Of a stretch of DNA of 64,000 bases, positions 1 through 64,000 are shown piece after piece. Source of the stretch: Thiotrichaceae bacterium (GTDB taxonomy: Bacteria; Pseudomonadota; Gammaproteobacteria; Beggiatoales; Beggiatoaceae); NCBI GenBank assembly GCA_028688145.1, contig JAQTYU010000002.1, positions 434,001-498,000 of the forward strand, written 5' to 3'. The notes beneath the pieces were generated by a model. That model ran no database searches and was not told the origin of the DNA. It worked only from the letters and a program-made list of their open reading frames with translations. The translations under genes were made by a program, and so were the position numbers. Numbering within the stretch: the stretch's first letter is position 1; each line of letters starts with the position of its first letter.

Positions 1-1
1 C

Positions 2-973
2 TTTAAAGCCCGTTCCAATGTCATCAATTACATTCGCCAATTCTTGAATGAACGCCAATTCATGGAAGTCGAAACCCCGATGATGCACGTCATTCCCGGC
101 GGTGCCAGTGCGCGTCCGTTCAAAACCCATCACAATGCGCTGGATATGCCTTTATTCTTGCGTATCGCGCCTGAATTGTATTTGAAGCGTTTAGTGGTCG
201 GTGGCTTCGAGCGCGTGTTTGAAATTAACCGTAATTTCCGCAATGAAGGTTTATCCACGCGCCATAATCCCGAATTCACCATGTTAGAATTTTATATGGG
301 TTATGCGGATTATCGCGATTTGATGAACTTGACTGAAGAAATGTTCCGCGAATTGGCAGAAATGGTGCTGGGCACGACCGATGTGCCGTATCAAGGCGAT
401 GTTTACGATTTTGGCAAACCCTTTGCGCGAATGACGATTCTCGAAGCGATTGCGCATTATAATCCCAGCGTTGAAGTTGCAGACCTGTATGACATGGCAA
501 CTACGCGCGGTCTCGCCGACAGTTTGAATATTGCCCACAGCCCCACCGACAGCTTGAGTAAAATCCACGTCAATATTTTTGAAGAAACCGTCGAGCACCA
601 ATTAAAAGACCCAACTTTCATCACCGCTTATCCCACGGAAATTTCTCCGCTGGCACGCAAGAATGATGAAGACCCGAGCATCACTGACCGCTTTGAATTA
701 TTCATTGGCGGGCGTGAAATTGCCAACGGCTTTTCTGAATTAAATGATGCTGAAGACCAAGCCGCGCGTTTTCAAGAACAAGTGCTTGCCAAACAAGCGG
801 GCGATGATGAAGCCATGCACTATGATGCCGATTACGTGTGCGCCTTGGAATATGGTTTGCCGCCCACCGCTGGCGAGGGCATTGGGATTGACCGTTTAGT
901 AATGTTATTAACCAATAAACCGTCTATTCGTGATGTCATCTTATTCCCCCACATGCGTATCAAATTAGACTAG
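2..973 (+). CDS. lysS: Lysine-tRNA ligase, class II (3' part, cut by window edge)
   Basis: Class II lysyl-tRNA synthetase, which charges tRNA-Lys in the cytoplasm. About 324 C-terminal residues are visible, against roughly 500 in the family, so the anticodon-binding OB domain and the start lie upstream of the window. The reading frame is open from base 2. Class II motif 2 is clear ([20 protein letters not shown]), as is motif 3 near the C-terminus ([14 protein letters not shown]). The TTG at 44 is an internal Leu codon, not a start. The stop is followed by 136 bases before the next gene. Identification is firm. Confidence 0.97.
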
Positions 974-1109
974 CGTAAACAATGGGAAGTGTTAAAATAC
1001 AGGCGTTGACACAGTTTGTGCTTACACTTCCCCTCGCTTATGACAGCACCGCGCATAAGACAGAGACACGGGTTTTGTTCATGCGTTTTACTCTATAAGG
1101 AACTCGAGT

Positions 1110-1394
1110 ATGTTAAAAACCACTTTAGCCCTTGCAATTGCCGCTGCTTTAAATTTGGCTTTCATTGCAACGCCTGCAACCGCTGCCAATGCTGGCGTAA
1201 CTGCAACACATCACAACGTCCAAGCTGCTGATAAGAAAGCCGCCGATGCTGCAGCCGATGACACTGCTGCTGACGAAAAACCCGCTAAAAAAGCTCATGC
1301 TGGTAAAGGCAAAGCTCATAAAGCCAAAGCCCACCATAAAGGCAAGGCTCACAAAGCTAAAGCTCATAAAGCCGCCAAAAAAGTTGCTGAATAA
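1110..1394 (+). CDS. Small secreted Lys/Ala/His-rich protein, acid-shock (Asr)-like
   Basis: A 94-residue protein with a clear signal peptide (MLKTTLALAIAAALNLAFIA, likely cut after ATAA near residue 26) and a mature part made almost only of Ala, Lys and His: KAHAGKGKAHKAKAHHKGKA and similar tandem KAH/KAK units. An AGGAAC ribosome site lies 8 bases before the ATG. The composition resembles enterobacterial Asr acid-shock proteins and histone H1-like tails. Because it is exported, an envelope buffering, metal-binding or polyanion-binding role is more likely than DNA binding. No enzyme motif is present. The gene is monocistronic and followed by a hairpin. Function is inferred from composition only. 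Confidence 0.7.
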   Translation: MLKTTLALAIAAALNLAFIATPATAANAGVTATHHNVQAADKKAADAAADDTAADEKPAKKAHAGKGKAHKAKAHHKGKAHKAKAHKAAKKVAE

Positions 1395-1403
1395 GATTTT
1401 TAT

Positions 1404-1433
1404 AGATACTCTTTTACAATTGAGAGGGTATCT
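1404..1433 (+). terminator. Hairpin after the Asr-like gene
   Basis: AGATACTCTTT pairs with AGAGGGTATCT across an 8-base loop, with three G-T wobbles. It begins 9 bases after the stop codon. The following bases are only weakly T-rich, so termination efficiency is uncertain. Confidence 0.5.
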
Positions 1434-1541
1434 ATTTCCCCCAAAACTGTTTGATATTATCCCCCTAATTTCCCTGAAAATTCTCATCTCAAAAGTCATT
1501 GATTTTGTATTCACCCCGTGTAATGGCTAAAACCTGTTTCA

Positions 1542-1865
1542 AAGTTACTCGCTTTAGATGACATAGAACTGATGACCATCCTAAAGAAAAACATGAAGCC
1601 TAGAGTACTAGCCGCTTTTGATAACCTCTTGTTACGTAAGCGTTGTATTATAGAAACTATCAATGACCAGTTGCAAAACATCTTTGACCTAGAACACTCG
1701 CGGCATCGTTCACTAAGCAATTATATGATTAATATTGTTGCAGGTTTGGTCGCTTATTCTTATCAGGATAAATTACTTTCCTTGAATATTGCTAAAAAGG
1801 ATTTGATTCCTTTATTCCAATCGCTTCGCTTATACCGAACTCAGGTTACATATCAGTTAAATTAG
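1542..1865 (+). pseudogene. IS982-family transposase, C-terminal remnant
   Basis: This is the C-terminal third of an IS982-type DDE transposase. Recognisable stretches are LKKNMKPRVLAAFDNLLLRK, CIIETINDQLQNIFDLEHSR and the tail SNYMINIVAGLVAYSYQ. Homology to the second copy at 35361-35650 begins at the Leu-Leu-Ala-Leu-Asp codons near 1545; an in-frame TAA sits at 1521. The N-terminal two thirds and the left end of the element are absent, so it cannot transpose. The right end (ACCGAACTCAGGTTAC, about 1837-1852) overlaps the 3' end of the convergent gspI by 20 bases and seems to supply the last gspI codons. Confidence 0.8.
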
Positions 1866-2265
1866 GTTTACGCACTTGTAAATAGCCCACTTCGCGCACG
1901 GTGAAATTTGCCAGCACTTGTTTATCTAAATCCTGCACTTCGACCGCCACTTCATATAAGCCCACTTGGTAAAAACCTTGCCCGCCCGTGTGCGCCATGC
2001 CATCTTTTGGCGGTTCTAACGCCTTAGAATTCCAATTCACGATATAACTGCCCAACGTGGTGCTGCCTTGCGGATTTTGTAAGGGGTTAATCGTATTGAT
2101 ATACATCAGTGCGTTGCGGGTGGCGATGTTGCGCTGTTGCACGAATTGCACCCGTTGTAGGCTCATGGTGTTGGTATTCATCCAACTGAATAATGCCATG
2201 CCCGTGCTGGTAATCAGCACCAACGCGACAATCACTTCGAGCAAACTAAAACCTTGTGCTTTCAT
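1846..2265 (-). CDS. gspI: Type II secretion minor pseudopilin GspI
   Basis: A 139-residue type IV pilin-like protein. The start chosen gives a short leader and a prepilin peptidase site, MKAQG|FSLLEVIVALVL, with Gly at -1, Phe at +1 and Glu at +5; the longer upstream extension would have a 35-residue leader and is rejected. GspI is a tip component of the pseudopilus that pushes exoproteins through the outer-membrane secretin. Its ATG overlaps the gspH stop (ATGA), so the two are translationally coupled. The last few codons and the stop lie in the end of the IS982 remnant, but the protein is still of full family length. Confidence 0.88.
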   Translation of the reverse strand: MKAQGFSLLEVIVALVLITSTGMALFSWMNTNTMSLQRVQFVQQRNIATRNALMYINTINPLQNPQGSTTLGSYIVNWNSKALEPPKDGMAHTGGQGFYQVGLYEVAVEVQDLDKQVLANFTVREVGYLQVRKPNLTDM

Positions 2266-2681
2266 GTGCGGCGCGGCGTGCAAAAGGGGGCGATAAGATT
2301 CACGCGCAATTGTTGGCTTTGATAATTCAGCAAGACCACGCCGCCCGTACACGCGCCATTGGCACGAAATGTTATTGGGGTTTCGGTGGTCAAGCTCCAG
2401 CCGCTGGGCAGTTCCAAGGGAATGGGTGACATGCCTTTCGCCAGCGGATAGCTGATGAGTTGGAAACCTTGCCCTTGCTGAAATGCGCTATAACTCAAGC
2501 CTGCAAGACGGCTAATAATTTCTTCGCGGGTATAAGCGATTTGCAGGCTGTCATAAACTTGGGCTAGGCGGGGGAGAATTAAGCTGGTGAGCAGGCTCAT
2601 TAACACCAACACCACCAGCAATTCTAGGAGGGTATACGCCCTTACAAACTTAACGGGGCGGTAAATAGCCGATGTCCGCAT
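2262..2681 (-). CDS. gspH: Type II secretion minor pseudopilin GspH-like
   Basis: A 139-residue pseudopilin with the N-terminal hydrophobic helix YTLLELLVVLVLMSLLTSLI followed by a GspH/FimT-like beta domain rich in Thr, Val and Ser. The start at 2681 lies inside the end of gspG (32-base overlap); a longer frame opening at 2747 would run deep into gspG and give an over-long leader. The cleavage site reads VRA|YTLLE: the usual Gly at -1 is Ala and the usual Phe at +1 is Tyr. Glu at +5 is kept. Position between gspG and gspI supports the H call over another minor pseudopilin. Confidence 0.82.
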   Translation of the reverse strand: MRTSAIYRPVKFVRAYTLLELLVVLVLMSLLTSLILPRLAQVYDSLQIAYTREEIISRLAGLSYSAFQQGQGFQLISYPLAKGMSPIPLELPSGWSLTTETPITFRANGACTGGVVLLNYQSQQLRVNLIAPFCTPRRT

Positions 2682-3090
2682 TATATTCCGTGCCGCCGAG
2701 CTGTCCGTCTGCACCGAAAGAATATAAGGCAAAAGGCTGTCCATCACTGCCGGGTAAGCTGTATTGATAAGGATGATTCCAAGGATCGTTACGCAGGTCT
2801 TCGTCTAAATAAGGCCCTTTCCACAAAGTTTTAATTTTGTCATCGCTGGGCGCGACCCGCAATAAAGCTAAGCCTTCCTCTTTGGTGGGAAAGCGTCCAA
2901 TATCTAAGCGCATGGTTTCTAATGAACCTTTGAGCATTTTAATTTGCACGGTGGCAGTTTTGACTTTCGCGCCATCGACTTGCCCCAGCAGGCGCGGCCC
3001 GACTAAGCCCGCCAATAAGCCAATAATCACCAACACCACCAACATTTCTAAAAGGGTAAAGCCACGTTGTGTATTCATAAATAACTGCAT
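2650..3090 (-). CDS. gspG: Type II secretion major pseudopilin GspG
   Basis: A 146-residue major pseudopilin, the main subunit of the periplasmic pseudopilus. Prepilin peptidase site NTQRG|FTLLEMLVVLVIIG, then the family C-terminal region with GRFPTKEEGLALL, GPYLDEDLRNDPWNHPY and SFGADGQLGG, which carries the calcium-site aspartates known for GspG. AGGAC lies 4 bases before the ATG at 3090 and supports this start over the internal ATG at 3078. First gene of a gspG-H-I run; the ATPase gspE is on the other strand beyond pgi. GspC, D, F, J-M are not in the window. Confidence 0.95.
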   Translation of the reverse strand: MQLFMNTQRGFTLLEMLVVLVIIGLLAGLVGPRLLGQVDGAKVKTATVQIKMLKGSLETMRLDIGRFPTKEEGLALLRVAPSDDKIKTLWKGPYLDEDLRNDPWNHPYQYSLPGSDGQPFALYSFGADGQLGGTEYNADIGYLPPR

Positions 3091-3154
3091 TATGTCCTGT
3101 AGAAAAAGGGAAATTGCAAAGCGAGACTTTCATAACTTGCAATTATTTTACTGA

Positions 3155-3499
3155 ATTTAGCACGTTTTGAATATGCGAATGCGAATAACTGCCAATTATG
3201 TCCCCAAGTCAGGAGAGCTAAATAGATAAGGATGTTAAAATAAGTGGGAGTTACGCAGTTGAAATTGTAAGCAGTATGTTGAGACTTAGTGCAGAAAACT
3301 TTGTTTTTTCCAAGAAGTTAGAAAATCACATCTGGGCGATTATATATTTCATTAGTCATTACAATAAATCATTACTTAATTTAGCTCTACCGAATAAACA
3401 ACTATGTTTTACTAGGACTTAGTATAGATTAAAGAAAAGAAAATGATACACTTGCGGAAATTAGAAAGATAACCACCACCGCGAGGATAAAGCGCGATT
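3155..3499 (+). other. AT-rich intergenic region between divergent gspG and pgi
   Basis: No reading frame with gene-like features. It must hold the promoters of both gspG and pgi, but I cannot place hexamers with confidence. GGAGTTACGCAGTT at 3247-3260 matches the left end of the inverted-repeat element at 59893-60009 and may be a solo end of it. GAGG about 13 bases before the ATG is the likely pgi ribosome site. Confidence 0.5.
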
Positions 3500-5122
3500 A
3501 TGCAGCCCTCAATAAGTCATACTCCGATTTGGACAGCCTTAACCGAACACCAGCAACAACTGGCGAAAACGCCCTTGCGCGATTTATTTGCCCAAAATCC
3601 TGAACGCTTCACCGAATTTTCCCACGAAGCCTGCGGCGTTCTCATGGATTATTCTAAAACCCATGTCACCGCCGAAACTTTAGAATTGCTCGCCCAACTG
3701 GTTGACACCGCACAACTGAAAACATGGATAGCACGCATGTTTGCGGGCGAAAAAATCAATCACACCGAAAACCGCGCCGCTTTTCATGTCGCTTTGCGCA
3801 GCCCACAACCGATGTATAGCAACGGGCAAGAAGTCACTGCTGAAGTGCAGCGCGTGCTTGCCAAAATGCAAAGCTTCAGCGAAGCGGTGCGCAGTGGTAC
3901 ATGGAAAGGTTTCACAGGCAAGCCAATTGATACCGTAGTTAATATTGGTATCGGCGGCTCAGATTTAGGGCCTGCGATGGTAGTACGGGCGTTACACGCC
4001 TATCAAGCTCCCCATTTGCGCGGCTTTTTCGTGTCCAATGCCGACAGCACGCATTTAGCGGAAACCTTGGCGCAGATTAATCCTGAAACTACCTTGTTTA
4101 TTATCGCTTCCAAAACCTTTACCACCCAAGAAACCTTACTCAATGCCCACAGTGCACGTCGTTGGATCATTGAGCAGTTGGGCGATGAACAAGCGATTGC
4201 CCGCCATTTTGTTGCCATCAGCACCAATGCCGCCCAAGTGCAAGCGTTTGGCATTGATGTCGCCAATATGTTTGAGTTTTGGGATTGGGTCGGGGGACGT
4301 TATTCGCTGTGGTCAGCGATTGGTTTACCGATTATGGTGTTGCTGGGCGCGGATAATTTTCGTGCGCTGCTGGCGGGCGCGAACGACATGGACAGCCATT
4401 TCAAAACTGCGCCGTGGAAACAAAATTTACCCGTGCTCATGGGCTTGATTGGCGTGTGGTATAGCAGTTTTTTCAAAGCTGCAAGCCGTGCGGTGCTGCC
4501 TTATGATTTCGCGCTGGAATTATTCCCCGCGTATTTGCAGCAGTTGATTATGGAAAGTTTGGGGAAACATGTCACCCGCGATGGCGCAGAAGTCGATTAT
4601 TTAACTTGCCCTATTATTTGGGGCGCGGCGGGCAATAATGGACAACATGCGTTTTATCAATTGTTGCACCAAGGCACGCAATGTGTGCCCTGCGATGTGT
4701 TGATTGCGATTGAAGCCCAGCACGAATTACCGCATCATCAAACGGCGGTGCTGTCTAATGCTTTGGGGCAAACCCATGTGTTTATGCAAGGCAGAAATCT
4801 TGCGGAAACCCAAGCCAGTTTAAGCCAGCTCGCGCCTGAACAATTGCCACACCGCGTGTTTGCTGGCAACCAGCCAAGCACGACTTTAGTTTATCAAAAG
4901 CTTACGCCGCATTTATTGGGCAGTTTGATCGCGCTGTATGAACATCAAACCTTTGTGCAAAGCGTGTGCTGGGATATGAACGCCTTTGACCAATGGGGCG
5001 TTGAATTGGGCAAGCAAGTCGCTAATAGTTTGTTGCCTGAGTTTGCGAAAACTGAACCCAGTACGGCTTATGATGCGTCAACGGCGGGCTTGTTGAATTA
5101 TATTAAGGCGCGGCGCAGTTAA
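3500..5122 (+). CDS. pgi: Glucose-6-phosphate isomerase
   Basis: Interconverts glucose 6-phosphate and fructose 6-phosphate (glycolysis, gluconeogenesis, glycogen turnover). The 540 residues match the usual 545-550. Both family signatures are present: DWVGGRYSLWSAIG near residue 260 and VCWDMNAFDQWGVELGK near residue 495. The sugar-phosphate motif GIGGSDLGP lies near residue 152 and the SKTFTTQETL phosphate loop near 203. It stands alone, inserted between the pseudopilin genes and gspE, with no metabolic neighbours. Confidence 0.97.
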   Translation: MQPSISHTPIWTALTEHQQQLAKTPLRDLFAQNPERFTEFSHEACGVLMDYSKTHVTAETLELLAQLVDTAQLKTWIARMFAGEKINHTENRAAFHVALRSPQPMYSNGQEVTAEVQRVLAKMQSFSEAVRSGTWKGFTGKPIDTVVNIGIGGSDLGPAMVVRALHAYQAPHLRGFFVSNADSTHLAETLAQINPETTLFIIASKTFTTQETLLNAHSARRWIIEQLGDEQAIARHFVAISTNAAQVQAFGIDVANMFEFWDWVGGRYSLWSAIGLPIMVLLGADNFRALLAGANDMDSHFKTAPWKQNLPVLMGLIGVWYSSFFKAASRAVLPYDFALELFPAYLQQLIMESLGKHVTRDGAEVDYLTCPIIWGAAGNNGQHAFYQLLHQGTQCVPCDVLIAIEAQHELPHHQTAVLSNALGQTHVFMQGRNLAETQASLSQLAPEQLPHRVFAGNQPSTTLVYQKLTPHLLGSLIALYEHQTFVQSVCWDMNAFDQWGVELGKQVANSLLPEFAKTEPSTAYDASTAGLLNYIKARRS

Positions 5123-5183
5123 TGGTTTTTGAACTGTAATTTTATTAATTTACACAATTATCATAATAATAGGGTTTAACTTT

Positions 5184-5430
5184 TTCTCGTTCCCACGCTC
5201 CCGCGTGGGAATGCCTACCTCGTCGCTCCAGCGGCGAGAGTTTAAATGCCAATAGGATGTGCTGAGGTACGAAGCGCATCATTCGCGTTGTTAATCTCGA
5301 TTGATGCGCCTGTCGGCACATCCTATTGAACTATGGAATTGAACTAACTTAATAACGTGAGAACTTCACAATAGACGCGCCGCTGGAGCGACGCTATACG
5401 CATTCCCACGCTGGAGCATGGGAACGAGAA
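5184..5430. repeat. Nested inverted repeat (families A and B)
   Basis: Two arms of about 53 bases (5184-5236 and 5378-5430) are near-perfect reverse complements: each carries CTCGTTCCCACGC, a GTGGGAATG core and CGTCGCTCCAGCGGCG. Inside the loop sits a second inverted repeat, CAATAGGATGTGC...GCGCATCA at 5250-5281 against 5301-5328. Family A recurs at 17086-17127 and 22105-22128; family B at 22196-22227. No coding potential. It ends 13 bases before the gspE ribosome site, so a folded transcript could affect gspE expression. Confidence 0.9.
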
Positions 5431-5453
5431 ATAATTCACCTCAGGAAATCCCC

Positions 5454-6929
5454 ATGCCCGCGCCGCGCCAAGAAAATTTACCTTTTGCTTTTGCCAAACG
5501 CCAAGGCATTTTAATCACCGCGTATAACGCCCACAGCGCGACCGCCTGTCATCGCCCCGAAGTGACACGCCAAACCCTCAGCGAAGTACGGCGTTGGCTC
5601 GGAATGCCCTTGCAATTACAAAGTGTGCCTGCGGCTGAATTTGAAAAGCTTTTAACCTTGCATTACGAACAACGCGCCGCCAATCAATCGATGCAAATGA
5701 TGGAAGGCTTGGGCGAAGAACTGGATTTATTTCAAGTCGCGCAACAATTAGAACCAGAAGATTTATTGGAAAGTTCTGACGACGCGCCGATTATTCGCCT
5801 GATTAACGCGCTGCTGTCTGAAGCGATTAAAGAAAATGCGTCCGATATTCACATTGAACCGTTTGAAAGCCGTTTAGTGGTGCGGCTGCGGGTCGATGGT
5901 GTATTGCGTGAAGTATTGCAACCGCGCAAAGTGCTCGCGCCGCTGCTGGCTTCACGGATTAAAGTGATGGCGAAATTAGACATTGCGGAAAAACGTCTGC
6001 CCCAAGACGGGCGTATTTCTTTAAGAATTGCAGGGCGGGCGGTGGATGTGCGGGTGTCCACGATTCCCTCGGGGCACGGTGAACGCGTGGTATTGCGTTT
6101 GCTGGATAAACAAGCAGGACGTTTAGACCTGCAACAAATCGGCATGGGCGATGCCACTTTGCACGGTTTGCGCGATTTATTGAAAAAACCGCACGGCATT
6201 ATTTTGGTGACAGGGCCGACAGGTTCAGGGAAAACCACCAGTTTGTATGGAATGCTTAACGAATTAAACGACCACAGCCGCAACATCATGACCGTAGAAG
6301 ACCCAATTGAATATTATTTAGACGGCATCGGGCAAACCCAAGTGAATACTAAAGTAGACATGACTTTTGCACGCGGGCTGCGGGCGATTTTGCGCCAAGA
6401 CCCTGACGTAGTGATGATTGGGGAAATCCGTGACGTGGAAACCGCACAAATTGCAGTGCAAGCCAGTTTAACCGGGCATTTGGTGCTTTCCACCTTACAC
6501 ACCAATACCGCCATTGGCGCGGTGACACGGCTGCGCGATATGGGCGTTGAACCGTTTTTGCTGTCTTCCAGCTTGATTGGGGTGATGGCACAGCGTTTAG
6601 TGCGTTTACTCTGTCCCGAATGCAAACAAGCCTACGACGCGCCCAGCAACGAATTGGCAGAATTACATCAACAAGAAGCAGCCACTTTATATTCGCCCCA
6701 AGGCTGTAAACAGTGTAATTTTATTGGCTATCGCGGGCGCACCGGGATTTATGAATTAATTCCGCTCGATGCGCATATCCGTAGCATGGTGCACGACGGC
6801 GCGGGACAACATGCTTTAGAAGAATATGCGCATCGTTCCAATGCCAATATCTCACAAGATGGGATGCGGCGGGTGTTGGCGGGCGATACGTCTTTAGAAG
6901 AATTATTACGGGTGACACGGGAAGGCTAA
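5454..6929 (+). CDS. gspE: Type II secretion ATPase GspE (PilB/GspE family)
   Basis: Cytoplasmic hexameric ATPase that powers pseudopilus assembly. 491 residues. Walker A GPTGSGKTTSLY near residue 254, Asp box around 278-285, Walker B DPDVVMIGEIRD near 316, His box HLVLSTLHTN near 343, and a zinc-binding region with CPEC and CKQC near 387-420. The N-terminal part has the GspE ASDIHIEPF signature. AGGAA 6 bases before the ATG at 5454 decides this start; a frame opening at 5418 would start inside the repeat. GspE versus PilB is decided by the nearby gspGHI and is the less certain part of the call. Confidence 0.9.
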   Translation: MPAPRQENLPFAFAKRQGILITAYNAHSATACHRPEVTRQTLSEVRRWLGMPLQLQSVPAAEFEKLLTLHYEQRAANQSMQMMEGLGEELDLFQVAQQLEPEDLLESSDDAPIIRLINALLSEAIKENASDIHIEPFESRLVVRLRVDGVLREVLQPRKVLAPLLASRIKVMAKLDIAEKRLPQDGRISLRIAGRAVDVRVSTIPSGHGERVVLRLLDKQAGRLDLQQIGMGDATLHGLRDLLKKPHGIILVTGPTGSGKTTSLYGMLNELNDHSRNIMTVEDPIEYYLDGIGQTQVNTKVDMTFARGLRAILRQDPDVVMIGEIRDVETAQIAVQASLTGHLVLSTLHTNTAIGAVTRLRDMGVEPFLLSSSLIGVMAQRLVRLLCPECKQAYDAPSNELAELHQQEAATLYSPQGCKQCNFIGYRGRTGIYELIPLDAHIRSMVHDGAGQHALEEYAHRSNANISQDGMRRVLAGDTSLEELLRVTREG

Positions 6930-6930
6930 G

Positions 6931-7893
6931 ATGCGTTTAGGGATTTTTTTATTATTAATCACTGCTAGTTTTCACAGCCTAGCGGCTCCAACTGCACCAC
7001 CGCCCCCTTCTCCAATTGGGACTTGTCCCACGGTGCTTGAACAAATTCCTTATGTGGAACATTTAGCCCCGCAGACTTTGCGCCACCAATCTTTGGATAT
7101 TTATCACCCCGGCAAGCCTGAAGATGGGGTCAATCCAATGCTGGTGGTATTTATACACGGCGGCTATTGGATGGAATCAGACGATTTTTATCAAATCGGC
7201 ACAACCATCGGCAAAGTTTTCCAAAATCAAGGAATTGTAGTCGCTTCCGTGCGTTATCGGCTTTCACCTGCACAAAAACACCCGACCCAAGTGAAAGATG
7301 TTGCCGCCGCAATTGCCTTTTTATATAAACATGCTTCGGAATATGGCTTTGATAGAGAACGTATTATTTTAATTGGACATTCCTCAGGGGCGCATATTGC
7401 GGCATTACTCGCACTCGACCCACAATATTTAGGCGAATATAAATTAGTGCCTGTGGAAACTTTGGCGGGAGTGATTGCTATCAGTGGCATTTATGACGTG
7501 CGTCCCGAAGCCGCCCCCACTAAACGCCATGCGCGTTGGTATAGTCAAGTGTTTGGCGATGATGTTACGCGACGCATCACCGCCTCTCCCATCACTCACG
7601 TTGCCAGCGAGTCGCCGCCGTTTTTGATTTTGGCGGGGGATAATGATTTTATGGGTTTTGCGGAAGGCTCGAAAAAATTTGCCGAAGCCTTAATTGCCGC
7701 AGGACACAGCGATACTATTTGGCATATCTTGGCAGGACAAAATCATTTTTCGACGGTCAGTTTAGATGGTTTGGATAATCCGATTCGCCCTATCGTTTTA
7801 GATTTTTTGGAAATCCCCCCCCGTTTAAACGATCCTTCAGGCTATACGCGTAACGAATGCAGCAGCAAGATTTCGGGTCATGAAAATCAATAA
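6931..7893 (+). CDS. Secreted alpha/beta hydrolase (esterase/lipase-like)
   Basis: A 320-residue serine hydrolase with a signal peptide (MRLGIFLLLITASFHSLAAP). Oxyanion-hole motif HGGYW near residue 73, nucleophile elbow GHSSGAH near 149, probable acid Asp in LAGDNDF near 234 and catalytic His in GQNHF near 270. This is the HGG-type family that includes carboxylesterases, feruloyl esterase-like proteins and kynurenine formamidase-like enzymes; the exact substrate cannot be read. The gene begins one base after the gspE stop and overlaps the cupin gene by 14 bases, so it is probably co-expressed with the secretion ATPase and might be one of its cargoes. Confidence 0.85.
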   Translation: MRLGIFLLLITASFHSLAAPTAPPPPSPIGTCPTVLEQIPYVEHLAPQTLRHQSLDIYHPGKPEDGVNPMLVVFIHGGYWMESDDFYQIGTTIGKVFQNQGIVVASVRYRLSPAQKHPTQVKDVAAAIAFLYKHASEYGFDRERIILIGHSSGAHIAALLALDPQYLGEYKLVPVETLAGVIAISGIYDVRPEAAPTKRHARWYSQVFGDDVTRRITASPITHVASESPPFLILAGDNDFMGFAEGSKKFAEALIAAGHSDTIWHILAGQNHFSTVSLDGLDNPIRPIVLDFLEIPPRLNDPSGYTRNECSSKISGHENQ

Positions 7894-8206
7894 TTTATTT
7901 CAAAATATTCCCGCTCAAGCCCCTACAGAAATTTTTGAAACCCTGTGGGGAAATTCGGCGTTTACTTTGGAACGGATTATTTCCACAGGACAGGCTTCGC
8001 CCGAAGGGGAATGGTACGATCAAGCTTGGGATGAATGGGTGATTTTGTTGCAAGGGCGGGCAGGGTTGGAATTTCAAGAAGAAGTTCACGAATTAAAGGC
8101 AGGTGATTATGTGTTAATTCCTGCGCATTGTCGGCATCGGGTGGCGTGGACGGATAGCATCCAGCCAACATTGTGGCTGGCACTTCATGCGAAACAAGTT
8201 ATTTAG
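7880..8206 (+). CDS. Small cupin-domain protein
   Basis: A 108-residue single-domain cupin. Motif 1 region WDEWVILLQGRAGLEF and motif 2 region LKAGDYVLIPAHCRHRV show the beta-barrel pattern with the His residues that usually bind a metal, though motif 1 lacks the usual HxH and has DEW instead. Similar small cupins are often annotated as phosphoribosylaminoimidazole-like or metal-dependent of unknown function. Its ATG lies 14 bases inside the end of the hydrolase gene, so it is the third gene of the gspE transcript. Function unknown. Confidence 0.8.
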   Translation: MKINNLFQNIPAQAPTEIFETLWGNSAFTLERIISTGQASPEGEWYDQAWDEWVILLQGRAGLEFQEEVHELKAGDYVLIPAHCRHRVAWTDSIQPTLWLALHAKQVI

Positions 8207-8212
8207 TGTCAC

Positions 8213-8324
8213 GAAAGCCCCCACCCCCTAATATTCAATGTAGGGTGTATAAGCGTAGCGTCATACACCTTTCTAATAATTATGCACCCTATAAAATAAT
8301 GTTTATCGGGGCTTGGGGGCTTCC
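8213..8324. repeat. Nested inverted repeat (family E-like arms, family C core)
   Basis: Outer arms GAAAGCCCCCACCCCCTAA (8213-8231) and GGGGCTTGGGGGCTTCC (8308-8324). In the loop is a palindrome built on GGTGTAT/ATACACC (8244-8269, AGCGTAGCG in the middle), whose relative is at 59953-59985. It lies between the convergent cupin and AhpD-like genes and may act as a transcriptional stop. Confidence 0.75.
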
Positions 8325-8335
8325 GTTCAGATTTC

Positions 8336-8788
8336 TTACGCCAATTGTGGCGGAGTGCGTGAACACACCATCAAGCGATTCCAGCCATTAATAACAACCA
8401 CGGCAAACGCCAAGTCTGCAATTTGTCTTTCTGAAAAATGCTTTTTAACTTCATTGTAAACTTCGTCTGAAACTTCCCCATGATTTAAATGGGTTATCGC
8501 TTCCGCCCATGCCAAAGCTGCCCGCATTTCTGGGCTATAAATCGGGGCTTCACGCCATGCCACCACCAGATTAATTTGATCATCGCTAATCCCATGTTGG
8601 CGCGCTAAAGGGATGTGCATCGCGAGGCAAAATGCGCAACCATTCATTTGTGAAACGCGGATTTTGACCAGCTCTAAAAGCCCCATATCTAAGCCACTAT
8701 GTTCCACATAGGAATTGACCACCAACATGGCTTTATAACCTTCGGGGGTAATTTTTGTTAAATCAAAGCGTTGTTCCATCTGTGACAC
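8336..8788 (-). CDS. Carboxymuconolactone decarboxylase / AhpD-like protein
   Basis: A 150-residue protein of the AhpD/CMD alpha-helical fold. The core MNGCAFCLAMH contains the CxxC and the His of the peroxidase-type active site, followed by the usual ALAWAEAITHLNHGEVSD helix pair. Members are alkylhydroperoxidase-like or simply redox proteins of unknown substrate; the full CxxCxxxH favours thiol peroxidase-type activity. It is divergent from the MocR regulator at 8910 with a 121-base shared upstream region, an arrangement typical of a regulator and its target. Confidence 0.88.
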   Translation of the reverse strand: MSQMEQRFDLTKITPEGYKAMLVVNSYVEHSGLDMGLLELVKIRVSQMNGCAFCLAMHIPLARQHGISDDQINLVVAWREAPIYSPEMRAALAWAEAITHLNHGEVSDEVYNEVKKHFSERQIADLAFAVVVINGWNRLMVCSRTPPQLA

Positions 8789-8909
8789 CTCAAATTCATC
8801 AATAAGAAATTAGAAAACTGTTGCGATGAAAATCATGTTATCGCTTAAATGGCTTTGCTAAAATAGCCATTTATTACAAAAATTATTGAGCCATTTAGCG
8901 TAAAAACGT

Positions 8910-10388
8910 ATGCGTCGCGCCAAAGAAATCGAACTCGCCATTGCTCCCAAACCTGCCGATGCTTCTTTGCAACAATGGTTATATGGGGAATTACGTGCCG
9001 CCATTTTGAGCGGGCGACTAAAACCCACAGTACGCTTGCCCACTAGCCGAGATTTTGCGCGTCAACAAGGCATTTCACGCGGCACAGTGCTCGCAGTGTA
9101 TGCACAATTGACCGCAGAAGGCTATTTACAAGGAAAAGTCGGCAGTGGCACACGGGTTTCTGCCTGTTTGCCCAATTTGGAAAATGTAGCGTTAAATTCA
9201 CCAAACCCCAGTATTGCAGCGCACCGAGGCAAACTTTCCGAGCGTGGGCAGATTTTGGCAAATTCGCCCTTTCCGAAAAAAGAATTTTTAGAAGCCGTGC
9301 GCCCGTTTTGTCCCAATCAACCTGATTTGAATGCGTTTCCGCTACGAATATGGAATAAAATTGCATCGCAACGCAGCCATTTCACCAAACCCGCGTTAAT
9401 GTTGCATGGCGATTCTCAAGGCTATTTTCCGCTGCGGCGTGCGATTGCGGAACATTTACGCTATTCACAACGCATTCATTGCCATGCCGAACAAGTGATG
9501 ATTTTAGGCAGTGCTCAACAAGCTTTGGATTTATGCGCCCGTTTGTTGCTGAATCCTGACGATCAGGTGTGGTTAGAAGAGCCTGGTTATCCCGGTGCGA
9601 AACAGGTTTTTGAAATGGCAGGCGGGCAAATTATCCCTGTTGCGGTGGATGAATACGGCATGAATATTACCGCAGGCATTGCCGCCGCCCCGCACGCCCG
9701 TTTAGCCTATGTCACCGCCGCGCATCAATCACCGCTGGGCATGTCTTTGAGCTTAGAACGCCGTCTTGCCTTGTTGCAATGGGCTGAGGCGCAAAATGCC
9801 ATGATTATTGAAGATGATTATGACAGCGAGTTTCGCTATCTCGGCACGCCCTTGGCGGCACTGAAAAGCTTGGATGACAAAGGGCGGGTAATTTACATGG
9901 GTACATTTAGCAAATTACTCTTTCCCGCGTTGCGTTTGGCGTATGTAGTTGTTCCTGAATGGCTTACCGATGCGTTTGCCTCTGCAATTTCTTTAACTTG
10001 TCGGCATATTTCTTTACAAACGCAACTCATTTTACGCAGCTTCATTGAAGAAGGGCATTTCGCACGCCATCTTAGACACATGCGTCTGCTTTATGGCGAA
10101 CGGGCGGCGGTGTTTCAACAAGTCTGTGTTGAACATTTGGGCGAATGGCTTTCAATATTGCCGATTACCACAGGGCTGGATGCCACAGCATTGTTAGCAA
10201 GCCCTTTTCAAAATGATGTTGAGGTAGCAAACCGTTTAATTAAAGCAGGCATCGAAGCGCGTCCGCTGTCGTTTTACCGCATAGGAACTGCCCCAGCTTG
10301 TGGATTGGTATTGGGTTTTTCAGCTTTTGATGCCCCTCAATTACAACAAGGGGTTCACAAAATGCGGGCGGTTTTTGAAGAAAAATGA
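8910..10388 (+). CDS. MocR/PdxR-type regulator (GntR HTH plus aminotransferase domain)
   Basis: A 492-residue fusion of an N-terminal GntR winged helix (about 15-80, with LPTSRDFARQQGISRGTV) and a class I aminotransferase-like domain. PLP-site motifs: IIEDDYDSEFRY (the cofactor aspartate) near residue 303 and GTFSKLLFPALRLAYVV, whose Lys would form the Schiff base. MocR proteins sense PLP or amino-acid adducts and usually control the divergent neighbour, here the AhpD-like gene at 8336. PdxR-like control of B6 metabolism is possible but no pdx gene is in the window. Confidence 0.92.
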   Translation: MRRAKEIELAIAPKPADASLQQWLYGELRAAILSGRLKPTVRLPTSRDFARQQGISRGTVLAVYAQLTAEGYLQGKVGSGTRVSACLPNLENVALNSPNPSIAAHRGKLSERGQILANSPFPKKEFLEAVRPFCPNQPDLNAFPLRIWNKIASQRSHFTKPALMLHGDSQGYFPLRRAIAEHLRYSQRIHCHAEQVMILGSAQQALDLCARLLLNPDDQVWLEEPGYPGAKQVFEMAGGQIIPVAVDEYGMNITAGIAAAPHARLAYVTAAHQSPLGMSLSLERRLALLQWAEAQNAMIIEDDYDSEFRYLGTPLAALKSLDDKGRVIYMGTFSKLLFPALRLAYVVVPEWLTDAFASAISLTCRHISLQTQLILRSFIEEGHFARHLRHMRLLYGERAAVFQQVCVEHLGEWLSILPITTGLDATALLASPFQNDVEVANRLIKAGIEARPLSFYRIGTAPACGLVLGFSAFDAPQLQQGVHKMRAVFEEK

Positions 10389-10393
10389 TCTGC

Positions 10394-10569
10394 CGCACGA
10401 ACGCTATTTTTAGTAGTGCTAAACAGGATATGAGCCTTTCACCCCCTTTGAAAAAGGGGGCAGGGGGGATTTAAAAATCTCGAAAGTTCCCACGATCTTA
10501 AATCCCCCTCAGTCCCCCTTTTTCAAAGGGGGAAGCTACACCCCACGTTTCGCACGAACGCTATTTTTA
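10394..10569. repeat. Palindromic element (family D) bracketed by 19-bp direct repeats
   Basis: CGCACGAACGCTATTTTTA occurs exactly at 10394-10412 and 10551-10569. Between them, C-rich arms 10442-10475 and 10498-10532 form an inverted repeat built on CCCCCTTTGAAAAAGGGGG and GGGGGGATTTAA. Related arms occur at 51720-51810 and a partial one near 53165-53185. The direct copies could be a long target duplication or part of the element. No coding potential. Confidence 0.85.
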
Positions 10570-10588
10570 AATTCATCCGAGGTTATTT

Positions 10589-11278
10589 ATGAAAACTGCC
10601 TGCATTAAATCTTTTGAATTAGGGAATATGGATAATTTCGTGCATTTAATTTATGACACTGCCAGCAAACGGGCGGCGGTAGTCGATCCTGCATGGGATG
10701 TTTCAGATATTATCAACTTTGTGAAAGCACAGGGTTTGACGCTGACGGATATTTTATTGACGCACAGCCATTACGACCATATCAATGGCTTATCGATGAT
10801 TCGTGATGCCTATCCCGAAGCAAAAATTCATTTGTCCACAGCAGAAGCTTCCTTTTGGGGAAATGCGCCAAAAACTGCGATTTTGCATCAGGATAACGAT
10901 GTAATTCAGTTAGGGGAAACTGCGATTAAAGTATTATTCACGCCAGGACATACGCCAGGTTCGGTTTGTTATTATTTTGATGACAAGGTAGTCACTGGGG
11001 ACAGCTTGTTTATTTATGGTTGCGGTCGCTGTGATTTGCCCGGCGGCGATGCGGCAGAATTATTTCACAGCTTAAAAGATTTGGTAGCGCGGGTGTCGCC
11101 AGACACTTTGGTATACAGCGGGCATGATTACGGCGTGGAAAAAGTCACCACTTTAGCGGCACAGGTGGCAGGCAATCCCTTTTTACACTGTGCCACCAGT
11201 GCGGCATTTGTGCACTATCGCATGATAGAACACGATCAAACTCGTCGCTCACCGTTTACGCCCGTATTACGCGCTTAA
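10589..11278 (+). CDS. Metallo-beta-lactamase-fold hydrolase (glyoxalase II-like)
   Basis: A 229-residue zinc hydrolase. Metal ligands THSHYDHINGL (HxHxDH) near residue 57, TPGHTPGS near 126, GDSLFIYGCGRCD near 143 and YSGHDYG near 180 follow the hydroxyacylglutathione hydrolase / persulfide dioxygenase layout. The bridging Asp and third His are present, so it should be active. In a sulfur oxidiser a persulfide dioxygenase role is attractive, but the GRCDLPGGD loop is shared by both subgroups and does not decide it. GAGG precedes the ATG by 8 bases. Monocistronic. Confidence 0.85.
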   Translation: MKTACIKSFELGNMDNFVHLIYDTASKRAAVVDPAWDVSDIINFVKAQGLTLTDILLTHSHYDHINGLSMIRDAYPEAKIHLSTAEASFWGNAPKTAILHQDNDVIQLGETAIKVLFTPGHTPGSVCYYFDDKVVTGDSLFIYGCGRCDLPGGDAAELFHSLKDLVARVSPDTLVYSGHDYGVEKVTTLAAQVAGNPFLHCATSAAFVHYRMIEHDQTRRSPFTPVLRA

Positions 11279-11303
11279 ACAGTGCATTAGTGACAGCATA
11301 AAA

Positions 11304-11336
11304 AAACCTTCCACGTTTGCAAAAACGGGAAGGTTT
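11304..11336. terminator. Bidirectional hairpin terminator
   Basis: AAACCTTCC (11304-11312) pairs with GGAAGGTTT (11328-11336), with further CGTTT/AAACG pairing inside. A-run on the left and T-run on the right suit both strands; it separates the convergent hydrolase and HvfA-like genes. Confidence 0.85.
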
Positions 11337-11365
11337 CGCCAAATTAATAGCTTAAGGTAAGCGGT

Positions 11366-11767
11366 TTATTCAGGCTTGGTTTCTGCTGGCTTGGCTTCTT
11401 CTTTAGGGGTGTCAGCAGACTTCTTGTCAGCACCACATTTAGCTTCGCCACACTTGCCTTCTTTGGATTTGTCAGCTCCGCACTTGGCTTCTTTAGATTT
11501 TTCAGCACCACACTTGGCTTCACCGCATTTCCCTTCCGTGGATTTTTTCGCGCCACATTTGGCTTCTTTGGCTTTGTCGATGGCGGGGGCTGCGGGCGTG
11601 GTGGTCTTGTCAGTTGCAGGCGCAGTCGTCGTATTTTCAGCAACTTGCATATAACCTTGCGCTAAATCGGTTTGTTGGAACACATTGGCTTCTGCGGCTT
11701 GTGTACCACCAATCGCTACGCCCATGGCTAACATCAATAACTTAGGTTGTTTTTTAAATTGGTTCAT
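11366..11767 (-). CDS. HvfA-like secreted Cys-repeat protein; candidate RiPP metallophore precursor
   Basis: A 133-residue low-complexity protein: signal peptide (residues 1-24, MNQFKKQPKLLMLAMGVAIG then TQAAEA), a conserved TDLAQGYMQVA leader element near 33-43, an Ala/Thr spacer, then six KCG motifs with Cys at 71, 81, 86, 96, 106 and 111. Four read EAKCG and two EGKCG. The Cys pattern is two tandem copies of a 25-residue unit (68-92 and 93-117). DLAQGYM plus EGKCG repeats are the marks of HvfA/bufferin-type precursors whose Cys are modified by DUF692 (MNIO) enzymes with an HvfC partner to bind copper. Neither partner, nor DoxX, is next to it here. Family call good; modification inferred. 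Confidence 0.78.
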   Translation of the reverse strand: MNQFKKQPKLLMLAMGVAIGGTQAAEANVFQQTDLAQGYMQVAENTTTAPATDKTTTPAAPAIDKAKEAKCGAKKSTEGKCGEAKCGAEKSKEAKCGADKSKEGKCGEAKCGADKKSADTPKEEAKPAETKPE

Positions 11768-11809
11768 GAGTAGGATTCCTGATTGTTGGGTGAAAGTTAA
11801 AAACTCAAG

Positions 11810-11837
11810 TTTATAGTAAGGAGCGAATAAGGTAAAA
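11810..11837 (-). promoter_or_regulatory. Possible sigma70-type promoter of the HvfA-like gene
   Basis: On the minus strand TTTTAC (11832-11837) and TATAAA (11810-11815) are 16 bases apart, with the -10 about 42 bases before the ATG. AGGAAT follows as a ribosome site near 11775. Hexamer match is moderate; no ECF-type GTAAC/CGAA pair with correct spacing was found. Confidence 0.35.
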
Positions 11838-11886
11838 ACTTTAATGAGCTTATGTTACAAAACTGCGCCCCAATTGAAATACTGAA

Positions 11887-13401
11887 CTATCTATTTTGCC
11901 TGCGCTGTAATACGCCTAAATTGTGTTCGTTATCATTCACCACAATCAGAAAATATCTACTGAGCACGGGATCGTACATCCATTTTCCCGTCCAATCGGC
12001 TAAATAATTAATCGGTTTGCTGACCACGTAATAACCCACTTGTTCCCGCCGCCGCGCCGCAAGGGCTTCAGGGTTTACTTTGCCATCTAAATTAATGGTG
12101 CGGTCATGAAAATAGCCCAGTGTGCCCGACTGAATTGCGCCCACCCATTCTGAAGTGGGTACGTTACGATGTACCCAATCCACCACCTGAAAATGCGGAT
12201 GTGAGGCAGATTTTCCAAAATCGCGGGCGTGTAAACCCACAATAATTAACAACATTAAACTGACTGCTACCCCTTTCAGCACAAACCATTTGATGCGCCC
12301 CCAAATCCACAGCACCAACACCGCCCACAACAAACTGGTGAATGGGGTGAGCGGGTAAAAATAACGCGGAATAAAATATTCTGCGCCGAAATACAGCCCA
12401 TAAAATCCGCAAAATCCCAGCCCGTAAATACTCACCAGTGCAAATAGCCAACGTTGCGCCCGCGTTTGCAAATGCTGCCAAAGTTTTTGCAGCCCCCAAA
12501 ATGCCCCCAGCAAGAAAATTAAGGAGAATGCAAGCACGGGCGGTGTGTCTTGAATGCTGTTTGGTATGGGTAGAAACACCATAAAATTTTCTACCAACAC
12601 GGGCGGCAAAAATGGCAAGTTATAGCCTAATTGTGCGGTTAAAGATTCGGCTTGCCCACTGATCGGCATAATGCTGCCAAAGCCTTTGTAATTATTCACC
12701 AGCCACGGCACTGCAACCAACACCGATAAACTTCCCATCACCAACACTTGATAAAAGCGATGCGTTTGTTGGGCGCGTTCACCCGCGACTAGAATATAAC
12801 TGACACAGACTGCAAAAATGAAGAAAATCGCGTCATTGCGCGTCCAGAAACAAATACCTAACGCCAAACCAAAAAAGACAACTTGTCGCCAGCGCATAGT
12901 TTCCAAATTCAGCAATAAACCGTAACAAATCGCCAACACCACCAAGGCATACGCGCCTGTTTCCAAGCCGTTCATGCTCATGCCAATAAACACAGGGCTT
13001 GCAAACCAAATGCCCGTAGCCAAAGCCGCAATTTCAAACTGTTGCGGGTGATTTTCCAAAAGCTTGACGCTTAATTTCCACAGCAAATACGCCGCAAGCA
13101 CGCTGATTACAAACTGGGTGAGCACGATAAAAATCACGCTGATGCTTTTATCGCCATCGGTGAGCCAATAAAAAATAGCCCATACAAAAGTCATTAATGG
13201 CTGCGTGCCATTGGTTGGCAAAGTGCCGTCAGCGGTGCTCATGCCAAAACCCAAGCCCAGATTACGGGCAATGGTCATCATTAAATAACCATCTTCCGAA
13301 ATCGAGTAGAACATGCGTTGTTCACTCAGTAAGGGCAATAAGCGCACGCATGTGCCTATGCTCAGCAAGATACCTATAAAAACTTTAAATACCCGTGACA
13401 T
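11887..13401 (-). CDS. Polytopic GT-C-like glycosyltransferase (copy 2 of a tandem pair)
   Basis: A 504-residue integral membrane protein with about ten hydrophobic segments. The first periplasmic loop has SISEDGYLMMTIARNLG with an acidic ED pair where GT-C enzymes place the catalytic acid, then NGTQPL; the C-terminal soluble part has SGTLGYFHDRTINLDGKVNP, a motif seen in lipid-linked sugar or mannosyltransferase-like families. AGGAG 7 bases before the ATG at 13401 decides the start. The gene follows its paralogue at 13413 by 11 bases. Donor and acceptor are unknown; cell-surface polysaccharide or protein glycosylation is likely. Confidence 0.75.
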   Translation of the reverse strand: MSRVFKVFIGILLSIGTCVRLLPLLSEQRMFYSISEDGYLMMTIARNLGLGFGMSTADGTLPTNGTQPLMTFVWAIFYWLTDGDKSISVIFIVLTQFVISVLAAYLLWKLSVKLLENHPQQFEIAALATGIWFASPVFIGMSMNGLETGAYALVVLAICYGLLLNLETMRWRQVVFFGLALGICFWTRNDAIFFIFAVCVSYILVAGERAQQTHRFYQVLVMGSLSVLVAVPWLVNNYKGFGSIMPISGQAESLTAQLGYNLPFLPPVLVENFMVFLPIPNSIQDTPPVLAFSLIFLLGAFWGLQKLWQHLQTRAQRWLFALVSIYGLGFCGFYGLYFGAEYFIPRYFYPLTPFTSLLWAVLVLWIWGRIKWFVLKGVAVSLMLLIIVGLHARDFGKSASHPHFQVVDWVHRNVPTSEWVGAIQSGTLGYFHDRTINLDGKVNPEALAARRREQVGYYVVSKPINYLADWTGKWMYDPVLSRYFLIVVNDNEHNLGVLQRRQNR

Positions 13402-13412
13402 AAACAGCTCCT

Positions 13413-15002
13413 TTAATGGATACGTTGCCAAACTGCTAAATTTTCACTGTTATCTGAAAAGCGACGGCGCATTTTTGCGTTGGCAAACACCTCCTTGCCG
13501 CCCATCCACATTTCTGAAATCGGCCAATCGACAATATATTCAATATTTTTTTGTTGAATATAATCTCCAATTTTATTGGTTTGACGCGCCACCAGCGCTT
13601 CAGGATTGACCTTGCCATCTAAATTAATGGTGCGGTCATGAAAATAGCCCAAGGTGCCACTTTGCAATGCGCCAACCCAGACCGTTTCAGGCACATTTTT
13701 CTGAGTCCATTCCACCACTTGCCAATGCAAATGCTGTGAACCCAGATAATATTGATTGTTACCCCAATAGGCTTGTGCGTGGCTTAACATGATATAACCC
13801 GCAAAACTCACCGCCACCGCAGGCAGTAAAATTCGTAGTTGCGACTGTTCCAGATGATGCCATGCACCCACCACCACCGCCGCCCACAATAATACAAAAA
13901 ATGGGGAGATAGGGAATAAATATCGCCCGATAAAGTGTGGAACATTAAAGAAAATTCCGTAAAAAATCACCAAACATAAGCCGAAAATCCCCGCAATCAT
14001 CACTAAACGTCTTTCGGGCGCGTGAAATTGTCGCCAATGCCACAGCACCAATCCAAACGCGAGAAAAATCAAAAGCATCGCGCCAATAGCCAGATTTTTA
14101 TCGGCGGTCAATCCATAGCCCTGAATGGGTAAAAAGGCGAGCATATATTCCATTGAAATCGCTGGCACTAATAACGCACTTTCAGAAATCGCCGCAATCA
14201 TCGATTCCGATTGCCCGCTGACAGGCATTAAATGTCCAAAATTCACCATGTTATTAATCAGCCATGGGATTGCAATTATCACTGAAGTTGCGCCCATCAC
14301 AAATACTTGTAAAATGCGTTCACGCAACACTTCCCAGCTCCATGAACCGCGTAAAATATGCGTCAAGCAGGCGGCAAAAATGAAAAATACGGCATCATTG
14401 CGCACCCAAAACGTTAGCCCCAATAACACCCCAACCACCGCATAACGCCATAATCGCCAAGTGTGCACTGCGGCAATGCTGAAAAATAAAGTAATTCCAA
14501 TCACGCACAGCGCGTATAAACCTGTTTCCAAACCGTTCATGGTGTGTTTTAAGGTCACAGGACTGGCATACCAAGTTGCAGCGGCTAAAGCGGCAACCGT
14601 GGAGGCAGAACGGTGAGAATGTAAAATCTGTTTGCCCGCCAGCCACAATAAAAACGCGGCAAGGCTTGCAATGATAAACTGCGCCCAAATCACCCACATT
14701 GCGCCCAGCGTTTTATCGCCGTTGAACAGCCAAAAGCCCGCCGCCCATAAACCTGTGGTTAAAGGCTGTGTGCCATTGGTGGGCAATTGTCCGAGCGAGG
14801 TGCTCATTCCAAACCCTAACCCCATGTTGCGGGCGATAGTCATCATTAAATAACCATCTTCGGTAATGGATTTAAACATGCGGGTTTCGTCAAGTAGCGG
14901 GGTCAGTCGCACCATCGCCCCCACTAAAAATAAAATCAGAATCAGCCCGCCAAACACCCGTGGACTGTGTAAATTGAATTGAGAGAGTTTTTTAGATAGC
15001 AT
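13413..15002 (-). CDS. Polytopic GT-C-like glycosyltransferase (copy 1 of a tandem pair)
   Basis: A 529-residue membrane protein paralogous to its downstream neighbour over the whole length. Shared blocks are EDGYLMMTIARN, GLGFGMST, LPTNGTQPL, FWVRNDAVFFIFA (copy 2: FWTRNDAIFFIFA) and GTLGYFHDRTINLDGKVNPE. The start at 15002 places a short basic segment before the first membrane helix; the longer frame from 15077 adds 25 residues without hydrophobicity. It diverges from parE with about 165 bases between. The function is as uncertain as for copy 2; no undecaprenyl kinase, flippase or ligase is adjacent to say which glycan is built. Confidence 0.75.
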   Translation of the reverse strand: MLSKKLSQFNLHSPRVFGGLILILFLVGAMVRLTPLLDETRMFKSITEDGYLMMTIARNMGLGFGMSTSLGQLPTNGTQPLTTGLWAAGFWLFNGDKTLGAMWVIWAQFIIASLAAFLLWLAGKQILHSHRSASTVAALAAATWYASPVTLKHTMNGLETGLYALCVIGITLFFSIAAVHTWRLWRYAVVGVLLGLTFWVRNDAVFFIFAACLTHILRGSWSWEVLRERILQVFVMGATSVIIAIPWLINNMVNFGHLMPVSGQSESMIAAISESALLVPAISMEYMLAFLPIQGYGLTADKNLAIGAMLLIFLAFGLVLWHWRQFHAPERRLVMIAGIFGLCLVIFYGIFFNVPHFIGRYLFPISPFFVLLWAAVVVGAWHHLEQSQLRILLPAVAVSFAGYIMLSHAQAYWGNNQYYLGSQHLHWQVVEWTQKNVPETVWVGALQSGTLGYFHDRTINLDGKVNPEALVARQTNKIGDYIQQKNIEYIVDWPISEMWMGGKEVFANAKMRRRFSDNSENLAVWQRIH

Positions 15003-15166
15003 CGGCTTATTAACAAGAGTTGGTAAATTAAGACTGTGATGAAAATTCCTACCTGCTACACTTCGCAGCCTTGGCAAGTGACGCAGTTTTCATTCAGGCG
15101 GCGATTTTTATAAATTGTATCATTTACGACCCTTGCCCACGAATCACGATGAAGGAATAAAGCAGC

Positions 15167-17056
15167 ATGAGTAACCGTTACGAAGCGGCAGACATCGAAG
15201 TATTGACGGGGCTAGACCCTGTCCGCAAACGCCCCGGCATGTATACCGACACCAGTCGCCCCAATCACCTTGCTCAAGAAGTGATTGATAACAGCATTGA
15301 CGAAGCCTTAGCGGGACATGCGAATACGGTCGAAGTCACTTTACACCGCGACGGCTCGTTGAGTGTGCGTGACAATGGGCGCGGGATGCCAGTCGATATT
15401 CACCCCGAGGAAGGCATCAGCGGCGTGGAATTGATTTTGACGCGCTTGCACGCGGGCGGCAAATTCTCCAATAAAAATTACCAATTTTCAGGTGGTTTGC
15501 ACGGGGTTGGGGTGTCGGTGGTGAATGCCTTGTCTTCGCATTTGGAAATCAGCGTGCGCCGCAATGGCAAAGTCTATCAAATGCAATTCGCCGATGGGGA
15601 AAAGTGTAGCGAATTGGTCGAAGTCGGCAGCGTTCCCAAGAAAACCACAGGTACGACGGTGCGTTTTTCACCCAATCCCAGCTATTTTGAAGTGCCACAT
15701 TTCGCCTTGCCGCGCATTGTGCATTTATTACGCGCCAAAGCGGTGTTGTGTGCGGGTTTGACCACGCAATTCACCGATGAAAATACGGGCGAAACCCAAA
15801 CTTGGCGTTATGAAAACGGCTTAACCAGTTATTTATTAGAGAATTTTCCTGACGGCGAATATTTACCGAATCCGCCATTTGTGGGTGAATTAATGGGCAC
15901 GACTGAAGCGGCGGCGTGGGCGGTATTGTGGCTGCCCGAAGGTTCGAGTGCGGCGGTCAATGAAAGCTATGTGAATTTAATTCCCACCGCGCAAGGCGGC
16001 ACCCATGTCAACGGCTTGCGCAGCGGCTTGTTGGAAGCGATGCGCGAATTCTGTGATTACCGTAATTTATTGCCGCGCGGGGTCAAACTTGCGCCTGAAG
16101 ATGTTTGGGAAAATTGCGCTTATATTCTTTCTGTCAAACTCAGCGAGCCGCAGTTTTCGGGGCAAACTAAAGAGCGTTTATCGTCAAGAACTTGTGCAAG
16201 TTTCGTGTCGGGGGTGGTGCGCGATGCCTTGAGCACTTGGCTGAATCAGCATGTCAGCGAAGGCGAACAATTAGCCGAATGGGTGATTGCGCGGGCGCAA
16301 AAACGTTTAAAAGCCGATAAAAAAGTGGTGCGTAAAAAAGCCTTAGGCAGTGTGACTTTGCCGGGCAAATTATCGGATTGCACTTCACAGGATTTAAGCC
16401 GCACTGAGCTATTTTTGGTGGAAGGTGATTCTGCGGGCGGTTCGGCAAAACAGGCGCGGGATAAAACGTTTCAGGCGATTTTGCCCTTGCGCGGGAAGAT
16501 TTTGAATACGTGGGAAGTGGATGCGGGCGAAGTATTGGGTTCGCAGGAAGTGCATGATATTGCGGTGGCGATTGGGATTGACCCGAATAGTGAAAATTTG
16601 GATGGGCTGCGCTATGGAAAAATCTGTATTTTAGCGGACGCAGATTCTGACGGCGCACATATTGCAACTTTGCTGTGTGCTTTATTTGTTAAGCATTTCA
16701 AAAAGTTAATTGAATGTGGACATGTTTATGTGGCAATGCCGCCGCTGTTTCGGATAGACATCGGAAGTAAGGTTTATTACGCCCTGAATGAAGAAGAAAA
16801 AGAAGGGATTTTGGAACGTATCACCGCAGAAAACCAGCGCGGCAAAGTCAATATTCAGCGTTTCAAAGGATTGGGCGAAATGAATCCGCTGCAATTGCGT
16901 GAAACCACGATGGCGGTGGACACGCGGCGTTTATTGCAACTGACCTTAGATGATCCTGCACAAACTGAACAAATGATGGATATGTTGCTTGCGAAAAAAC
17001 GCGCTTCGGATCGCAAGCAATGGTTGGAAGATAAGGGGAATTTGGCGAGTTTGTAG
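15167..17056 (+). CDS. parE: DNA topoisomerase IV subunit B
   Basis: ATPase subunit of topoisomerase IV, which decatenates replicated chromosomes. 629 residues, the ParE length rather than the 800-plus of GyrB. GHKL ATPase motifs DNSIDEALAG near 42 and GGLHGVGVSVVNALS near 107; TOPRIM motifs LFLVEGDSAGGSAKQARD near 415 and ADADSDGAHI near 489. GAAGGAATAAAG precedes the ATG. The parC partner is not next to it. Monocistronic. Confidence 0.96.
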   Translation: MSNRYEAADIEVLTGLDPVRKRPGMYTDTSRPNHLAQEVIDNSIDEALAGHANTVEVTLHRDGSLSVRDNGRGMPVDIHPEEGISGVELILTRLHAGGKFSNKNYQFSGGLHGVGVSVVNALSSHLEISVRRNGKVYQMQFADGEKCSELVEVGSVPKKTTGTTVRFSPNPSYFEVPHFALPRIVHLLRAKAVLCAGLTTQFTDENTGETQTWRYENGLTSYLLENFPDGEYLPNPPFVGELMGTTEAAAWAVLWLPEGSSAAVNESYVNLIPTAQGGTHVNGLRSGLLEAMREFCDYRNLLPRGVKLAPEDVWENCAYILSVKLSEPQFSGQTKERLSSRTCASFVSGVVRDALSTWLNQHVSEGEQLAEWVIARAQKRLKADKKVVRKKALGSVTLPGKLSDCTSQDLSRTELFLVEGDSAGGSAKQARDKTFQAILPLRGKILNTWEVDAGEVLGSQEVHDIAVAIGIDPNSENLDGLRYGKICILADADSDGAHIATLLCALFVKHFKKLIECGHVYVAMPPLFRIDIGSKVYYALNEEEKEGILERITAENQRGKVNIQRFKGLGEMNPLQLRETTMAVDTRRLLQLTLDDPAQTEQMMDMLLAKKRASDRKQWLEDKGNLASL

Positions 17057-17085
17057 AACTACGCCCTTAAATGTACTGATGGATA

Positions 17086-17127
17086 TTTTTCTTGTTCCAA
17101 TTCCAACACGTTTTGGGAACGAGAAAA
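17086..17127. repeat. Short degenerate inverted repeat (family A)
   Basis: TTTTTCTTGTTCC (17086-17098) against GGGAACGAGAAAA (17115-17127), a worn copy of the arm found at 5184-5430. It lies between parE and bioF and could serve as a hairpin terminator. Confidence 0.6.
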
Positions 17128-17154
17128 TTCAAAACTTTAAAATGAGATTTCCCG

Positions 17155-18312
17155 ATGGACAGTTATTTAGAAGATATTTTACAGCAACGCCGCGCTGCCC
17201 AACTCTACCGCGTGCGCCACGCACACCACGGGGCGCAAACACCGATTTTACATTTAGAGCAAGGCGATTATTTAGCCTTTTGCAGCAATGATTATTTAGG
17301 CTTAGCCTCCCATCCTTTGCTAAAAACCACAGTCCAAGAAGCGGTTGAAGAATTTGCCGTCGGCAGTGGCGCATCGCATCTAATCACAGGACACACCACC
17401 GCCCATCATCAATTAGAACAAGCACTTGCTGCCTATACTGCCCGAGAACGCGCCCTGTTATTTTCCACAGGCTACATGGCAAATGTCGGGGTGATCAGCG
17501 CGTTAATGGGGCGCAATGATGAGGTATTTTTAGACAAACTTGACCACGCTTCCTTAATCGATGCGGCAATTCTTTCCCGCGCCAAATTAAAACGTTATCC
17601 GCATAACAATATAAGCGCCTTAGAAAATTTACTCGCCAAAAGCACCGCCGCCCATAAATTAATTGTCGTCGATGGCGTGTTCAGCATGGACGGCGACTTA
17701 GCCGATTTACCCGCGATTGTCGCCTTGGCAAAACGCTATGATGCGTGGGTCATGGTTGACGATGCCCACGGCTTGGGCGTGTTGGGGGAAACAGGGCGTG
17801 GCACGTTGCAATATTTTGGGCTAAGCGCGCAAGATGTTCCGATTTTAATGGGCACACTCGGCAAAGCTTTCGGAGTTTTTGGGGCATTTGTGGCAGGTAG
17901 CGAATTATTAATTGAAGTTTTAATTCAAAATGCCCGCAGTTATATTTATACCACCGCCTTGCCGCCCGCACTTGCCGCCGCGACAGAAGTCAGCTTGCAA
18001 TTAGCCGACAGCGAATCATGGCGACGCGAGCAGTTAAAAACCTTAATTGCTTATTTGCAAGTGGGCGCGGCACAACGCAATATTCCGCTATTGCCTTCAA
18101 TCACCCCGATTCAGGTTTTAATGCTAGGCAGTGCAGAACGCGCCTTAGCCGTAAGCGAAGCATTGCTTGCCAAAGAAATTTTAGTCACCGCGATTCGCCC
18201 ACCCACCGTGCCCGCCAATACCGCCCGCTTAAGAATTACCTTGTCTGCCTTGCATCAACTCGCTGATGTGGAAAGATTATTAAATGCTTTAGCCGAGGTT
18301 TTAGCTGCGTAA
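17155..18312 (+). CDS. bioF: 8-amino-7-oxononanoate synthase
   Basis: PLP enzyme that condenses pimeloyl-ACP with L-alanine in biotin synthesis. 385 residues, normal length. Motifs: CSNDYLGLASHP near 41, ATP-independent oxoamine synthase core VMVDDAHGLGVLGETGRGT near 199, and PLP lysine motif GTLGKAFGVFGAFVAG near 232. Other bio genes are not in the window; bioF often heads a bioFHCD cluster, so the pathway is probably split here. KBL or serine palmitoyltransferase are less likely from the length and the VSALHQ-type C-terminal region. Confidence 0.92.
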   Translation: MDSYLEDILQQRRAAQLYRVRHAHHGAQTPILHLEQGDYLAFCSNDYLGLASHPLLKTTVQEAVEEFAVGSGASHLITGHTTAHHQLEQALAAYTARERALLFSTGYMANVGVISALMGRNDEVFLDKLDHASLIDAAILSRAKLKRYPHNNISALENLLAKSTAAHKLIVVDGVFSMDGDLADLPAIVALAKRYDAWVMVDDAHGLGVLGETGRGTLQYFGLSAQDVPILMGTLGKAFGVFGAFVAGSELLIEVLIQNARSYIYTTALPPALAAATEVSLQLADSESWRREQLKTLIAYLQVGAAQRNIPLLPSITPIQVLMLGSAERALAVSEALLAKEILVTAIRPPTVPANTARLRITLSALHQLADVERLLNALAEVLAA

Positions 18313-18365
18313 TACCTCATAAATGATATAATGTAACAATTCAAATTTGTGATAGCAGCCTGCTC

Positions 18366-19502
18366 ATGACTCAAAAACTGTTACTTCCGCTGGACACTTC
18401 TTTCAGCCGTTTACCGATTGCGGTAATTACGGGCTTTCTCGGCAGCGGCAAAACCACCTTATTGAATAAATTAGTGCGTCATCCCGACATGCAACGTGCA
18501 GCGGTGGTGGTCAATGAATTTGGCGCGATTGGCTTGGATCACCTTTTAGTGCGTACCGCCAAAGAAGATGTGATCGTGGTCGAAGGCGGCTGTGTGTGTT
18601 GCACGGTGCGCGGGGATTTGGTCAACACCTTGCACGATTTATTCTTGCGGCGCGTGCGCATGGAAATTCCCGAATTCGACAAATTGGTGATTGAAACCAC
18701 GGGGCTGGCTGATCCTGCACCGATTATTCACACTTTAATCAACGATCCCGTGCTAAAAGCCTATTATCGCCTCGACAACGTCGTGACCACGGTGGATAGT
18801 GTGTACGGCTATGATCAATTAGATGATCATTACGAAACCGTGAAACAAGCGGCGGTGGCGGATCGGCTGATTTTGACCAAAACCGATATTGCAGAACCTG
18901 AACAAGTGGCACGTTTAATTGCACGCCTGCAAAAATTGAACCCTGCGGCAGTGTTTTTCAAAAGTGCTGAGGCAAATTTCAATCCCGCGCAATTATTCAG
19001 CACCGAGCTTTATGATCCCAAAACCAAAAATGTTGATGTGCAACAATGGCTACAAGCGGAAGCCTATTTAACTGCACCCAAAGCTCATAAATCCCATCAT
19101 CAAGATCATGATTTAGGCTATCATGAACCTGAGGAAAAACAACGGCATGATGAACATATTCATTCCTTTGTGGTGGAATATGACCAACCGCTGCATTGGA
19201 AAGTATTAAATCATTGGTTTCAACAATTGACCTCGTTACGTGGTAAAGATTTGTTGCGGGTGAAAGGCATTGCTTACACCGTGGAAACCGATTTGCCTGT
19301 GGTGGTGCAGGGTGTGCAACATATTTTCCAAGCTCCGAGCACTTTGCCACATTGGCACAGTGAGGAACGGCGCACGCAAATCGTATTTATTACTCGCAAT
19401 ATCAAACAAGAAACTATTGAGAAAATGCTGCATTTGCTGATTAATAGCCAAGGCCCACAGGATAATTGTGCGGCGGCGAGTTTGCTGTTGTTGGGGAATT
19501 GA
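18366..19502 (+). CDS. CobW/COG0523 G3E GTPase, probable metal chaperone
   Basis: A 378-residue P-loop GTPase. Walker A GFLGSGKTTLLNKL near 22, the metal-binding EGGCVCCTVRGDL (CxCC) near 73, DxxG-equivalent IETTGLADPAP near 110 and base-specificity TKTD near 172. A His/Asp-rich segment, HKSHHQDHD to RHDEHIHS (about 238-268), precedes the CobW C-terminal domain. Such loops in COG0523 proteins bind zinc or other metals, so insertion of metal into a client protein is likely. No nitrile hydratase or cobalamin genes are near. Stand-alone transcript ending at a strong hairpin. Confidence 0.9.
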   Translation: MTQKLLLPLDTSFSRLPIAVITGFLGSGKTTLLNKLVRHPDMQRAAVVVNEFGAIGLDHLLVRTAKEDVIVVEGGCVCCTVRGDLVNTLHDLFLRRVRMEIPEFDKLVIETTGLADPAPIIHTLINDPVLKAYYRLDNVVTTVDSVYGYDQLDDHYETVKQAAVADRLILTKTDIAEPEQVARLIARLQKLNPAAVFFKSAEANFNPAQLFSTELYDPKTKNVDVQQWLQAEAYLTAPKAHKSHHQDHDLGYHEPEEKQRHDEHIHSFVVEYDQPLHWKVLNHWFQQLTSLRGKDLLRVKGIAYTVETDLPVVVQGVQHIFQAPSTLPHWHSEERRTQIVFITRNIKQETIEKMLHLLINSQGPQDNCAAASLLLLGN

Positions 19503-19518
19503 AAAGTTAGCTCAGAAT

Positions 19519-19553
19519 AAGGACTGGCAGTGCTCTGAGCACTGCCAGTCCTT
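19519..19553 (+). terminator. Strong hairpin after the CobW-type gene
   Basis: AAGGACTGGCAGTGCT (19519-19534) and AGCACTGCCAGTCCTT (19538-19553) form a perfect 16-bp stem with a 3-base loop, 17 bases after the stop. There is no long T-run, but the stem alone is exceptional. Confidence 0.75.
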
Positions 19554-19636
19554 GAAGCGAAATTATCATAGATTGATAAATTTCCACAAGCATAGACGAT
19601 AAGCTGGGATCACGTTATAATGCGCGTTCATAACAT

Positions 19637-19714
<78 letters not shown>

Positions 19715-19722
19715 TCTTAAGT

Positions 19723-21981
19723 TCAGTTTTTCCCTTTCGGCTTTTTAGCAAAAATCCCCAACTGTTTTCCTGTTTTACTCACCGTGGGCAAACCCGTGTG
19801 TTTGGTGCGAAACGTCTGTGTTTTCGCCGCAGGTTTTGCAGCACTATTCGCGCTCACAACATTCGTTTTCACTGCGCTATTCGCCCCCGTTTTAACTACA
19901 GGTTTCGCACTGCTGTTTAAGGGACGACGCGCCCCTTCTGCCAGCGAACCCGTGCCCGCAGGTTGCCAGGTCGGAATTAAATGGCGTTTGCCATTGCCGA
20001 TTAAATCCGAGCGACCCATGCGTTTCAAAGCCTCGCGCAACAATTCCCAATTTTCAGGATCGTGATAACGTAAAAACGCCTTGTGTAAACGCCGCGCTTT
20101 AATGCCTTTGGGAATAAACACGGGGTCACTGTCACGGCGCACTGCTTTTAAGGGATTTTTTTCACTGTGATACATTGCCGTTGCCAAGGACATCGGTGAA
20201 GGTAAAAATGCCTGCACTTGATCCGCACGGAAATTATTGCGTTTCAGCCACAATGCCAATTCCAACATGTCTTCATCGCGGGTGCCGGGATGCGCTGCGA
20301 TAAAATACGGAATTAAATATTGTTCCTTGCCCGCTTCTTTTGAATACTGCTCAAACATGGTTTTGAATTTGTCATACGTGCCCATGCCGGGCTTCATCAT
20401 TTTATTCAACACGTCGGTTTCGGTGTGTTCAGGCGCGATTTTCAAATAGCCGCCGACATGATGCGTGACCAATTCTTTCACATATTCAGGCGAACGCACC
20501 GCTAAATCGTAGCGCAAACCCGAGGCAATCAAGATTTTTTTCACCCCACGCACTTGGCGGGCGCGACGGTATAATTTAATTAAATGGCTGTGATCGGTAT
20601 TTAAATTGGTGCAAATATCGGGAAACACGCAGGACAATTTGCGGCACGCGGATTCAATTTTTGGGTCTTTGCAATGCAGGCGATACATGTTCGCCGTCGG
20701 GCCGCCTAAATCAGAAATCACCCCCGTGAATTCTGGCTGGGTGTCGCGAATGTGTTCAATTTCTTGAATGATAGAATTTTCAGAACGATTTTGAATAATC
20801 CGCCCTTCGTGTTCGGTGATTGAGCAAAACGTACAACCGCCAAAACAGCCACGCATGATGGTGATCGAGAAACGAATCATCTCGTGGGCAGGAATTTGTG
20901 CTTTACCATAATTCGGATGCGGGCGGCGGGTGTAGGGCAATTCGTAAACCCGATCCATTTCTGGCGTGGTTAAAGGAATCGGGGGCGGATTGAGCCACAC
21001 ATCACGATCCCCATGCCGTTGAATTAAAGAACGTGCATTGCCCGCGTTGGATTCCAAATGCAGCACCCGCGAGGCGTGGGCGTATAACACATTGTCTTTT
21101 AACAATTGTTCATACGCAGGCAAACGGATAAAACTGCGTTGCCGATCAAGGCGCGGTTTTGGATGAATTTTGATGACTTGCGCGCCTGCTTCCAAAGGCG
21201 TTTCTTCAGGCTTATCTTCACAAGGCGCGTCGGCATAAGGGTTTAAAATCGGCATTGGCGCACTGCTCACGTCAATGCTGCTGGCGTCGATTTCTGTCCA
21301 GCCTTCGGGCGTTTTTGAGCAAATGTAAGCCGTACCACGCACGTCATTAATGCTGCTAATCGGTTCGCCCGCCGCCAAACGGTGCGCAATTTCGACCATA
21401 GAACGTTCGCCATTGCCATAGCTTAATAAATCGGCTTTTGCGTCAATGATAATCGAGCGGCGCAATTTGTCGGACCAATAATCATAATGGGCAATGCGGC
21501 GTAAACTCGCTTCAATCCCGCCAATAATAATCGGCACGTCTTTATAGGCTTCGCGGCAACGCTGGCTATACACTAAAACGGCGCGGTCAGGACGTTTGCC
21601 CGCCACGCCGTCGGGGGTGTAGGCATCATTGCTGCGAATTCTGCGATCGGCGGTGTAATGATTAATCATCGAATCCATGTTGCCCGCCGTCACCCCGAAA
21701 AATAAATTCGGTTTGCCCAAGGCTTTAAATGCGTCGGCATTTTGCCAGTCGGGTTGGGATATGATTCCGACACGAAAGCCTTGTGATTCTAGCAATCGTC
21801 CAATAATCGCCATGCCAAAACTGGGATGATCGACATAAGCATCTCCTGTGACAATGATAATATCGCAGCTATCCCAACCGAGTTCGTCCATTTCGGCGCG
21901 TGACATCGGCAATACGGGCGCGGCCCCGAAACGAATAGCCCAATAGGGTCGATAGGAGAATATAGAACGTGCAGGTAACAT
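19723..21981 (-). CDS. ygiQ: YgiQ family radical SAM protein
   Basis: A 752-residue UPF0313/YgiQ protein, the usual size. The radical SAM cluster motif is [18 protein letters not shown] (CxxxCxxC) near residue 378, following an N-terminal B12-binding-like half with [22 protein letters not shown]-type sequence. The C-terminal tail from about 690 is Lys/Ala-rich and disordered (repeated SAAKPAAK-like blocks). The reaction is not known. The gene is single and ends close to tRNA-Arg. Confidence 0.93.
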
Positions 21982-22065
21982 GGGGAAATCTCGTGTGAAA
22001 ATGTGCGGCGGTCAAGCGATATAAGTTTAGCAAATTACTTGGTAATTAAATATTGAATCTTAACT

Positions 22066-22256
22066 GAAGCCCCTAAAGGGGACATTTAAAAAATGTGTTT
22101 AGTTTTTTCTCGTTCCCACGCTGGAGCGTCACTGCCATTAAGTTAAGGAAAATATCCCATCATTTCCCTTGTTTTCCACATAAAAATTAGGGCGGTGATA
22201 CGCTTCGTTCTTCAGCACATCCTATTGGCACTGACTCTTAACTTAATGGCAGTGAC
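22066..22256. repeat. Compound repeat: half E, half A, and a 129-bp MITE-like element
   Basis: GAAGCCCCTAAAGGGGAC (22069-22086) is the left half of family E and CTCGTTCCCACGCTGGAGCG (22109-22128) the left half of family A. Then GTCACTGCCATTAAGTTAAG (22128-22147) and its exact reverse complement (22237-22256) bound a 129-base non-coding element with a family B copy inside (22196-22227). It looks like a small non-autonomous element that interrupted older repeats. No transposase is nearby. Confidence 0.8.
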
Positions 22257-22368
22257 CCTACGCCGTCTTACGTCTATTTAAGAAATAGTGCATATTTTTG
22301 AAATTAATTCAAATTGTCCAATAATTACAAAAAACAATATGATTATTGCTATAAAAGCTTAAAGGTAT

Positions 22369-22874
22369 TTAATCTCGAAATAACCGAAATTGTTTTTGTT
22401 CATCAAGCCAATCAATTTGATGTTGCCAAAAGAATTTATAATGTGCATACCAATCACTAAACAGTATTTGTTTACTCTAACAGCATTTATAAAACTGCTC
22501 TTCAATATCAATAAGCTGTTTTTCAAGCTCTATCAACTTGTCATCTTCAGCATTCTTAGTATGTTTGTAAAGCTTACTAAGCTCATTGTAAAGTTTTGTA
22601 AGTTTTTTTCCAGACTCTTCATAATCACTCTTTTTTATATCATACAGTAAAACATAAAGACCTATTATCCCCAAAATGATAAGCGATGCTGATAAAAACT
22701 TAGCTGATAGACCATCAAAATAAGAGCGTAGATACCAAACACTATAGAAATAAAATTAATGAATCCAGGCATTTTTTCAACAATATCATAAGTTGCAAAA
22801 TGTTTTTTTGCTCCAAAACCCACATTATACCCAGTATCTGCAATACTCTTTATTAGTAAGTCTTCTTTCGTCAT
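22369..22874 (-). pseudogene. Broken SLATT-like two-TM effector gene
   Basis: Reading on the minus strand from MTKEDLLIKSIADTGYNVGF, a first membrane helix (INFISIVFGIYALI) runs into a wrong frame at an A4 run (22717-22720 on the plus strand). Adding one base restores DGLSAKFLSASLIILGIIGL and VLLYDIKKSDYEESGKKL. A TAG at 22477-22479 then interrupts the same frame, which continues as SDWYAHYKFFWQHQIDWL to a stop at 22369. Two hydrophobic helices followed by a charged coil fit the SLATT family, membrane effectors that accompany CD-NTases. Two lesions make it a pseudogene. It starts 7 bases after the AGS-C remnant, as in a CD-NTase-effector operon. Confidence 0.65.
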
Positions 22875-22881
22875 AAATACC

Positions 22882-23124
22882 TCATTGGATAGGTACATCA
22901 ATACGATCTCTGGCTACAACAATACCATCTTTTATGGCATAGCATTCGACAACATGTTCTCCCCTAAAATTTGTCGATTCATTGCATTTTTTATAGCCAG
23001 TATCATCTACGATTTGACCACGAATACAGTTACATTTCTGTGCTTCACTACCACAATTTAGAACTTTCCATTTGATTGTAAATGGCTCGGGTACATTAAT
23101 TTCAGATTCCCGTGCACGGGTCAA
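22882..23124 (-). pseudogene. C-terminal AGS-C sensor domain of a CD-NTase (CBASS-type), N-terminus lost
   Basis: About 75 residues matching the Adenylyl/Guanylyl and SMODS C-terminal sensor domain: PFTIKWKVLNCGSEA, CIRGQI, ESTNFRGEHVVECYAIKDG and IVVARDRIDVPI. In intact proteins this follows a SMODS nucleotidyltransferase that makes a cyclic nucleotide on phage attack. Here the nucleotidyltransferase (GS and DxD motifs) is absent: upstream of about 23108 the sequence is a restriction-modification fragment instead. The apparent TTG start at 23124 is an accident of the junction. Confidence 0.7.
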
Positions 23125-23898
23125 GAATATCTAAACCACTGTCTGCTAAACGTTTTAACAGATTTTTATGGGTTTCCCCAAAAAAGAAACTCTTTTCTAA
23201 CTCACCAATCGCTTTGGCAAGATGATTTTCTTCGTGAAAATTACTGTCTGGAAACACTGCCTGAAAAATCTGACCCGTCAAAATATGTTGAATCAGCATT
23301 TCATCAATATGTGAGGCATCTACCCGCTTACCAATCGCACGCTTACACAATAATAAAGAATTAGCTGCACCTTGTTGAAACTTCTTATTATCCTGATATG
23401 CTGCTTTAAATAAAGCACTCAAAGCTTCGGCAACTTTGGGTAACTCACTTAAAAACTTGTCCCGTGCCACCCGAAAGTTTTCAATTTCGGGCGATTCATA
23501 GCTAAAAAACTGGTCTAATAATTTTTGTAATGCTTTGGCATTTTCAACTGAACAGTGCAGTATTTCCACTGCCATCTTGCCATAAAATCGCCGTGCGCGT
23601 GTCTTCAAAAATAATATTATTGGCAGGATAGCCTTTCGCTAATTTCGCCTTAATTTCTTTGTCTAAATCATCTTTTCCATCTTTCACTTCCCGCCAGCCA
23701 TGCACCAAACGCAAATGGTCAACGAAGACCCCGTCAGCGCGTAAATTTGCCCCTGTAGGGGATTTAAATTGATATTCAGGATATAAAATTAATTGATGTT
23801 CTTCGCCAATGGCTTCGAGCAAATATTCAAAAGCCCATCGCAACGCACCTTCATTGCTTGCGCCTGAAGTGCGGCGTAACTCATTTAATTTACGCTAA
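23102..23898 (-). pseudogene. Fragment of a nuclease-methyltransferase restriction enzyme (type ISP/IIG-like)
   Basis: N-terminal remnant in two frames. The first (to 23544) has ELRRTSGASNEGALRWAFEY, LYPEYQFKSPTGANLRADGV and GWREVKDGKDDLDKEI, a PD-(D/E)xK-type nuclease with the ExK in REVKDG. It shifts frame at about 23575 and continues with MAVEILHCSVENAKALQKLL, CKRAIGKRVD and LTGQIFQAVFPDSNFHEENH, the helical region of helicase-free N6-methylase/nuclease fusions. It then jumps to LDILDPCTG, which is the start of methylase motif I, and stops. A block before motif I and everything after it are missing. No start codon fits the 5' end (TAG in frame at about 23898). Confidence 0.75.
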
Positions 23899-24082
23899 TA
23901 GGTTTAAATGTGTGACATGAGTTATTTAGAGGTTTGGGGGAAGGTGAGCGGTGTATCATTTTTTGATAATCGGATTTTATCCCGATTATTGCCTGAATCA
24001 AGATTTTCAGGACTTCCCAAATTAAGCAGGATTCACATAAAAATAGTTCTAAAAATCCTGATTCCATGAGCACAATCAAAGA

Positions 24083-24116
24083 AAAGGCGACATAGAAAAT
24101 AATCTATGTCGCCTTT
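24083..24116 (-). terminator. Rho-independent terminator of the Pro-rich protein gene
   Basis: AAAGGCGACATAGA and TCTATGTCGCCTTT form a perfect 14-bp stem with a 6-base loop; on the minus strand it is followed by TTCTTTG. It lies 31 bases after the stop at 24147. Confidence 0.9.
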
Positions 24117-24146
24117 CATTACAATTAAATACAGCAGAACATCATC

Positions 24147-25457
24147 TTATTTAAACGGAGGACACTCGCCATTAATCGGCTTCTTCGTTGCCTTTCCATC
24201 TTTAGCAAAAATGTACATCGTGCACTTTTTGCCGTCTTCCGATTCATATTGCCAATGATCCGCCTTCTTGTAATCATTCTCTTCATCATTAATGTAATCA
24301 GGCAAACGTTTTTCATCCTTCAAGATTTTTTGACGTTCTCCCTCAACTGTATTCACCAATTTCTGATATTCCACCTTAGGATCATCCACCGTTTCTGAAG
24401 GCGTTGCGGCAACAGGCGGAGGTGTTGCACCTGTCGAGGATGGAGGTATCACGGGAGTCACCGCAGGCGGGGGCGTCACTGGAGCCACAGGTTTAACTTC
24501 AACAGGTGGCGTGACCACGGGAGGAGGTGTTACCACAGGCGCGGGTGTAACCATAGGAGTAGGTGTCGCAGGAGCAGACTGTGGCATCGGTCCTTCATCT
24601 TCAATTGAAGGCAAGCTTGGTTTTACAGGCGCAAGTGGGGTGACAGGTTTGACCTCAACGGGCGGTGGCGTTACCACAGCGGGCGTTGTGACAGGTGTTG
24701 GGGTTGCTGGCACAGGTGTCTCTACGGCAGCAGGTTCAGCCGTTACAGGTTTTTCAGCATTGATGCCCGCAGGATTTTTGAAAGCTTCGTCGCAATAATT
24801 AAACCATGCCTGCACGGTTTTCGTGACTTGACGTTCTTCTTCAGGATCAATAATGACTGAATCATGTAATTGTTTGACCACATCAGGATAGGCTTCCAAA
24901 GCAGCGGCTTTGGCAGCTAAATAAGGTTTATACACCACAGCCGCAATTTGCGGGGTGGGACTGCGTAAATATCCAACACAATGCTGATTCACCGCCACGG
25001 CGACATACTGCATAGCGGTATTTAATTTTTTCAGCAAGGCATCAACTTGAGGTTGTTGTTCTTTTTGTTTAACTCGGCGATTTTGTTCTTTAGTATTGAC
25101 GTCACTTTCAGCTTGCCCTAATTTGGCTGAAAAATCACGCTCACAAGTCTGAAAAACATCATCAAAGCTGCGTTCTACAAAGAATTTTCCTGTGTAGCGT
25201 AAATGTTTAGCTTCTTTAAGGCTTGAGTCTAATCCTAAAGCTTCATCTCGATCACGCTCATAGCGTTTGTATAACAATTGAAAAATTTTCAGTGAACCTG
25301 AACTTTTTGGTAGTTCAGCTTGTAAACCTTTTTCACAATTGCTTAAGGCGGCTTCAAATTTTTTAACCGCAAAGTCGTTGTCCGCAGCCTGTGTAGCCAT
25401 CGGCAAATTCAGGAGCGGTAAGAGCGCGACCGTATTCAAAAGATATTTAAAAGACAT
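24147..25457 (-). CDS. Secreted protein with Pro/Thr/Val-rich linker, function unknown
   Basis: A 436-residue protein in three parts: signal peptide (1-24, MSFKYLLNTVALLPLLNLPM then ATQAA), a helical Lys/Glu/Gln-rich domain (about 28-235) with five Cys, and a low-complexity linker (about 240-355) with repeated VVTPPPVEVKPV and TPTPV units. It ends in a small charged domain (about 360-436) with a Cys pair at KKCTMY and GECPPF. No catalytic motif is recognised. The linker resembles those of wall- or envelope-spanning proteins. It lies 85 bases downstream of glnD in reverse order, with its own terminator. Confidence 0.75.
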   Translation of the reverse strand: MSFKYLLNTVALLPLLNLPMATQAADNDFAVKKFEAALSNCEKGLQAELPKSSGSLKIFQLLYKRYERDRDEALGLDSSLKEAKHLRYTGKFFVERSFDDVFQTCERDFSAKLGQAESDVNTKEQNRRVKQKEQQPQVDALLKKLNTAMQYVAVAVNQHCVGYLRSPTPQIAAVVYKPYLAAKAAALEAYPDVVKQLHDSVIIDPEEERQVTKTVQAWFNYCDEAFKNPAGINAEKPVTAEPAAVETPVPATPTPVTTPAVVTPPPVEVKPVTPLAPVKPSLPSIEDEGPMPQSAPATPTPMVTPAPVVTPPPVVTPPVEVKPVAPVTPPPAVTPVIPPSSTGATPPPVAATPSETVDDPKVEYQKLVNTVEGERQKILKDEKRLPDYINDEENDYKKADHWQYESEDGKKCTMYIFAKDGKATKKPINGECPPFK

Positions 25458-25542
25458 TATTACCCACAGCCCCTTGAGATGAAGTTGCTTTGTTTGTAAA
25501 GATTAATCATAACAAACTTTCCATTCAATCCGCCAAGTTTTA

Positions 25543-28287
25543 TTAAATACTTAAGGGATGGTTTGGAATCGGTGATAAATCGGCATCGAGCAATACTGAA
25601 AGCTGCTCACGTAAACTATCGAGTTGATCGGCTGAATGTAACAACTGATCTTGCATATCTGAAATATAAAACACGTCTTCAACCCGTGAACCAAAGGTTG
25701 CAATTTTTGCCTTGTGTAAGCGCACTTCACAACTCACAAATGCCTGTGCGATGCGTGATAACACGCCGGGACGGTCAGTGGTAATCACTTCCATCAAGGT
25801 CAAACTGCTGTTATGCGGGTCTTGGGCAAAAGTAATCCGTGTTGGCACAGGAAAATGTTTTAATTGGCGCGGCACACGGCGATTAATCGGGCAAAACGGC
25901 ACGCTATTATCACGATTCAAGGCATAACGCAGGCTTTGTAACACTTCTTCAATGCGTTCACGGCTTAATTCCGTACCATCTTCTTCTAAGATAGTATAGC
26001 CACCAATTGTATACTCACGTTGCGTAGGGACAACATAAGCATCCACAATATTCACATGCTGCTGTTCAAGACAATAGGTGGTGTCTGCAAACAAATAATC
26101 CCGATCCAAGGTATAAATCAAAACTTCCGTACCGCCTTGTTTATCAGGGCGTTCTAAGACCAGCGGCGCATCATTGGCGGAATGTTGCAGCATTGCCTCA
26201 GTTTCCCGCGCCACATCATTCGGCGAGGAACGCAAGAAATAATTCTCGCCCAAATCCAACCATAAACCTGTAATCCGAGCATCGTCTTCGCGTATCCCGA
26301 GCAGATGACGCGCTTGATTTTGGATTTCTTGAATTCGCACTTGCTTATCCAAGGCTTTCTCCGTGCCATAGCGCAACACATGCTTGGTTTTACGATACAA
26401 CTCAGCCAGTAAAGAATCTTTCCAACTATTCCACAAGGTGGGATTGGTGGCGCGAATATCAGCCACGGTGAGCAAATATAAATAGTCCAAACGCACAGTA
26501 TCGCCAATGCGTTCTGCAAAAGCATTAATCACTTCGGGGTCAGAAATATCTTGACGCTGTGCAGTGGTGGAAATAATCAAATGGTTTTTAACCAGCCAAC
26601 CGACTAAACGCGAATCGTAATCGCTTAAGCCGTGCGACTCGCAGAAATGCAAGGCTTCCAATTCACCGAGCTGCGAATGATCGCCGCCGCGCCCTTTGGC
26701 GATGTCGTGAAATAAACCCGCTAAATACAGCAATTCAGGTTTGGGCAAAGTTTGCGCGATTTTTGAGCAGAATGGAAATTCTTCGGCGTGCTCGACCATG
26801 TTGAAACGGCGCAGGTTGCGAATCACGAAAATCGTGTGTTGATCGACGGTATACACATGAAATAAATCATATTGCATTTGTCCGACGATGCGCCCAAAAG
26901 CGGGAATATACGCGCCTAAAATCCCATAACGGTTCATATTGCGTAGCGCGTGGGTCAGCCCTTGCGGCTGACGAATGATTTCAAAAAATAAGCTGCGGGC
27001 GCGTAAATCTTTATGAAAGGCGTAATCAATCAGCCATTTATATTGGCGAATTAAACGAATCGTGCTGGCGCGTACCCCTTTAATTTCAGGGTGTTGCTGC
27101 ATTAATAGGAAAATTTCGAGCAGCGCGAACGGATAATGTAAAAAAACTTTGTCGTAGGTAACTTCAATAAAATCATTGTGCACGCGGAAACGCTTATTGA
27201 GCGCGTAAATTGAAGCAGGCGCGTCACCATACAACAGCACTTCTTGAAATAATTGCATTAACATGTCATTAAGCGTGCCTAACTCCATGATAGTGCGATA
27301 ATATTGTTTCATAAAGCTTTCTACGCCAAGATGCGCGTCATCGTCGTGAAAGCCGAAAATCGTGGCAAGTGGGCGTTGATAATCAAATAATAAACGGTCT
27401 TCGCGTCGCCCTGCTAATAAATGCAATTGGCAACGAATGCGCCAAATAAATTCTTGTCCTGCCACCAAACTTTGATATTCAAATTCGGTGAGAAAACCGT
27501 GTTGCACCAAGTCGTAAAGCGTGGTTGCGCCGAAATGGCGTTTTGCCACCCAGCCAATCATTTGAATGTCGCGTAAACCGCCAGGACCTTCTTTCACATT
27601 CGGTTCTAAATTATAAGCGGTGTCGTGATATTTACGGTGTCTTTCAATGCGTTCTTGAACTTTGGCTTCAAAAAATTCTTTGCTGGTCCACATGAATTCC
27701 GAGGAAATGCGGGCTTGCATGGTGCGGAATAATTCGGGCGGCCCAATCAACAAACGCGCTTCCACCAAGTTGGTCGCGGTGGTGATGTCGGCGGCAGCTT
27801 CTTCAGCGCATTCTTCCAAAGTGCGCACGCTGTGCCCCACCTCTAAACGAATATCCCACAAGAACATGATGAAGCTTTCAACATTGCTCAAGGTTGCAGG
27901 ATCGCTGGGTTCACGCGCAAACAAAATCATAATGTCTACGTCAGAACTGGGGTGTAATTCCCCGCGCCCATAACCCCCAACCGCAATCAGGGCAATATTT
28001 TCGGGTTCACGCCATGAATATTGCTGCCAAACGCGCCACAGGATTTGATCGACTAACCAAGCGCGTTGTTTTACATATTCGCTGGCATTGTGATGACTTT
28101 GGTAACGCGCTTTGAGAATTTCATGTCCACGCTGCAAAATCTCGCGGAACACTTTGATCGCGGGCGTACCCGATTTTAGTGCGTCAACAATTTGTTGGGG
28201 GTCAAATAATTGCGAGTCAGTATAGTGTGTTCGATACATAGTTTCGGGGTCTATCACAGGGTGAGACTGTGAACAAGGCGTGAGCAT
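25543..28287 (-). CDS. glnD: Bifunctional PII uridylyltransferase/uridylyl-removing enzyme
   Basis: Nitrogen sensor that uridylylates PII proteins at low glutamine and removes UMP at high glutamine. 914 residues, near the usual 890. Order: nucleotidyltransferase with GGYGRGELHPSSDVDIMIL near 102, linker, HD phosphohydrolase with LAGLFHDIAKGRGGDHS near 513, then two ACT domains (about 705-780 and 820-895; EVITTDRPGVLSRIAQAF in the second). All key residues look intact. The E. coli neighbours map and glnE are not here. Confidence 0.96.
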   Translation of the reverse strand: MLTPCSQSHPVIDPETMYRTHYTDSQLFDPQQIVDALKSGTPAIKVFREILQRGHEILKARYQSHHNASEYVKQRAWLVDQILWRVWQQYSWREPENIALIAVGGYGRGELHPSSDVDIMILFAREPSDPATLSNVESFIMFLWDIRLEVGHSVRTLEECAEEAAADITTATNLVEARLLIGPPELFRTMQARISSEFMWTSKEFFEAKVQERIERHRKYHDTAYNLEPNVKEGPGGLRDIQMIGWVAKRHFGATTLYDLVQHGFLTEFEYQSLVAGQEFIWRIRCQLHLLAGRREDRLLFDYQRPLATIFGFHDDDAHLGVESFMKQYYRTIMELGTLNDMLMQLFQEVLLYGDAPASIYALNKRFRVHNDFIEVTYDKVFLHYPFALLEIFLLMQQHPEIKGVRASTIRLIRQYKWLIDYAFHKDLRARSLFFEIIRQPQGLTHALRNMNRYGILGAYIPAFGRIVGQMQYDLFHVYTVDQHTIFVIRNLRRFNMVEHAEEFPFCSKIAQTLPKPELLYLAGLFHDIAKGRGGDHSQLGELEALHFCESHGLSDYDSRLVGWLVKNHLIISTTAQRQDISDPEVINAFAERIGDTVRLDYLYLLTVADIRATNPTLWNSWKDSLLAELYRKTKHVLRYGTEKALDKQVRIQEIQNQARHLLGIREDDARITGLWLDLGENYFLRSSPNDVARETEAMLQHSANDAPLVLERPDKQGGTEVLIYTLDRDYLFADTTYCLEQQHVNIVDAYVVPTQREYTIGGYTILEEDGTELSRERIEEVLQSLRYALNRDNSVPFCPINRRVPRQLKHFPVPTRITFAQDPHNSSLTLMEVITTDRPGVLSRIAQAFVSCEVRLHKAKIATFGSRVEDVFYISDMQDQLLHSADQLDSLREQLSVLLDADLSPIPNHPLSI

Positions 28288-28401
28288 TATTCTTAGCGGT
28301 GATTCAACGGGAGAGTGCGGATAAGCTTCTCGATGTCTGTTGATTTCTTAGGGTATTCTAACATAGACGATCCGTATTTTATTGATGACTGAACACAAGG
28401 T

Positions 28402-29325
28402 TTATTCAGTTTTCGGGCGCAAGCGGCTTTTTTGGAGACGCTGTTGCCTGGATGCGAAAACTTTTTCCATATATTCAATCAAAAGCCCCGCGATGTCTAA
28501 GCGGGTTGATTTTTCAATGCCTTCCAGTCCGGGCGAAGAATTCACTTCCAGCACCGCAGCCCCTTTATTTGTGCGCATCATATCAACGCCTGCCACATTC
28601 AAACCCACGATTTTTGCAGCTTTGACTGCCATCGCACGTTCTTCAGGGGTGATGCGTACCTGACATGCAGTGCCGCCCCGGTGCAAGTTAGAACGGAATT
28701 CTCCTTCTTGGGCTTGGCGCGACATCGCAGCCACGACCTTATCCCCAATCACAAGACAACGAATATCCATGCCTTGGGCTTCTTTAATAAACTCTTGAGC
28801 TAGAAAATAAACATCTAAATCTCGAAAAGCATCGATGACACTTTTTGCGGCTTGCTCGGTTTCCACTAAAACGACACCTTTACCTTGCGTGCCTTCGAGT
28901 AATTTTAATACCAGCGGTGCACCGCCCACCAGCGCAATTAAATCTTCGGTATCATCTGGCGAGTGCGCAAAACTGGTCATCGGCATTCCAACCCCTTTGC
29001 GTGCAAGTAGTTGTAAACAATGTAACTTATCACGAGAACTGCTGATTGCGACCGATTCATTCAGGCAAAATACGCCCATCATTTCAAACTGGCGCACCAC
29101 CGCCGTGCCATAGAAAGTAATGGATGCCCCAATTCGCGGAATCACCGCATCAACATCACTGAGCGATTGCCCACGGTAATGAATATCAGGATGATTTGCC
29201 GTGATATTCATATAACAACGCAAGGGGTTGATAACTGAAACTTCATGCCCGCGCTGTTGTGCGGCTTCGACTAAGCGTGAGGTTGAATACAGTTTAGAAT
29301 TGCGGGATAAAATGGCAATTTTCAT
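28402..29325 (-). CDS. rimK: Ribosomal protein S6 glutamate ligase (RimK, ATP-grasp)
   Basis: ATP-grasp ligase that adds glutamates to the C-terminus of ribosomal protein S6. 307 residues (E. coli 300). N-terminal [18 protein letters not shown], the ATP-binding Lys region [20 protein letters not shown] near 134, and metal-binding [15 protein letters not shown] near 265 are all typical. It is transcribed toward glnD with 114 bases between. A close homologue acting on another small substrate cannot be excluded from sequence alone. Confidence 0.92.
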
Positions 29326-29707
29326 ACAGATTCCTTAAGCATAAAGCATCGTTAGTAGTGCATGAAAAAATGTGTTAATGCGGCTTATTATAAAGAAATT
29401 TTTTGTGCAATGCGCTTTGAGAACGCCTCATCGGAATTTTTTACAGACACAAGGCGAGGTGCAGTGTCATTTGCGGCGGGCGAAAACAGATCAACGCCGT
29501 TAATTGCCGAGTAAAGTTTAGCAATTTTTAGCGTTTGGAGAAATTTAAGCGAAAAAATAGATTTTCTTAGCGAGATAAGGCTTAAAAAATTAAATAATTT
29601 TTTTGGAAATTTTGATTGAAAACGAGGGAATTTAATCAGGGATTACAGCGAATTATGTAGTTTGCGTTCTACATAGGAGAAAAATGTGATAAGTTTCTTA
29701 ACAAGAG
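29326..29707. other. Intergenic region upstream of rimK
   Basis: 382 AT-rich bases between the rimK start and tRNA-Lys. I see no reading frame, strong palindrome or clear promoter hexamers; the promoter of rimK must be here. Confidence 0.4.
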
Positions 29708-29783
29708 TGGTGGGTCGTGTGCGGTTCGAACGCACGACCACCGGATTAAAAGTCCGATGCTCTACCGGCTGAGCTAACGACCC
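29708..29783 (-). tRNA. tRNA-Lys (anticodon TTT)
   Basis: On the minus strand: acceptor GGGTCGT/ACGACCC, D-arm with AGCTCAGCCGGTAGAGC, anticodon loop CTTTTAA (TTT), T-loop TTCGAAC, discriminator A and encoded CCA. 76 bases, all arms intact. Confidence 0.96.
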
Positions 29784-29888
29784 ATCGCGTTAAGAAGTCG
29801 CCATTATACGAACATATTTTAAAAATGCAAGCAATTGCGTGAATAAATTTTTATAGCGCAGCTTGAATACCATATATCCATTTGATTT

Positions 29889-30014
29889 AAATATTAAATA
29901 CAGGGGGTATTCGTAGGTGATGATTTCAATTCCCCCGCATTCCGCTGCGCTTCATACAGGCTACTTTTGATATTTAATATTTGTCTTTAGCCCCCTTTAG
30001 AGAGTTGGGGGCTT
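29889..30014. repeat. Repeat cluster: AT arms, half of family F, half of family E
   Basis: AAATATTAAATA (29889-29900) and its exact reverse complement (29971-29982) flank CCCCCGCATTCCGCTGCGCTT...AGGCTAC (29932-29964), one arm of family F (complete copy at 63005-63092). It is followed by TTTAGCCCCCTTTAGAGAG and TTGGGGGCT (29985-30014), the right half of family E. The last codons of the methyltransferase gene lie in the E half. Confidence 0.7.
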
Positions 30015-30881
30015 TAGTTCCAATCCTAATCCAAGTTCAACATTTTCCAAAGCCTGCAAACGTTGCGCAGTCACCTGCAAGGCTTTAGGGGAACTGTCAA
30101 TGCCAATCCATTGCCGCTCTAAACGCTGTGCCACCACCACCGTCGTACCACCGCCCACAAACGGATCAAGCACCAATTCCCCCGCATTGCTTGCCACTGC
30201 AATAATTCGCGCCAATAGCTTTTCAGGTTTTTGAGTGGGATAACCCATGCGCTCATATTTCGACATCTGCCCGCCTGCGGGAATGTCGTCCCACCAATCA
30301 TTCGGCAAATGCCCTTTTAAATAGACTTCAAACGCTTTGCCTTTGAAAGGAATCCCCTTGCTGCGGGTTTCTGCATAACGTCGCCGTTCCAAAGTCAGCG
30401 CGTCATAATCAATCAACACAGCGGCTTTATTGAAAGTGAACAAGGCAGTTTTGGAATAACGAAAAATCGTATCGTGCTTGCTGGGGAAATATTTTTTGGT
30501 GTTCGACGGGCTTTTATAGCACCAGATGATTTCATTACGGAAATTCTGAATCCCAAAAATCGGGTCTAAAATCTGCACTCTAATATACGCATTGGCATGA
30601 TGGTCACAGTGCAGGAACAGCGAGCCTGTGGGTTTGAGCACGCGGTACATTTCTTGAACCCGCAGTTTCAGCCAGCTGATATATTCCTCAATGCCACCCG
30701 CCCACTTATCGCTAAAGCTGCGCACCTCGCCCGCATCGCCCCAAACCACGCTGTAATGACGATTGGAAAAAAACGGTGGATCGAGGTAAATCAAATCCAC
30801 ACAGGCATCGGGCAAGCCGCGTAATAATTCTAAATTATCACCCAGCAGTAAACTGTTAGTTTGCAGCACTGCGTTGGGCAT
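29997..30881 (-). CDS. DNA methyltransferase (N4/N6, beta-type order)
   Basis: A 294-residue amino-methyltransferase. The catalytic motif LIYLDPPFFSNRHY (DPPF) comes first near residue 32 and the SAM-binding motif LDPFVGGGTTVVVAQRL (FxGxG) near 240, the order of the beta class. The middle carries the probable target-recognition part (KGHLPNDWWDDIPAGGQM). DPPF favours N6-adenine. No restriction endonuclease is adjacent, so it is an orphan methylase or the relic of a lost system. The start overlaps the upstream lipoprotein gene by 26 bases. The last five codons and stop lie in repeat family E. Confidence 0.9.
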   Translation of the reverse strand: MPNAVLQTNSLLLGDNLELLRGLPDACVDLIYLDPPFFSNRHYSVVWGDAGEVRSFSDKWAGGIEEYISWLKLRVQEMYRVLKPTGSLFLHCDHHANAYIRVQILDPIFGIQNFRNEIIWCYKSPSNTKKYFPSKHDTIFRYSKTALFTFNKAAVLIDYDALTLERRRYAETRSKGIPFKGKAFEVYLKGHLPNDWWDDIPAGGQMSKYERMGYPTQKPEKLLARIIAVASNAGELVLDPFVGGGTTVVVAQRLERQWIGIDSSPKALQVTAQRLQALENVELGLGLELKPPTL

Positions 30882-31680
30882 TCTTCATGCGGTAATATAA
30901 ACCCATTTCTGTGCCTTTCACCACTTCTAACAGCCCTTTGACAATAATCGGGTCGTATGTGAATGGAATTTCTTGCGTGGTATAAACTTCGACAATGCCC
31001 TCAGCCCCCGCAGGCAAGCAATAAAAACAGCTAGGCGCATTAGTGCTTAACAAAAAGTGTTGTTGCTTTTCGTCATTCTCCAAAGGCATCATAAAACCTT
31101 GTAATTTAACTTCTTTTCCATTCAATGCGAGAATTTCTTTATCAAATTCGGGTTGTCCATATTTTATCGCGACTTTACCCAATGTTTTCCAGGAAACCAC
31201 GCCGGGCAATTCAGGTAAATTATTGGGATTGGTGACGGGTGCAGTGTTAGCTTTATTGATGATAATTTTCAGTTGCGCGACTAAACCTTGCGCGCTGGTG
31301 ACGGAAATCACATCTTGCCCGAGCACATTCGCCAGCAAAATCGTGCTCACTTGTCCGTCTTGGTCGGTGGGAAGCTGGTCTTCGCTGAAACCGTTGCCTT
31401 TTTGAGAATTGAAGGTGAGCGTTTCATTGAGAATGCCATCGCCCACGCTGTTTTCTAAAGTCGCGCGCAATTCCACGGTGTCGCCCTCATTCAAGCGCAA
31501 CTCCTGAAGATTCCAACCCGCCAAACTCGGCACATCCAAATGTAATTTCACCGAGCTTTTTGGCTCGCTCCCCTCAGGGGTTTTTTTGCCAGAATGCACA
31601 GGCGGCGGGTCATCGCCACAGGCAACCAAGGCGAAGCAACAAAGCGAAATAATCAAGGAAAAACGGGCGACTTTTGACAT
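30856..31680 (-). CDS. Lipoprotein with C-terminal DUF3299-like domain, metal ABC operon
   Basis: A 274-residue lipoprotein: signal MSKVARFSLIISLCCFALVA with lipobox LVAC, an N-terminal Ig/invasin-like beta domain (about 45-145, RLNEGDTVELRATLEN and DQDGQVSTILLAN), then a C-terminal domain with LNGKEVKLQGFMMPLEND and APSCFYCLPAGAEGIVEV. That fits DUF3299, found with ABC genes of the Vibrio zinc-regulated zrg type. Start at the ATG 31680; the frame also opens at a GTG nine bases earlier. It lies 54 bases after the permease gene, in the same direction, so it likely belongs to its operon. Confidence 0.72.
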   Translation of the reverse strand: MSKVARFSLIISLCCFALVACGDDPPPVHSGKKTPEGSEPKSSVKLHLDVPSLAGWNLQELRLNEGDTVELRATLENSVGDGILNETLTFNSQKGNGFSEDQLPTDQDGQVSTILLANVLGQDVISVTSAQGLVAQLKIIINKANTAPVTNPNNLPELPGVVSWKTLGKVAIKYGQPEFDKEILALNGKEVKLQGFMMPLENDEKQQHFLLSTNAPSCFYCLPAGAEGIVEVYTTQEIPFTYDPIIVKGLLEVVKGTEMGLYYRMKNAQRSAAN

Positions 31681-31734
31681 AAGAATCACTGCGAATGATG
31701 ATGTGTTATTGTAGCGTTTTCTGGCTATTTTGTC

Positions 31735-32928
31735 CTAAGAATTTGCTAAAATCCGTGCTAAATCCGTGCGATAGGCTTGAATTGCGGGAATTAATGCAGC
31801 GGCAATGCCTAAGCCTAAACTGGCAAGAATCACCCAGCTTTCTTGCGGCAACCACAACGCGCCTGTGAAATGCAGCGCGTGCGGGTCATTCATCCACCAG
31901 CCCAAGCAACTTGCGCCAGCATGTCCAAATAATAAACCGATTATCACGCCCGAAGCCGCTAATAATAAGCCTTCACAAAGCAATTGCCAGAAAATATAAG
32001 CACGGCTCGCGCCCAGCGTGCGCATGATTGCCAAATCATAACGGCGTTCTTGCAAGGCATTTAATAAAGCAACGCCGATGCTGCAAAACGCGATGAGGCT
32101 GAAAATTGCGCCAAACACCTGCAAAGTTTCCGCGCCCACGCCAATTAATTTTAATAAACGCGCAATTTCCAAAGGTGGCGCGGCGGCTTGTAAGGCAGAT
32201 TGGGCATTGACCAAACGCGGAAAACTGATGGCGGCTAATGGGGTTTTATAAGTGATTAATACGGCGGTGAGTTCGTGCTCGGCGGCGTGCTGCGCCTCAG
32301 TTGGATGCTCGTGATGTTCATGCACTGCCCAAACACTTTCCACAGCCGTTAAAATTAACTGGTCTAAAATCGTGCCTGTGGGCTGCAAAATTCCAACCAC
32401 TTGATAATGTGCTTGTGCATGGGTTTCGCCGCCCGCACTTAAACCGTGTGCACCTGAAAATGTTTGTCCTAATTTGAGTTGCATGGTTTTTGCTGCCTGT
32501 GCACCGAGTACCACTTCTAAGGGTTTTTCCCAAACTTTGCCCGCCGCAAATTGGGCGTGATAATGCTGTAAATATTCTGGAGTCGTGCCGACAATGCGTA
32601 AACTTTGGTAGCTGTCACCCAAGGCGAGGGGAATTGCCGTTTTAACCCAAAGGTGCTGCATCCACGGCTCAGCGGCACTCAGCGCAATATTGCCTGTGGG
32701 CAAATCTGCATGATAAATGCTCGATAAAATCAATTGCAGCGGGCTGCCTTTTGCGCCAATCACCACATCAAAGCCTTTCGCATCACGGTGCAATTTATCG
32801 GCAAGTTGGGTGCTGAGCAACAACAATAAAATAATCGTGCCTGTGCCCAAGCCGATTAATAATAGGTTTAATAAAGTATTCAGGGGACGCTGGCGTAAAT
32901 AGGCCCAGCTCAATTGAAATAAATTCAT
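31735..32928 (-). CDS. ABC transporter permease, FtsX/MacB type with His-rich loop
   Basis: A 397-residue FtsX-family permease: one N-terminal helix (NTLLNLLLIGLGTGTIILLL), a large periplasmic domain, and three C-terminal helices. A histidine cluster VHEHHEHPTEAQHAAEHE near residues 204-221 lies in the periplasmic domain and suggests metal binding. Its ATG overlaps the stop of the ATPase gene (ATGA). Together with the ATPase and the DUF3299-like lipoprotein it resembles the zinc-associated zrg type of locus, but FtsX/MacB permeases also move lipoproteins or peptides, so the substrate is inferred. Confidence 0.85.
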   Translation of the reverse strand: MNLFQLSWAYLRQRPLNTLLNLLLIGLGTGTIILLLLLSTQLADKLHRDAKGFDVVIGAKGSPLQLILSSIYHADLPTGNIALSAAEPWMQHLWVKTAIPLALGDSYQSLRIVGTTPEYLQHYHAQFAAGKVWEKPLEVVLGAQAAKTMQLKLGQTFSGAHGLSAGGETHAQAHYQVVGILQPTGTILDQLILTAVESVWAVHEHHEHPTEAQHAAEHELTAVLITYKTPLAAISFPRLVNAQSALQAAAPPLEIARLLKLIGVGAETLQVFGAIFSLIAFCSIGVALLNALQERRYDLAIMRTLGASRAYIFWQLLCEGLLLAASGVIIGLLFGHAGASCLGWWMNDPHALHFTGALWLPQESWVILASLGLGIAAALIPAIQAYRTDLARILANS

Positions 32929-33557
32929 CGCGACAACTCCAGCAGGCGAGTTCCTTGGAAATAATTTTTGACCCGTTGGTCGTGGGTGGCAATCACTAAA
33001 CTGGCTTGTGCGGCATGTTGTTGTAATAAATCTAACATTTGCGAGCAGTTTGTATCATCTAAGTTCGCGCTGGGTTCGTCAGCTAAAATCAATTGCGGGC
33101 GGTTGATAATTGCGCGTGCCAAAGCCACCCGTTGCGCTTGTCCTTGGCTGAGTTGGGCGGGATAGTGTTCTGCAAAATCTTGTAAATTTAAGGCGGTTAA
33201 AACTTCAATGGCGCGCGCTTTGTCGCGAGGCAGTTGTGCTAAAGTTTGCGCCAATAGCAGATTTTCCAAGACGTTAAGCGCGGCGACTAAATGCAAACGT
33301 TGAAACACCACGCCAATTTTTTGCCCGCGAAACCTGTCTTGCGCGCTGGGGGTGAGTTTGGCTAAATCCTGACCCAGCACAATTAATGTGCCCTGTTGCG
33401 GAGTCAATAAACCTGCCAGTAAATGCAATAAAGTGGTTTTGCCGCTGCCCGACGCGCCGACAATCAAGCAACGTTCACCTTGTGCCATCTGCCAGTGTGG
33501 AATTTCTAGCACGGTATTTGCAAGATATGCAAAGTGTAATTGATCAATGACGAACAT
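32925..33557 (-). CDS. ABC transporter ATP-binding protein (LolD/MacB type)
   Basis: A 210-residue ATPase: Walker A GASGSGKTTL near 36, Q-loop VVFQRLHLVAALNVLENL, signature LSQGQAQRVALARAI near 133, Walker B LILADEPSANLD, and H-loop VIATHDQRV. The start at 33557 (MFVIDQLHFAYLANTV) matches family N-termini; the longer frame to 33650 does not. It is the first gene of the permease-lipoprotein operon with a 4-base overlap to the permease. It diverges from proQ, with 148 bases between. Confidence 0.93.
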   Translation of the reverse strand: MFVIDQLHFAYLANTVLEIPHWQMAQGERCLIVGASGSGKTTLLHLLAGLLTPQQGTLIVLGQDLAKLTPSAQDRFRGQKIGVVFQRLHLVAALNVLENLLLAQTLAQLPRDKARAIEVLTALNLQDFAEHYPAQLSQGQAQRVALARAIINRPQLILADEPSANLDDTNCSQMLDLLQQHAAQASLVIATHDQRVKNYFQGTRLLELSR

Positions 33558-33705
33558 AAGATTTCCCAAGATTCTTGTTATACTGTAACATGATCTTAAC
33601 GCTAATTTTGCGGGTCTGTCATTTTTCTCGAAACAGCCTATTGTGTTCATAAAGGCTATTCCTTATTATTAAGCATTAAAACCGACTGAATTCCATAGTA
33701 TCCGC

Positions 33706-34368
33706 ATGAAAATACGTAGCACTGCCTATCCAACACTGGAATTACTCCAGACTCTTTACCCTCGCGTGTTCACCAGTGATGATAAAGAAGTCCTGCCGTT
33801 AAAAATTAATATTCATAATGACTTATTTATCGCTCTCAAGGATCAAGCCAGTAAACGTTCTATCCGTGATGCCTTAAAAATTTACACCAAACGTCCTGCG
33901 TACTGGAAGAAACTTGTCCTCGGCGCAGAACGTGTCGATTTAGATGGCGCGGTGTGCGGTACGGTGGAGACGGACCATTTAGAACTTGGGAAGCAAGCGA
34001 TTACGCGGGCTTCTGAACGTCTCAAAGAGCAAAAGCTGGCAGCTGGGGAAACCGTTGCCAGCAAGCCCAAACCTGCGAGACCGAAAACTGCACCGCCCAA
34101 AACGGGGGGCACTGCGGAACGTCCTGCAAAAGCGAATTTCTTACGCAAAGGGCAACAAAATAAGCCGCGTCCACATCCTGCAAACAATGCGAATGCCGCG
34201 CCTAAGTTTGGGGACATCAACAAGCCCGCGCCTAAAATCATGTCGAAAGCACAGTATCGCAGCGAGTTGGCGAGCGATTTGCCGCCCGTGGAACGCACAG
34301 CGACTGACAGTGCGCGCCCTGTGATTACGCTGAAAAAGCGTAGGCATTTTGAAAAGCCTGAAGAATAA
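33706..34368 (+). CDS. proQ: ProQ/FinO-domain RNA chaperone
   Basis: A 220-residue RNA-binding protein. The FinO/ProQ domain covers about residues 8-110, with LYPRVF, PLKINIHNDL, SIRDALKIYTKRPAYWKKL and GAERVDLDGAVCGTV. The rest (from about 115) is a Lys/Pro/Ala-rich disordered tail. This domain order fits ProQ-type global small-RNA chaperones rather than plasmid FinO. Monocistronic and followed by a palindrome. Confidence 0.9.
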   Translation: MKIRSTAYPTLELLQTLYPRVFTSDDKEVLPLKINIHNDLFIALKDQASKRSIRDALKIYTKRPAYWKKLVLGAERVDLDGAVCGTVETDHLELGKQAITRASERLKEQKLAAGETVASKPKPARPKTAPPKTGGTAERPAKANFLRKGQQNKPRPHPANNANAAPKFGDINKPAPKIMSKAQYRSELASDLPPVERTATDSARPVITLKKRRHFEKPEE

Positions 34369-34373
34369 AGAAG

Positions 34374-34440
34374 TCTGAACCACAATTTACTTAATTTTCG
34401 CAATGACCAAAATTTTTAATTGTGTGAATTGTGGTTCAGA
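34374..34440. repeat. Inverted repeat downstream of proQ, possible terminator
   Basis: TCTGAACCACAATTTAC (34374-34390) pairs with GTGAATTGTGGTTCAGA (34424-34440), 16 of 17 bases plus a G-T. AATTTTTAATTG is repeated just inside and outside the right arm, and GTGGTTCAC recurs near 34501. It could fold as a terminator or be one more small repeat family. Confidence 0.7.
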
Positions 34441-34567
34441 AATTTTTAATTGCGCCCGCTTTCCAAAATGTTAAATCTTCATCATCCCTATTAAATCCCT
34501 GTGGTTCACAATCACCTACCTTGCAATCTAGGCTATTCTTAAAGATAAGCTTTTGCGAAGTATACTC

Positions 34568-35338
34568 ATGATGAATCATTACATTTTCTCTCGCCCCGCA
34601 ATCAGCGGCTTTATTCTATTGTGTGGCTTATTTCTCAGTCAGCGGGCTTGGGCACCACCACCCGGTTTTAACTGCACTGCGAATCAGTGGATTATCGATA
34701 CTATTCCATTAGTCATGGAAGTTGTTGCTGTAAAATCTGCGCCCCCTTTTACTGCCAGTTTCAAAGCCAAGCCACAAATGAATCTCCTCAATGAGGAATA
34801 TTATTGGAGTTTTGGAGATGTTCCCGAAGAAACTTGGATTAAGGGAAATGCGGCGACATTTCACACTTATAATGCGGCAGGCAGTTATTTGGTTCGTGCA
34901 CAATTACGGACGACATATCAGGACGCTGCCTATCCCAGCATTACCTGTAATAACACCTATAACGGGAAAATGCAGTTTGAGCTGACAGATGCAGGATTAG
35001 AGTCGAGTTATCATGCAGTTTATATTCCGAGCACGGGTGAACTCTATCTTCCCTATATTGAACAGCTCGGCGATGTGAGCGCAGCTTATGAAGTTTATTT
35101 GACGCAGCAAGAGGGGTTTAGTTTTAGCTTAGATTTGAATCGAGTGAAAACTGTGCCTACGCCTAATACAATGCCCATCCACGCGACTTATGCCCCAAAT
35201 ACAGGCTTGGTTTACTTGCCTTATGTGGAAGTTTTTGGAAATCCTCAGACTACTCAAACTTATGAAGTTTACTTACAGCAAAAAGCAGACAGTTTTATTT
35301 TTGATTTGGATTTGAACAGGATAAAACTGTATGAGTAA
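34568..35338 (+). CDS. Secreted PKD-like protein with tandem beta repeats
   Basis: A 256-residue exported protein. Signal peptide (about 1-30, IFSRPAISGFILLCGLFLSQ then RAWA), a PKD/Ig-like domain (about 40-135) with YYWSFGDVPEETW and FHTYNAAGSYLVRAQLRT, then two copies of a 46-48-residue module. Each module has TGELYLPYIEQLGD or TGLVYLPYVEVFGN, then YEVYL and FDLDLNR-type endings. Function unknown; surface or matrix adhesion is a fair guess. Start at 34568 (two adjacent ATGs); the upstream TTG at 34553 is unlikely. Alone between a repeat and an IS remnant. Confidence 0.75.
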   Translation: MMNHYIFSRPAISGFILLCGLFLSQRAWAPPPGFNCTANQWIIDTIPLVMEVVAVKSAPPFTASFKAKPQMNLLNEEYYWSFGDVPEETWIKGNAATFHTYNAAGSYLVRAQLRTTYQDAAYPSITCNNTYNGKMQFELTDAGLESSYHAVYIPSTGELYLPYIEQLGDVSAAYEVYLTQQEGFSFSLDLNRVKTVPTPNTMPIHATYAPNTGLVYLPYVEVFGNPQTTQTYEVYLQQKADSFIFDLDLNRIKLYE

Positions 35339-35360
35339 TCGTTTGTAGAAGAGAAGTAAA

Positions 35361-35650
35361 GATGATTTCAAACTGCATCTCTTAGTCGATGATAGAAAGC
35401 CTGTTCCGAATATGTTGAAAAACATTATCGGTAAAGTGTTTGGTGAGCGGGGTTATATCTCCAAAAAACGGGCTGAGTTACTCGCTTTAGATGACGTAGA
35501 ACTGATTAGCATCTTGAAGAAAAATATGAAACCTAGAGTGTTAGCCGCTTTCGATAATTTATTGTTACGTAAGCGTTGTATCATCGAAACTATTAATAAC
35601 CCATTGAAAAACATTTTTGACTTAGAACATTCTCGGCTGAGGAGATTCAA
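35361..35650 (+). pseudogene. IS982-family transposase, central remnant
   Basis: Homologous to the remnant at 1542-1865 but with a different part kept: FKLHLLVDDRKPVPN, GERGYISKKRAELLALDD, LKKNMKPRVLAAFDNLLLRK and CIIETINNPLKNIFDLEHSR. Homology stops at that last Arg, and the following codons (LRRFNKKSYF) are unrelated. The N-terminal half and the C-terminal tail of the roughly 290-residue transposase are missing. It sits just after the PKD-like gene. Confidence 0.8.
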
Positions 35651-35692
35651 TAAAAAATCTTATTTTTAGCTTGGTTTTTCGGGATCAGTGCA

Positions 35693-38044
35693 TCATTCTG
35701 AAAAATAAGCAAAACAACCACGCCCCCTGTCTTTGGCGCGATATAACGCGGTGTCGGCATGATCAAGCAAGCTTTCTACACTGTCACCGTGCTCGGGATA
35801 TAGCGCAATGCCAATACTGACACCAATGCTCACTTGATAAAGACTACGCAACATAAATGCTTGGGTTAAAGCGAGAATGACAGATTCGGCACATTGTGTA
35901 ACCGCTAGATGATGGTTAATGTCTTCAATTAAAATGACAAACTCGTCACCGCCCAAGCGAGCCACCAAATCATTCACACGTAAACATTTTTTGATACGTT
36001 CTGCAACTTGTTGTAATAATTCATCGCCAATCGCATGACCCAAAGTATCATTGACCGCTTTAAATTTATCTAAATCCATCATCAATACTGCCAAGCCGCC
36101 CCCCGTTGAGCGACTATTTTTTATGCTTTGTGCGAGTTGCTCATATAACATGCGTCGATTGGGTAATTGCGTCAATGCGTCATAAAATGCCAATTTTTTA
36201 ATGGTTTCTTCCGCAGCTTTACGCTCAGTAATATCCACAAAAGTAGCAATAACACAGTTATCAAGCTCTATCCCTGAAATCAACATGACCCGCACGTTGC
36301 CATCCTTACAGGTGACGCGATATTCCATGGGGTCTATGTCTGTGCCCAAACGTCTTGCCTGTTCAAGGGCTGCCGACCATGTTTTTAATACTTTTTTCCT
36401 ATAGTATTTATTGGGATAGGCGCGTAAAAACCAATATTTTAGAACAGGTATATCATCCAAGGTGTAGCCAAAAGTACGTTTAAAACGCTCATTAATAAAA
36501 ATTATTTCATTTTTATCATTGCTTAAGCTTAAGGCTAAGGGCAATCTTTGAATTAACTGACGAAAGCGTTGTTCGCTTTGTTTCAATTCTTGTTCGACGC
36601 GATATTGCTCAGTCACGTCTGTCAGAATGCAGTGGGTGCGCTGAAATGAGCCTTGACCGTCGCGGGCAATGCGACCACTCACCGTGACTAAACGTATTTC
36701 TCCCGTATCGCGGCGGATTAATTCAAAGAGGGGACTGGAAACAAAACCTTCCTTTTTGAATCGAGCGAAGATAGGGTAAACCGAGGCTCTTGAAGATTCC
36801 GTCATGAACTCCCCAAAAAAATTCCCCATCACTTCATCACGTTTGCAGCCCAATAATTCAAGCCATGCTTGATTAACATGCACTAAGTTACCTTGAATAT
36901 CGAGTGATTGATAAGGCAAGGGCGCATTATCAAATAGATTTCTGAAACGGTCTTCACTGGCTTGTAAATTAATTTCTATTTGTTTGCGTTCGGTAATATC
37001 AGTCACAAAACCGTGCCACAGGGTTGCGCCATCCTCTTCACGTTGCGGCAATGCGTTTGCGTGTAACCAACGTTCAGTACCATCCTCAAAACGGGTGCGA
37101 AACTCATATTGCCAAGGCGCTAAATTTTGTGCAGAGGCAAGAATAGAAGCTGTCACTTTGTTATGATCATCGGGATGCACCACTGCAAAAATCTGGTCAG
37201 CATTGTTGCGCACTTCTTCAGGACTGACTCGGAAAATGCAATGAATCGAAGGACTGCTATAGGGAACAGAAAAAGTGCCATCGGTGTTTAAACGAAATTG
37301 ATACACCATACCTGGTACACGGCTGGCGATTTTTTGTAAACGATCTAAAGCCTCTTGCAGCGCAGATTGAGCATGATTCTTTTCACTCAAATACCTATCG
37401 TTACACATCAGGACGAATCCAAAAGAGATAATGATGACCGTGATATATGCAGTTAAATAGGTGAGGTCTTGAATAAGATTGAGGTGAAAAATATTTTGTA
37501 TGACAGGAATATTCCAAAAAGCATAATAAATACCACGGATTAATCCAATCAATGCCGCCCATAAAAACATGCCACCTGTCAAACGATGACTGAGGGGCGG
37601 GGCAACCGACTGTTTTTTTAATAACAAAAAACCACTGGCGAATAATAAAACAGCGGAGCACAAAGCCAATAACGCGATTTTGGCGGCAAGATTAAAGCTG
37701 ATTAAGATGAAATAAACATGCCCCACAAAAACCAAGCCAACTATCCAATAAACCCATTGCAGCGGGACACGCGCCTGTTTGAATTTAACCAAGGCGTGAA
37801 AATATAAAGCCAGTGCCAGAGCGATAAATGTGGGCGCGATAACCATTGAAAAAACATCAGGGACAACCCCACACAGTGCTGCTAGCACACTGCCCACACC
37901 TTGCAATAGTAAGGCTTTTATCCAATAGTGAATAATATTTTTGATTTCACCCAAATACCCTCGTGAGACGGCGAATAGAATCACACTCATCAAGAGTGAG
38001 CCTATGGCATTGAAGGTAAGCGTGCTAAAGGGATCAATGTGCAT
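35693..38044 (-). CDS. Membrane-anchored PAS-GGDEF diguanylate cyclase
   Basis: A 783-residue sensor making cyclic di-GMP. Order: N-terminal membrane domain with about seven helices (1-225), three PAS/PAC modules (about 240-600), and a C-terminal GGDEF domain with RLGGDEFVILIED. RVND five residues before GGDEF forms the inhibitory I-site. There is no EAL domain. The start at 38044 (MHIDPFSTLTFNAIGSLLMS) matches the N-terminus common to such proteins; the frame runs open to 38263 but that part is unconvincing. Stand-alone; signal unknown. Confidence 0.9.
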   Translation of the reverse strand: MHIDPFSTLTFNAIGSLLMSVILFAVSRGYLGEIKNIIHYWIKALLLQGVGSVLAALCGVVPDVFSMVIAPTFIALALALYFHALVKFKQARVPLQWVYWIVGLVFVGHVYFILISFNLAAKIALLALCSAVLLFASGFLLLKKQSVAPPLSHRLTGGMFLWAALIGLIRGIYYAFWNIPVIQNIFHLNLIQDLTYLTAYITVIIISFGFVLMCNDRYLSEKNHAQSALQEALDRLQKIASRVPGMVYQFRLNTDGTFSVPYSSPSIHCIFRVSPEEVRNNADQIFAVVHPDDHNKVTASILASAQNLAPWQYEFRTRFEDGTERWLHANALPQREEDGATLWHGFVTDITERKQIEINLQASEDRFRNLFDNAPLPYQSLDIQGNLVHVNQAWLELLGCKRDEVMGNFFGEFMTESSRASVYPIFARFKKEGFVSSPLFELIRRDTGEIRLVTVSGRIARDGQGSFQRTHCILTDVTEQYRVEQELKQSEQRFRQLIQRLPLALSLSNDKNEIIFINERFKRTFGYTLDDIPVLKYWFLRAYPNKYYRKKVLKTWSAALEQARRLGTDIDPMEYRVTCKDGNVRVMLISGIELDNCVIATFVDITERKAAEETIKKLAFYDALTQLPNRRMLYEQLAQSIKNSRSTGGGLAVLMMDLDKFKAVNDTLGHAIGDELLQQVAERIKKCLRVNDLVARLGGDEFVILIEDINHHLAVTQCAESVILALTQAFMLRSLYQVSIGVSIGIALYPEHGDSVESLLDHADTALYRAKDRGRGCFAYFSE

Positions 38045-38434
38045 AAAAATAGCTCGAAATATCAAACCTAGGAATACTGCGCCCCGAGAAGGGAGCTTTA
38101 AAGATAAAAAGTGTTTTGACTCACTTAGGGCAGTTAAAATCAATAATAAATAAGAGTTTAACTTAACAGCAATCATGCGGCGCGTGTGAACGAAACTATA
38201 ATTCCTACCCATTGAAACTGAAATCAGTGCAGTACCCTGCGACATCATAAGGTTTCGCTGCAATATACTTGCCTGTATAACGTTATTCTTGAGCGTACCA
38301 CTGCAATTACTAGGGAGTAATGTATGTGCTGAAAGCTAATATTTCGGCATTAATTGAGAAGGGAGATAATGCGGGGAATTGAGAATGCTGTTTGTAAACA
38401 GCCCGTGAGAGTATTCAAAAACGCTCTAAACTTC
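38045..38434. other. Intergenic region between the cyclase start and the MORN gene
   Basis: About 390 bases. The part to 38263 is an open frame continuous with the cyclase but without protein-like features; the rest shows no gene. The cyclase promoter should lie here. Confidence 0.4.
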
Positions 38435-38469
38435 GAGACCTGCCAGATTGTAAAAATGCAGCAGGTCTC
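38435..38469 (-). terminator. Hairpin after the MORN lipoprotein gene
   Basis: GAGACCTGC (38435-38443) and GCAGGTCTC (38461-38469), a perfect 9-bp stem with a 17-base loop, 13 bases after the stop. No strong T-run. Confidence 0.6.
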
Positions 38470-38482
38470 ATTCTAACAAATT

Positions 38483-38851
38483 TTACTCAGGGGTTTGTAA
38501 CACATTATTCACCCAAATCCCTGACTTGCGCTCACCTGACTTACTAATGAATACACCTTTGCCTTGTGCCTTGCCATTGCGCAAATCACCGGTGTAGCGA
38601 TCACCATCATGCCAGTAATAAGTTCCTTTGCCGTGCACAATGCCGCGTACAAATTCCCCTTCATAACTGTCTTGACCTGTGGAACGCCCCACACCATGTG
38701 CCTTGCCATTTTGACACGCGCCCATATAATTGCCGCGCAACGCAGGATCGGCCACATAACAACCCACATGACGCACGGGGGTTGCCGCGCAAGCAAGCAA
38801 GAATAAACTACAACTCAAAAGAATTAAAAAACGTGAAAACTTGTTCAACAT
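38483..38851 (-). CDS. MORN-repeat lipoprotein
   Basis: A 122-residue lipoprotein with lipobox LLAC (signal MLNKFSRFLILLSCSLFLLA) and three to four MORN repeats: GNYMGACQNGKAHGVGRST, DSYEGEFVRGIVHGKGTYYW and DRYTGDLRNGKAQGKGVFI. MORN repeats form beta-hairpin surfaces that bind lipids or partners. It lies 40 bases after dedA in the same direction and may share its transcript. Specific role unknown. Confidence 0.88.
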   Translation of the reverse strand: MLNKFSRFLILLSCSLFLLACAATPVRHVGCYVADPALRGNYMGACQNGKAHGVGRSTGQDSYEGEFVRGIVHGKGTYYWHDGDRYTGDLRNGKAQGKGVFISKSGERKSGIWVNNVLQTPE

Positions 38852-38891
38852 TGCAGATTCCTTGAGGTTAAATCACGGTAACTATTTAAAT

Positions 38892-39470
38892 TTATTTTTC
38901 CTTAGGGGGCGTGCTGGGAGACACCACCGCTTGTTTACGATTGACATACCACCATACAATTCCTGCAACCGTAAAAATCCCGATGATTACATAAATCATA
39001 TAATGCTTCATATCTTCCATGAAGGCTTCCATCGCATTACCAAATACATAACCCAAGGTACTGATGGTGAAAGCCCAGACTAATGCACCAATCCCATTCA
39101 GCGTCATGAAACGTATCGTAGAAATGCTACTCATGCCAATCACAAACGGCGTGGGATTTCGTAAACCGTAGAAAAAGCGGAAACTCAACACAATCCAATC
39201 ACGATAACGTTCTAATAAATCATTAATTTTTTCAGCACGGGCTTTCCATGAAGGACGTTTATCTAATAAAGCTTTGCCTTTAATTCGTCCAATTTGGAAG
39301 AATAATTGATCGCCCGAAAAACTTCCCACAAAAGCGGCCAGTGCAACAAGAGGCAATTCGAGCAAACCTTGTTGAGCCAGAATGCCGCCCACGACTAAAA
39401 TTGTTTCACCTTCAAAAAAAGTACCGATAAAAATCGCCAAATATCCATAGTTTTGGATAAATTCTTCCAC
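38892..39470 (-). CDS. DedA family membrane protein
   Basis: A 192-residue polytopic protein of the DedA/SNARE-associated family, which includes undecaprenyl-phosphate and phospholipid flippases. Motifs: FFEGETILVVGGILAQQG near 19, GSFSGDQLFFQIGRIKG near 49 (acidic Asp conserved), and RFFYGLRNPTPFVIGMS near 98 with the essential Arg residues. Four to five hydrophobic segments. It may be co-transcribed with the MORN lipoprotein. Which DedA subgroup cannot be said. Confidence 0.9.
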   Translation of the reverse strand: MEEFIQNYGYLAIFIGTFFEGETILVVGGILAQQGLLELPLVALAAFVGSFSGDQLFFQIGRIKGKALLDKRPSWKARAEKINDLLERYRDWIVLSFRFFYGLRNPTPFVIGMSSISTIRFMTLNGIGALVWAFTISTLGYVFGNAMEAFMEDMKHYMIYVIIGIFTVAGIVWWYVNRKQAVVSPSTPPKEK

Positions 39471-39884
39471 AATGCTGTCCCGTGTTGCCGATGAATAGAA
39501 TGAATATACCTGCCGCGCTGAAAATTTTGAAGTGTACGATGGGCGGGTTACTGCAATGAGAGGTATGATAATGAAGTTAATTAAAGCTCATCATTTGATA
39601 TTATAACGGAATTTAGCGGCTGTAAGAGAAAGACTTTCTCGTAAACCGCGCCCTAATCCTCACACTTTACTTGAAAATTTATGCAGTTGCACGCAACAGT
39701 AATAGATAAGAATGCAAATACTTTGCCGAAGCTGTGGCGCGTAGAACCCAAGATGAAAGATTTTTAGCGCGAGAACCGCCCCATTTATGCGTGCGCGTGG
39801 TATGTTACACAGCCCTTACTTAAGAATTTATTCGCAAACCCCAAACCTTGGGAATAAGTTTTTAAAAAATTTTAGGACAGTCTC
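39471..39884. other. Intergenic region upstream of rng
   Basis: 414 bases between divergent dedA and rng. AGGAC 7 bases before the ATG is the rng ribosome site. No gene or recognised repeat seen; the 5' leader of rng may be long, as is common where RNase E/G autoregulates, but no fold was assigned. Confidence 0.4.
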
Positions 39885-41447
39885 ATGAGTGAAGAAATTC
39901 TCATCAACATCACACCCCGAGAAATTCGGGTTGCGATGGTGGAAAATGGCGTATTGCAAGAAATGATGATTGAGCGCACCAGTAAACGCGGCTTAGTCAG
40001 CAATATTTACAAAGGGCGTGCCTGCCGCGTGTTACCTGGAATGCAGGCGGCGTTTATGGACATAGGGCTAGAACGTGCCGCATTTTTGCACGCCTCGGAC
40101 ATCGTCACTTTGCAATCACAAATGGAATTCGGGCGTAATAAAACCGAAGTTTCGATTAACGAATTGATGCACGAAGGGCAAACTTCCTTAGTGCAAGTGA
40201 TAAAAGACCCGCTCGGCAGTAAAGGGGCGCGGCTGACCACGGAAATTTCAATTCCCTCGCGTTACGTAGTGATTTTGCCGTATTCGCCAAATACCATCGG
40301 CATTTCCACCCGCATCGAGCGTGAAGAAGAACGTCACCGTTTAAAAGAAATCGTGCTCAAACATTTGGGCTATACGGGACAAAGTTCGGTCGAACAGAGC
40401 AGCGATGATGCCAATGTTAAACTGGAAACCTTTTCCAGCACGCAATCGCGCACCGGGAAAGTGAATTTCGGATTTATTATTCGCACCGCCGCCGAAGGTT
40501 GCACTGAAGAAATGCTGTGTGCGGATATGGATTTTCTAACGCGCTTGTGGAAAGACATCAAAGAAAAAGAGCAAACCGCAAAACCCAGCTCCTTGATTTA
40601 TGAAGATTTATCGCTGGTCATCCGCACCATTCGCGACTTGATGGGTACAACCATTGAAAAAGTGCGCATTGATTCCCGAGAAACTTACGTCGAAGTCATC
40701 AGTTTTGCCCAGAAATTTATCCCCGATTTAATTCCGCTGATTGAACATTATCCGGGCGAGCGTCCCATTTTCGACCTCTACAATATTGAAGACGAAATTA
40801 CCAAAGCCCTAGATCGTAAAGTGCAACTTAAATCAGGCGGCTATTTGGTGGTTGACCAAACCGAAGCCATGACCACGATTGACGTGAACACGGGCGCATT
40901 TGTGGGCAGCCGCAATTTAGAAGAAACGATTTTTAAAACCAATCTCGAAGCCGCGCAAGCCATCGCCCGCCAATTACGCCTTCGCAATTTGGGCGGGATT
41001 ATCATTCTCGATTTTATCGACATGACTGATGCAGAACATCGGCGGCAAGTGTTGCGCACTTTGGAAAAATGCTTGGAACGCGACCACACCAAGAGCCATA
41101 TTAGCGAGGTGTCTTCGCTGGGCTTGGTGCAAATGACCCGCAAACGTACCCGCGAAAGTTTGGAGCATGTGCTGTGTAAAACCTGTCCCACTTGCAGCGG
41201 GCGCGGCACGATTAAAACCCCTGAAACCATTTGTTATGAAATCTTTCGCGAAATTCTGCGCGAATCCCGTCAGTTTGAAATCGAAAATCAGCAAGTATTA
41301 GTCATTGCCTCGCAAGAAGTGGTGGATATGGTGCTGGATGAAGAATCCGCCAGCGTTGCCCAATTGGAAGAATTCATTAATCGCCCAATTCGTTTTCAAG
41401 TGGAAAGTTCTTATGGGCAAGAACAATATGATATTGTGCTGACTTAG
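39885..41447 (+). CDS. rng: Ribonuclease G
   Basis: Endoribonuclease that matures the 16S rRNA 5' end and cuts some mRNAs. 520 residues against 489 in E. coli, and no long RNase E tail. N-terminal ILINITPREIRVAMVENG, S1 domain near 38-120, DNase I-like catalytic region with GGIIILDFIDM near 365, and zinc-link CPTC near 427. A roughly 25-residue insertion near 165-185 (SSVEQSSDDANVKLETFSST) accounts for the extra length. It is followed by yhdP after 24 bases, the same order as in E. coli (rng-yhdP). Confidence 0.95.
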   Translation: MSEEILINITPREIRVAMVENGVLQEMMIERTSKRGLVSNIYKGRACRVLPGMQAAFMDIGLERAAFLHASDIVTLQSQMEFGRNKTEVSINELMHEGQTSLVQVIKDPLGSKGARLTTEISIPSRYVVILPYSPNTIGISTRIEREEERHRLKEIVLKHLGYTGQSSVEQSSDDANVKLETFSSTQSRTGKVNFGFIIRTAAEGCTEEMLCADMDFLTRLWKDIKEKEQTAKPSSLIYEDLSLVIRTIRDLMGTTIEKVRIDSRETYVEVISFAQKFIPDLIPLIEHYPGERPIFDLYNIEDEITKALDRKVQLKSGGYLVVDQTEAMTTIDVNTGAFVGSRNLEETIFKTNLEAAQAIARQLRLRNLGGIIILDFIDMTDAEHRRQVLRTLEKCLERDHTKSHISEVSSLGLVQMTRKRTRESLEHVLCKTCPTCSGRGTIKTPETICYEIFREILRESRQFEIENQQVLVIASQEVVDMVLDEESASVAQLEEFINRPIRFQVESSYGQEQYDIVLT

Positions 41448-41471
41448 GATAGTTTCCCCCAGCGATTTTTT

Positions 41472-44400
41472 ATGGTGCACTCGTGTTTGTGCTTTTATAT
41501 TCGTTGTTTACACACCGCTTGGCGTGTTGCGCGGATATTATTACTATTGCTGTGTTTAGGCTTTGTGCTGGGTTTGTGGGTATTTACCCGCCTTCCTGAG
41601 CATCAAAGCGCGCTGTTGAACTGGGTGAACAGTCATTGGCAGCACCAGTTAAAACTTGAAAAGCTCGAAACCTACTGGTTGGGCAGTAATCCCACGCTCG
41701 CGTTGCAAAAATTAACTGTACATTCCGCACAACAGCCGCATAATTCTTTCACGCTCAATTCAGTCGAAGTCAGCCTTGATTTGTGGGAATCGCTGTGGCA
41801 ACGCCAATGGGTGACGCATCAAGTTTATGTGCACGCGCCCGAATTAAATCTGCTCACCGACAGCGCGGGACAATTACAGCTCCAAGGTTTTTTCCTCCCG
41901 ATTATTCCCACTGTTCCGCCCGAACCCGCCAGCCCTTCCAAATTTGAAAACGCGCTCAGTGCATGGCTACAACGTACTGATTTAACGCTTAATTTAGAAC
42001 GTCTTAATTTCACCCTGCCCCAACAAGCCCCGTTAAATTTACGCGCCGTTTCATGGGTTATCGAAAAACATGCGGATAATTTGCAGCATTGGAAACTGGC
42101 GGCAGAATTACTCCCGCCTAAAGCAGGACGCGCCAGTCATTTAGGACTCAGTGCCGCGCTGCATTGGCAAGACAACGCCTTGAAAAATGTGGCAGGACAA
42201 CTGCAATTACAAACTTTCACCGCGCCCGCCACGAATTTAATCGCAGAATTTCACAGCACTGCACAAGCAGATACTTGGGTAATCGAAGTGCAACCGCAAA
42301 TTAAAGTCGCCAATCATAACAATGTGTTAAGCAGTTTTCGGGCGCGTTGGCAGGCGACGGGCGAATTAAGCCTAGAAACCGATAATTTATCTTTAGCATG
42401 GTTGCCGCCCTATCTCAATGCCTTAGCCCTGCCCTTGCATTTGCCCATTTTACAAACCGCCGCGACGTGGCAATTACAGGGGCAATGTGCGCGGCTACAA
42501 CTGGAATATCACAATGTGCAAGATTGGAATCTGCAAGCGCGTTGTGTGCAAATGGGCGCGCATTCGCAGGCGGCACAGTTTGGCATTAGCGGCATTACAG
42601 GCACTTTAGCGTTGCGCCCGCAGCAAGGCAGTTTCCAACTAGAAAACTCGCAATTCACTTTAACCGCGCCAAAATTGTACCGTTTGCCAATGATGTTGAT
42701 GCAAATGCAGGGACAGCTCAATTGGCAACGTTTGGAAAAATATTGGCAAATTAAAACTGAAGAAATTCAAGCGGTTGAGCGCGGAATGCAGATTAAACTC
42801 AGTGGCAGCGTGGATTTGCCCGAGCAGGCAATGCCACAATTACATCTGCGTGCGGAATTACGCAATGGAAAAATTGCCCGTGTGCACACTTATTTGCCTG
42901 AACAACGTCTGCCCGACACGGTCGCGTGGTTGGAAAAATCCTTGGTCGGGGGCGAAATTAGCGAAGCTTATGCCACTTTAGACGGCGCAGCAGATAAATT
43001 ATTCGATGAAAATACCAAAAACTTTATTTTCAAAGGCTTGGCAAAAAATGCACAGTTAAATTTCGACCCGCGCTATCCCCCGATTCACGAAATTGCTGCC
43101 ACAGTGGATATTGTCGGGCGCAAACTCAGCGTGACTGCGCAACAAGGACGGATTTTTCAAAGCCATTTACAACATGTTTTAGCCGAAATTCCCGATTTAT
43201 CCGCAGATTTTCCTTTTCTAAATATTACAGGGAAATTAGAAGGGACAGCGCAGGACGGAGCGCGTTATTTACAAGAAAGCCCGTTAAAAAATAATGTAGA
43301 TTTGGAAAAAGGACACGTTGAACTCAGTGGCGCAATGGACTTAGAGTTAAAGCTGCTAATTCCTTTGGCAAAGGCTTCACACGGCGAAGAAAAAGTGTGG
43401 GGAAAATTAAACTTTAAAGACCTAAAAATTAAAAATACCCAATTAGGGATTACTTTACAGCAAGCAAAGGGCATTTTATTGTTTGATGATAAGCAGTTAA
43501 ATGCAGAACAATTAAAAGCTTTGTTGTTTAATAAACCCGTGACTTTGGAGCTGAAAACCACGCAAGTGCAAGGACGCAACATCGTCCAAGTGAATTTGGC
43601 GGGCAAGGCCGATGCCGATTTTATCAAACAACGATTGACGAAAATCGATGAAGATTTTGGAAAGTTACCATTTTACAGTCACTTAAAAGGCGAGACGGCA
43701 TGGCAATTGCGTTTAGAATTGCCGCGCCCCAGCCCGCATACGACCTCAACATCAAGCGATACTTATTTATATTTAGCCAGTAATTTAAAAGGTTTAAGCA
43801 GCGATTTACCGTTTCCATTTCAGAAGAAAGCTGAGCAAAGCCAAAATTTTACTTTGACCGCACGGCTTTCGGAAACCGATCAGGATGCCTTATGGATTGA
43901 ATATGGGAACTGGTTACACAGCGCGTTTGAGTTGCAAAAAGGCAAATTGAGCCGCGCCACGGTGAAATTGAATGCTTTGAATCCACAATTGGCGGCAACG
44001 GCGGGCTTGACGGTGGACGGCAGTTTGCCTGAATTGTCGTTGAGTGCGTGGCAGAAGGTGTTTTCAGAAGCCCCAGAACTCAAAGCTTCGAGAATAACGA
44101 AAAATATTAGTTTGCAAGTCAATAAATTAGAAATTTTAGGGCAAGTTTTCAACCAAGTTAAACTCAAGGCGAAAATCCAACCAGAACAAATTGATGCTCA
44201 TTTTAACAGTGACGCGTTACATGGAACTATTCAATTCACTAAAACCACGCCTGAAAAAATCAGCTTTAATTTCAAAGAATTGCATTTAAAACTCCCCGAA
44301 AAATTTGCTGAAGCTAAACCTGAAAAAAATAGCGATCCGCGTCCTTTACCCATAATCGAGGGCAATATTGAACAATTACAGCTGGATCAACGTTCACTAG

Positions 44401-45161
44401 GGCAGCTTAAACTGGCGTTGCGCCCCACGGCGGCGGGTTGGGAATTAGATAATTTACAAATTAACCACCCGCATTTTCAATGGATTGCGAATGGTTTATG
44501 GCAGGTCGCAACTGTTCCCCAATACACGCATTTGCAAGCCAAAGTTCGCAGTGATGATTTGGGTGAATTATTGCAGGCTTTTGGCTATGACCCGCCACCG
44601 TTACGAGGCGGAGAAACCGAATTGGCGGGGGAAAGTTACTGGGAAGGCAGTCCCTTGGCATTTTCCTTGAAAAAGCTGCGCGGGAAATTACACCTCGCCA
44701 TTGCGGAAGGGCAAATTGCGGATTTTGAACCGGGATTAGGGCGAGTTTTGGGGCTATTTGATTTACAAACTTTACCGCGCCGTTTGATTTTGGATTTCAG
44801 CGATGTGTTTTCACAGGGCTTTGGTTTTTCTAAAATTATTGGGGATTTTAATTTCGTCAATGGCTTTGCTGACACTCAAAATCTGCAATTAATCGCGCCT
44901 GCTGCAAAAATTGAGATTCAAGGACGCACGGATTTAACCGCTCGCCAATATGATCAAGTCGTCACTGTGATTCCGCATGTGTCCAACACGATTCCCGTGG
45001 TGGGCGCATTAGTGGGAGGGCTGGGGGTGGGGGCTGGGGTCTTAATTGTGCAAAAATTGCTGCAAGCTGAAATCGAACAGGCAATTAATTATCAGTATCA
45101 CATCACTGGGGCGTGGGAAAAACCTGTGATTACGCCTGTCGGGGGAACTGGAGAGGAATAG
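41472..45161 (+). CDS. yhdP: YhdP family AsmA-like phospholipid transport protein
   Basis: A 1229-residue inner-membrane-anchored protein that spans the periplasm. One N-terminal helix (ILLLLLCLGFVLGLWVF) then a long run of beta strands typical of the bridge-like AsmA family, ending in GFADTQNLQLIAPAAKIEIQ and TVIPHVSNTIPVVGALVGG, the YhdP C-terminal signature. YhdP, TamB and YdbH share the job of moving phospholipid to the outer membrane. Length and position after rng agree with orthologues; tldD, the usual next gene, is not here. Confidence 0.92.
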   Translation: MVHSCLCFYIRCLHTAWRVARILLLLLCLGFVLGLWVFTRLPEHQSALLNWVNSHWQHQLKLEKLETYWLGSNPTLALQKLTVHSAQQPHNSFTLNSVEVSLDLWESLWQRQWVTHQVYVHAPELNLLTDSAGQLQLQGFFLPIIPTVPPEPASPSKFENALSAWLQRTDLTLNLERLNFTLPQQAPLNLRAVSWVIEKHADNLQHWKLAAELLPPKAGRASHLGLSAALHWQDNALKNVAGQLQLQTFTAPATNLIAEFHSTAQADTWVIEVQPQIKVANHNNVLSSFRARWQATGELSLETDNLSLAWLPPYLNALALPLHLPILQTAATWQLQGQCARLQLEYHNVQDWNLQARCVQMGAHSQAAQFGISGITGTLALRPQQGSFQLENSQFTLTAPKLYRLPMMLMQMQGQLNWQRLEKYWQIKTEEIQAVERGMQIKLSGSVDLPEQAMPQLHLRAELRNGKIARVHTYLPEQRLPDTVAWLEKSLVGGEISEAYATLDGAADKLFDENTKNFIFKGLAKNAQLNFDPRYPPIHEIAATVDIVGRKLSVTAQQGRIFQSHLQHVLAEIPDLSADFPFLNITGKLEGTAQDGARYLQESPLKNNVDLEKGHVELSGAMDLELKLLIPLAKASHGEEKVWGKLNFKDLKIKNTQLGITLQQAKGILLFDDKQLNAEQLKALLFNKPVTLELKTTQVQGRNIVQVNLAGKADADFIKQRLTKIDEDFGKLPFYSHLKGETAWQLRLELPRPSPHTTSTSSDTYLYLASNLKGLSSDLPFPFQKKAEQSQNFTLTARLSETDQDALWIEYGNWLHSAFELQKGKLSRATVKLNALNPQLAATAGLTVDGSLPELSLSAWQKVFSEAPELKASRITKNISLQVNKLEILGQVFNQVKLKAKIQPEQIDAHFNSDALHGTIQFTKTTPEKISFNFKELHLKLPEKFAEAKPEKNSDPRPLPIIEGNIEQLQLDQRSLGQLKLALRPTAAGWELDNLQINHPHFQWIANGLWQVATVPQYTHLQAKVRSDDLGELLQAFGYDPPPLRGGETELAGESYWEGSPLAFSLKKLRGKLHLAIAEGQIADFEPGLGRVLGLFDLQTLPRRLILDFSDVFSQGFGFSKIIGDFNFVNGFADTQNLQLIAPAAKIEIQGRTDLTARQYDQVVTVIPHVSNTIPVVGALVGGLGVGAGVLIVQKLLQAEIEQAINYQYHITGAWEKPVITPVGGTGEE

Positions 45162-45189
45162 AGTGTGTAACTTGAATATTTACACACTC
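45161..45189. terminator. Bidirectional hairpin between yhdP and the convergent secreted-protein gene
   Basis: GAGTGTGTAA (45161-45170) and TTACACACTC (45180-45189) form a perfect 10-bp stem with a 9-base loop, starting at the last base of the yhdP stop. Confidence 0.7.
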
Positions 45190-45194
45190 AACGT

Positions 45195-45836
45195 TTATTT
45201 AACGCTTATTTCTTTCGAGAACATAACAGGTTTTTCACCCAGGGATAAACCAATCGGTGCGGAAACAGCACCTGAGGAACAAACCAGTGGTGCTGCACAG
45301 GTACAAGTTAAGTTTAAGGAGGCAGGAGGAGAATAATTGATGACTTGTTCTGCACCTATGCCACTGAAACGGAATACCTCTGAGGAGGACGCAGGCATAC
45401 CACCACCAGGTCCTCCTATTGTGGCTCCAGCATTAAACAGACCATAAAACTGTCCCGAAAATCCGCCAATATTGATATGGAACTGTGAAGTTTGCCCCGA
45501 AGTTAAAGTAGCTAAGGGTATTGGTGTAATGGTCAATGCACTTGCAGTCGCCGTCATTGTCGGGGCATCCGTCCCCAAATCAAGCACACTGTTAGTATTT
45601 GTAAAATTTACAGAGCTTATTGTGGTTACCGTAATATTCCACGCAGTGATATTTGCAGCAGTGACATTGCCAATGGTATCAACCGTTATTGTACCCGCAA
45701 CACTTGCGCCCGCAATAGTTCGGTTGAGTGAGCAGGTTAGAGTAGCATTAGCAGAAAATGAAATGCTGAGTAATGCAACGATAAAAAGTGATAAATAATA
45801 ACTAAAATTCCTACGCTTAAAAATACCTGATAACAT
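45195..45836 (-). CDS. Secreted Thr/Ser/Ala-rich protein, unknown
   Basis: A 213-residue exported protein with a signal peptide (basic RKRR-like start then YYLSLFIVALLSISFSANA) and a Thr/Ser/Ala/Gly-rich beta-type mature part with four Cys (TLTCSL, LTCTCAAPLVCSS). AGGAAAC 8 bases before the ATG at 45836 favours this start over 45875. The pattern resembles fimbrial-like or surface beta proteins, but no known domain is recognised. Confidence 0.65.
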   Translation of the reverse strand: MLSGIFKRRNFSYYLSLFIVALLSISFSANATLTCSLNRTIAGASVAGTITVDTIGNVTAANITAWNITVTTISSVNFTNTNSVLDLGTDAPTMTATASALTITPIPLATLTSGQTSQFHINIGGFSGQFYGLFNAGATIGGPGGGMPASSSEVFRFSGIGAEQVINYSPPASLNLTCTCAAPLVCSSGAVSAPIGLSLGEKPVMFSKEISVK

Positions 45837-45998
45837 CAATGTGTTTCCTAATAATCTAAGTTGGTCGAAACGCAATTTTAGCAGAGATAATTAGGATTAA
45901 ATAATACTTAAATTAACAGGTTATTGATTGGGAATGGGTATGTTTCTTAGTGGAAAGTGGTAATTTTTGTATTCAACTGTATCAATCCTGCGAAACAC

Positions 45999-46026
45999 AA
46001 AGAGGAATGGCAAGCCATTCCTCTTT
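45999..46026 (-). terminator. Rho-independent terminator of the sulfur globule-like gene
   Basis: AAAGAGGAATGGC and GCCATTCCTCTTT form a perfect 13-bp stem with a 2-base loop; T-rich on the minus strand, 24 bases after the stop. Confidence 0.9.
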
Positions 46027-46049
46027 ATTCGCGCTGTCTTCAGAAATAA

Positions 46050-46487
46050 TTATTTCTGTGCAGGAGCAGCCTGTTGTTGTGGAGCTTGAGGGGCTTGTTG
46101 AGGCGCGCCGTAAGGATAGCCACCGACAGGAGGATAACCACCATAACCGCCAACGGGAGGATACCCGTAGCCACCGACAGGAGGATAACCATAACCGCCA
46201 ACGGGAGGATAATAGCCGCCGTAGTAAGGATTACCGTATCCATACCCGTAACCTTGCCCTTGTCCTTGACCATAGCCTTGACCGCGTCCACCGCCTGAGA
46301 AATTCATGTTGAAGTCGCCATTTCCCCAGCCGTTGCCGTCAAAAGGACCCCAACTATTGTTATAGCCATTGTTATAACCACCAGGACCACCCCAACCAGG
46401 CATACCCCACCACGCATTAGCGGATGCAGTAAAAGCAGCGGTTCCTAACACTGCGGAAATTGCTAAAGCCTTAAATAATTTTTTCAT
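46050..46487 (-). CDS. Sulfur globule protein-like Gly/Tyr/Pro-rich secreted protein
   Basis: A 145-residue exported protein. Signal peptide [20 protein letters not shown] then ASANA, followed by [15 protein letters not shown], a [19 protein letters not shown] block that closely resembles the Sgp family of purple sulfur bacteria, then Tyr/Gly runs, four tandem YPPVGGY units (about 92-122) and a Pro/Gln/Ala tail. Sulfur globule proteins coat periplasmic sulfur deposits in sulfur oxidisers. GAGG precedes the ATG and a strong terminator follows. The YPPVGGY part differs from the classic proteins. Family assignment good, role inferred. Confidence 0.8.
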
Positions 46488-46735
46488 GATCGCCTCTTCA
46501 ACCAGAATGATGATAATTACGCTTAACTACACCCACCTTAAGACATATCGATGATGCGCAATAATACTCGCAAGCTATATAAACTAGCAGTAATATTATT
46601 AATCTCTAATATAATCGATTAAATTCACCTTAACAAGATGTGAGTTAGCGTATTTTCTTCTTTAATAGAACTTCTAGACTTTTCTATTGGAATAAGTCAC
46701 CTTTACGTTCATCAATTCCATGCTCAGAGATTATC

Positions 46736-47056
46736 ATGAAAATTTCACATCGTTTGTTCCTAATTCTTCTAGGCTTAGTGTTTTTTGGCGTATCCGCTGC
46801 ACAAAGTCCGAATGCACCTTTCAATTTTGAAGGTAAAATTGTTTATTTAGAGATGGAAGGGGGATTTTATGGAATTGTTAGTAGCGAGGGGCAAAAATAT
46901 TTAGCCACTAATTTGCCACGCATGTTACAACAAACTAATTTAAGAGTGCGTGGTAAAGCGGTGTTACAAGCCAATACTTTGGGGATTCATCAGTGGGGGG
47001 AATATATTCAATTGCTAGACATCAGCCCACGCTGCCCGCTACAACGCAGTGAGTAA
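46736..47056 (+). CDS. Small exported protein, unknown
   Basis: A 106-residue protein with signal peptide (MKISHRLFLILLGLVFFGVS then AAQS) and a compact beta-rich remainder: NFEGKIVYLEMEGGFYGIVS, GQKYLATNLP and LRVRGKAVLQANTLGIHQWG, an OB-like or NirD-like strand pattern. No known family is recognised. Monocistronic, convergent with the Cache-domain gene. Confidence 0.7.
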   Translation: MKISHRLFLILLGLVFFGVSAAQSPNAPFNFEGKIVYLEMEGGFYGIVSSEGQKYLATNLPRMLQQTNLRVRGKAVLQANTLGIHQWGEYIQLLDISPRCPLQRSE

Positions 47057-47093
47057 CTTGTAAATTTAAACTGGGGAGTTTGCAGGAAATACG

Positions 47094-47114
47094 CCGCCCT
47101 TATAAAAAGGGCGG
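47094..47114. terminator. GC-rich hairpin between convergent genes
   Basis: CCGCCCTT and AAGGGCGG with a 5-base loop, 38 bases after one gene and 24 before the stop of the other. No T-run. Confidence 0.5.
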
Positions 47115-47137
47115 GTTGATGAACTCATCAAATGTAT

Positions 47138-47674
47138 TTATTTAGACAACAACACGTTTAGGGTTTCAACCGTGGTATTGTCCCCATAAATCCCCGCGCC
47201 AACTTGGTATTTTGAATCTTGCGCTTGCAAGTTATACGAAAACTTCGGAGAACCTTCGGTATCGCCGGGTTTTGGCCACGAATATTTCACCCAACCGCCG
47301 TCAGGTTCGAGCGCGGCACGACACATCTCTTCAAAAAATAAATTGCCCGCATAATCACGCAAGGACATAATCGGCTTTCCAATCAAGCTTTCTTTAATTG
47401 GATGTGCACTCATCTTGTCCGCTTCGCAATTATATACAAAAATATAGGTATCTTTCCAAACCCAAGGATTTCCCTCAATTTCATTAAACTGCGCTAAATC
47501 CGCATCAGTTTTTAAAACTTCAGCAGCGGCTCTAACTTTAGCAATCACTTCTTCAGGGGTCGCATGTCCTAAGGGAATAATTTGAATCTTATGGGTGTCT
47601 GGTTGTTCTGGCGCAGCCCATAGCGTGGGGCTTAGTAATGAACCCACAATGACACAAAATGCAATTTTTTTCAT
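47138..47674 (-). CDS. Periplasmic single Cache-domain protein
   Basis: A 178-residue exported protein: signal peptide MKKIAFCVIVGSLLSPTLWA, then a small-molecule sensor-like Cache domain with VWKDTYIFVYNCEADKMSAH, LIGKPIMSLRDYAGNLFFEE and GGWVKYSWPKPGDTEGSPKF. These match the sCache_2-type pattern where a CDG-like loop is followed by the WVxYxWP strand. Alone, it has no output domain, so it is a soluble ligand-binding protein that may work with a separate receptor. The ligand is unknown. Confidence 0.82.
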   Translation of the reverse strand: MKKIAFCVIVGSLLSPTLWAAPEQPDTHKIQIIPLGHATPEEVIAKVRAAAEVLKTDADLAQFNEIEGNPWVWKDTYIFVYNCEADKMSAHPIKESLIGKPIMSLRDYAGNLFFEEMCRAALEPDGGWVKYSWPKPGDTEGSPKFSYNLQAQDSKYQVGAGIYGDNTTVETLNVLLSK

Positions 47675-47727
47675 TCTCTCCTCCTCAACTGAGCATTACA
47701 GCAATTATAGTTACATAAACAAAAGTT

Positions 47728-48951
47728 TTACTCAAGTTTTAGCTGGCTTATTCTGTTGATAAATATAAGGTTATTTTCTGCTAACGCCAAAGCCAAGCCT
47801 TGTTGATAATGCACACAAGCTTGCACATTATCTTGCTGTTGCTGAAAAATTTCACCTAACAAATAATGAATTGCAGCACTGCTTTGCAATTCTAAACTTG
47901 CCCGCAAATAAAAAATAGCTTTATCAATTTGATGGGCGTGTAAATGTAAACGTCCCAAAGCTTCAAATAAATCTACATCGTTTGGATATTGTTTCAGCAA
48001 GCTTTCTGCAAATTGCAACTGTCTGGGTAAATCAGCACTTTTTATGCCAGCATACATTTTTAATAAAGGCTTATCCCAATGATAACGCAAGACTTCGCGC
48101 AACAAGGCTTCTAAGCTTTCCATATCGCCTTGCGCTTGCAAATAGCTCGCATAAATCCGCACAAAGTTTGCTTGTAAACGTTGAGTTTTTGGCAGTTTTG
48201 CCCAAATATTCGCAGCAACTGTCAAATTTTCCGCAGTCTGCAATTGACGTTGCAACAAAGCAAGCTGCACATGCTGTTCTAAACTGGCTAAATGCTCGTT
48301 GGGCGCAACTTTACGTTTCCGTAATTCAGGCAATAATTTCACCAAGGCTTCCCAATCGGCTAAATGCAAATATAAGCTCGCCAATACTTGTAAAACCTGT
48401 GGATTTTTCGGGGCTTGCTGATAAGCATCCAGCGCGGCATTTAACGCCAGCACAGGCTGAGTTTGAACTTGCGCTTGCCATAAATACAGGCTTACCGCGT
48501 GTTGCGGTAATAATTCCAAAGCTTTCACAAAATGCGCTTGGGCGACGTGAAAACTTTGTTGCTGAGTCGCCGCATACGCCGCAATTAAATAATGCAACGC
48601 GCCTAATTCGCCTGTGGACACAGTTTTTAAAGCTGAATCTTCAGCAACTTGCCATTGATTTTGCACTGTGGCACTGAGCGCGTTAAACAAGGCTTGCGTG
48701 GCTTTGCGCTGATGATAACGGCTATAACGCGTGGTGAAATAATGCGGAATTGCGCCCAGCCAGCTTAAAATCCGTGTTGATTGGTAAGTCAAAAATCCCA
48801 GTACAAATAACGCCAATAAAAACGCCGCCAAACTGGTTTCTAGCGTCCAATTGCCGCGCCCCATCATCACAAAACCGGGGTCTTCCAAAGCAAACAAGGT
48901 GAATAACACCGCGCCAAACATCAACCCCAACACCACAAACAAGGTTTTCAT
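47728..48951 (-). CDS. hemY: HemY-like TPR membrane protein
   Basis: A 407-residue inner-membrane protein of the HemY N-terminal family: two N-terminal helices (TLFVVLGLMFGAVLFTLFAL and SLAAFLLALFVLGFLTYQS) then TPR repeats to the end (for example SLYLWQAQVQTQPVLALNAA and DVDLFEALGRLHLHAHQIDK). Not the protoporphyrinogen oxidase of Gram-positives that has the same name. Last gene of hemCDXY, overlapping hemX by 4 bases. It affects haem synthesis in enterobacteria by an unclear route. Confidence 0.93.
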   Translation of the reverse strand: MKTLFVVLGLMFGAVLFTLFALEDPGFVMMGRGNWTLETSLAAFLLALFVLGFLTYQSTRILSWLGAIPHYFTTRYSRYHQRKATQALFNALSATVQNQWQVAEDSALKTVSTGELGALHYLIAAYAATQQQSFHVAQAHFVKALELLPQHAVSLYLWQAQVQTQPVLALNAALDAYQQAPKNPQVLQVLASLYLHLADWEALVKLLPELRKRKVAPNEHLASLEQHVQLALLQRQLQTAENLTVAANIWAKLPKTQRLQANFVRIYASYLQAQGDMESLEALLREVLRYHWDKPLLKMYAGIKSADLPRQLQFAESLLKQYPNDVDLFEALGRLHLHAHQIDKAIFYLRASLELQSSAAIHYLLGEIFQQQQDNVQACVHYQQGLALALAENNLIFINRISQLKLE

Positions 48952-49982
48952 GGGTTTTTCAGCTCCATGAGTGCGGGAGTCAAATGGTGCATCAGTTGCA
49001 GCGAACCTGAAATATCGGGCAAATTCGGCGCAATCACTTCTTGTTGCATTGCATCTAAACTTTGTTGTAACTGTTTGACTTCATTATTAGTTTGGTCGTA
49101 ATAACGTTTTAGCCAAGCCTGCGCATTGCGTAAACTTTCACGAAATTGTTTTTGATCGCGCCGCAACAAAGCCGCGTGCGCAGTTTCTAAATGTAGGCGC
49201 AAAGTTTCCGCCACAAAATAGCGTTGTGTGCTGGTCAACAAGCCCGTGCTGGCTTCGCTGCTGTAACGAATCACCACGACTTGCTTTAATTGCTCTTCTA
49301 AATTCCCTAACAAGCCGTTTTCTGGGGAAATTTGTGAGGCTTTCTCAGTGGTAATTGCACCACGCTGTAAATTCTGTAATAAAGGGAAGTTTTCATAATT
49401 TTTCAAATAACTGCGCAAACGTACCGCCAAACCATCAATATCCACCGTGCCCAGCGCGTGTAGTTTTTGCAGTTCTTCGGCAAGTTTGGCGCGCACAGGC
49501 AAATAGCTGGGATTATTTAAACGCTTCAATCGCTCATCCGCCAATTCTAAGGCTCGCAATGCACCCGCACTGTCTTGCGCCAGTAAAATGCGTTGGTTGG
49601 CAATGGTCAGCAAATGTGAAACTTCTGCGGCAATCCAGTCGGAATTCTCTTGAGGACGCAGTGCATTCAATTGGGCGACAACTTGTAATTGTTGTTCGCT
49701 TAAAAACTTCTGACGTTGTTGCAGTGCCTCAACTAATTGAGTACTGGGTTGATTTTGTTGTAAGACAGTCAGCGATTTTTGCAATTCTTGAACTTGTTCC
49801 GCTAATTGTAAATTTTGCTGCCCTAATTGTTGCTGCACGGTTTGCAAATGTTGCCACAGTAAATAACTGGCTGCGGCGGCGGTCACCATCAACACAAACA
49901 TGCCAAAACCGAAGCTGCTGCGCCGTGGGGCGGGCGTTGGCGGCGGTAAATTGACGACTTCGGGGGGAGATTTATCGAACAT
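48948..49982 (-). CDS. hemX: HemX-like coiled-coil membrane protein
   Basis: A 344-residue protein with a Pro-rich cytoplasmic start, one transmembrane helix (FGMFVLMVTAAAASYLLW), and a periplasmic coiled coil rich in Gln and Leu (QLGQQNLQLAEQVQELQKSL). The C-terminal helical region has EVSHLLTIANQRILLAQDSA, the most conserved HemX block. Once thought a uroporphyrinogen methyltransferase, HemX lacks a SAM-binding site here too. It overlaps hemD by 11 bases and hemY by 4. Confidence 0.92.
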   Translation of the reverse strand: MFDKSPPEVVNLPPPTPAPRRSSFGFGMFVLMVTAAAASYLLWQHLQTVQQQLGQQNLQLAEQVQELQKSLTVLQQNQPSTQLVEALQQRQKFLSEQQLQVVAQLNALRPQENSDWIAAEVSHLLTIANQRILLAQDSAGALRALELADERLKRLNNPSYLPVRAKLAEELQKLHALGTVDIDGLAVRLRSYLKNYENFPLLQNLQRGAITTEKASQISPENGLLGNLEEQLKQVVVIRYSSEASTGLLTSTQRYFVAETLRLHLETAHAALLRRDQKQFRESLRNAQAWLKRYYDQTNNEVKQLQQSLDAMQQEVIAPNLPDISGSLQLMHHLTPALMELKNP

Positions 49983-50718
49983 GGGGGTTCACCTGTTGCC
50001 ATTCGAGCAGGGCTTGAATCAAGCCTTCATCACTCGCCTGCCTTGCCGCAAACAGCGGGGCTTGCCAGTCGGGGGCGGCGATGCGTTCACTGATGAGCAC
50101 AAGGGGAGTGTGGCGTAACCATGCACAATTCCCCAATAAAATAGCGAGGTTTTTCAAGCCTTCACTGCTGGTAATTAAAATTATATCGACTTTTTCAGGA
50201 TTTTTCTCTAACTGCGGTAAAACTCGGCAATAAACATTGCAATATTCGATTCGTGCGCCGCGTACTTTTAAGCTTTCTGCCAGCAATTCACGCCCACCTT
50301 CACCGCGCATAATCACCACATGCTCATTATATAAATTTTGTAATTCAGGCAGCGTTAATAAACTTTCGCTGTTAAAGGGTGGTGGTGCAGCTTTCACATT
50401 TAAATTATAAAGTTGTAAAGCTTGTGCGGTGCTTTTTCCAACCGCAAAACACGGAATTATTTTTAAAAGCTGTGGATTTATCGCTAATAAAGTCGGTAGC
50501 GCATATTCCACCGCATTAGTGCTGATAAAAATCAGTTTTTGAATGTGCGCTAAATTTTCCGCAACTTGCTGCAATGCCTGATTATCTGCAATCGCTTCAA
50601 TTTGTAACACGGGCAGGCGCACCGCAATCGCGCCCAATTCCTCCAAAGCGGCACACAAGGGCGCGGCTTGGGCTTCGGGGCGGGTGACTAACACGCGCAC
50701 GCCTGCCAGCGGTTTCAT
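49972..50718 (-). CDS. hemD: Uroporphyrinogen-III synthase
   Basis: Cyclises hydroxymethylbilane to uroporphyrinogen III, inverting ring D. 248 residues, usual length. Sequence conservation in this family is low; recognised parts are the N-terminal [15 protein letters not shown], the [12 protein letters not shown] block near 65 and [19 protein letters not shown] near 172. Second gene of the hem operon, overlapping hemC by 4 bases. Confidence 0.93.
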
Positions 50719-51647
50719 GGGTGCAATAAACTTTGCAAAATCTTGTCCGCGCCTTGTTCAATCAGGTGTTGCGCCACCGCCCGCCCAAGTTGTTCGGCAT
50801 CGGCAACGTGCCCGCGAATTTCACTGCGTAAAATTTCCGAGCCATCCGCAGAAGCGACTAAACCGCGCAAATACAACTCGCCCGGCACATTGATTTCTGC
50901 AAAGCCTGCAATCGGGACTTGGCAACTGCCGCCGAGGGTGTTGTTAATGGCACGTTCTGCGCGTACCCGTTGTTGGGTGGCAATGTCGTTTAAAGGGGCA
51001 ATAATGGCTTTCGTTTCAGCATCATCGCTGCGGCATTCTATTCCGATTGCGCCTTGTCCAATCGCGGGCAACATGGTTTCTGGGGCGATAAATTGGCGAA
51101 TGCGCTCGTTTAATTTGAGGCGGTGCAAACCTGCGGCGGCTAATAAAATTGCGTCGAATTCGCCTTGGTCTAATTTTCCCAATCGCGTGCCGACGTTGCC
51201 GCGCAAGATTTTAATCGTTAAATCAGGACGTAAGGCGAGTAATTGGCTTTGGCGGCGCAGGCTCGACGTGCCAACAATGGCGTTTTGTGGCAAGGCTTCC
51301 AAACTGTCGTAATTGTTGGAAACGAAGGCATCACGCGGGTCTTCACGTAGCATGATGATGGCGAGTTCTAAGCCTTTGGGGAATTCGACGGGCACATCTT
51401 TCATGGAGTGTACCGCAATGTCGGCATCGGCATTGAGCAAGCCTTGCTCTAATTCTTTGACAAATAAGCCTTTTCCACCGATTTTTGCAAGCGGCGCGTC
51501 AAGGATTTTGTCGCCTTGGGTGGTCATTTCGACCAGTTCAATTTGTAATTGGGGATGCAAGGCGAGAATCGCATCGCGTACATGGTAGGCTTGCCACAGG
51601 GCGAGCGGGCTTTTGCGGGTGGCAATTCTTAAGGTAGTTTTGTGCAT
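50715..51647 (-). CDS. hemC: Porphobilinogen deaminase (hydroxymethylbilane synthase)
   Basis: Joins four porphobilinogens into hydroxymethylbilane. 310 residues. Motifs: [14 protein letters not shown] near 7, [14 protein letters not shown] near 80, [15 protein letters not shown] near 131, and the cofactor-binding Cys at residue 242 in [12 protein letters not shown]. First gene of the hemC-hemD-hemX-hemY operon, in the order known from E. coli. hemA and other haem genes lie elsewhere. Confidence 0.96.
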
Positions 51648-51694
51648 TCTATTTTATGACTTAAGTTATTAATTAGATTTGAGTTTATGGTTTA

Positions 51695-51853
51695 CTGCGC
51701 CCCTAAATTCCTTTAACTTCCCCCTTTGGAAAAGGGGGATTGAGGGGGATTTAAGATAGTGGCAATAATCGATATTTTTAAATCCCCCCTGCCCCCTTTT
51801 CCAAAGGGGGGGGTGATTATTATCTTTAGCCCATTTTAGGGGGTTGGGGGCTT
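51695..51853. repeat. Nested inverted repeat (family E outside, family D inside)
   Basis: Outer: CTGCGCCCCTAAATTCC (51695-51711) and TTTAGCCC...GGGGGTTGGGGGC (51824-51851). Inner: CCCCCTTTGGAAAAGGGGG with GGGGGATTTAA (51720-51753) against TTTAAATCCCCCC and CCCCCTTTTCCAAAGGGGG (51777-51810). Lies between hemC and the glycosyltransferase, non-coding. Confidence 0.85.
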
Positions 51854-51901
51854 CTTTAAAACGGGGCATTATTCTGGCACATTTGCACTGAAAATTTTAA
51901 T

Positions 51902-52759
51902 TTATTCTTGTAACAGCTGCGCTTGAAATTCATTGAAATTCTGACATTGTCCCGCTTGATAGGCATCCCAAAACTGTTCGTTCAGGTCAAATTTATGTTT
52001 AAACATGTTCAATAAATCGGCTCTGAATTGGGGCAAGTATTCGTTTAGATAAATATTTTTGCCTAAATTATCCACTGCGCTGAGCTTATTTAAAATCGTT
52101 TGATAGCCGTTTTTCGCCCGAAAATAGCCTTCAGGCATAGTATTACAAATTGAATTTGTATGAGTTCGATAACTCAATAAGGGCTGCGGATATATGTAAA
52201 TGCCTTCCGTCTTATATAACAAACGTAGGTTAAATAATACATCTTCTGCAAAGAAAATATCTTCATCCCATTTTTGCAGATAATTGCGGTGAAAGACAGG
52301 AAAAAAAGGCAGGGTCCAGCACATTGTGGAGTTCAGTGTCACCCAGTTTTCAGTGTCGGGCGGCAGGACGCGCCCTAAAAAGGCATGGGTTTCATATTGA
52401 ATAATTTGGTGATTATCACACGCGATACCATATTGCAGGGCGTATTTGCCTAAAATGGCAAGACGATTGGCTTGGATAACATCGTCGGCATCAACACAGG
52501 ATAATAAATCTCCTTGTGCTGCTTCCAAGCCAAGATTACGCGCCACAGAAGGACCGGCTGCAATTTTTCCTGTGCTCAAAATCGTTAATTTTTTGCCGAT
52601 GAGGGGGCGCAATAAAGTTTCATATTCGTCTGCTTGCAAGTCATCTGCAACAACCAACCATTCCCAGTCTTTCATGTCTTGTTGCAACAAACTCAAAGCC
52701 AAATCAGGCAAGAAGGATTGGGCGCGGTAGGCAGGTGTAATCACGCTGAAACGCAACAT
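51902..52759 (-). CDS. Family 2 glycosyltransferase
   Basis: A 285-residue GT-A enzyme. N-terminal MLRFSVITPAYRAQSFLPDL, nucleotide-binding LVVADD near 34, AAGPSVARNLGLEAAQGDLL near 66 and the DxD metal motif CVDADDV near 88; an acceptor-side WDEDIFFAEDVLFNLRL block with ED near 170. The start at 52759 gives the normal family N-terminus; a frame from 52801 adds 14 residues. Transfers an unknown sugar, probably in polysaccharide synthesis. It stands alone, with no glycan cluster beside it. Confidence 0.88.
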   Translation of the reverse strand: MLRFSVITPAYRAQSFLPDLALSLLQQDMKDWEWLVVADDLQADEYETLLRPLIGKKLTILSTGKIAAGPSVARNLGLEAAQGDLLSCVDADDVIQANRLAILGKYALQYGIACDNHQIIQYETHAFLGRVLPPDTENWVTLNSTMCWTLPFFPVFHRNYLQKWDEDIFFAEDVLFNLRLLYKTEGIYIYPQPLLSYRTHTNSICNTMPEGYFRAKNGYQTILNKLSAVDNLGKNIYLNEYLPQFRADLLNMFKHKFDLNEQFWDAYQAGQCQNFNEFQAQLLQE

Positions 52760-53271
52760 TGAAATCGCTATAAACTCTATAACTGATTGAAGGGTTTTCA
52801 TAACTTACAATACTATTGAGACATAGGGCAAGGCTCATAAGGTAAATTATCTTCTTTAAATCTCTGAGAAAATGGCTATCAAAACATATACTGAATAATT
52901 AAAATTTTGGCAGTGCTAAACAAGTAGGGAGTAGTTGTAATGACTACATCTCACTGTACCTTGTAGCCACGTTCCTGATAAACAAGTTCTTGCACCCATG
53001 TCTCTTGGATTCGGTTCGTCTACGTAGGAGAATGAACCGCCCATACTTGTAGCTGACAGGACGCTGCGTGTTTCCGCTCCTTATCACCTAAAGCAGGCTC
53101 ATCCAGTTATCTTAGCAAGGTTTATCGTAAATACTTTTGGCTATTTTCCAACACCAGCTCCTGCCTCCTTTTTCAAAGGGGATGAGGTTAAAAGACAAAC
53201 GCATAAGAAAATTACGATAACATGCTTTATAATGTATTTTAATTTTATCCCATACCTAAATAGGAACGCAC
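52760..53271. other. Intergenic region with decayed, unidentified sequence
   Basis: About 510 bases. The part 52910-53120 is less AT-rich and holds short stretches open in several minus-strand frames but broken by stops, as in an old coding or mobile remnant; no family recognised. CTTTTTCAAAGGGG near 53170 is a partial family D repeat. The rraA promoter is probably in the AT-rich last 80 bases. Confidence 0.4.
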
Positions 53272-53751
53272 ATGAGCTATCAAACTGCTGATCTATGCGA
53301 TGAAAATCCCGACCTCGTCAAAGTTGCAGACCCTTTGTTTAAAAGCTTTGGCAAGAAAACCTCATTCGGTGGGCAAATTGTCACGCTGAAAGTTCACGAA
53401 GATAACGTATTAGTGCGCGATCTTTTAGGTGAAGCAGGCGCGGGCAAAGTTTTAGTCGTCGATGGTGGCGGTTCATTGCGCTGTGCCTTGGTGGGCGACT
53501 TACTGGCAAAATTGGCAATCGATAATCATTGGGCTGGCATTATTGTCTATGGTTGCATTCGCGACTCCGCCACGATTAACCAAATGGACGTTGGCGTGAA
53601 AGCCTTAAACACCCATCCGCTGAAGAGCGTAAAGCGCGGACGGGGCGATAAAGATATTCCCATCAACTTTGCAGGCATCACCTTTTTTCCGGGTCATTAC
53701 CTGTATGCCGATGAAGATGGGGTTATCGTCTCTGAGAAATCTTTAGGGTAA
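53272..53751 (+). CDS. rraA: Regulator of ribonuclease activity A
   Basis: A 159-residue RraA, which forms a trimeric ring and inhibits RNase E by binding its C-terminal region. N-terminal YQTADLCDENPD, FGGKGF-like SFGGQIVTLK, GKVLVVDGGGSLRCALVGDL near 62, GWAGIIVYGCIRDS-type block near 90 and PGHYLYADEDGVIVS near 142 are typical. The same fold includes hydroxymethyl-oxoglutarate aldolases, but length and N-terminus fit RraA. Monocistronic with a terminator after a repeat. Confidence 0.95.
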   Translation: MSYQTADLCDENPDLVKVADPLFKSFGKKTSFGGQIVTLKVHEDNVLVRDLLGEAGAGKVLVVDGGGSLRCALVGDLLAKLAIDNHWAGIIVYGCIRDSATINQMDVGVKALNTHPLKSVKRGRGDKDIPINFAGITFFPGHYLYADEDGVIVSEKSLG

Positions 53752-53759
53752 TATCAAAT

Positions 53760-53841
53760 GCGCCCCTAAATCCCCTAAAGGGGACTTTAAAAGAATTCAT
53801 TTGCGTCTTTAGCCCCCTTTAGTAGGGGGTTGGGGGCGCAG
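53760..53841. repeat. Inverted repeat, family E
   Basis: GCGCCCCTAAATCCCC and its counterpart GGGGGTTGGGGGCGC bound an 82-base palindrome with CCCCTAAAGGGG and CCCCCTTTAGTAGGGGG sub-hairpins. Nearly identical to 56106-56189. Begins 9 bases after the rraA stop. Confidence 0.9.
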
Positions 53842-53871
53842 TTAAAAAAATTTAATACCAAACCAAAAACC

Positions 53872-53905
53872 AACGGAATGTAATGGAACAGCCTTACATT
53901 CCGTT
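53872..53905 (+). terminator. Rho-independent terminator
   Basis: AACGGAATGTAA (53872-53883) and TTACATTCCGTT (53894-53905), perfect 12-bp stem with 10-base loop, followed by CTCTGTTTTTA. Ends the rraA transcript. Confidence 0.85.
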
Positions 53906-53937
53906 CTCTGTTTTTAAGCCATTCAAGCGAACTCATT

Positions 53938-54189
53938 ATGAATCCAGAACAAGTGAAACAAATAATAGAAGCGGGTTTACCCGGCGCAATTGCACAGGTT
54001 CAAGGCGATGACGGCGTACACTTTGAAGCCGTGGTCATTGCTGCAAGCTTTGCAGGACAAACCCCCATTAAACGCCATCAAGTGGTGTTCGCCACCTTGG
54101 GCAATCGGATGCAAACCAACGAAATCCATGCCCTCGGTTTGAAAACCTACACGCCAGAACAATGGCAAACTTTAAATTCTACGAAATAG
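53938..54189 (+). CDS. ibaG: BolA/IbaG family protein
   Basis: An 83-residue BolA-type protein, the acid-stress/iron-sulfur partner that binds glutaredoxins. QIIEAGLPGAIAQVQGDDGV, HFEAVVIAASFAGQ and the helix-turn-helix-like KRHQVVFATLGNRMQTNEIH are typical; IbaG rather than BolA because of its size and place just before murA, as in other gammaproteobacteria. 10 bases separate it from murA. Confidence 0.93.
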   Translation: MNPEQVKQIIEAGLPGAIAQVQGDDGVHFEAVVIAASFAGQTPIKRHQVVFATLGNRMQTNEIHALGLKTYTPEQWQTLNSTK

Positions 54190-54196
54190 TTAATGA

Positions 54197-55459
<1,263 letters not shown>

Positions 55460-55467
55460 GAGTTGTT

Positions 55468-56100
55468 ATGCTCAAAATTGCATTATCGAAAGGGCGTATT
55501 TTTGATGAAACTTTGCCGCTGTTAGCGCAGGCAGGCATTGTGCCGCTGGATAACCCCGAAAAATCCCGCAAATTGATTTTAGACACCAATGATCCTGAAG
55601 TGAAATTGGTGATTATTCGCGCCACTGACGTGCCGACTTATGTGGAATATGGCGCGGCAGATTTGGGCGTGGCGGGCAAAGATGTGCTCATGGAATATGG
55701 CAGTGAAGGTTTGTATGAGCCTGTGGATTTAAAAATTGCCCAGTGCCGTTTAATGACCGCAGGTTTTGTGGACAAGCCCGCGCCCACGCATGGACGTTTA
55801 CGCATTGCCACCAAATACGTCAACACCGCACAGCGTTTCTTTGCGGAAAAAGGCATTCAAGTTGAAGTGATTAAACTCTATGGTTCGATGGAACTTGCGC
55901 CCTTAGTCGGTTTGGCAGATTGCATTGTGGACGTGGTGGACACGGGAAATACTTTGCGTGCCAATGGTTTAGCTCCGTTGGAACACATTGCCCACATCAG
56001 TTCGCGTTTGGTGGTGAATAAAGCCGCGATGAAAATGAAACACGCGCAAGTTAAACTGTTAATTCAGCAATTGCAGGCGGCGGTGGATAGTCGCGGTTAA
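55468..56100 (+). CDS. hisG: ATP phosphoribosyltransferase, short form
   Basis: First step of histidine synthesis: joins ATP and PRPP. 210 residues, the short HisG form that lacks the C-terminal regulatory domain and needs HisZ as partner. [18 protein letters not shown] start, [15 protein letters not shown] near 65 and the PRPP-binding region [19 protein letters not shown] near 150. It follows murA by 8 bases. hisD and hisC, the usual next genes in this arrangement, are not present; a repeat and convergent genes follow. Confidence 0.95.
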
Positions 56101-56105
56101 TTTTT

Positions 56106-56189
56106 ACTGCGCCCCTAAATCCCCTAAAGGGGACTTAAAACCACTTTAATATTTGTGTTTAGCCCCCTTTAGGGGGTTGGGGGCGCAGT
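56106..56189. repeat. Inverted repeat, family E
   Basis: ACTGCGCCCC (56106-56115) and GGGGCGCAGT (56180-56189) bound an 84-base palindrome with CCCCTAAAGGGG and CCCCCTTTAGGGGG hairpins. Almost the same as 53760-53841. It separates convergent hisG and the binding-protein gene. Confidence 0.9.
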
Positions 56190-56192
56190 CTC

Positions 56193-57398
56193 TTATTTCT
56201 TAAGATATGGACAAGTGCTTTGCTCTAAACTCCGAAATGCCAGATCGCCCGGAATGACTTGTTTTACGGTGTAATAATCCCAAGGTTTTTTGGATTCGCT
56301 GGGCTTTTTCACTTCGACTAAATACATATCGTGCACCATGCGCCCATCTTCACGCAGTTTCGCATTACGTGCAAAAAAGTCATTAATCGGTAATTCGCGC
56401 ATTTTCGCAATCACTGCGCTGGCTTCGTCAGTTTTTGCGGCATCAATCGCTTTAAAATAATGGGTCAAAGCAGAATAAACCCCCGCTTGCACCATGGTTG
56501 GGGCGCGCTGATGTTTCGCCATAAAGCGTTCTGACCACGCGCGGGTTTGCTCGTCATAATCCCAATAAAAAGCAGTGGTGAATAATAAACCCTGCGTTGC
56601 TTCTAATCCTAAGCTATGAATATCGCTGATAAATACCAATAAACCTGCAAGCTTTTGACCTGCTTGAGTAATTCCCATTTTAGCAGCTTGTTTAATACTG
56701 TTAATCGTGTCATTGCCTGCATTAGCAAGCCCGATAATTTGTGCTTTAGAAGCCCGTGCTTTTTCTAAAAACTCGGATAAGTCAGGGGCTTGAAAAGGAT
56801 GTTTGGCTGAGCCTAAAATTTTGCCGCCTCGCGCTTTAATCACACGGCTAACATCATCTTCTAAAGCGTGCCCAAAAGTGTAATCCGCCGTGAGGAAAAA
56901 CCAAGATTCACCGCCTTGTTGGATAATCGCGTTTGCTGTGCCTGCGGCGAGTGAATAAGTATCAAACACCCAATGTATGCCTGTGGGCGAACAATCTTTA
57001 TTGGTCAAACTGGGGGAAGCCGCACCTGTGGTAATCACCATGCGATTTTTAGTTTTTCCCAATTGTTGAACTGCCAAGGCAGTTGATGAAGTTACCATTT
57101 CGGTAATCACATCAACTTTTTGATTTTCAAACCAATCCTTGGCAATACTGGTAGCAATATCGCCTTTATTTTGATGATTGGCTGAAATCAATTCAATTGG
57201 TTTGCCCTGAATTTTGCCGCCAAAGTCATCAATTGCCATTTGTGCGGCAACGATTGCGCCTTGTCCTCCAATATCGGCATAGGTGGCGTGTAGATCGGTT
57301 AAAACTCCAACTTTAATAACGTCATCAGAAATCGGCGCGGCTGCCAAATTGACCACGGCACTCAGTCCGACAATTCCAAAATAGTGGCTGAAACGCAT
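56193..57398 (-). CDS. Periplasmic binding protein, branched-chain amino acid/urea type
   Basis: A 401-residue Peripla_BP_6-type protein: signal (FGIVGLSAVVNLAAA), then IKVGVLTDLHATYADIGGQG, MAIDDFGGKIQGKPIELISA, and WVFDTYSLAAGTANAIIQQG followed by FFLTADYTFGHALEDDVSRV. AGGA before the ATG at 57398 supports this start. It overlaps nothing but follows the PF04392-type binding protein by 25 bases, so the two may be one transcript. No Liv permease or ATPase is here; it may be a sensing protein. Ligand unknown. Confidence 0.88.
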   Translation of the reverse strand: MRFSHYFGIVGLSAVVNLAAAPISDDVIKVGVLTDLHATYADIGGQGAIVAAQMAIDDFGGKIQGKPIELISANHQNKGDIATSIAKDWFENQKVDVITEMVTSSTALAVQQLGKTKNRMVITTGAASPSLTNKDCSPTGIHWVFDTYSLAAGTANAIIQQGGESWFFLTADYTFGHALEDDVSRVIKARGGKILGSAKHPFQAPDLSEFLEKARASKAQIIGLANAGNDTINSIKQAAKMGITQAGQKLAGLLVFISDIHSLGLEATQGLLFTTAFYWDYDEQTRAWSERFMAKHQRAPTMVQAGVYSALTHYFKAIDAAKTDEASAVIAKMRELPINDFFARNAKLREDGRMVHDMYLVEVKKPSESKKPWDYYTVKQVIPGDLAFRSLEQSTCPYLKK

Positions 57399-57423
57399 AA
57401 TATATCCTACTAAATTATCTGAG

Positions 57424-58401
57424 TTATTGAATAATATGGGCGGCATTTTTGAGTAATTGAGCAGAAAAAGTAATGCCTAATTTTCTGGCCAACTTTTGAT
57501 TTAAATAAAGCACATCATGTTGATTATGGCTAATTGAAATCTCTTGTGGTGACGTACCCGCCAATATTTTGAGTGCCGTATTGGCAGCCCATTCGCCTTG
57601 TTCTTTCGGGTCTTTAACAATCCCGAGCAATACCAAGGGGGCAAGCCATGCGTGCGCCCCGCCAAAAGGCACGCGGATATTTTTCTCCACAAATCGCTGT
57701 GCTTCTGGGTCGTTCCAACCAGGAATCGTTTTTGGGTTTTCAAGAATTAACACATCGACCTCATTTTGCAAGGTGAGCAGTTGTTGCTTCCATTCCTCAA
57801 AATTATTGGCAAAATAGACTTTATCAAAGTGAAAGTTTAAATGTTTTTCGTAACCTTCTTGTTCTTTGCGCTCAGAAAAACCATCGCCTGAAAGAAAGCC
57901 GACCCGTTTGCCTTTAGCATAGCGGAGTAGATGATGAATGATTTCATCCAGACGACTGATTTCTAACATTCCTGTAACGTTTTTGTAAGGAAATTCATAG
58001 GCACTGACATCCCAATTGATGCCACAGAATATGAAGGGAAGTGCTTCATCTTTGAAGTAAGGCACGATCAAGTAACGGGCAGGATCATCATCAGAAGTAA
58101 TGACCAGATCGGGTTTAAAATGCTCAATCTGCGCTTTAATCCGTAATGCCGCAACCCGTTTAGATTCGTCGGTAGATCGTCGCTTGGTGTCCATGTAGGC
58201 AATTTTTAATTCAACACCTGCATTTTTCAAAATGCGTTGTATTGCTTCGCTGATGCCATCGCTCCACGGATAGCCTTGATGATAGGCATTGACATATAAA
58301 ATGCGCTTACCTGCAAAGTCTTCTGCAAAACCGTTCATGCTGAAAAAAAATAAACTCAACAGCTTGATAAATTTCCAGACAGTCGATTTATTTAGTGTCA
58401 A
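57424..58401 (-). CDS. Periplasmic ABC-substrate-binding protein (PF04392 type), copy 2
   Basis: A 325-residue exported protein with signal peptide (FIKLLSLFFFSMNGFA) and two alpha/beta lobes: GKRILYVNAYHQGYPWSDGI, VELKIAYMDTKRRSTDESKR, DLVITSDDDPARYLIVPYFK, GWNDPEAQRFVEKNIRVPFG. The start is a TTG with a perfect AGGAGG 7 bases upstream. It is a close paralogue of 58735. Proteins of this family often feed sensor kinases or cyclases instead of a transporter. Ligand unknown. Confidence 0.85.
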   Translation of the reverse strand: MTLNKSTVWKFIKLLSLFFFSMNGFAEDFAGKRILYVNAYHQGYPWSDGISEAIQRILKNAGVELKIAYMDTKRRSTDESKRVAALRIKAQIEHFKPDLVITSDDDPARYLIVPYFKDEALPFIFCGINWDVSAYEFPYKNVTGMLEISRLDEIIHHLLRYAKGKRVGFLSGDGFSERKEQEGYEKHLNFHFDKVYFANNFEEWKQQLLTLQNEVDVLILENPKTIPGWNDPEAQRFVEKNIRVPFGGAHAWLAPLVLLGIVKDPKEQGEWAANTALKILAGTSPQEISISHNQHDVLYLNQKLARKLGITFSAQLLKNAAHIIQ

Positions 58402-58734
58402 GTGTAGTCCTCCTAAAAGTTAGTCAACAGCAGCATAGATTACTCAATCATTTAATGACATGCAAAAGATGTGACTAATACACTAGGAAACTTCGTAAAC
58501 TGGATTGGGATGGTAAATTTGCGGTCACAAATGGACCAATTAGAATAGTTTTAACCCAGTGTAAACTTGCAGGTCACTGTATTTTTAAGTACCCATGAGC
58601 AGATGGAAATCTATCTCTGAAAGAGGGTATTTAGAAAATACCCTCTCAGTTTACATAGCTTAACTTATGTGGAGCTTATCAAAACGGCATCGAATAATTG
58701 CGAATAAAACCGCTTTGAATAGATTCAGGTTTGC
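58402..58734. other. Intergenic region between the two PF04392-type genes
   Basis: 333 bases without a gene. It holds the AGGAGG site of copy 2 and the hairpin AGAGGGTATTT/AAATACCCTCT at 58622-58646, likely the terminator of copy 1 about 90 bases after its stop. No other signal. Confidence 0.5.
58622..58646 (-). terminator. Hairpin downstream of copy 1 binding protein
   Basis: Perfect 11-bp stem with a 3-base loop on the minus strand. No clear T-run beyond the stem. Confidence 0.55.
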
Positions 58735-59691
58735 TTACGGAATGATCTGATCGGTCATTTTCAGCACTTCCGCAGAAAAGTTGATTCCCAATTTTTTGGC
58801 AAGCGTTTGATTGATATAAAGCTTGTCGTTTTGATTTGCGACGATGGGAATATCTTTAGGATTTGTGCCCGCCAAAATTTGCAGAACCATCTGAGCTGCC
58901 AGCTCGCCTTGTTCTTGCGGGCTTTTCATAATCCCTAAGACCATTAACGGCGCAAGCCACTCGTGGGAGGCAATGATTGGGATTTTAATATGCTGTTCAA
59001 CAAAACTTTTAGCCTCTTGTTGATTCCAACCCAGCACTGTGCTGGAGCTTTCAATCAACATAATATCGACCTGATTTTGCAGTGCTAAGTAATCTTGTTT
59101 CCACTCTTCAAAATTGTGTGCAAAATAAACTTGCTCAAATTTGAAATGTAAATATTTTTCATATCCCTCATGCAAACGCCGTTCAGAAAAACCATCGCCT
59201 GCAATAAAACCCATACGCTTCCCCCGTATATGTGCTTGCAGTAGCGGGATTGCGCGGTCGAGATGGCTAACTTCTAAAACCCCCGTCACATTTTGATAGG
59301 GCAAACCATATAAACTGGCATCCCAATTGACTCCGCAAAACACGAAAGGCAATTCTTCATCTTTGAAATAAGGCACGATTAAATACTGTACAGGATCGTC
59401 ATCCGAGACAATCACCGCATCGGGCTTGAAGCTCTCGATTTGTGCTTTGATACGTAAGGCAGAAACCCGCTTCGATTCATCAGTCGCACGCCGCTTAGTA
59501 TCCATATACGCAATTTTTAATTGGATGCCTTTGGCTTGTAATACTTGTTGGATCGCATTGCTGATACCGTCGCTCCACGGATAACCTTGATGATACGCAT
59601 TCACGTATAACACCCGTTTACCCGTGAGCTGTTCGGCAGCACTCTGAGCGCAGAGCAAGATCAGCACGAACACTCCCATTAACTTCCACAC
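58735..59691 (-). CDS. Periplasmic ABC-substrate-binding protein (PF04392 type), copy 1
   Basis: Paralogue of 57424 along the full length: GKRVLYVNAYHQGYPWSDGI, LKIAYMDTKRRATDESKRVS, VSDDDPVQYLIVPYFKDEEL, GFSERRLHEGYEKYLHFKFE and KLGINFSAEVLK. A GTG at 59691 with GGGGGAA 7 bases upstream gives a signal peptide (KLMGVFVLILLCAQSAAEQ); the frame is open to a TTG at 59763 and an ATG at 59721 is also possible. The pair may result from duplication. Ligand unknown. Confidence 0.83.
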   Translation of the reverse strand: MWKLMGVFVLILLCAQSAAEQLTGKRVLYVNAYHQGYPWSDGISNAIQQVLQAKGIQLKIAYMDTKRRATDESKRVSALRIKAQIESFKPDAVIVSDDDPVQYLIVPYFKDEELPFVFCGVNWDASLYGLPYQNVTGVLEVSHLDRAIPLLQAHIRGKRMGFIAGDGFSERRLHEGYEKYLHFKFEQVYFAHNFEEWKQDYLALQNQVDIMLIESSSTVLGWNQQEAKSFVEQHIKIPIIASHEWLAPLMVLGIMKSPQEQGELAAQMVLQILAGTNPKDIPIVANQNDKLYINQTLAKKLGINFSAEVLKMTDQIIP

Positions 59692-59892
59692 CACAAATTC
59701 CCCCAAGTTAGTCACCCACATGCAAGATTTTGCATGTTTCGCATGTGTTGTACTGCTATTCAAAGTGTATGAATGGAATAAGATTTCAAGATAATGTCAT
59801 ATTGTTACTTTATTGTTTTAGAGAGATCACTTAATTATTATGCAAAAATTGTGAAAGATTCGCGCTATTTCCCTATTATTTTCTTTGATACT

Positions 59893-60009
59893 TTTAGGAG
59901 TTACGCAGTTAAATTAATAAAGTATTAATTCAAAGAGCTTTATCAAGCGTGAGGTGTATGGCGGCTACGCCTTATACACCCTACGAACTACTTATGCGTA
60001 ACGCCTAAA
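59893..60009. repeat. MITE-like inverted repeat with family C in the loop
   Basis: TTTAGGAGTTACGCA (59893-59907) and TGCGTAACGCCTAAA (59995-60009) match at 13 of 15 positions as inverted ends of a 117-base non-coding element. The loop has GGTGTAT...ATACACC (59953-59980), a family C palindrome as at 8244-8269. One end also occurs alone near 3247. The rest of 59764-60131 shows no gene. Confidence 0.75.
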
Positions 60010-60131
60010 CTTTAATAAACTTAACTCATATTCATCGCGCTTGGATAAAAGAGACTAGACTGATTAAATATTGAAAGCTACTTGATTGACGTGAACGTAA
60101 ACGGTAATCTTGTTATGTGATGGAGGTCACT

Positions 60132-60278
60132 ATGAAACTACAATTTTTCCCCATGTGGAACAACTTATACTTTTCCGCCTACAAACCCTATTATCAAACT
60201 TGGGTACAGGTACAGCGGCAAGTATTGATTTGTAGTATGTTCAACTTAATTCTGCTGAAAAAAATTACAAAATCATGA
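60132..60278 (+). CDS. 48-codon ORF coupled to the liuB start
   Basis: ATG at 60132 preceded by GGAGG 5 bases upstream, the best ribosome site in this area, and a stop (TGA 60276-60278) that overlaps the liuB ATG (60275-60277). The product starts [18 protein letters not shown] and ends [10 protein letters not shown]; it is aromatic-rich (five Tyr, four Phe, two Trp), basic and has no recognised domain. liuB itself has no clear ribosome site other than inside this ORF, so translation coupling is likely. It could be a true small protein or a leader whose only job is to deliver ribosomes. Confidence 0.55.
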
Positions 60279-61882
60279 GCATCCTGAAAACCACCTTAGA
60301 TAGTCGTTCCGACAGCTTTCGCGACAATACCGCCGCGATGCAAAATTTAGTGCAAGACTTACGCGATAAAGTAAATCTCATCAGCCAAGGCGGGGGCGAA
60401 CGCGCCCGCGCCAAACATTTGGAACGTGGTAAATTATTACCGCGTGAACGCATTCGCACCTTATTAGACGTAGGCTCGCCATTTTTAGAACTTTCCCAAT
60501 TTGCCGCCTACGGCATGTATGGCAATGAAGTCCCCGCTGCGGGCGTAATTACAGGGATTGGGCGGGTCATGGGCGTAGAGTGCATGATTGTCGCCAACGA
60601 TGCCACGGTGAAAGGCGGCACTTATTACCCGCTCACCGTGAAAAAGCATTTACGCGCCCAAGAAATCGCGTTAATCAATCGTTTACCCTGCATTTATTTA
60701 GTCGATTCAGGTGGCGCATTCCTGCCCAAACAAGACGAAGTTTTTCCTGATAAAGAGCATTTCGGGCGAATTTTCTACAATCAAGCCACAATGTCAGGTT
60801 TAGGGATTCCGCAAATCGCGGTGGTGATGGGTTCTTGCACCGCAGGCGGCGCGTATGTGCCTGCGATGTCCGATGAAAGCATCATCGTCAAAAATCAAGG
60901 TACGATTTTTTTAGGCGGCCCGCCGCTGGTCAAAGCTGCCACGGGCGAAGTGGTGACGGCGGAAGATTTAGGCGGTGCAGATGTGCATTGTCGAGTGTCG
61001 GGAGTTACCGACCACTATGCCCGCGATGACCGCCACGCCTTGGCAATTGCGCGGCAAATTGTGGCAAATTTGAATCGGGTGAAACGTCCGCCCGTGGCAA
61101 TTCGTCAACCTGCACCGCCCTTATTTGACCCGCAAGAAATTTACGGCGTGATTCCCAACGATGCCCGTAAACCTTTCGACATTCGCGAAATCATTGCACG
61201 CGTGGTCGATTGTTCAGAATTTGACGAATTCAAACAATTGTACGGCACGACTTTAGTTTGCGGCTTCGCGCATATTTGGGGCTATCCCGTCGGTATCGTC
61301 GCCAACAACGGCATTTTATTTTCCGAAGCTGCCCAAAAAGGCGCGCATTTTATTGAATTGTGCAGCCAACGCGGCATTCCCTTGGTATTTTTGCAAAATA
61401 TCACGGGCTTCATGGTTGGCAAAAAATATGAATCGGGCGGCATTGCCAAAGATGGCGCGAAAATGGTGACGGCGGTCGCCTGTGCCAAAGTGCCAAAATT
61501 CACGGTGTTGCTGGGCGGTAGTTTTGGCGCGGGCAATTATGGGATGTGCGGACGCGCTTATAGCCCGCATTTCCTGTGGATGTGGCCCAATGCCCGCATT
61601 TCAGTGATGGGCGGCGAGCAGGCGGCGAATGTATTGGCGCAAATTCGGCGCGACAATTTTGAAGCTGACGGCAAAGACTGGGCAAAAACCGAAGAAGAGA
61701 TTTTTAAAAATCCGATTCGGGAGCAGTATGAAACCCAAGGACATCCGTATTATGCCAGTGCGCGACTCTGGGACGACGGCATTATTGACCCTGCGGACAC
61801 GCGCATGGTCTTGGGTTTGGGCTTGTCAGTGAGCATGAATGCTGATTTTGAAAAGACTCAATTTGGCGTGTTTCGGATGTAA
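60275..61882 (+). CDS. liuB: Methylcrotonyl-CoA carboxylase carboxyltransferase (beta) subunit
   Basis: Carboxylates 3-methylcrotonyl-CoA from carboxybiotin in leucine/isovalerate breakdown. 535 residues, usual size. Carboxyltransferase motifs: [19 protein letters not shown] near 143, [19 protein letters not shown] near 189, [14 protein letters not shown] near 215, [16 protein letters not shown] near 371 and [15 protein letters not shown] near 445. The [15 protein letters not shown] and [14 protein letters not shown] forms fit MCC beta rather than propionyl- or acetyl-CoA carboxylase. The biotin subunit (liuD) is not in the window. Confidence 0.93.
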
Positions 61883-61884
61883 TC

Positions 61885-62682
61885 ATGCAAAATTATACGT
61901 ATTTACAAACGCAGCTCGCGGTGAATGGCGTGGCGACGGTGAGTTTAAACCGTCCAAAATTACACAATGCTTTTGATGAAATTTTAATCGCAGAACTCAC
62001 GGAATGCTTGCAAACTTTGGAAGCGATGCCTGAAGTACGTCTCGTCATTCTGCGAGCAGAGGGCAATAGTTTTTCTGCGGGCGCAGATTTGAATTGGATG
62101 CAGCGCATGGCGAAATATTCCGAGGCGGAAAATTTCAAAGATGCGATGAACTTAGCGGAACTGATGAAAACCCTAAATTTCCTCAAAAAGCCGACGTTGG
62201 CAATGGTGCAAGGCGCGGCATTTGGGGGTGGTGTGGGTTTGGTGGCGTGTTGTGATGTGGTCGTCGCCACGGAAAATGCGAGTTTTTGTTTGTCAGAAGT
62301 GAAGCTCGGTTTAATTCCTGCGGTGATTTCACCTTATGTGATTGCAGCCATTGGTGAGCGGGCGGCACGACGTTATTTTCTCACAGCAGAGCGGTTTGAT
62401 GTGTACGCGGCGCAACGTTTGGGGCTGGTGCATGAAGTGGTGTCCGATGCGGCGGCATTGCAGGCGAAAACGGATGAGTTAATTAAGATTTTGCTGCAAA
62501 ATAGTCCAAATGCGGTGGTGGCGGCAAAAGATTTAATTTATGCAGTCAGCGCGGCGAAAATTGACGAGGCACTGATTGCTGAAACGGCGCGGCGCATTGC
62601 ACAAATGCGGGCTTCTGAACAAGGTAAACAGGGTTTAAGCGCGTTTTTAGAAAAGCGTAAACCTGATTGGGTTGTGGCGTAA
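61885..62682 (+). CDS. liuC: Methylglutaconyl-CoA hydratase-like enoyl-CoA hydratase
   Basis: Crotonase-fold enzyme, 265 residues. VATVSLNRPKLHNAFDEILI near 16, SAGADLNWMQRMAKYSEAEN near 66 (the oxyanion Ala-Gly-Ala-Asp), AAFGGGVGLVACCDVVVATE near 112 and SEVKLGLIPAVISPYVI near 136 with the catalytic Glu. NWMQRMAKYS is typical of the liuC branch. It begins 2 bases after liuB, so it is in the same operon; hydrates 3-methylglutaconyl-CoA to HMG-CoA. liuA, D and E are absent here. Confidence 0.92.
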   Translation: MQNYTYLQTQLAVNGVATVSLNRPKLHNAFDEILIAELTECLQTLEAMPEVRLVILRAEGNSFSAGADLNWMQRMAKYSEAENFKDAMNLAELMKTLNFLKKPTLAMVQGAAFGGGVGLVACCDVVVATENASFCLSEVKLGLIPAVISPYVIAAIGERAARRYFLTAERFDVYAAQRLGLVHEVVSDAAALQAKTDELIKILLQNSPNAVVAAKDLIYAVSAAKIDEALIAETARRIAQMRASEQGKQGLSAFLEKRKPDWVVA

Positions 62683-62776
62683 GTTATATTTTGGAAACAG
62701 CGTTATTTCTTAATGGGAGATGACGCTGTTTCTTGCGAAAAACTGATCGTAATCAAATTAAATACCGCCATTTTTT

Positions 62777-62953
62777 ATGTCGCCTCATATTTCATACAAA
62801 CACGATAGTTTGGTTAAATTTGAAAGCGATTTCAGTATTGCTCCTCGTTCGCGCTTGCAATTAATCGATGGCTAAATGTTGTCGTGGTATGGCAGTCGTG
62901 CGATTCAGGGAATGCCGTATTTACAGGATGTTGTGTTTAAACTGAGTTCGTAA
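62777..62953 (+). pseudogene. Short interrupted ORF, possible gene remnant
   Basis: A 59-codon frame starting ATG at 62777 with an in-frame TAA at 62873-62875 (32 codons: MSPHISYKHDSLVKFESDFS to RLQLIDG), then ATG-Leu-Ser-Trp to a stop at 62953. Reading through the stop gives a continuous, plausible sequence ending YLQDVVFKLSS. A single CAA to TAA change would explain it. No family recognised and no clear ribosome site, so it is a weak call. Confidence 0.3.
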
Positions 62954-62960
62954 AAATTAA

Positions 62961-63092
62961 CTGCGCCCCTAAGTCTCCTGAAGGGTGTTTTAAAATAGTT
63001 AGTTGTAGCCCGTATGGAGCGTAGCGGAATGCGGGAATTCGGAGCTAAGAACTTCAATCCCCCCGCATTCCGCTTCGCTCCATACGGGCTAC
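62961..63092. repeat. Half family E followed by complete family F palindrome
   Basis: CTGCGCCCCTAAGTCTCC (62961-62978) is a left half of family E. Then 31-base arms 63005-63035 and 63062-63092, starting GTAGCCCGTATGGAGCGTAG, are reverse complements with one mismatch. A worn copy of one F arm with an E right half is at 29932-30014. No coding potential in 62954-63134. Confidence 0.85.
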
Positions 63093-63134
63093 TTTAAAAA
63101 CCTTCCCACAAATCAGCAAGATGAGGCCTTCAAA

Positions 63135-63893
63135 ATGAGCAATAAAATTGCAATTGTAACGGGTGGCAGTCGTGGATTGGGCAAAAATACAGCCCTGCAT
63201 CTTGCAGGCAAAGGCATTGACGTGATTTTGACCTATCACAGCAAACAAGCCGAAGCAGATGCCGTGGTTGCTGAAATTGAGAGCAAGGGGCAAAAAGCTG
63301 TCGCTTTGGCGTTAGATATTGGAAACAGCCAAAGTTTTGATAATTTTGTGCAACAAGTCGCAGCCGCACTTAAGCAAACTTGGAATCAAACGCAGTTTCA
63401 ATATTTGGTAAATAATGCAGGCATTGGAATTAATGCCTCATTTGCCGAAACCAGCGAACAACAATTTGACCAACTGGTGAATATTCATCTGAAAGGCCCA
63501 TTTTTCCTGAGCCAGAAATTATTGCCACTGCTGGCTGACAACGGGCGCATTATCAACGTTTCCACAGGCTTAACCCGTTTTGCGTTACCCGGTTATGCAG
63601 CCTATGCCACGATGAAAGGCGGCATTGAAACCCTGACCAAGTACATGGCAAAAGAGTTAGGCGTGCGCGGCATTGCGGTGAATGTGGTCGCACCGGGCGC
63701 AATTGAAACCGATTTTGGCGGCGGCGCAGTACGAGATAATGCACAGATTAATCAATTTGTTGCCTCACAAACTGCCTTGGGGCGTGTCGGTGTGCCTGAC
63801 GATATTGGCGGTGTCATTGCCGCCCTGCTTTCAGAAGATAATCGTTGGGTGAATGCGCAACGCATCGAAGCCTCTGGCGGCATGTTTATTTAA
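63135..63893 (+). CDS. Short-chain dehydrogenase/reductase
   Basis: A 252-residue classical SDR. Cofactor motif VTGGSRGLG near 8 (followed by no acidic residue, which with a basic context suggests NADPH), NNAG near 94, catalytic Ser in IINVSTG near 140 and YAAYATMK with Tyr and Lys near 154-158. Resembles FabG-like and quinone/ketone reductases; the substrate is not determined. Single gene behind a repeat. Confidence 0.9.
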   Translation: MSNKIAIVTGGSRGLGKNTALHLAGKGIDVILTYHSKQAEADAVVAEIESKGQKAVALALDIGNSQSFDNFVQQVAAALKQTWNQTQFQYLVNNAGIGINASFAETSEQQFDQLVNIHLKGPFFLSQKLLPLLADNGRIINVSTGLTRFALPGYAAYATMKGGIETLTKYMAKELGVRGIAVNVVAPGAIETDFGGGAVRDNAQINQFVASQTALGRVGVPDDIGGVIAALLSEDNRWVNAQRIEASGGMFI

Positions 63894-63946
63894 TCCTGAC
63901 ATATTCACCCTAACGCTTTTTGAACCCCAGTATGAGACCTGTTTAA

Positions 63947-64000
63947 ATGACTGACAGCAATCACAATGATATTCCCTCACCTTGCATCGGCGTGTGCAGC
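63947..64000 (+). CDS. DUF1289 family protein (5' part, cut by window edge)
   Basis: First 18 codons, MTDSNHNDIPSPCIGVCS. PSPCIGVCS is the start of DUF1289, small cysteine-rich proteins (probable metal or Fe-S site) next to many SDR and nitrogen-metabolism genes. Too short to say more; it begins 53 bases after the SDR stop. Confidence 0.7.
   Translation, partial: MTDSNHNDIPSPCIGVCS

Follow-up and report, generated by a model that had tools for sequence, protein, structure and literature searches.

The open reading frame (ORF) at 46050-46487 (-) of the window, by which we mean the whole stretch of 64,000 nucleotides analyzed here (contig JAQTYU010000002.1 of a Thiotrichaceae bacterium placed in Beggiatoaceae), raises the question of whether its product is a coat protein of stored sulfur, and whether the YPPVGGY repeats in this product set it apart from the proteins of that kind already known. 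Taken as a whole, the best explanation, which we consider very probable, is that the ORF codes for the one sulfur globule protein (Sgp) detected in the genome, an exported coat of elemental sulfur (S0), in a member of Beggiatoaceae that has genes for sulfide and thiosulfate oxidation, with transcription that is probably controlled through a palindrome. Sgp is of a known kind with a lineage-specific repeat, and the less expected part, which is worth following, is the promoter element.

The sgp gene and its relatives

Our analysis demonstrated that the ORF is a real gene, encoding an exported Gly/Tyr/Pro-rich protein, and that each of the parts named in a preliminary description of this DNA, i.e., a signal peptide, a conserved 11-residue block, four YPPVGGY repeats and a Gln/Ala/Pro tail, is present within its 145 residues (Table 1). 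Read by eye, the N terminus has an n-region (MKKLFK), then a hydrophobic core and a cleavage-like site, and a cleavable signal peptide for export is predicted from this. The mature protein, counted from AWWG on, has 121 residues (G 32%, Y 15%, P 14%, Q 9%, N 7%) and no Cys, i.e., the small, Gly/Tyr/Pro/Asn-rich mature part expected of proteins of the Pfam sulphur globule protein family (PF17228). None of 200 shuffles was as stable as the hairpin that follows the stop codon, and this hairpin is not among the entries of a consensus terminator-type scan. With a GAGG ahead of the gene and a strong hairpin after its stop codon, sgp is probably transcribed as a single gene.

Table 1. Features of the sgp locus, with positions in the window
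Feature	Position	Strand	Basis or remark
sgp, encoding the sulfur globule protein of 145 aa (precursor mass 14.9 kDa)	46050..46487	-	PF17228 match and family relatives
Predicted signal peptide, aa 1-25 (cleavage between ANA and WW)	46413..46487	-	read by eye; conserved in relatives
11-residue block, aa 59-69	46281..46313	-	conserved in relatives
YPPVGGY repeat 1, aa 93-99, DNA version A	46191..46211	-	exact
YPPVGGY repeat 2, aa 101-107, DNA version B	46167..46187	-	exact
YPPVGGY repeat 3, aa 109-115, DNA version A	46143..46163	-	exact
YPPVGGY repeat 4, aa 118-124, DNA version B	46116..46136	-	exact
Gln/Ala/Pro-rich tail, aa 128-145 (18 residues)	46053..46106	-	sequence
GAGG, ribosome-binding-like, ahead of ATG	46493..46496	-	read from sequence
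Terminator-like hairpin directly 3' of stop codon	45999..46026	-	z -5.4
Candidate promoter element ATATTAGAGATTAATAATAT	46593..46612	-	1 mismatch to ATATTAG-N6-CTAATAT, 2 to TTAGNNNTTGCTAATAT
Candidate -10 (TATAGC)	46574..46579	-	17 bp downstream of -35-like TTAATA inside the element; by position only
Divergent neighbor, 106-aa small exported protein	46736..47056	+	adjoins sgp also in four relatives

Relatives of Sgp are widespread in the family, for which we surveyed 42 genomes from 25 genera of Beggiatoaceae. A protein search (E <= 1e-3) identified relatives in 29 of the 42 genomes, the window's own included, and PF17228 (E <= 0.01) matched in 18, with the window's own genome not among these matches. 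Together with the gene in G018 and four genes found via the promoter element described below, the protein search brings the total to 34 of 42; a weak family match in G029, where there is no Sgp ORF, was left out of this count and of the set of upstream regions. Across the class, 55 of 369 sampled genomes contain a PF17228 match (E <= 1e-4), and a scan of public genome contigs identified four relatives outside the family. The PF17228 search of the window's genome detected no second sgp.

A palindromic element in sgp promoters

Comparison of the divergent regions upstream of sgp demonstrated that a palindrome, ATATTAG-N6-CTAATAT, which overlaps a -35-like box, is common to the sgp promoters of the family. 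Exact TTAG-N6-CTAA is present in 21 of the 40 upstream regions in our set (36 from the family and 4 from outside it), against an expectation of 0.5 and a maximum of 5 in 300 Markov resamplings, and 28 of the 40 match TTAGNNNTTGCTAA with two or fewer mismatches, the other 12 having three or more. The pattern was derived from sgp upstream regions, and the presence of sgp among its matches is therefore no independent test.

Four observations are independent of this derivation, namely the count of the exact core, the share of its sites that precede sgp, the share among sites with a -10-like box, and the related sites outside the family. The exact core, TTAGNNNTTGCTAATAT, occurs at 46 sites in the 42 genomes, versus one site for the reversed control, and 23 of these sites, at 21 genes, precede an Sgp ORF. 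In G007, G020, G027 and G033 the core revealed sgp genes absent from the results of both protein searches. A -10-like box lies at the right distance from 24 of the 46 sites, and 21 of these precede sgp; the other three lie on a truncated contig (G032), in an ORF-free region (G029) and before a gene for an exported, coiled-coil-like protein (G035). Only two of the 22 sites without such a box (G002 and G030) are still located before sgp, and the remaining 20 look like chance or unrelated matches.

Several individual sites merit a description of their own. The coiled-coil-like protein preceded by an exact element in G035 (L120) has a GYG-rich part and is a candidate further globule protein. In G016 (L105), an exact element, with no -10 at the usual distance, precedes an exported Met/Gly-rich repeat protein, also a candidate globule protein. 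At L114 (G029) and L117 (G032), the element and a good -10 are present with no sgp after them, and a AACTACTCAG string lies downstream, as if a repeat had been inserted.

The window's genome contains no exact TTAGNNNTTGCTAATAT site. We call ATATTAGAGATTAATAATAT a degenerate copy of the element because of its place and its spacing from the candidate -10, and not because of its score, since chance alone would give 0.31 matches to the palindrome with two or fewer mismatches, and 0.82 matches to the core TTAGNNNTTGCTAATAT with two mismatches, in the window.

Related sites are also present upstream of sgp outside the family, where 29 regions were analyzed (30 loci, with L152 left out). TTAG-N6-CTAATAT is found in 9 of the 29 with one mismatch or fewer (0.13 expected, maximum 2 in 300 resamplings) and in 18 with two or fewer (1.8 expected, maximum 6), and CTAATAT is the commonest 7-mer in these regions (13 of 29, versus 0.8 expected). 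Several of the sites read CTAATATACT, and CTAATAT outside the family may for this reason act as a -10 box and not as an operator. By eye, a CTAATAT-like half-site occurs twice, about 16 bp apart and as a direct repeat, at L146, L149, L158 and L159.

Transcription of sgp is probably controlled through the palindromic element overlapping the -35 box. Going further, we regard it as evenly balanced whether a dedicated regulator reads sgp via ATATTAG-N6-CTAATAT throughout Beggiatoaceae, and via related sites in other gammaproteobacterial families, governing a very small globule regulon, with the element a guide to globule genes that escape protein searches. The alternative, that the element is a conserved sigma-70 promoter only and not a regulator site, is possible, if somewhat doubtful. 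It would account for the -35-like TTGCTA within the element, which in TTAGNNNTTGCTAA-type sites tends to be followed 17 bp later by a TATNNT box, and for CTAATATACT, conserved outside the family, which could itself be a -10 box. It also agrees with the predicted sgpD promoter of Allochromatium vinosum, TTGATA-N13-TTATATACT, which is the nearest published item in the literature covered here (PMC10386293). However, sigma-70 has no need of the left arm, TTAG, which is complete in 27 of the 28 TTAGNNNTTGCTAA-type sites (selected partly on TTAG), and TAT, which was not used in selection, directly follows the core in all 28. In addition, few exact cores occur across the genomes and every second one precedes sgp, unlike a housekeeping promoter.

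Among the matches listed from the accessible literature on sulfur globule promoters and regulators, Beggiatoa binding sites and CTAATAT, mostly non-subscription articles, we saw no report of the element. Persulfide-responsive regulation by SqrR/BigR/SoxR, as far as the available accounts go, likewise involves a palindrome close to a promoter for sulfur oxidation, a likeness of description and not of compared sites. If confirmed, the element in the sgp promoters would provide a handle on globule gene regulation, would help to locate fast-evolving sgp genes and could serve directly as bait for its regulator.

Assignment to the sulfur globule proteins

Sgp matches PF17228 at 27.5 bits, with a cut-off of 26.7, and two Beggiatoa homologues fall just under this cut-off (25.6 and 26.4 bits). 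In a six-frame search of the genome, the best stretch scored 16.8 bits, or 27.8 with the neighboring stretches of the frame. We take SgpA, SgpB and SgpC of A. vinosum to be the kind of protein that PF17228 describes. The narrow Pfam margin of 0.8 bits, the lack of any NCBIfam match for Sgp and the low complexity of the protein would all be consistent with an exported protein of a general structural or matrix type, rich in Gly, Tyr and Pro, e.g., of a sheath, surface layer or adhesive, that is Sgp-like by composition only. We consider this quite unlikely, as composition-matched shuffles of the mature part placed behind the real signal peptide never matched PF17228 (0 of 5), and as a profile (HMM) built from 37 relatives, with the window's Sgp excluded, scored the whole protein at 111.6 bits and the mature part alone at 62.2 bits, whereas the best of 200 mature shuffles reached -12.8 bits. 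The best of 200 shuffles in which the signal peptide was kept scored 32.4 bits; the signal-peptide end thus adds to the score, yet the mature part is recognized alone. Given the low complexity of Sgp, the case for homology is carried by its signal-peptide end and by the FNMNF block, both of which are conserved, as is the gene neighbor in four relatives. The Pfam match and this homology bear out the identification of the gene in the preliminary description, and Sgp is an ordinary lineage-specific version of the known coat protein of stored sulfur in Beggiatoa-type bacteria.

The comparison with Beggiatoa relatives that had been proposed earlier was made with B. leptomitoformis. We take G006 to be this species, since its persulfide dioxygenase (PDO) and PDB 8ZBD agree at 248 of 248 residues, and on this ground we take the family of 42 genomes to be Beggiatoaceae. 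ALG67575.1 (PMC7356093) is, we infer, the product of the one sgp detected in G006. This protein belongs to the same family as the window's Sgp, is of similar size (about 15 kDa) and has its parts in the same order, i.e., a signal peptide, AWWG, a GDFNM block, Tyr/Gly/Pro repeats and a Pro/Ala tail, and the same divergent neighbor gene lies beside sgp. The two differ in their repeats, which are PYAGYG/APAPY-like in B. leptomitoformis and YPPVGGY in the window's Sgp, and in their promoter element, which is exact in B. leptomitoformis and degenerate in the window.

The YPPVGGY array

The repeat count is above chance, with only 6 of 10,000 shuffles of mature Sgp containing any 7-mer four times. 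At the DNA level, the repeats come in two versions that take turns (A-B-A-B), with 4-5 of 21 bases differing between them, and a 48-bp unit corresponding to two repeats is tandemly duplicated with 93% matches. All of the differences between the two versions fall at third codon positions, so that the peptide itself looks maintained. YPPVGGY is present in none of the 40 other Sgp sequences that we extracted, and in most relatives another Tyr/Gly/Pro repeat occupies the same position, e.g., APYGYG, YPYGGY or PYAGYG. AlphaFold, run on Sgp with an alignment of four sequences, predicted no fold in the array (mean pLDDT 47), as would be expected of a disordered, sticky coat, although the small depth of the alignment may also explain it.

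Because most relatives bear their own repeat at this position, the array appears to be this lineage's version of a variable sticky segment, and to set no new function. The idea raised earlier, that the segment is a distinct structural module, was not supported, and a separate functional module, e.g., for binding or cross-linking, giving an envelope unlike the classical ones, is very unlikely: a peptide kept despite differing third codon positions, and absent from the other 40 sequences, might suggest it, but differing repeats at the same place in relatives are what a fast-changing low-complexity segment would give, and no fold is predicted for the array.

Sulfur metabolism and proposed role

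The genome from which the window comes (3.63 Mb, 99.9% complete) contains soxB (843 bits in a profile search) and the flavin-binding domain of flavocytochrome-c sulfide dehydrogenase (FCSD; 83 bits), which together predict a host able to convert sulfide or thiosulfate to S0. Of nine metallo-beta-lactamase-fold matches over the cut-off in the genome, one is a type I PDO by its PDB neighbors (8ZBD at 316 bits, then 4YSB, with human ETHE1 fourth), and its gene is located outside the window on another contig (C14). The window itself encodes a glyoxalase-II-like protein of this fold at 10589-11278 (+), which is not the PDO.

By contrast with soxB, dsrA is absent: only a 48-bit match inside an 840-aa frame was found, against a cut-off of 393, and the second matches of about 80 bits that accompany dsrA in relatives, which we took as dsrB, are missing. 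The sulfur-gene content proposed earlier as a check on sulfur storage is thus upheld for sox, with the FCSD domain and PDO in addition, but not for dsr, and in terms of the dsrA search the genome lacks the dsrAB genes of rDsr-dependent sulfur storers. Instead, it shows the combination typical of the Beggiatoa-type PDO pathway, i.e., a type I PDO with dsrA absent. Within the family, dsrA exceeds the cut-off in 29 of 42 genomes; among the 30 genomes with a completeness of 90% or more and a contamination of no more than 5%, four (G000, G005, G006 and G015) are without a strong dsrA match, and three of these four contain PDO. PDO as a simple replacement for dsr was rejected, as 7 of the 10 genomes (out of 42) with PDO (E <= 1e-30) also contain dsrA.

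B. leptomitoformis is reported to store sulfur although it has neither rDsr nor sHdr, and oxidation of this sulfur via PDO has been proposed (PMC11507549). As this species makes globules without dsr, the absence of dsrA from the window's genome is no argument against globules, and, with dsrA absent, stored sulfur is probably re-oxidized via PDO. The window presents an Sgp repeat variant in a dsr-free, PDO-bearing genome from a genus other than Beggiatoa, which fits globule storage independent of rDsr.

We propose that the Sec pathway would carry Sgp into the periplasm. There, many copies would bind to one another via Tyr/Gly/Pro contacts and so form a thin and flexible envelope round the S0 that FCSD and a Sox system would produce. 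The sulfur within would later be re-oxidized through the persulfide dioxygenase, and transcription of sgp would be controlled via the palindromic element overlapping the -35 box, degenerate in this genome. By analogy, the role of Sgp on globules would be the same as in A. vinosum and B. leptomitoformis. In A. vinosum, the accessible account places the envelope proteins in the periplasm, on the globules, and describes SgpA, SgpB and SgpC as small exported envelope proteins (PMC10386293), like Sgp by description and not by alignment. A. vinosum has three or four envelope proteins, versus one detected in the window's genome, and according to the same account it uses rDsr, whereas the window's genome is without dsrA. 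In B. leptomitoformis, a strain whose globule protein gene carries a transposon is reported to have no intracellular sulfur storage, and in the other strain this gene is reported to be up tenfold with thiosulfate (PMC7356093).

The divergent neighbor and a nearby gene

The small exported protein encoded divergently from sgp has no Pfam or NCBIfam match and a poor fold model (pLDDT 52). Homologues are located divergent from sgp in G005, G006 and G017, and, after iteration, in G016, i.e., in five genomes including the window's, and this protein may be a partner in the globule system. A tie between the neighbor and the loss of dsr was considered and rejected; four of the five genomes (G000, G005, G006 and G017) are without a strong dsrA match, but G016 contains dsrA. 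Also near sgp, at 47138-47674 (-), is a gene for an exported protein with a single Cache domain, possibly a small-molecule sensor domain without an output domain.
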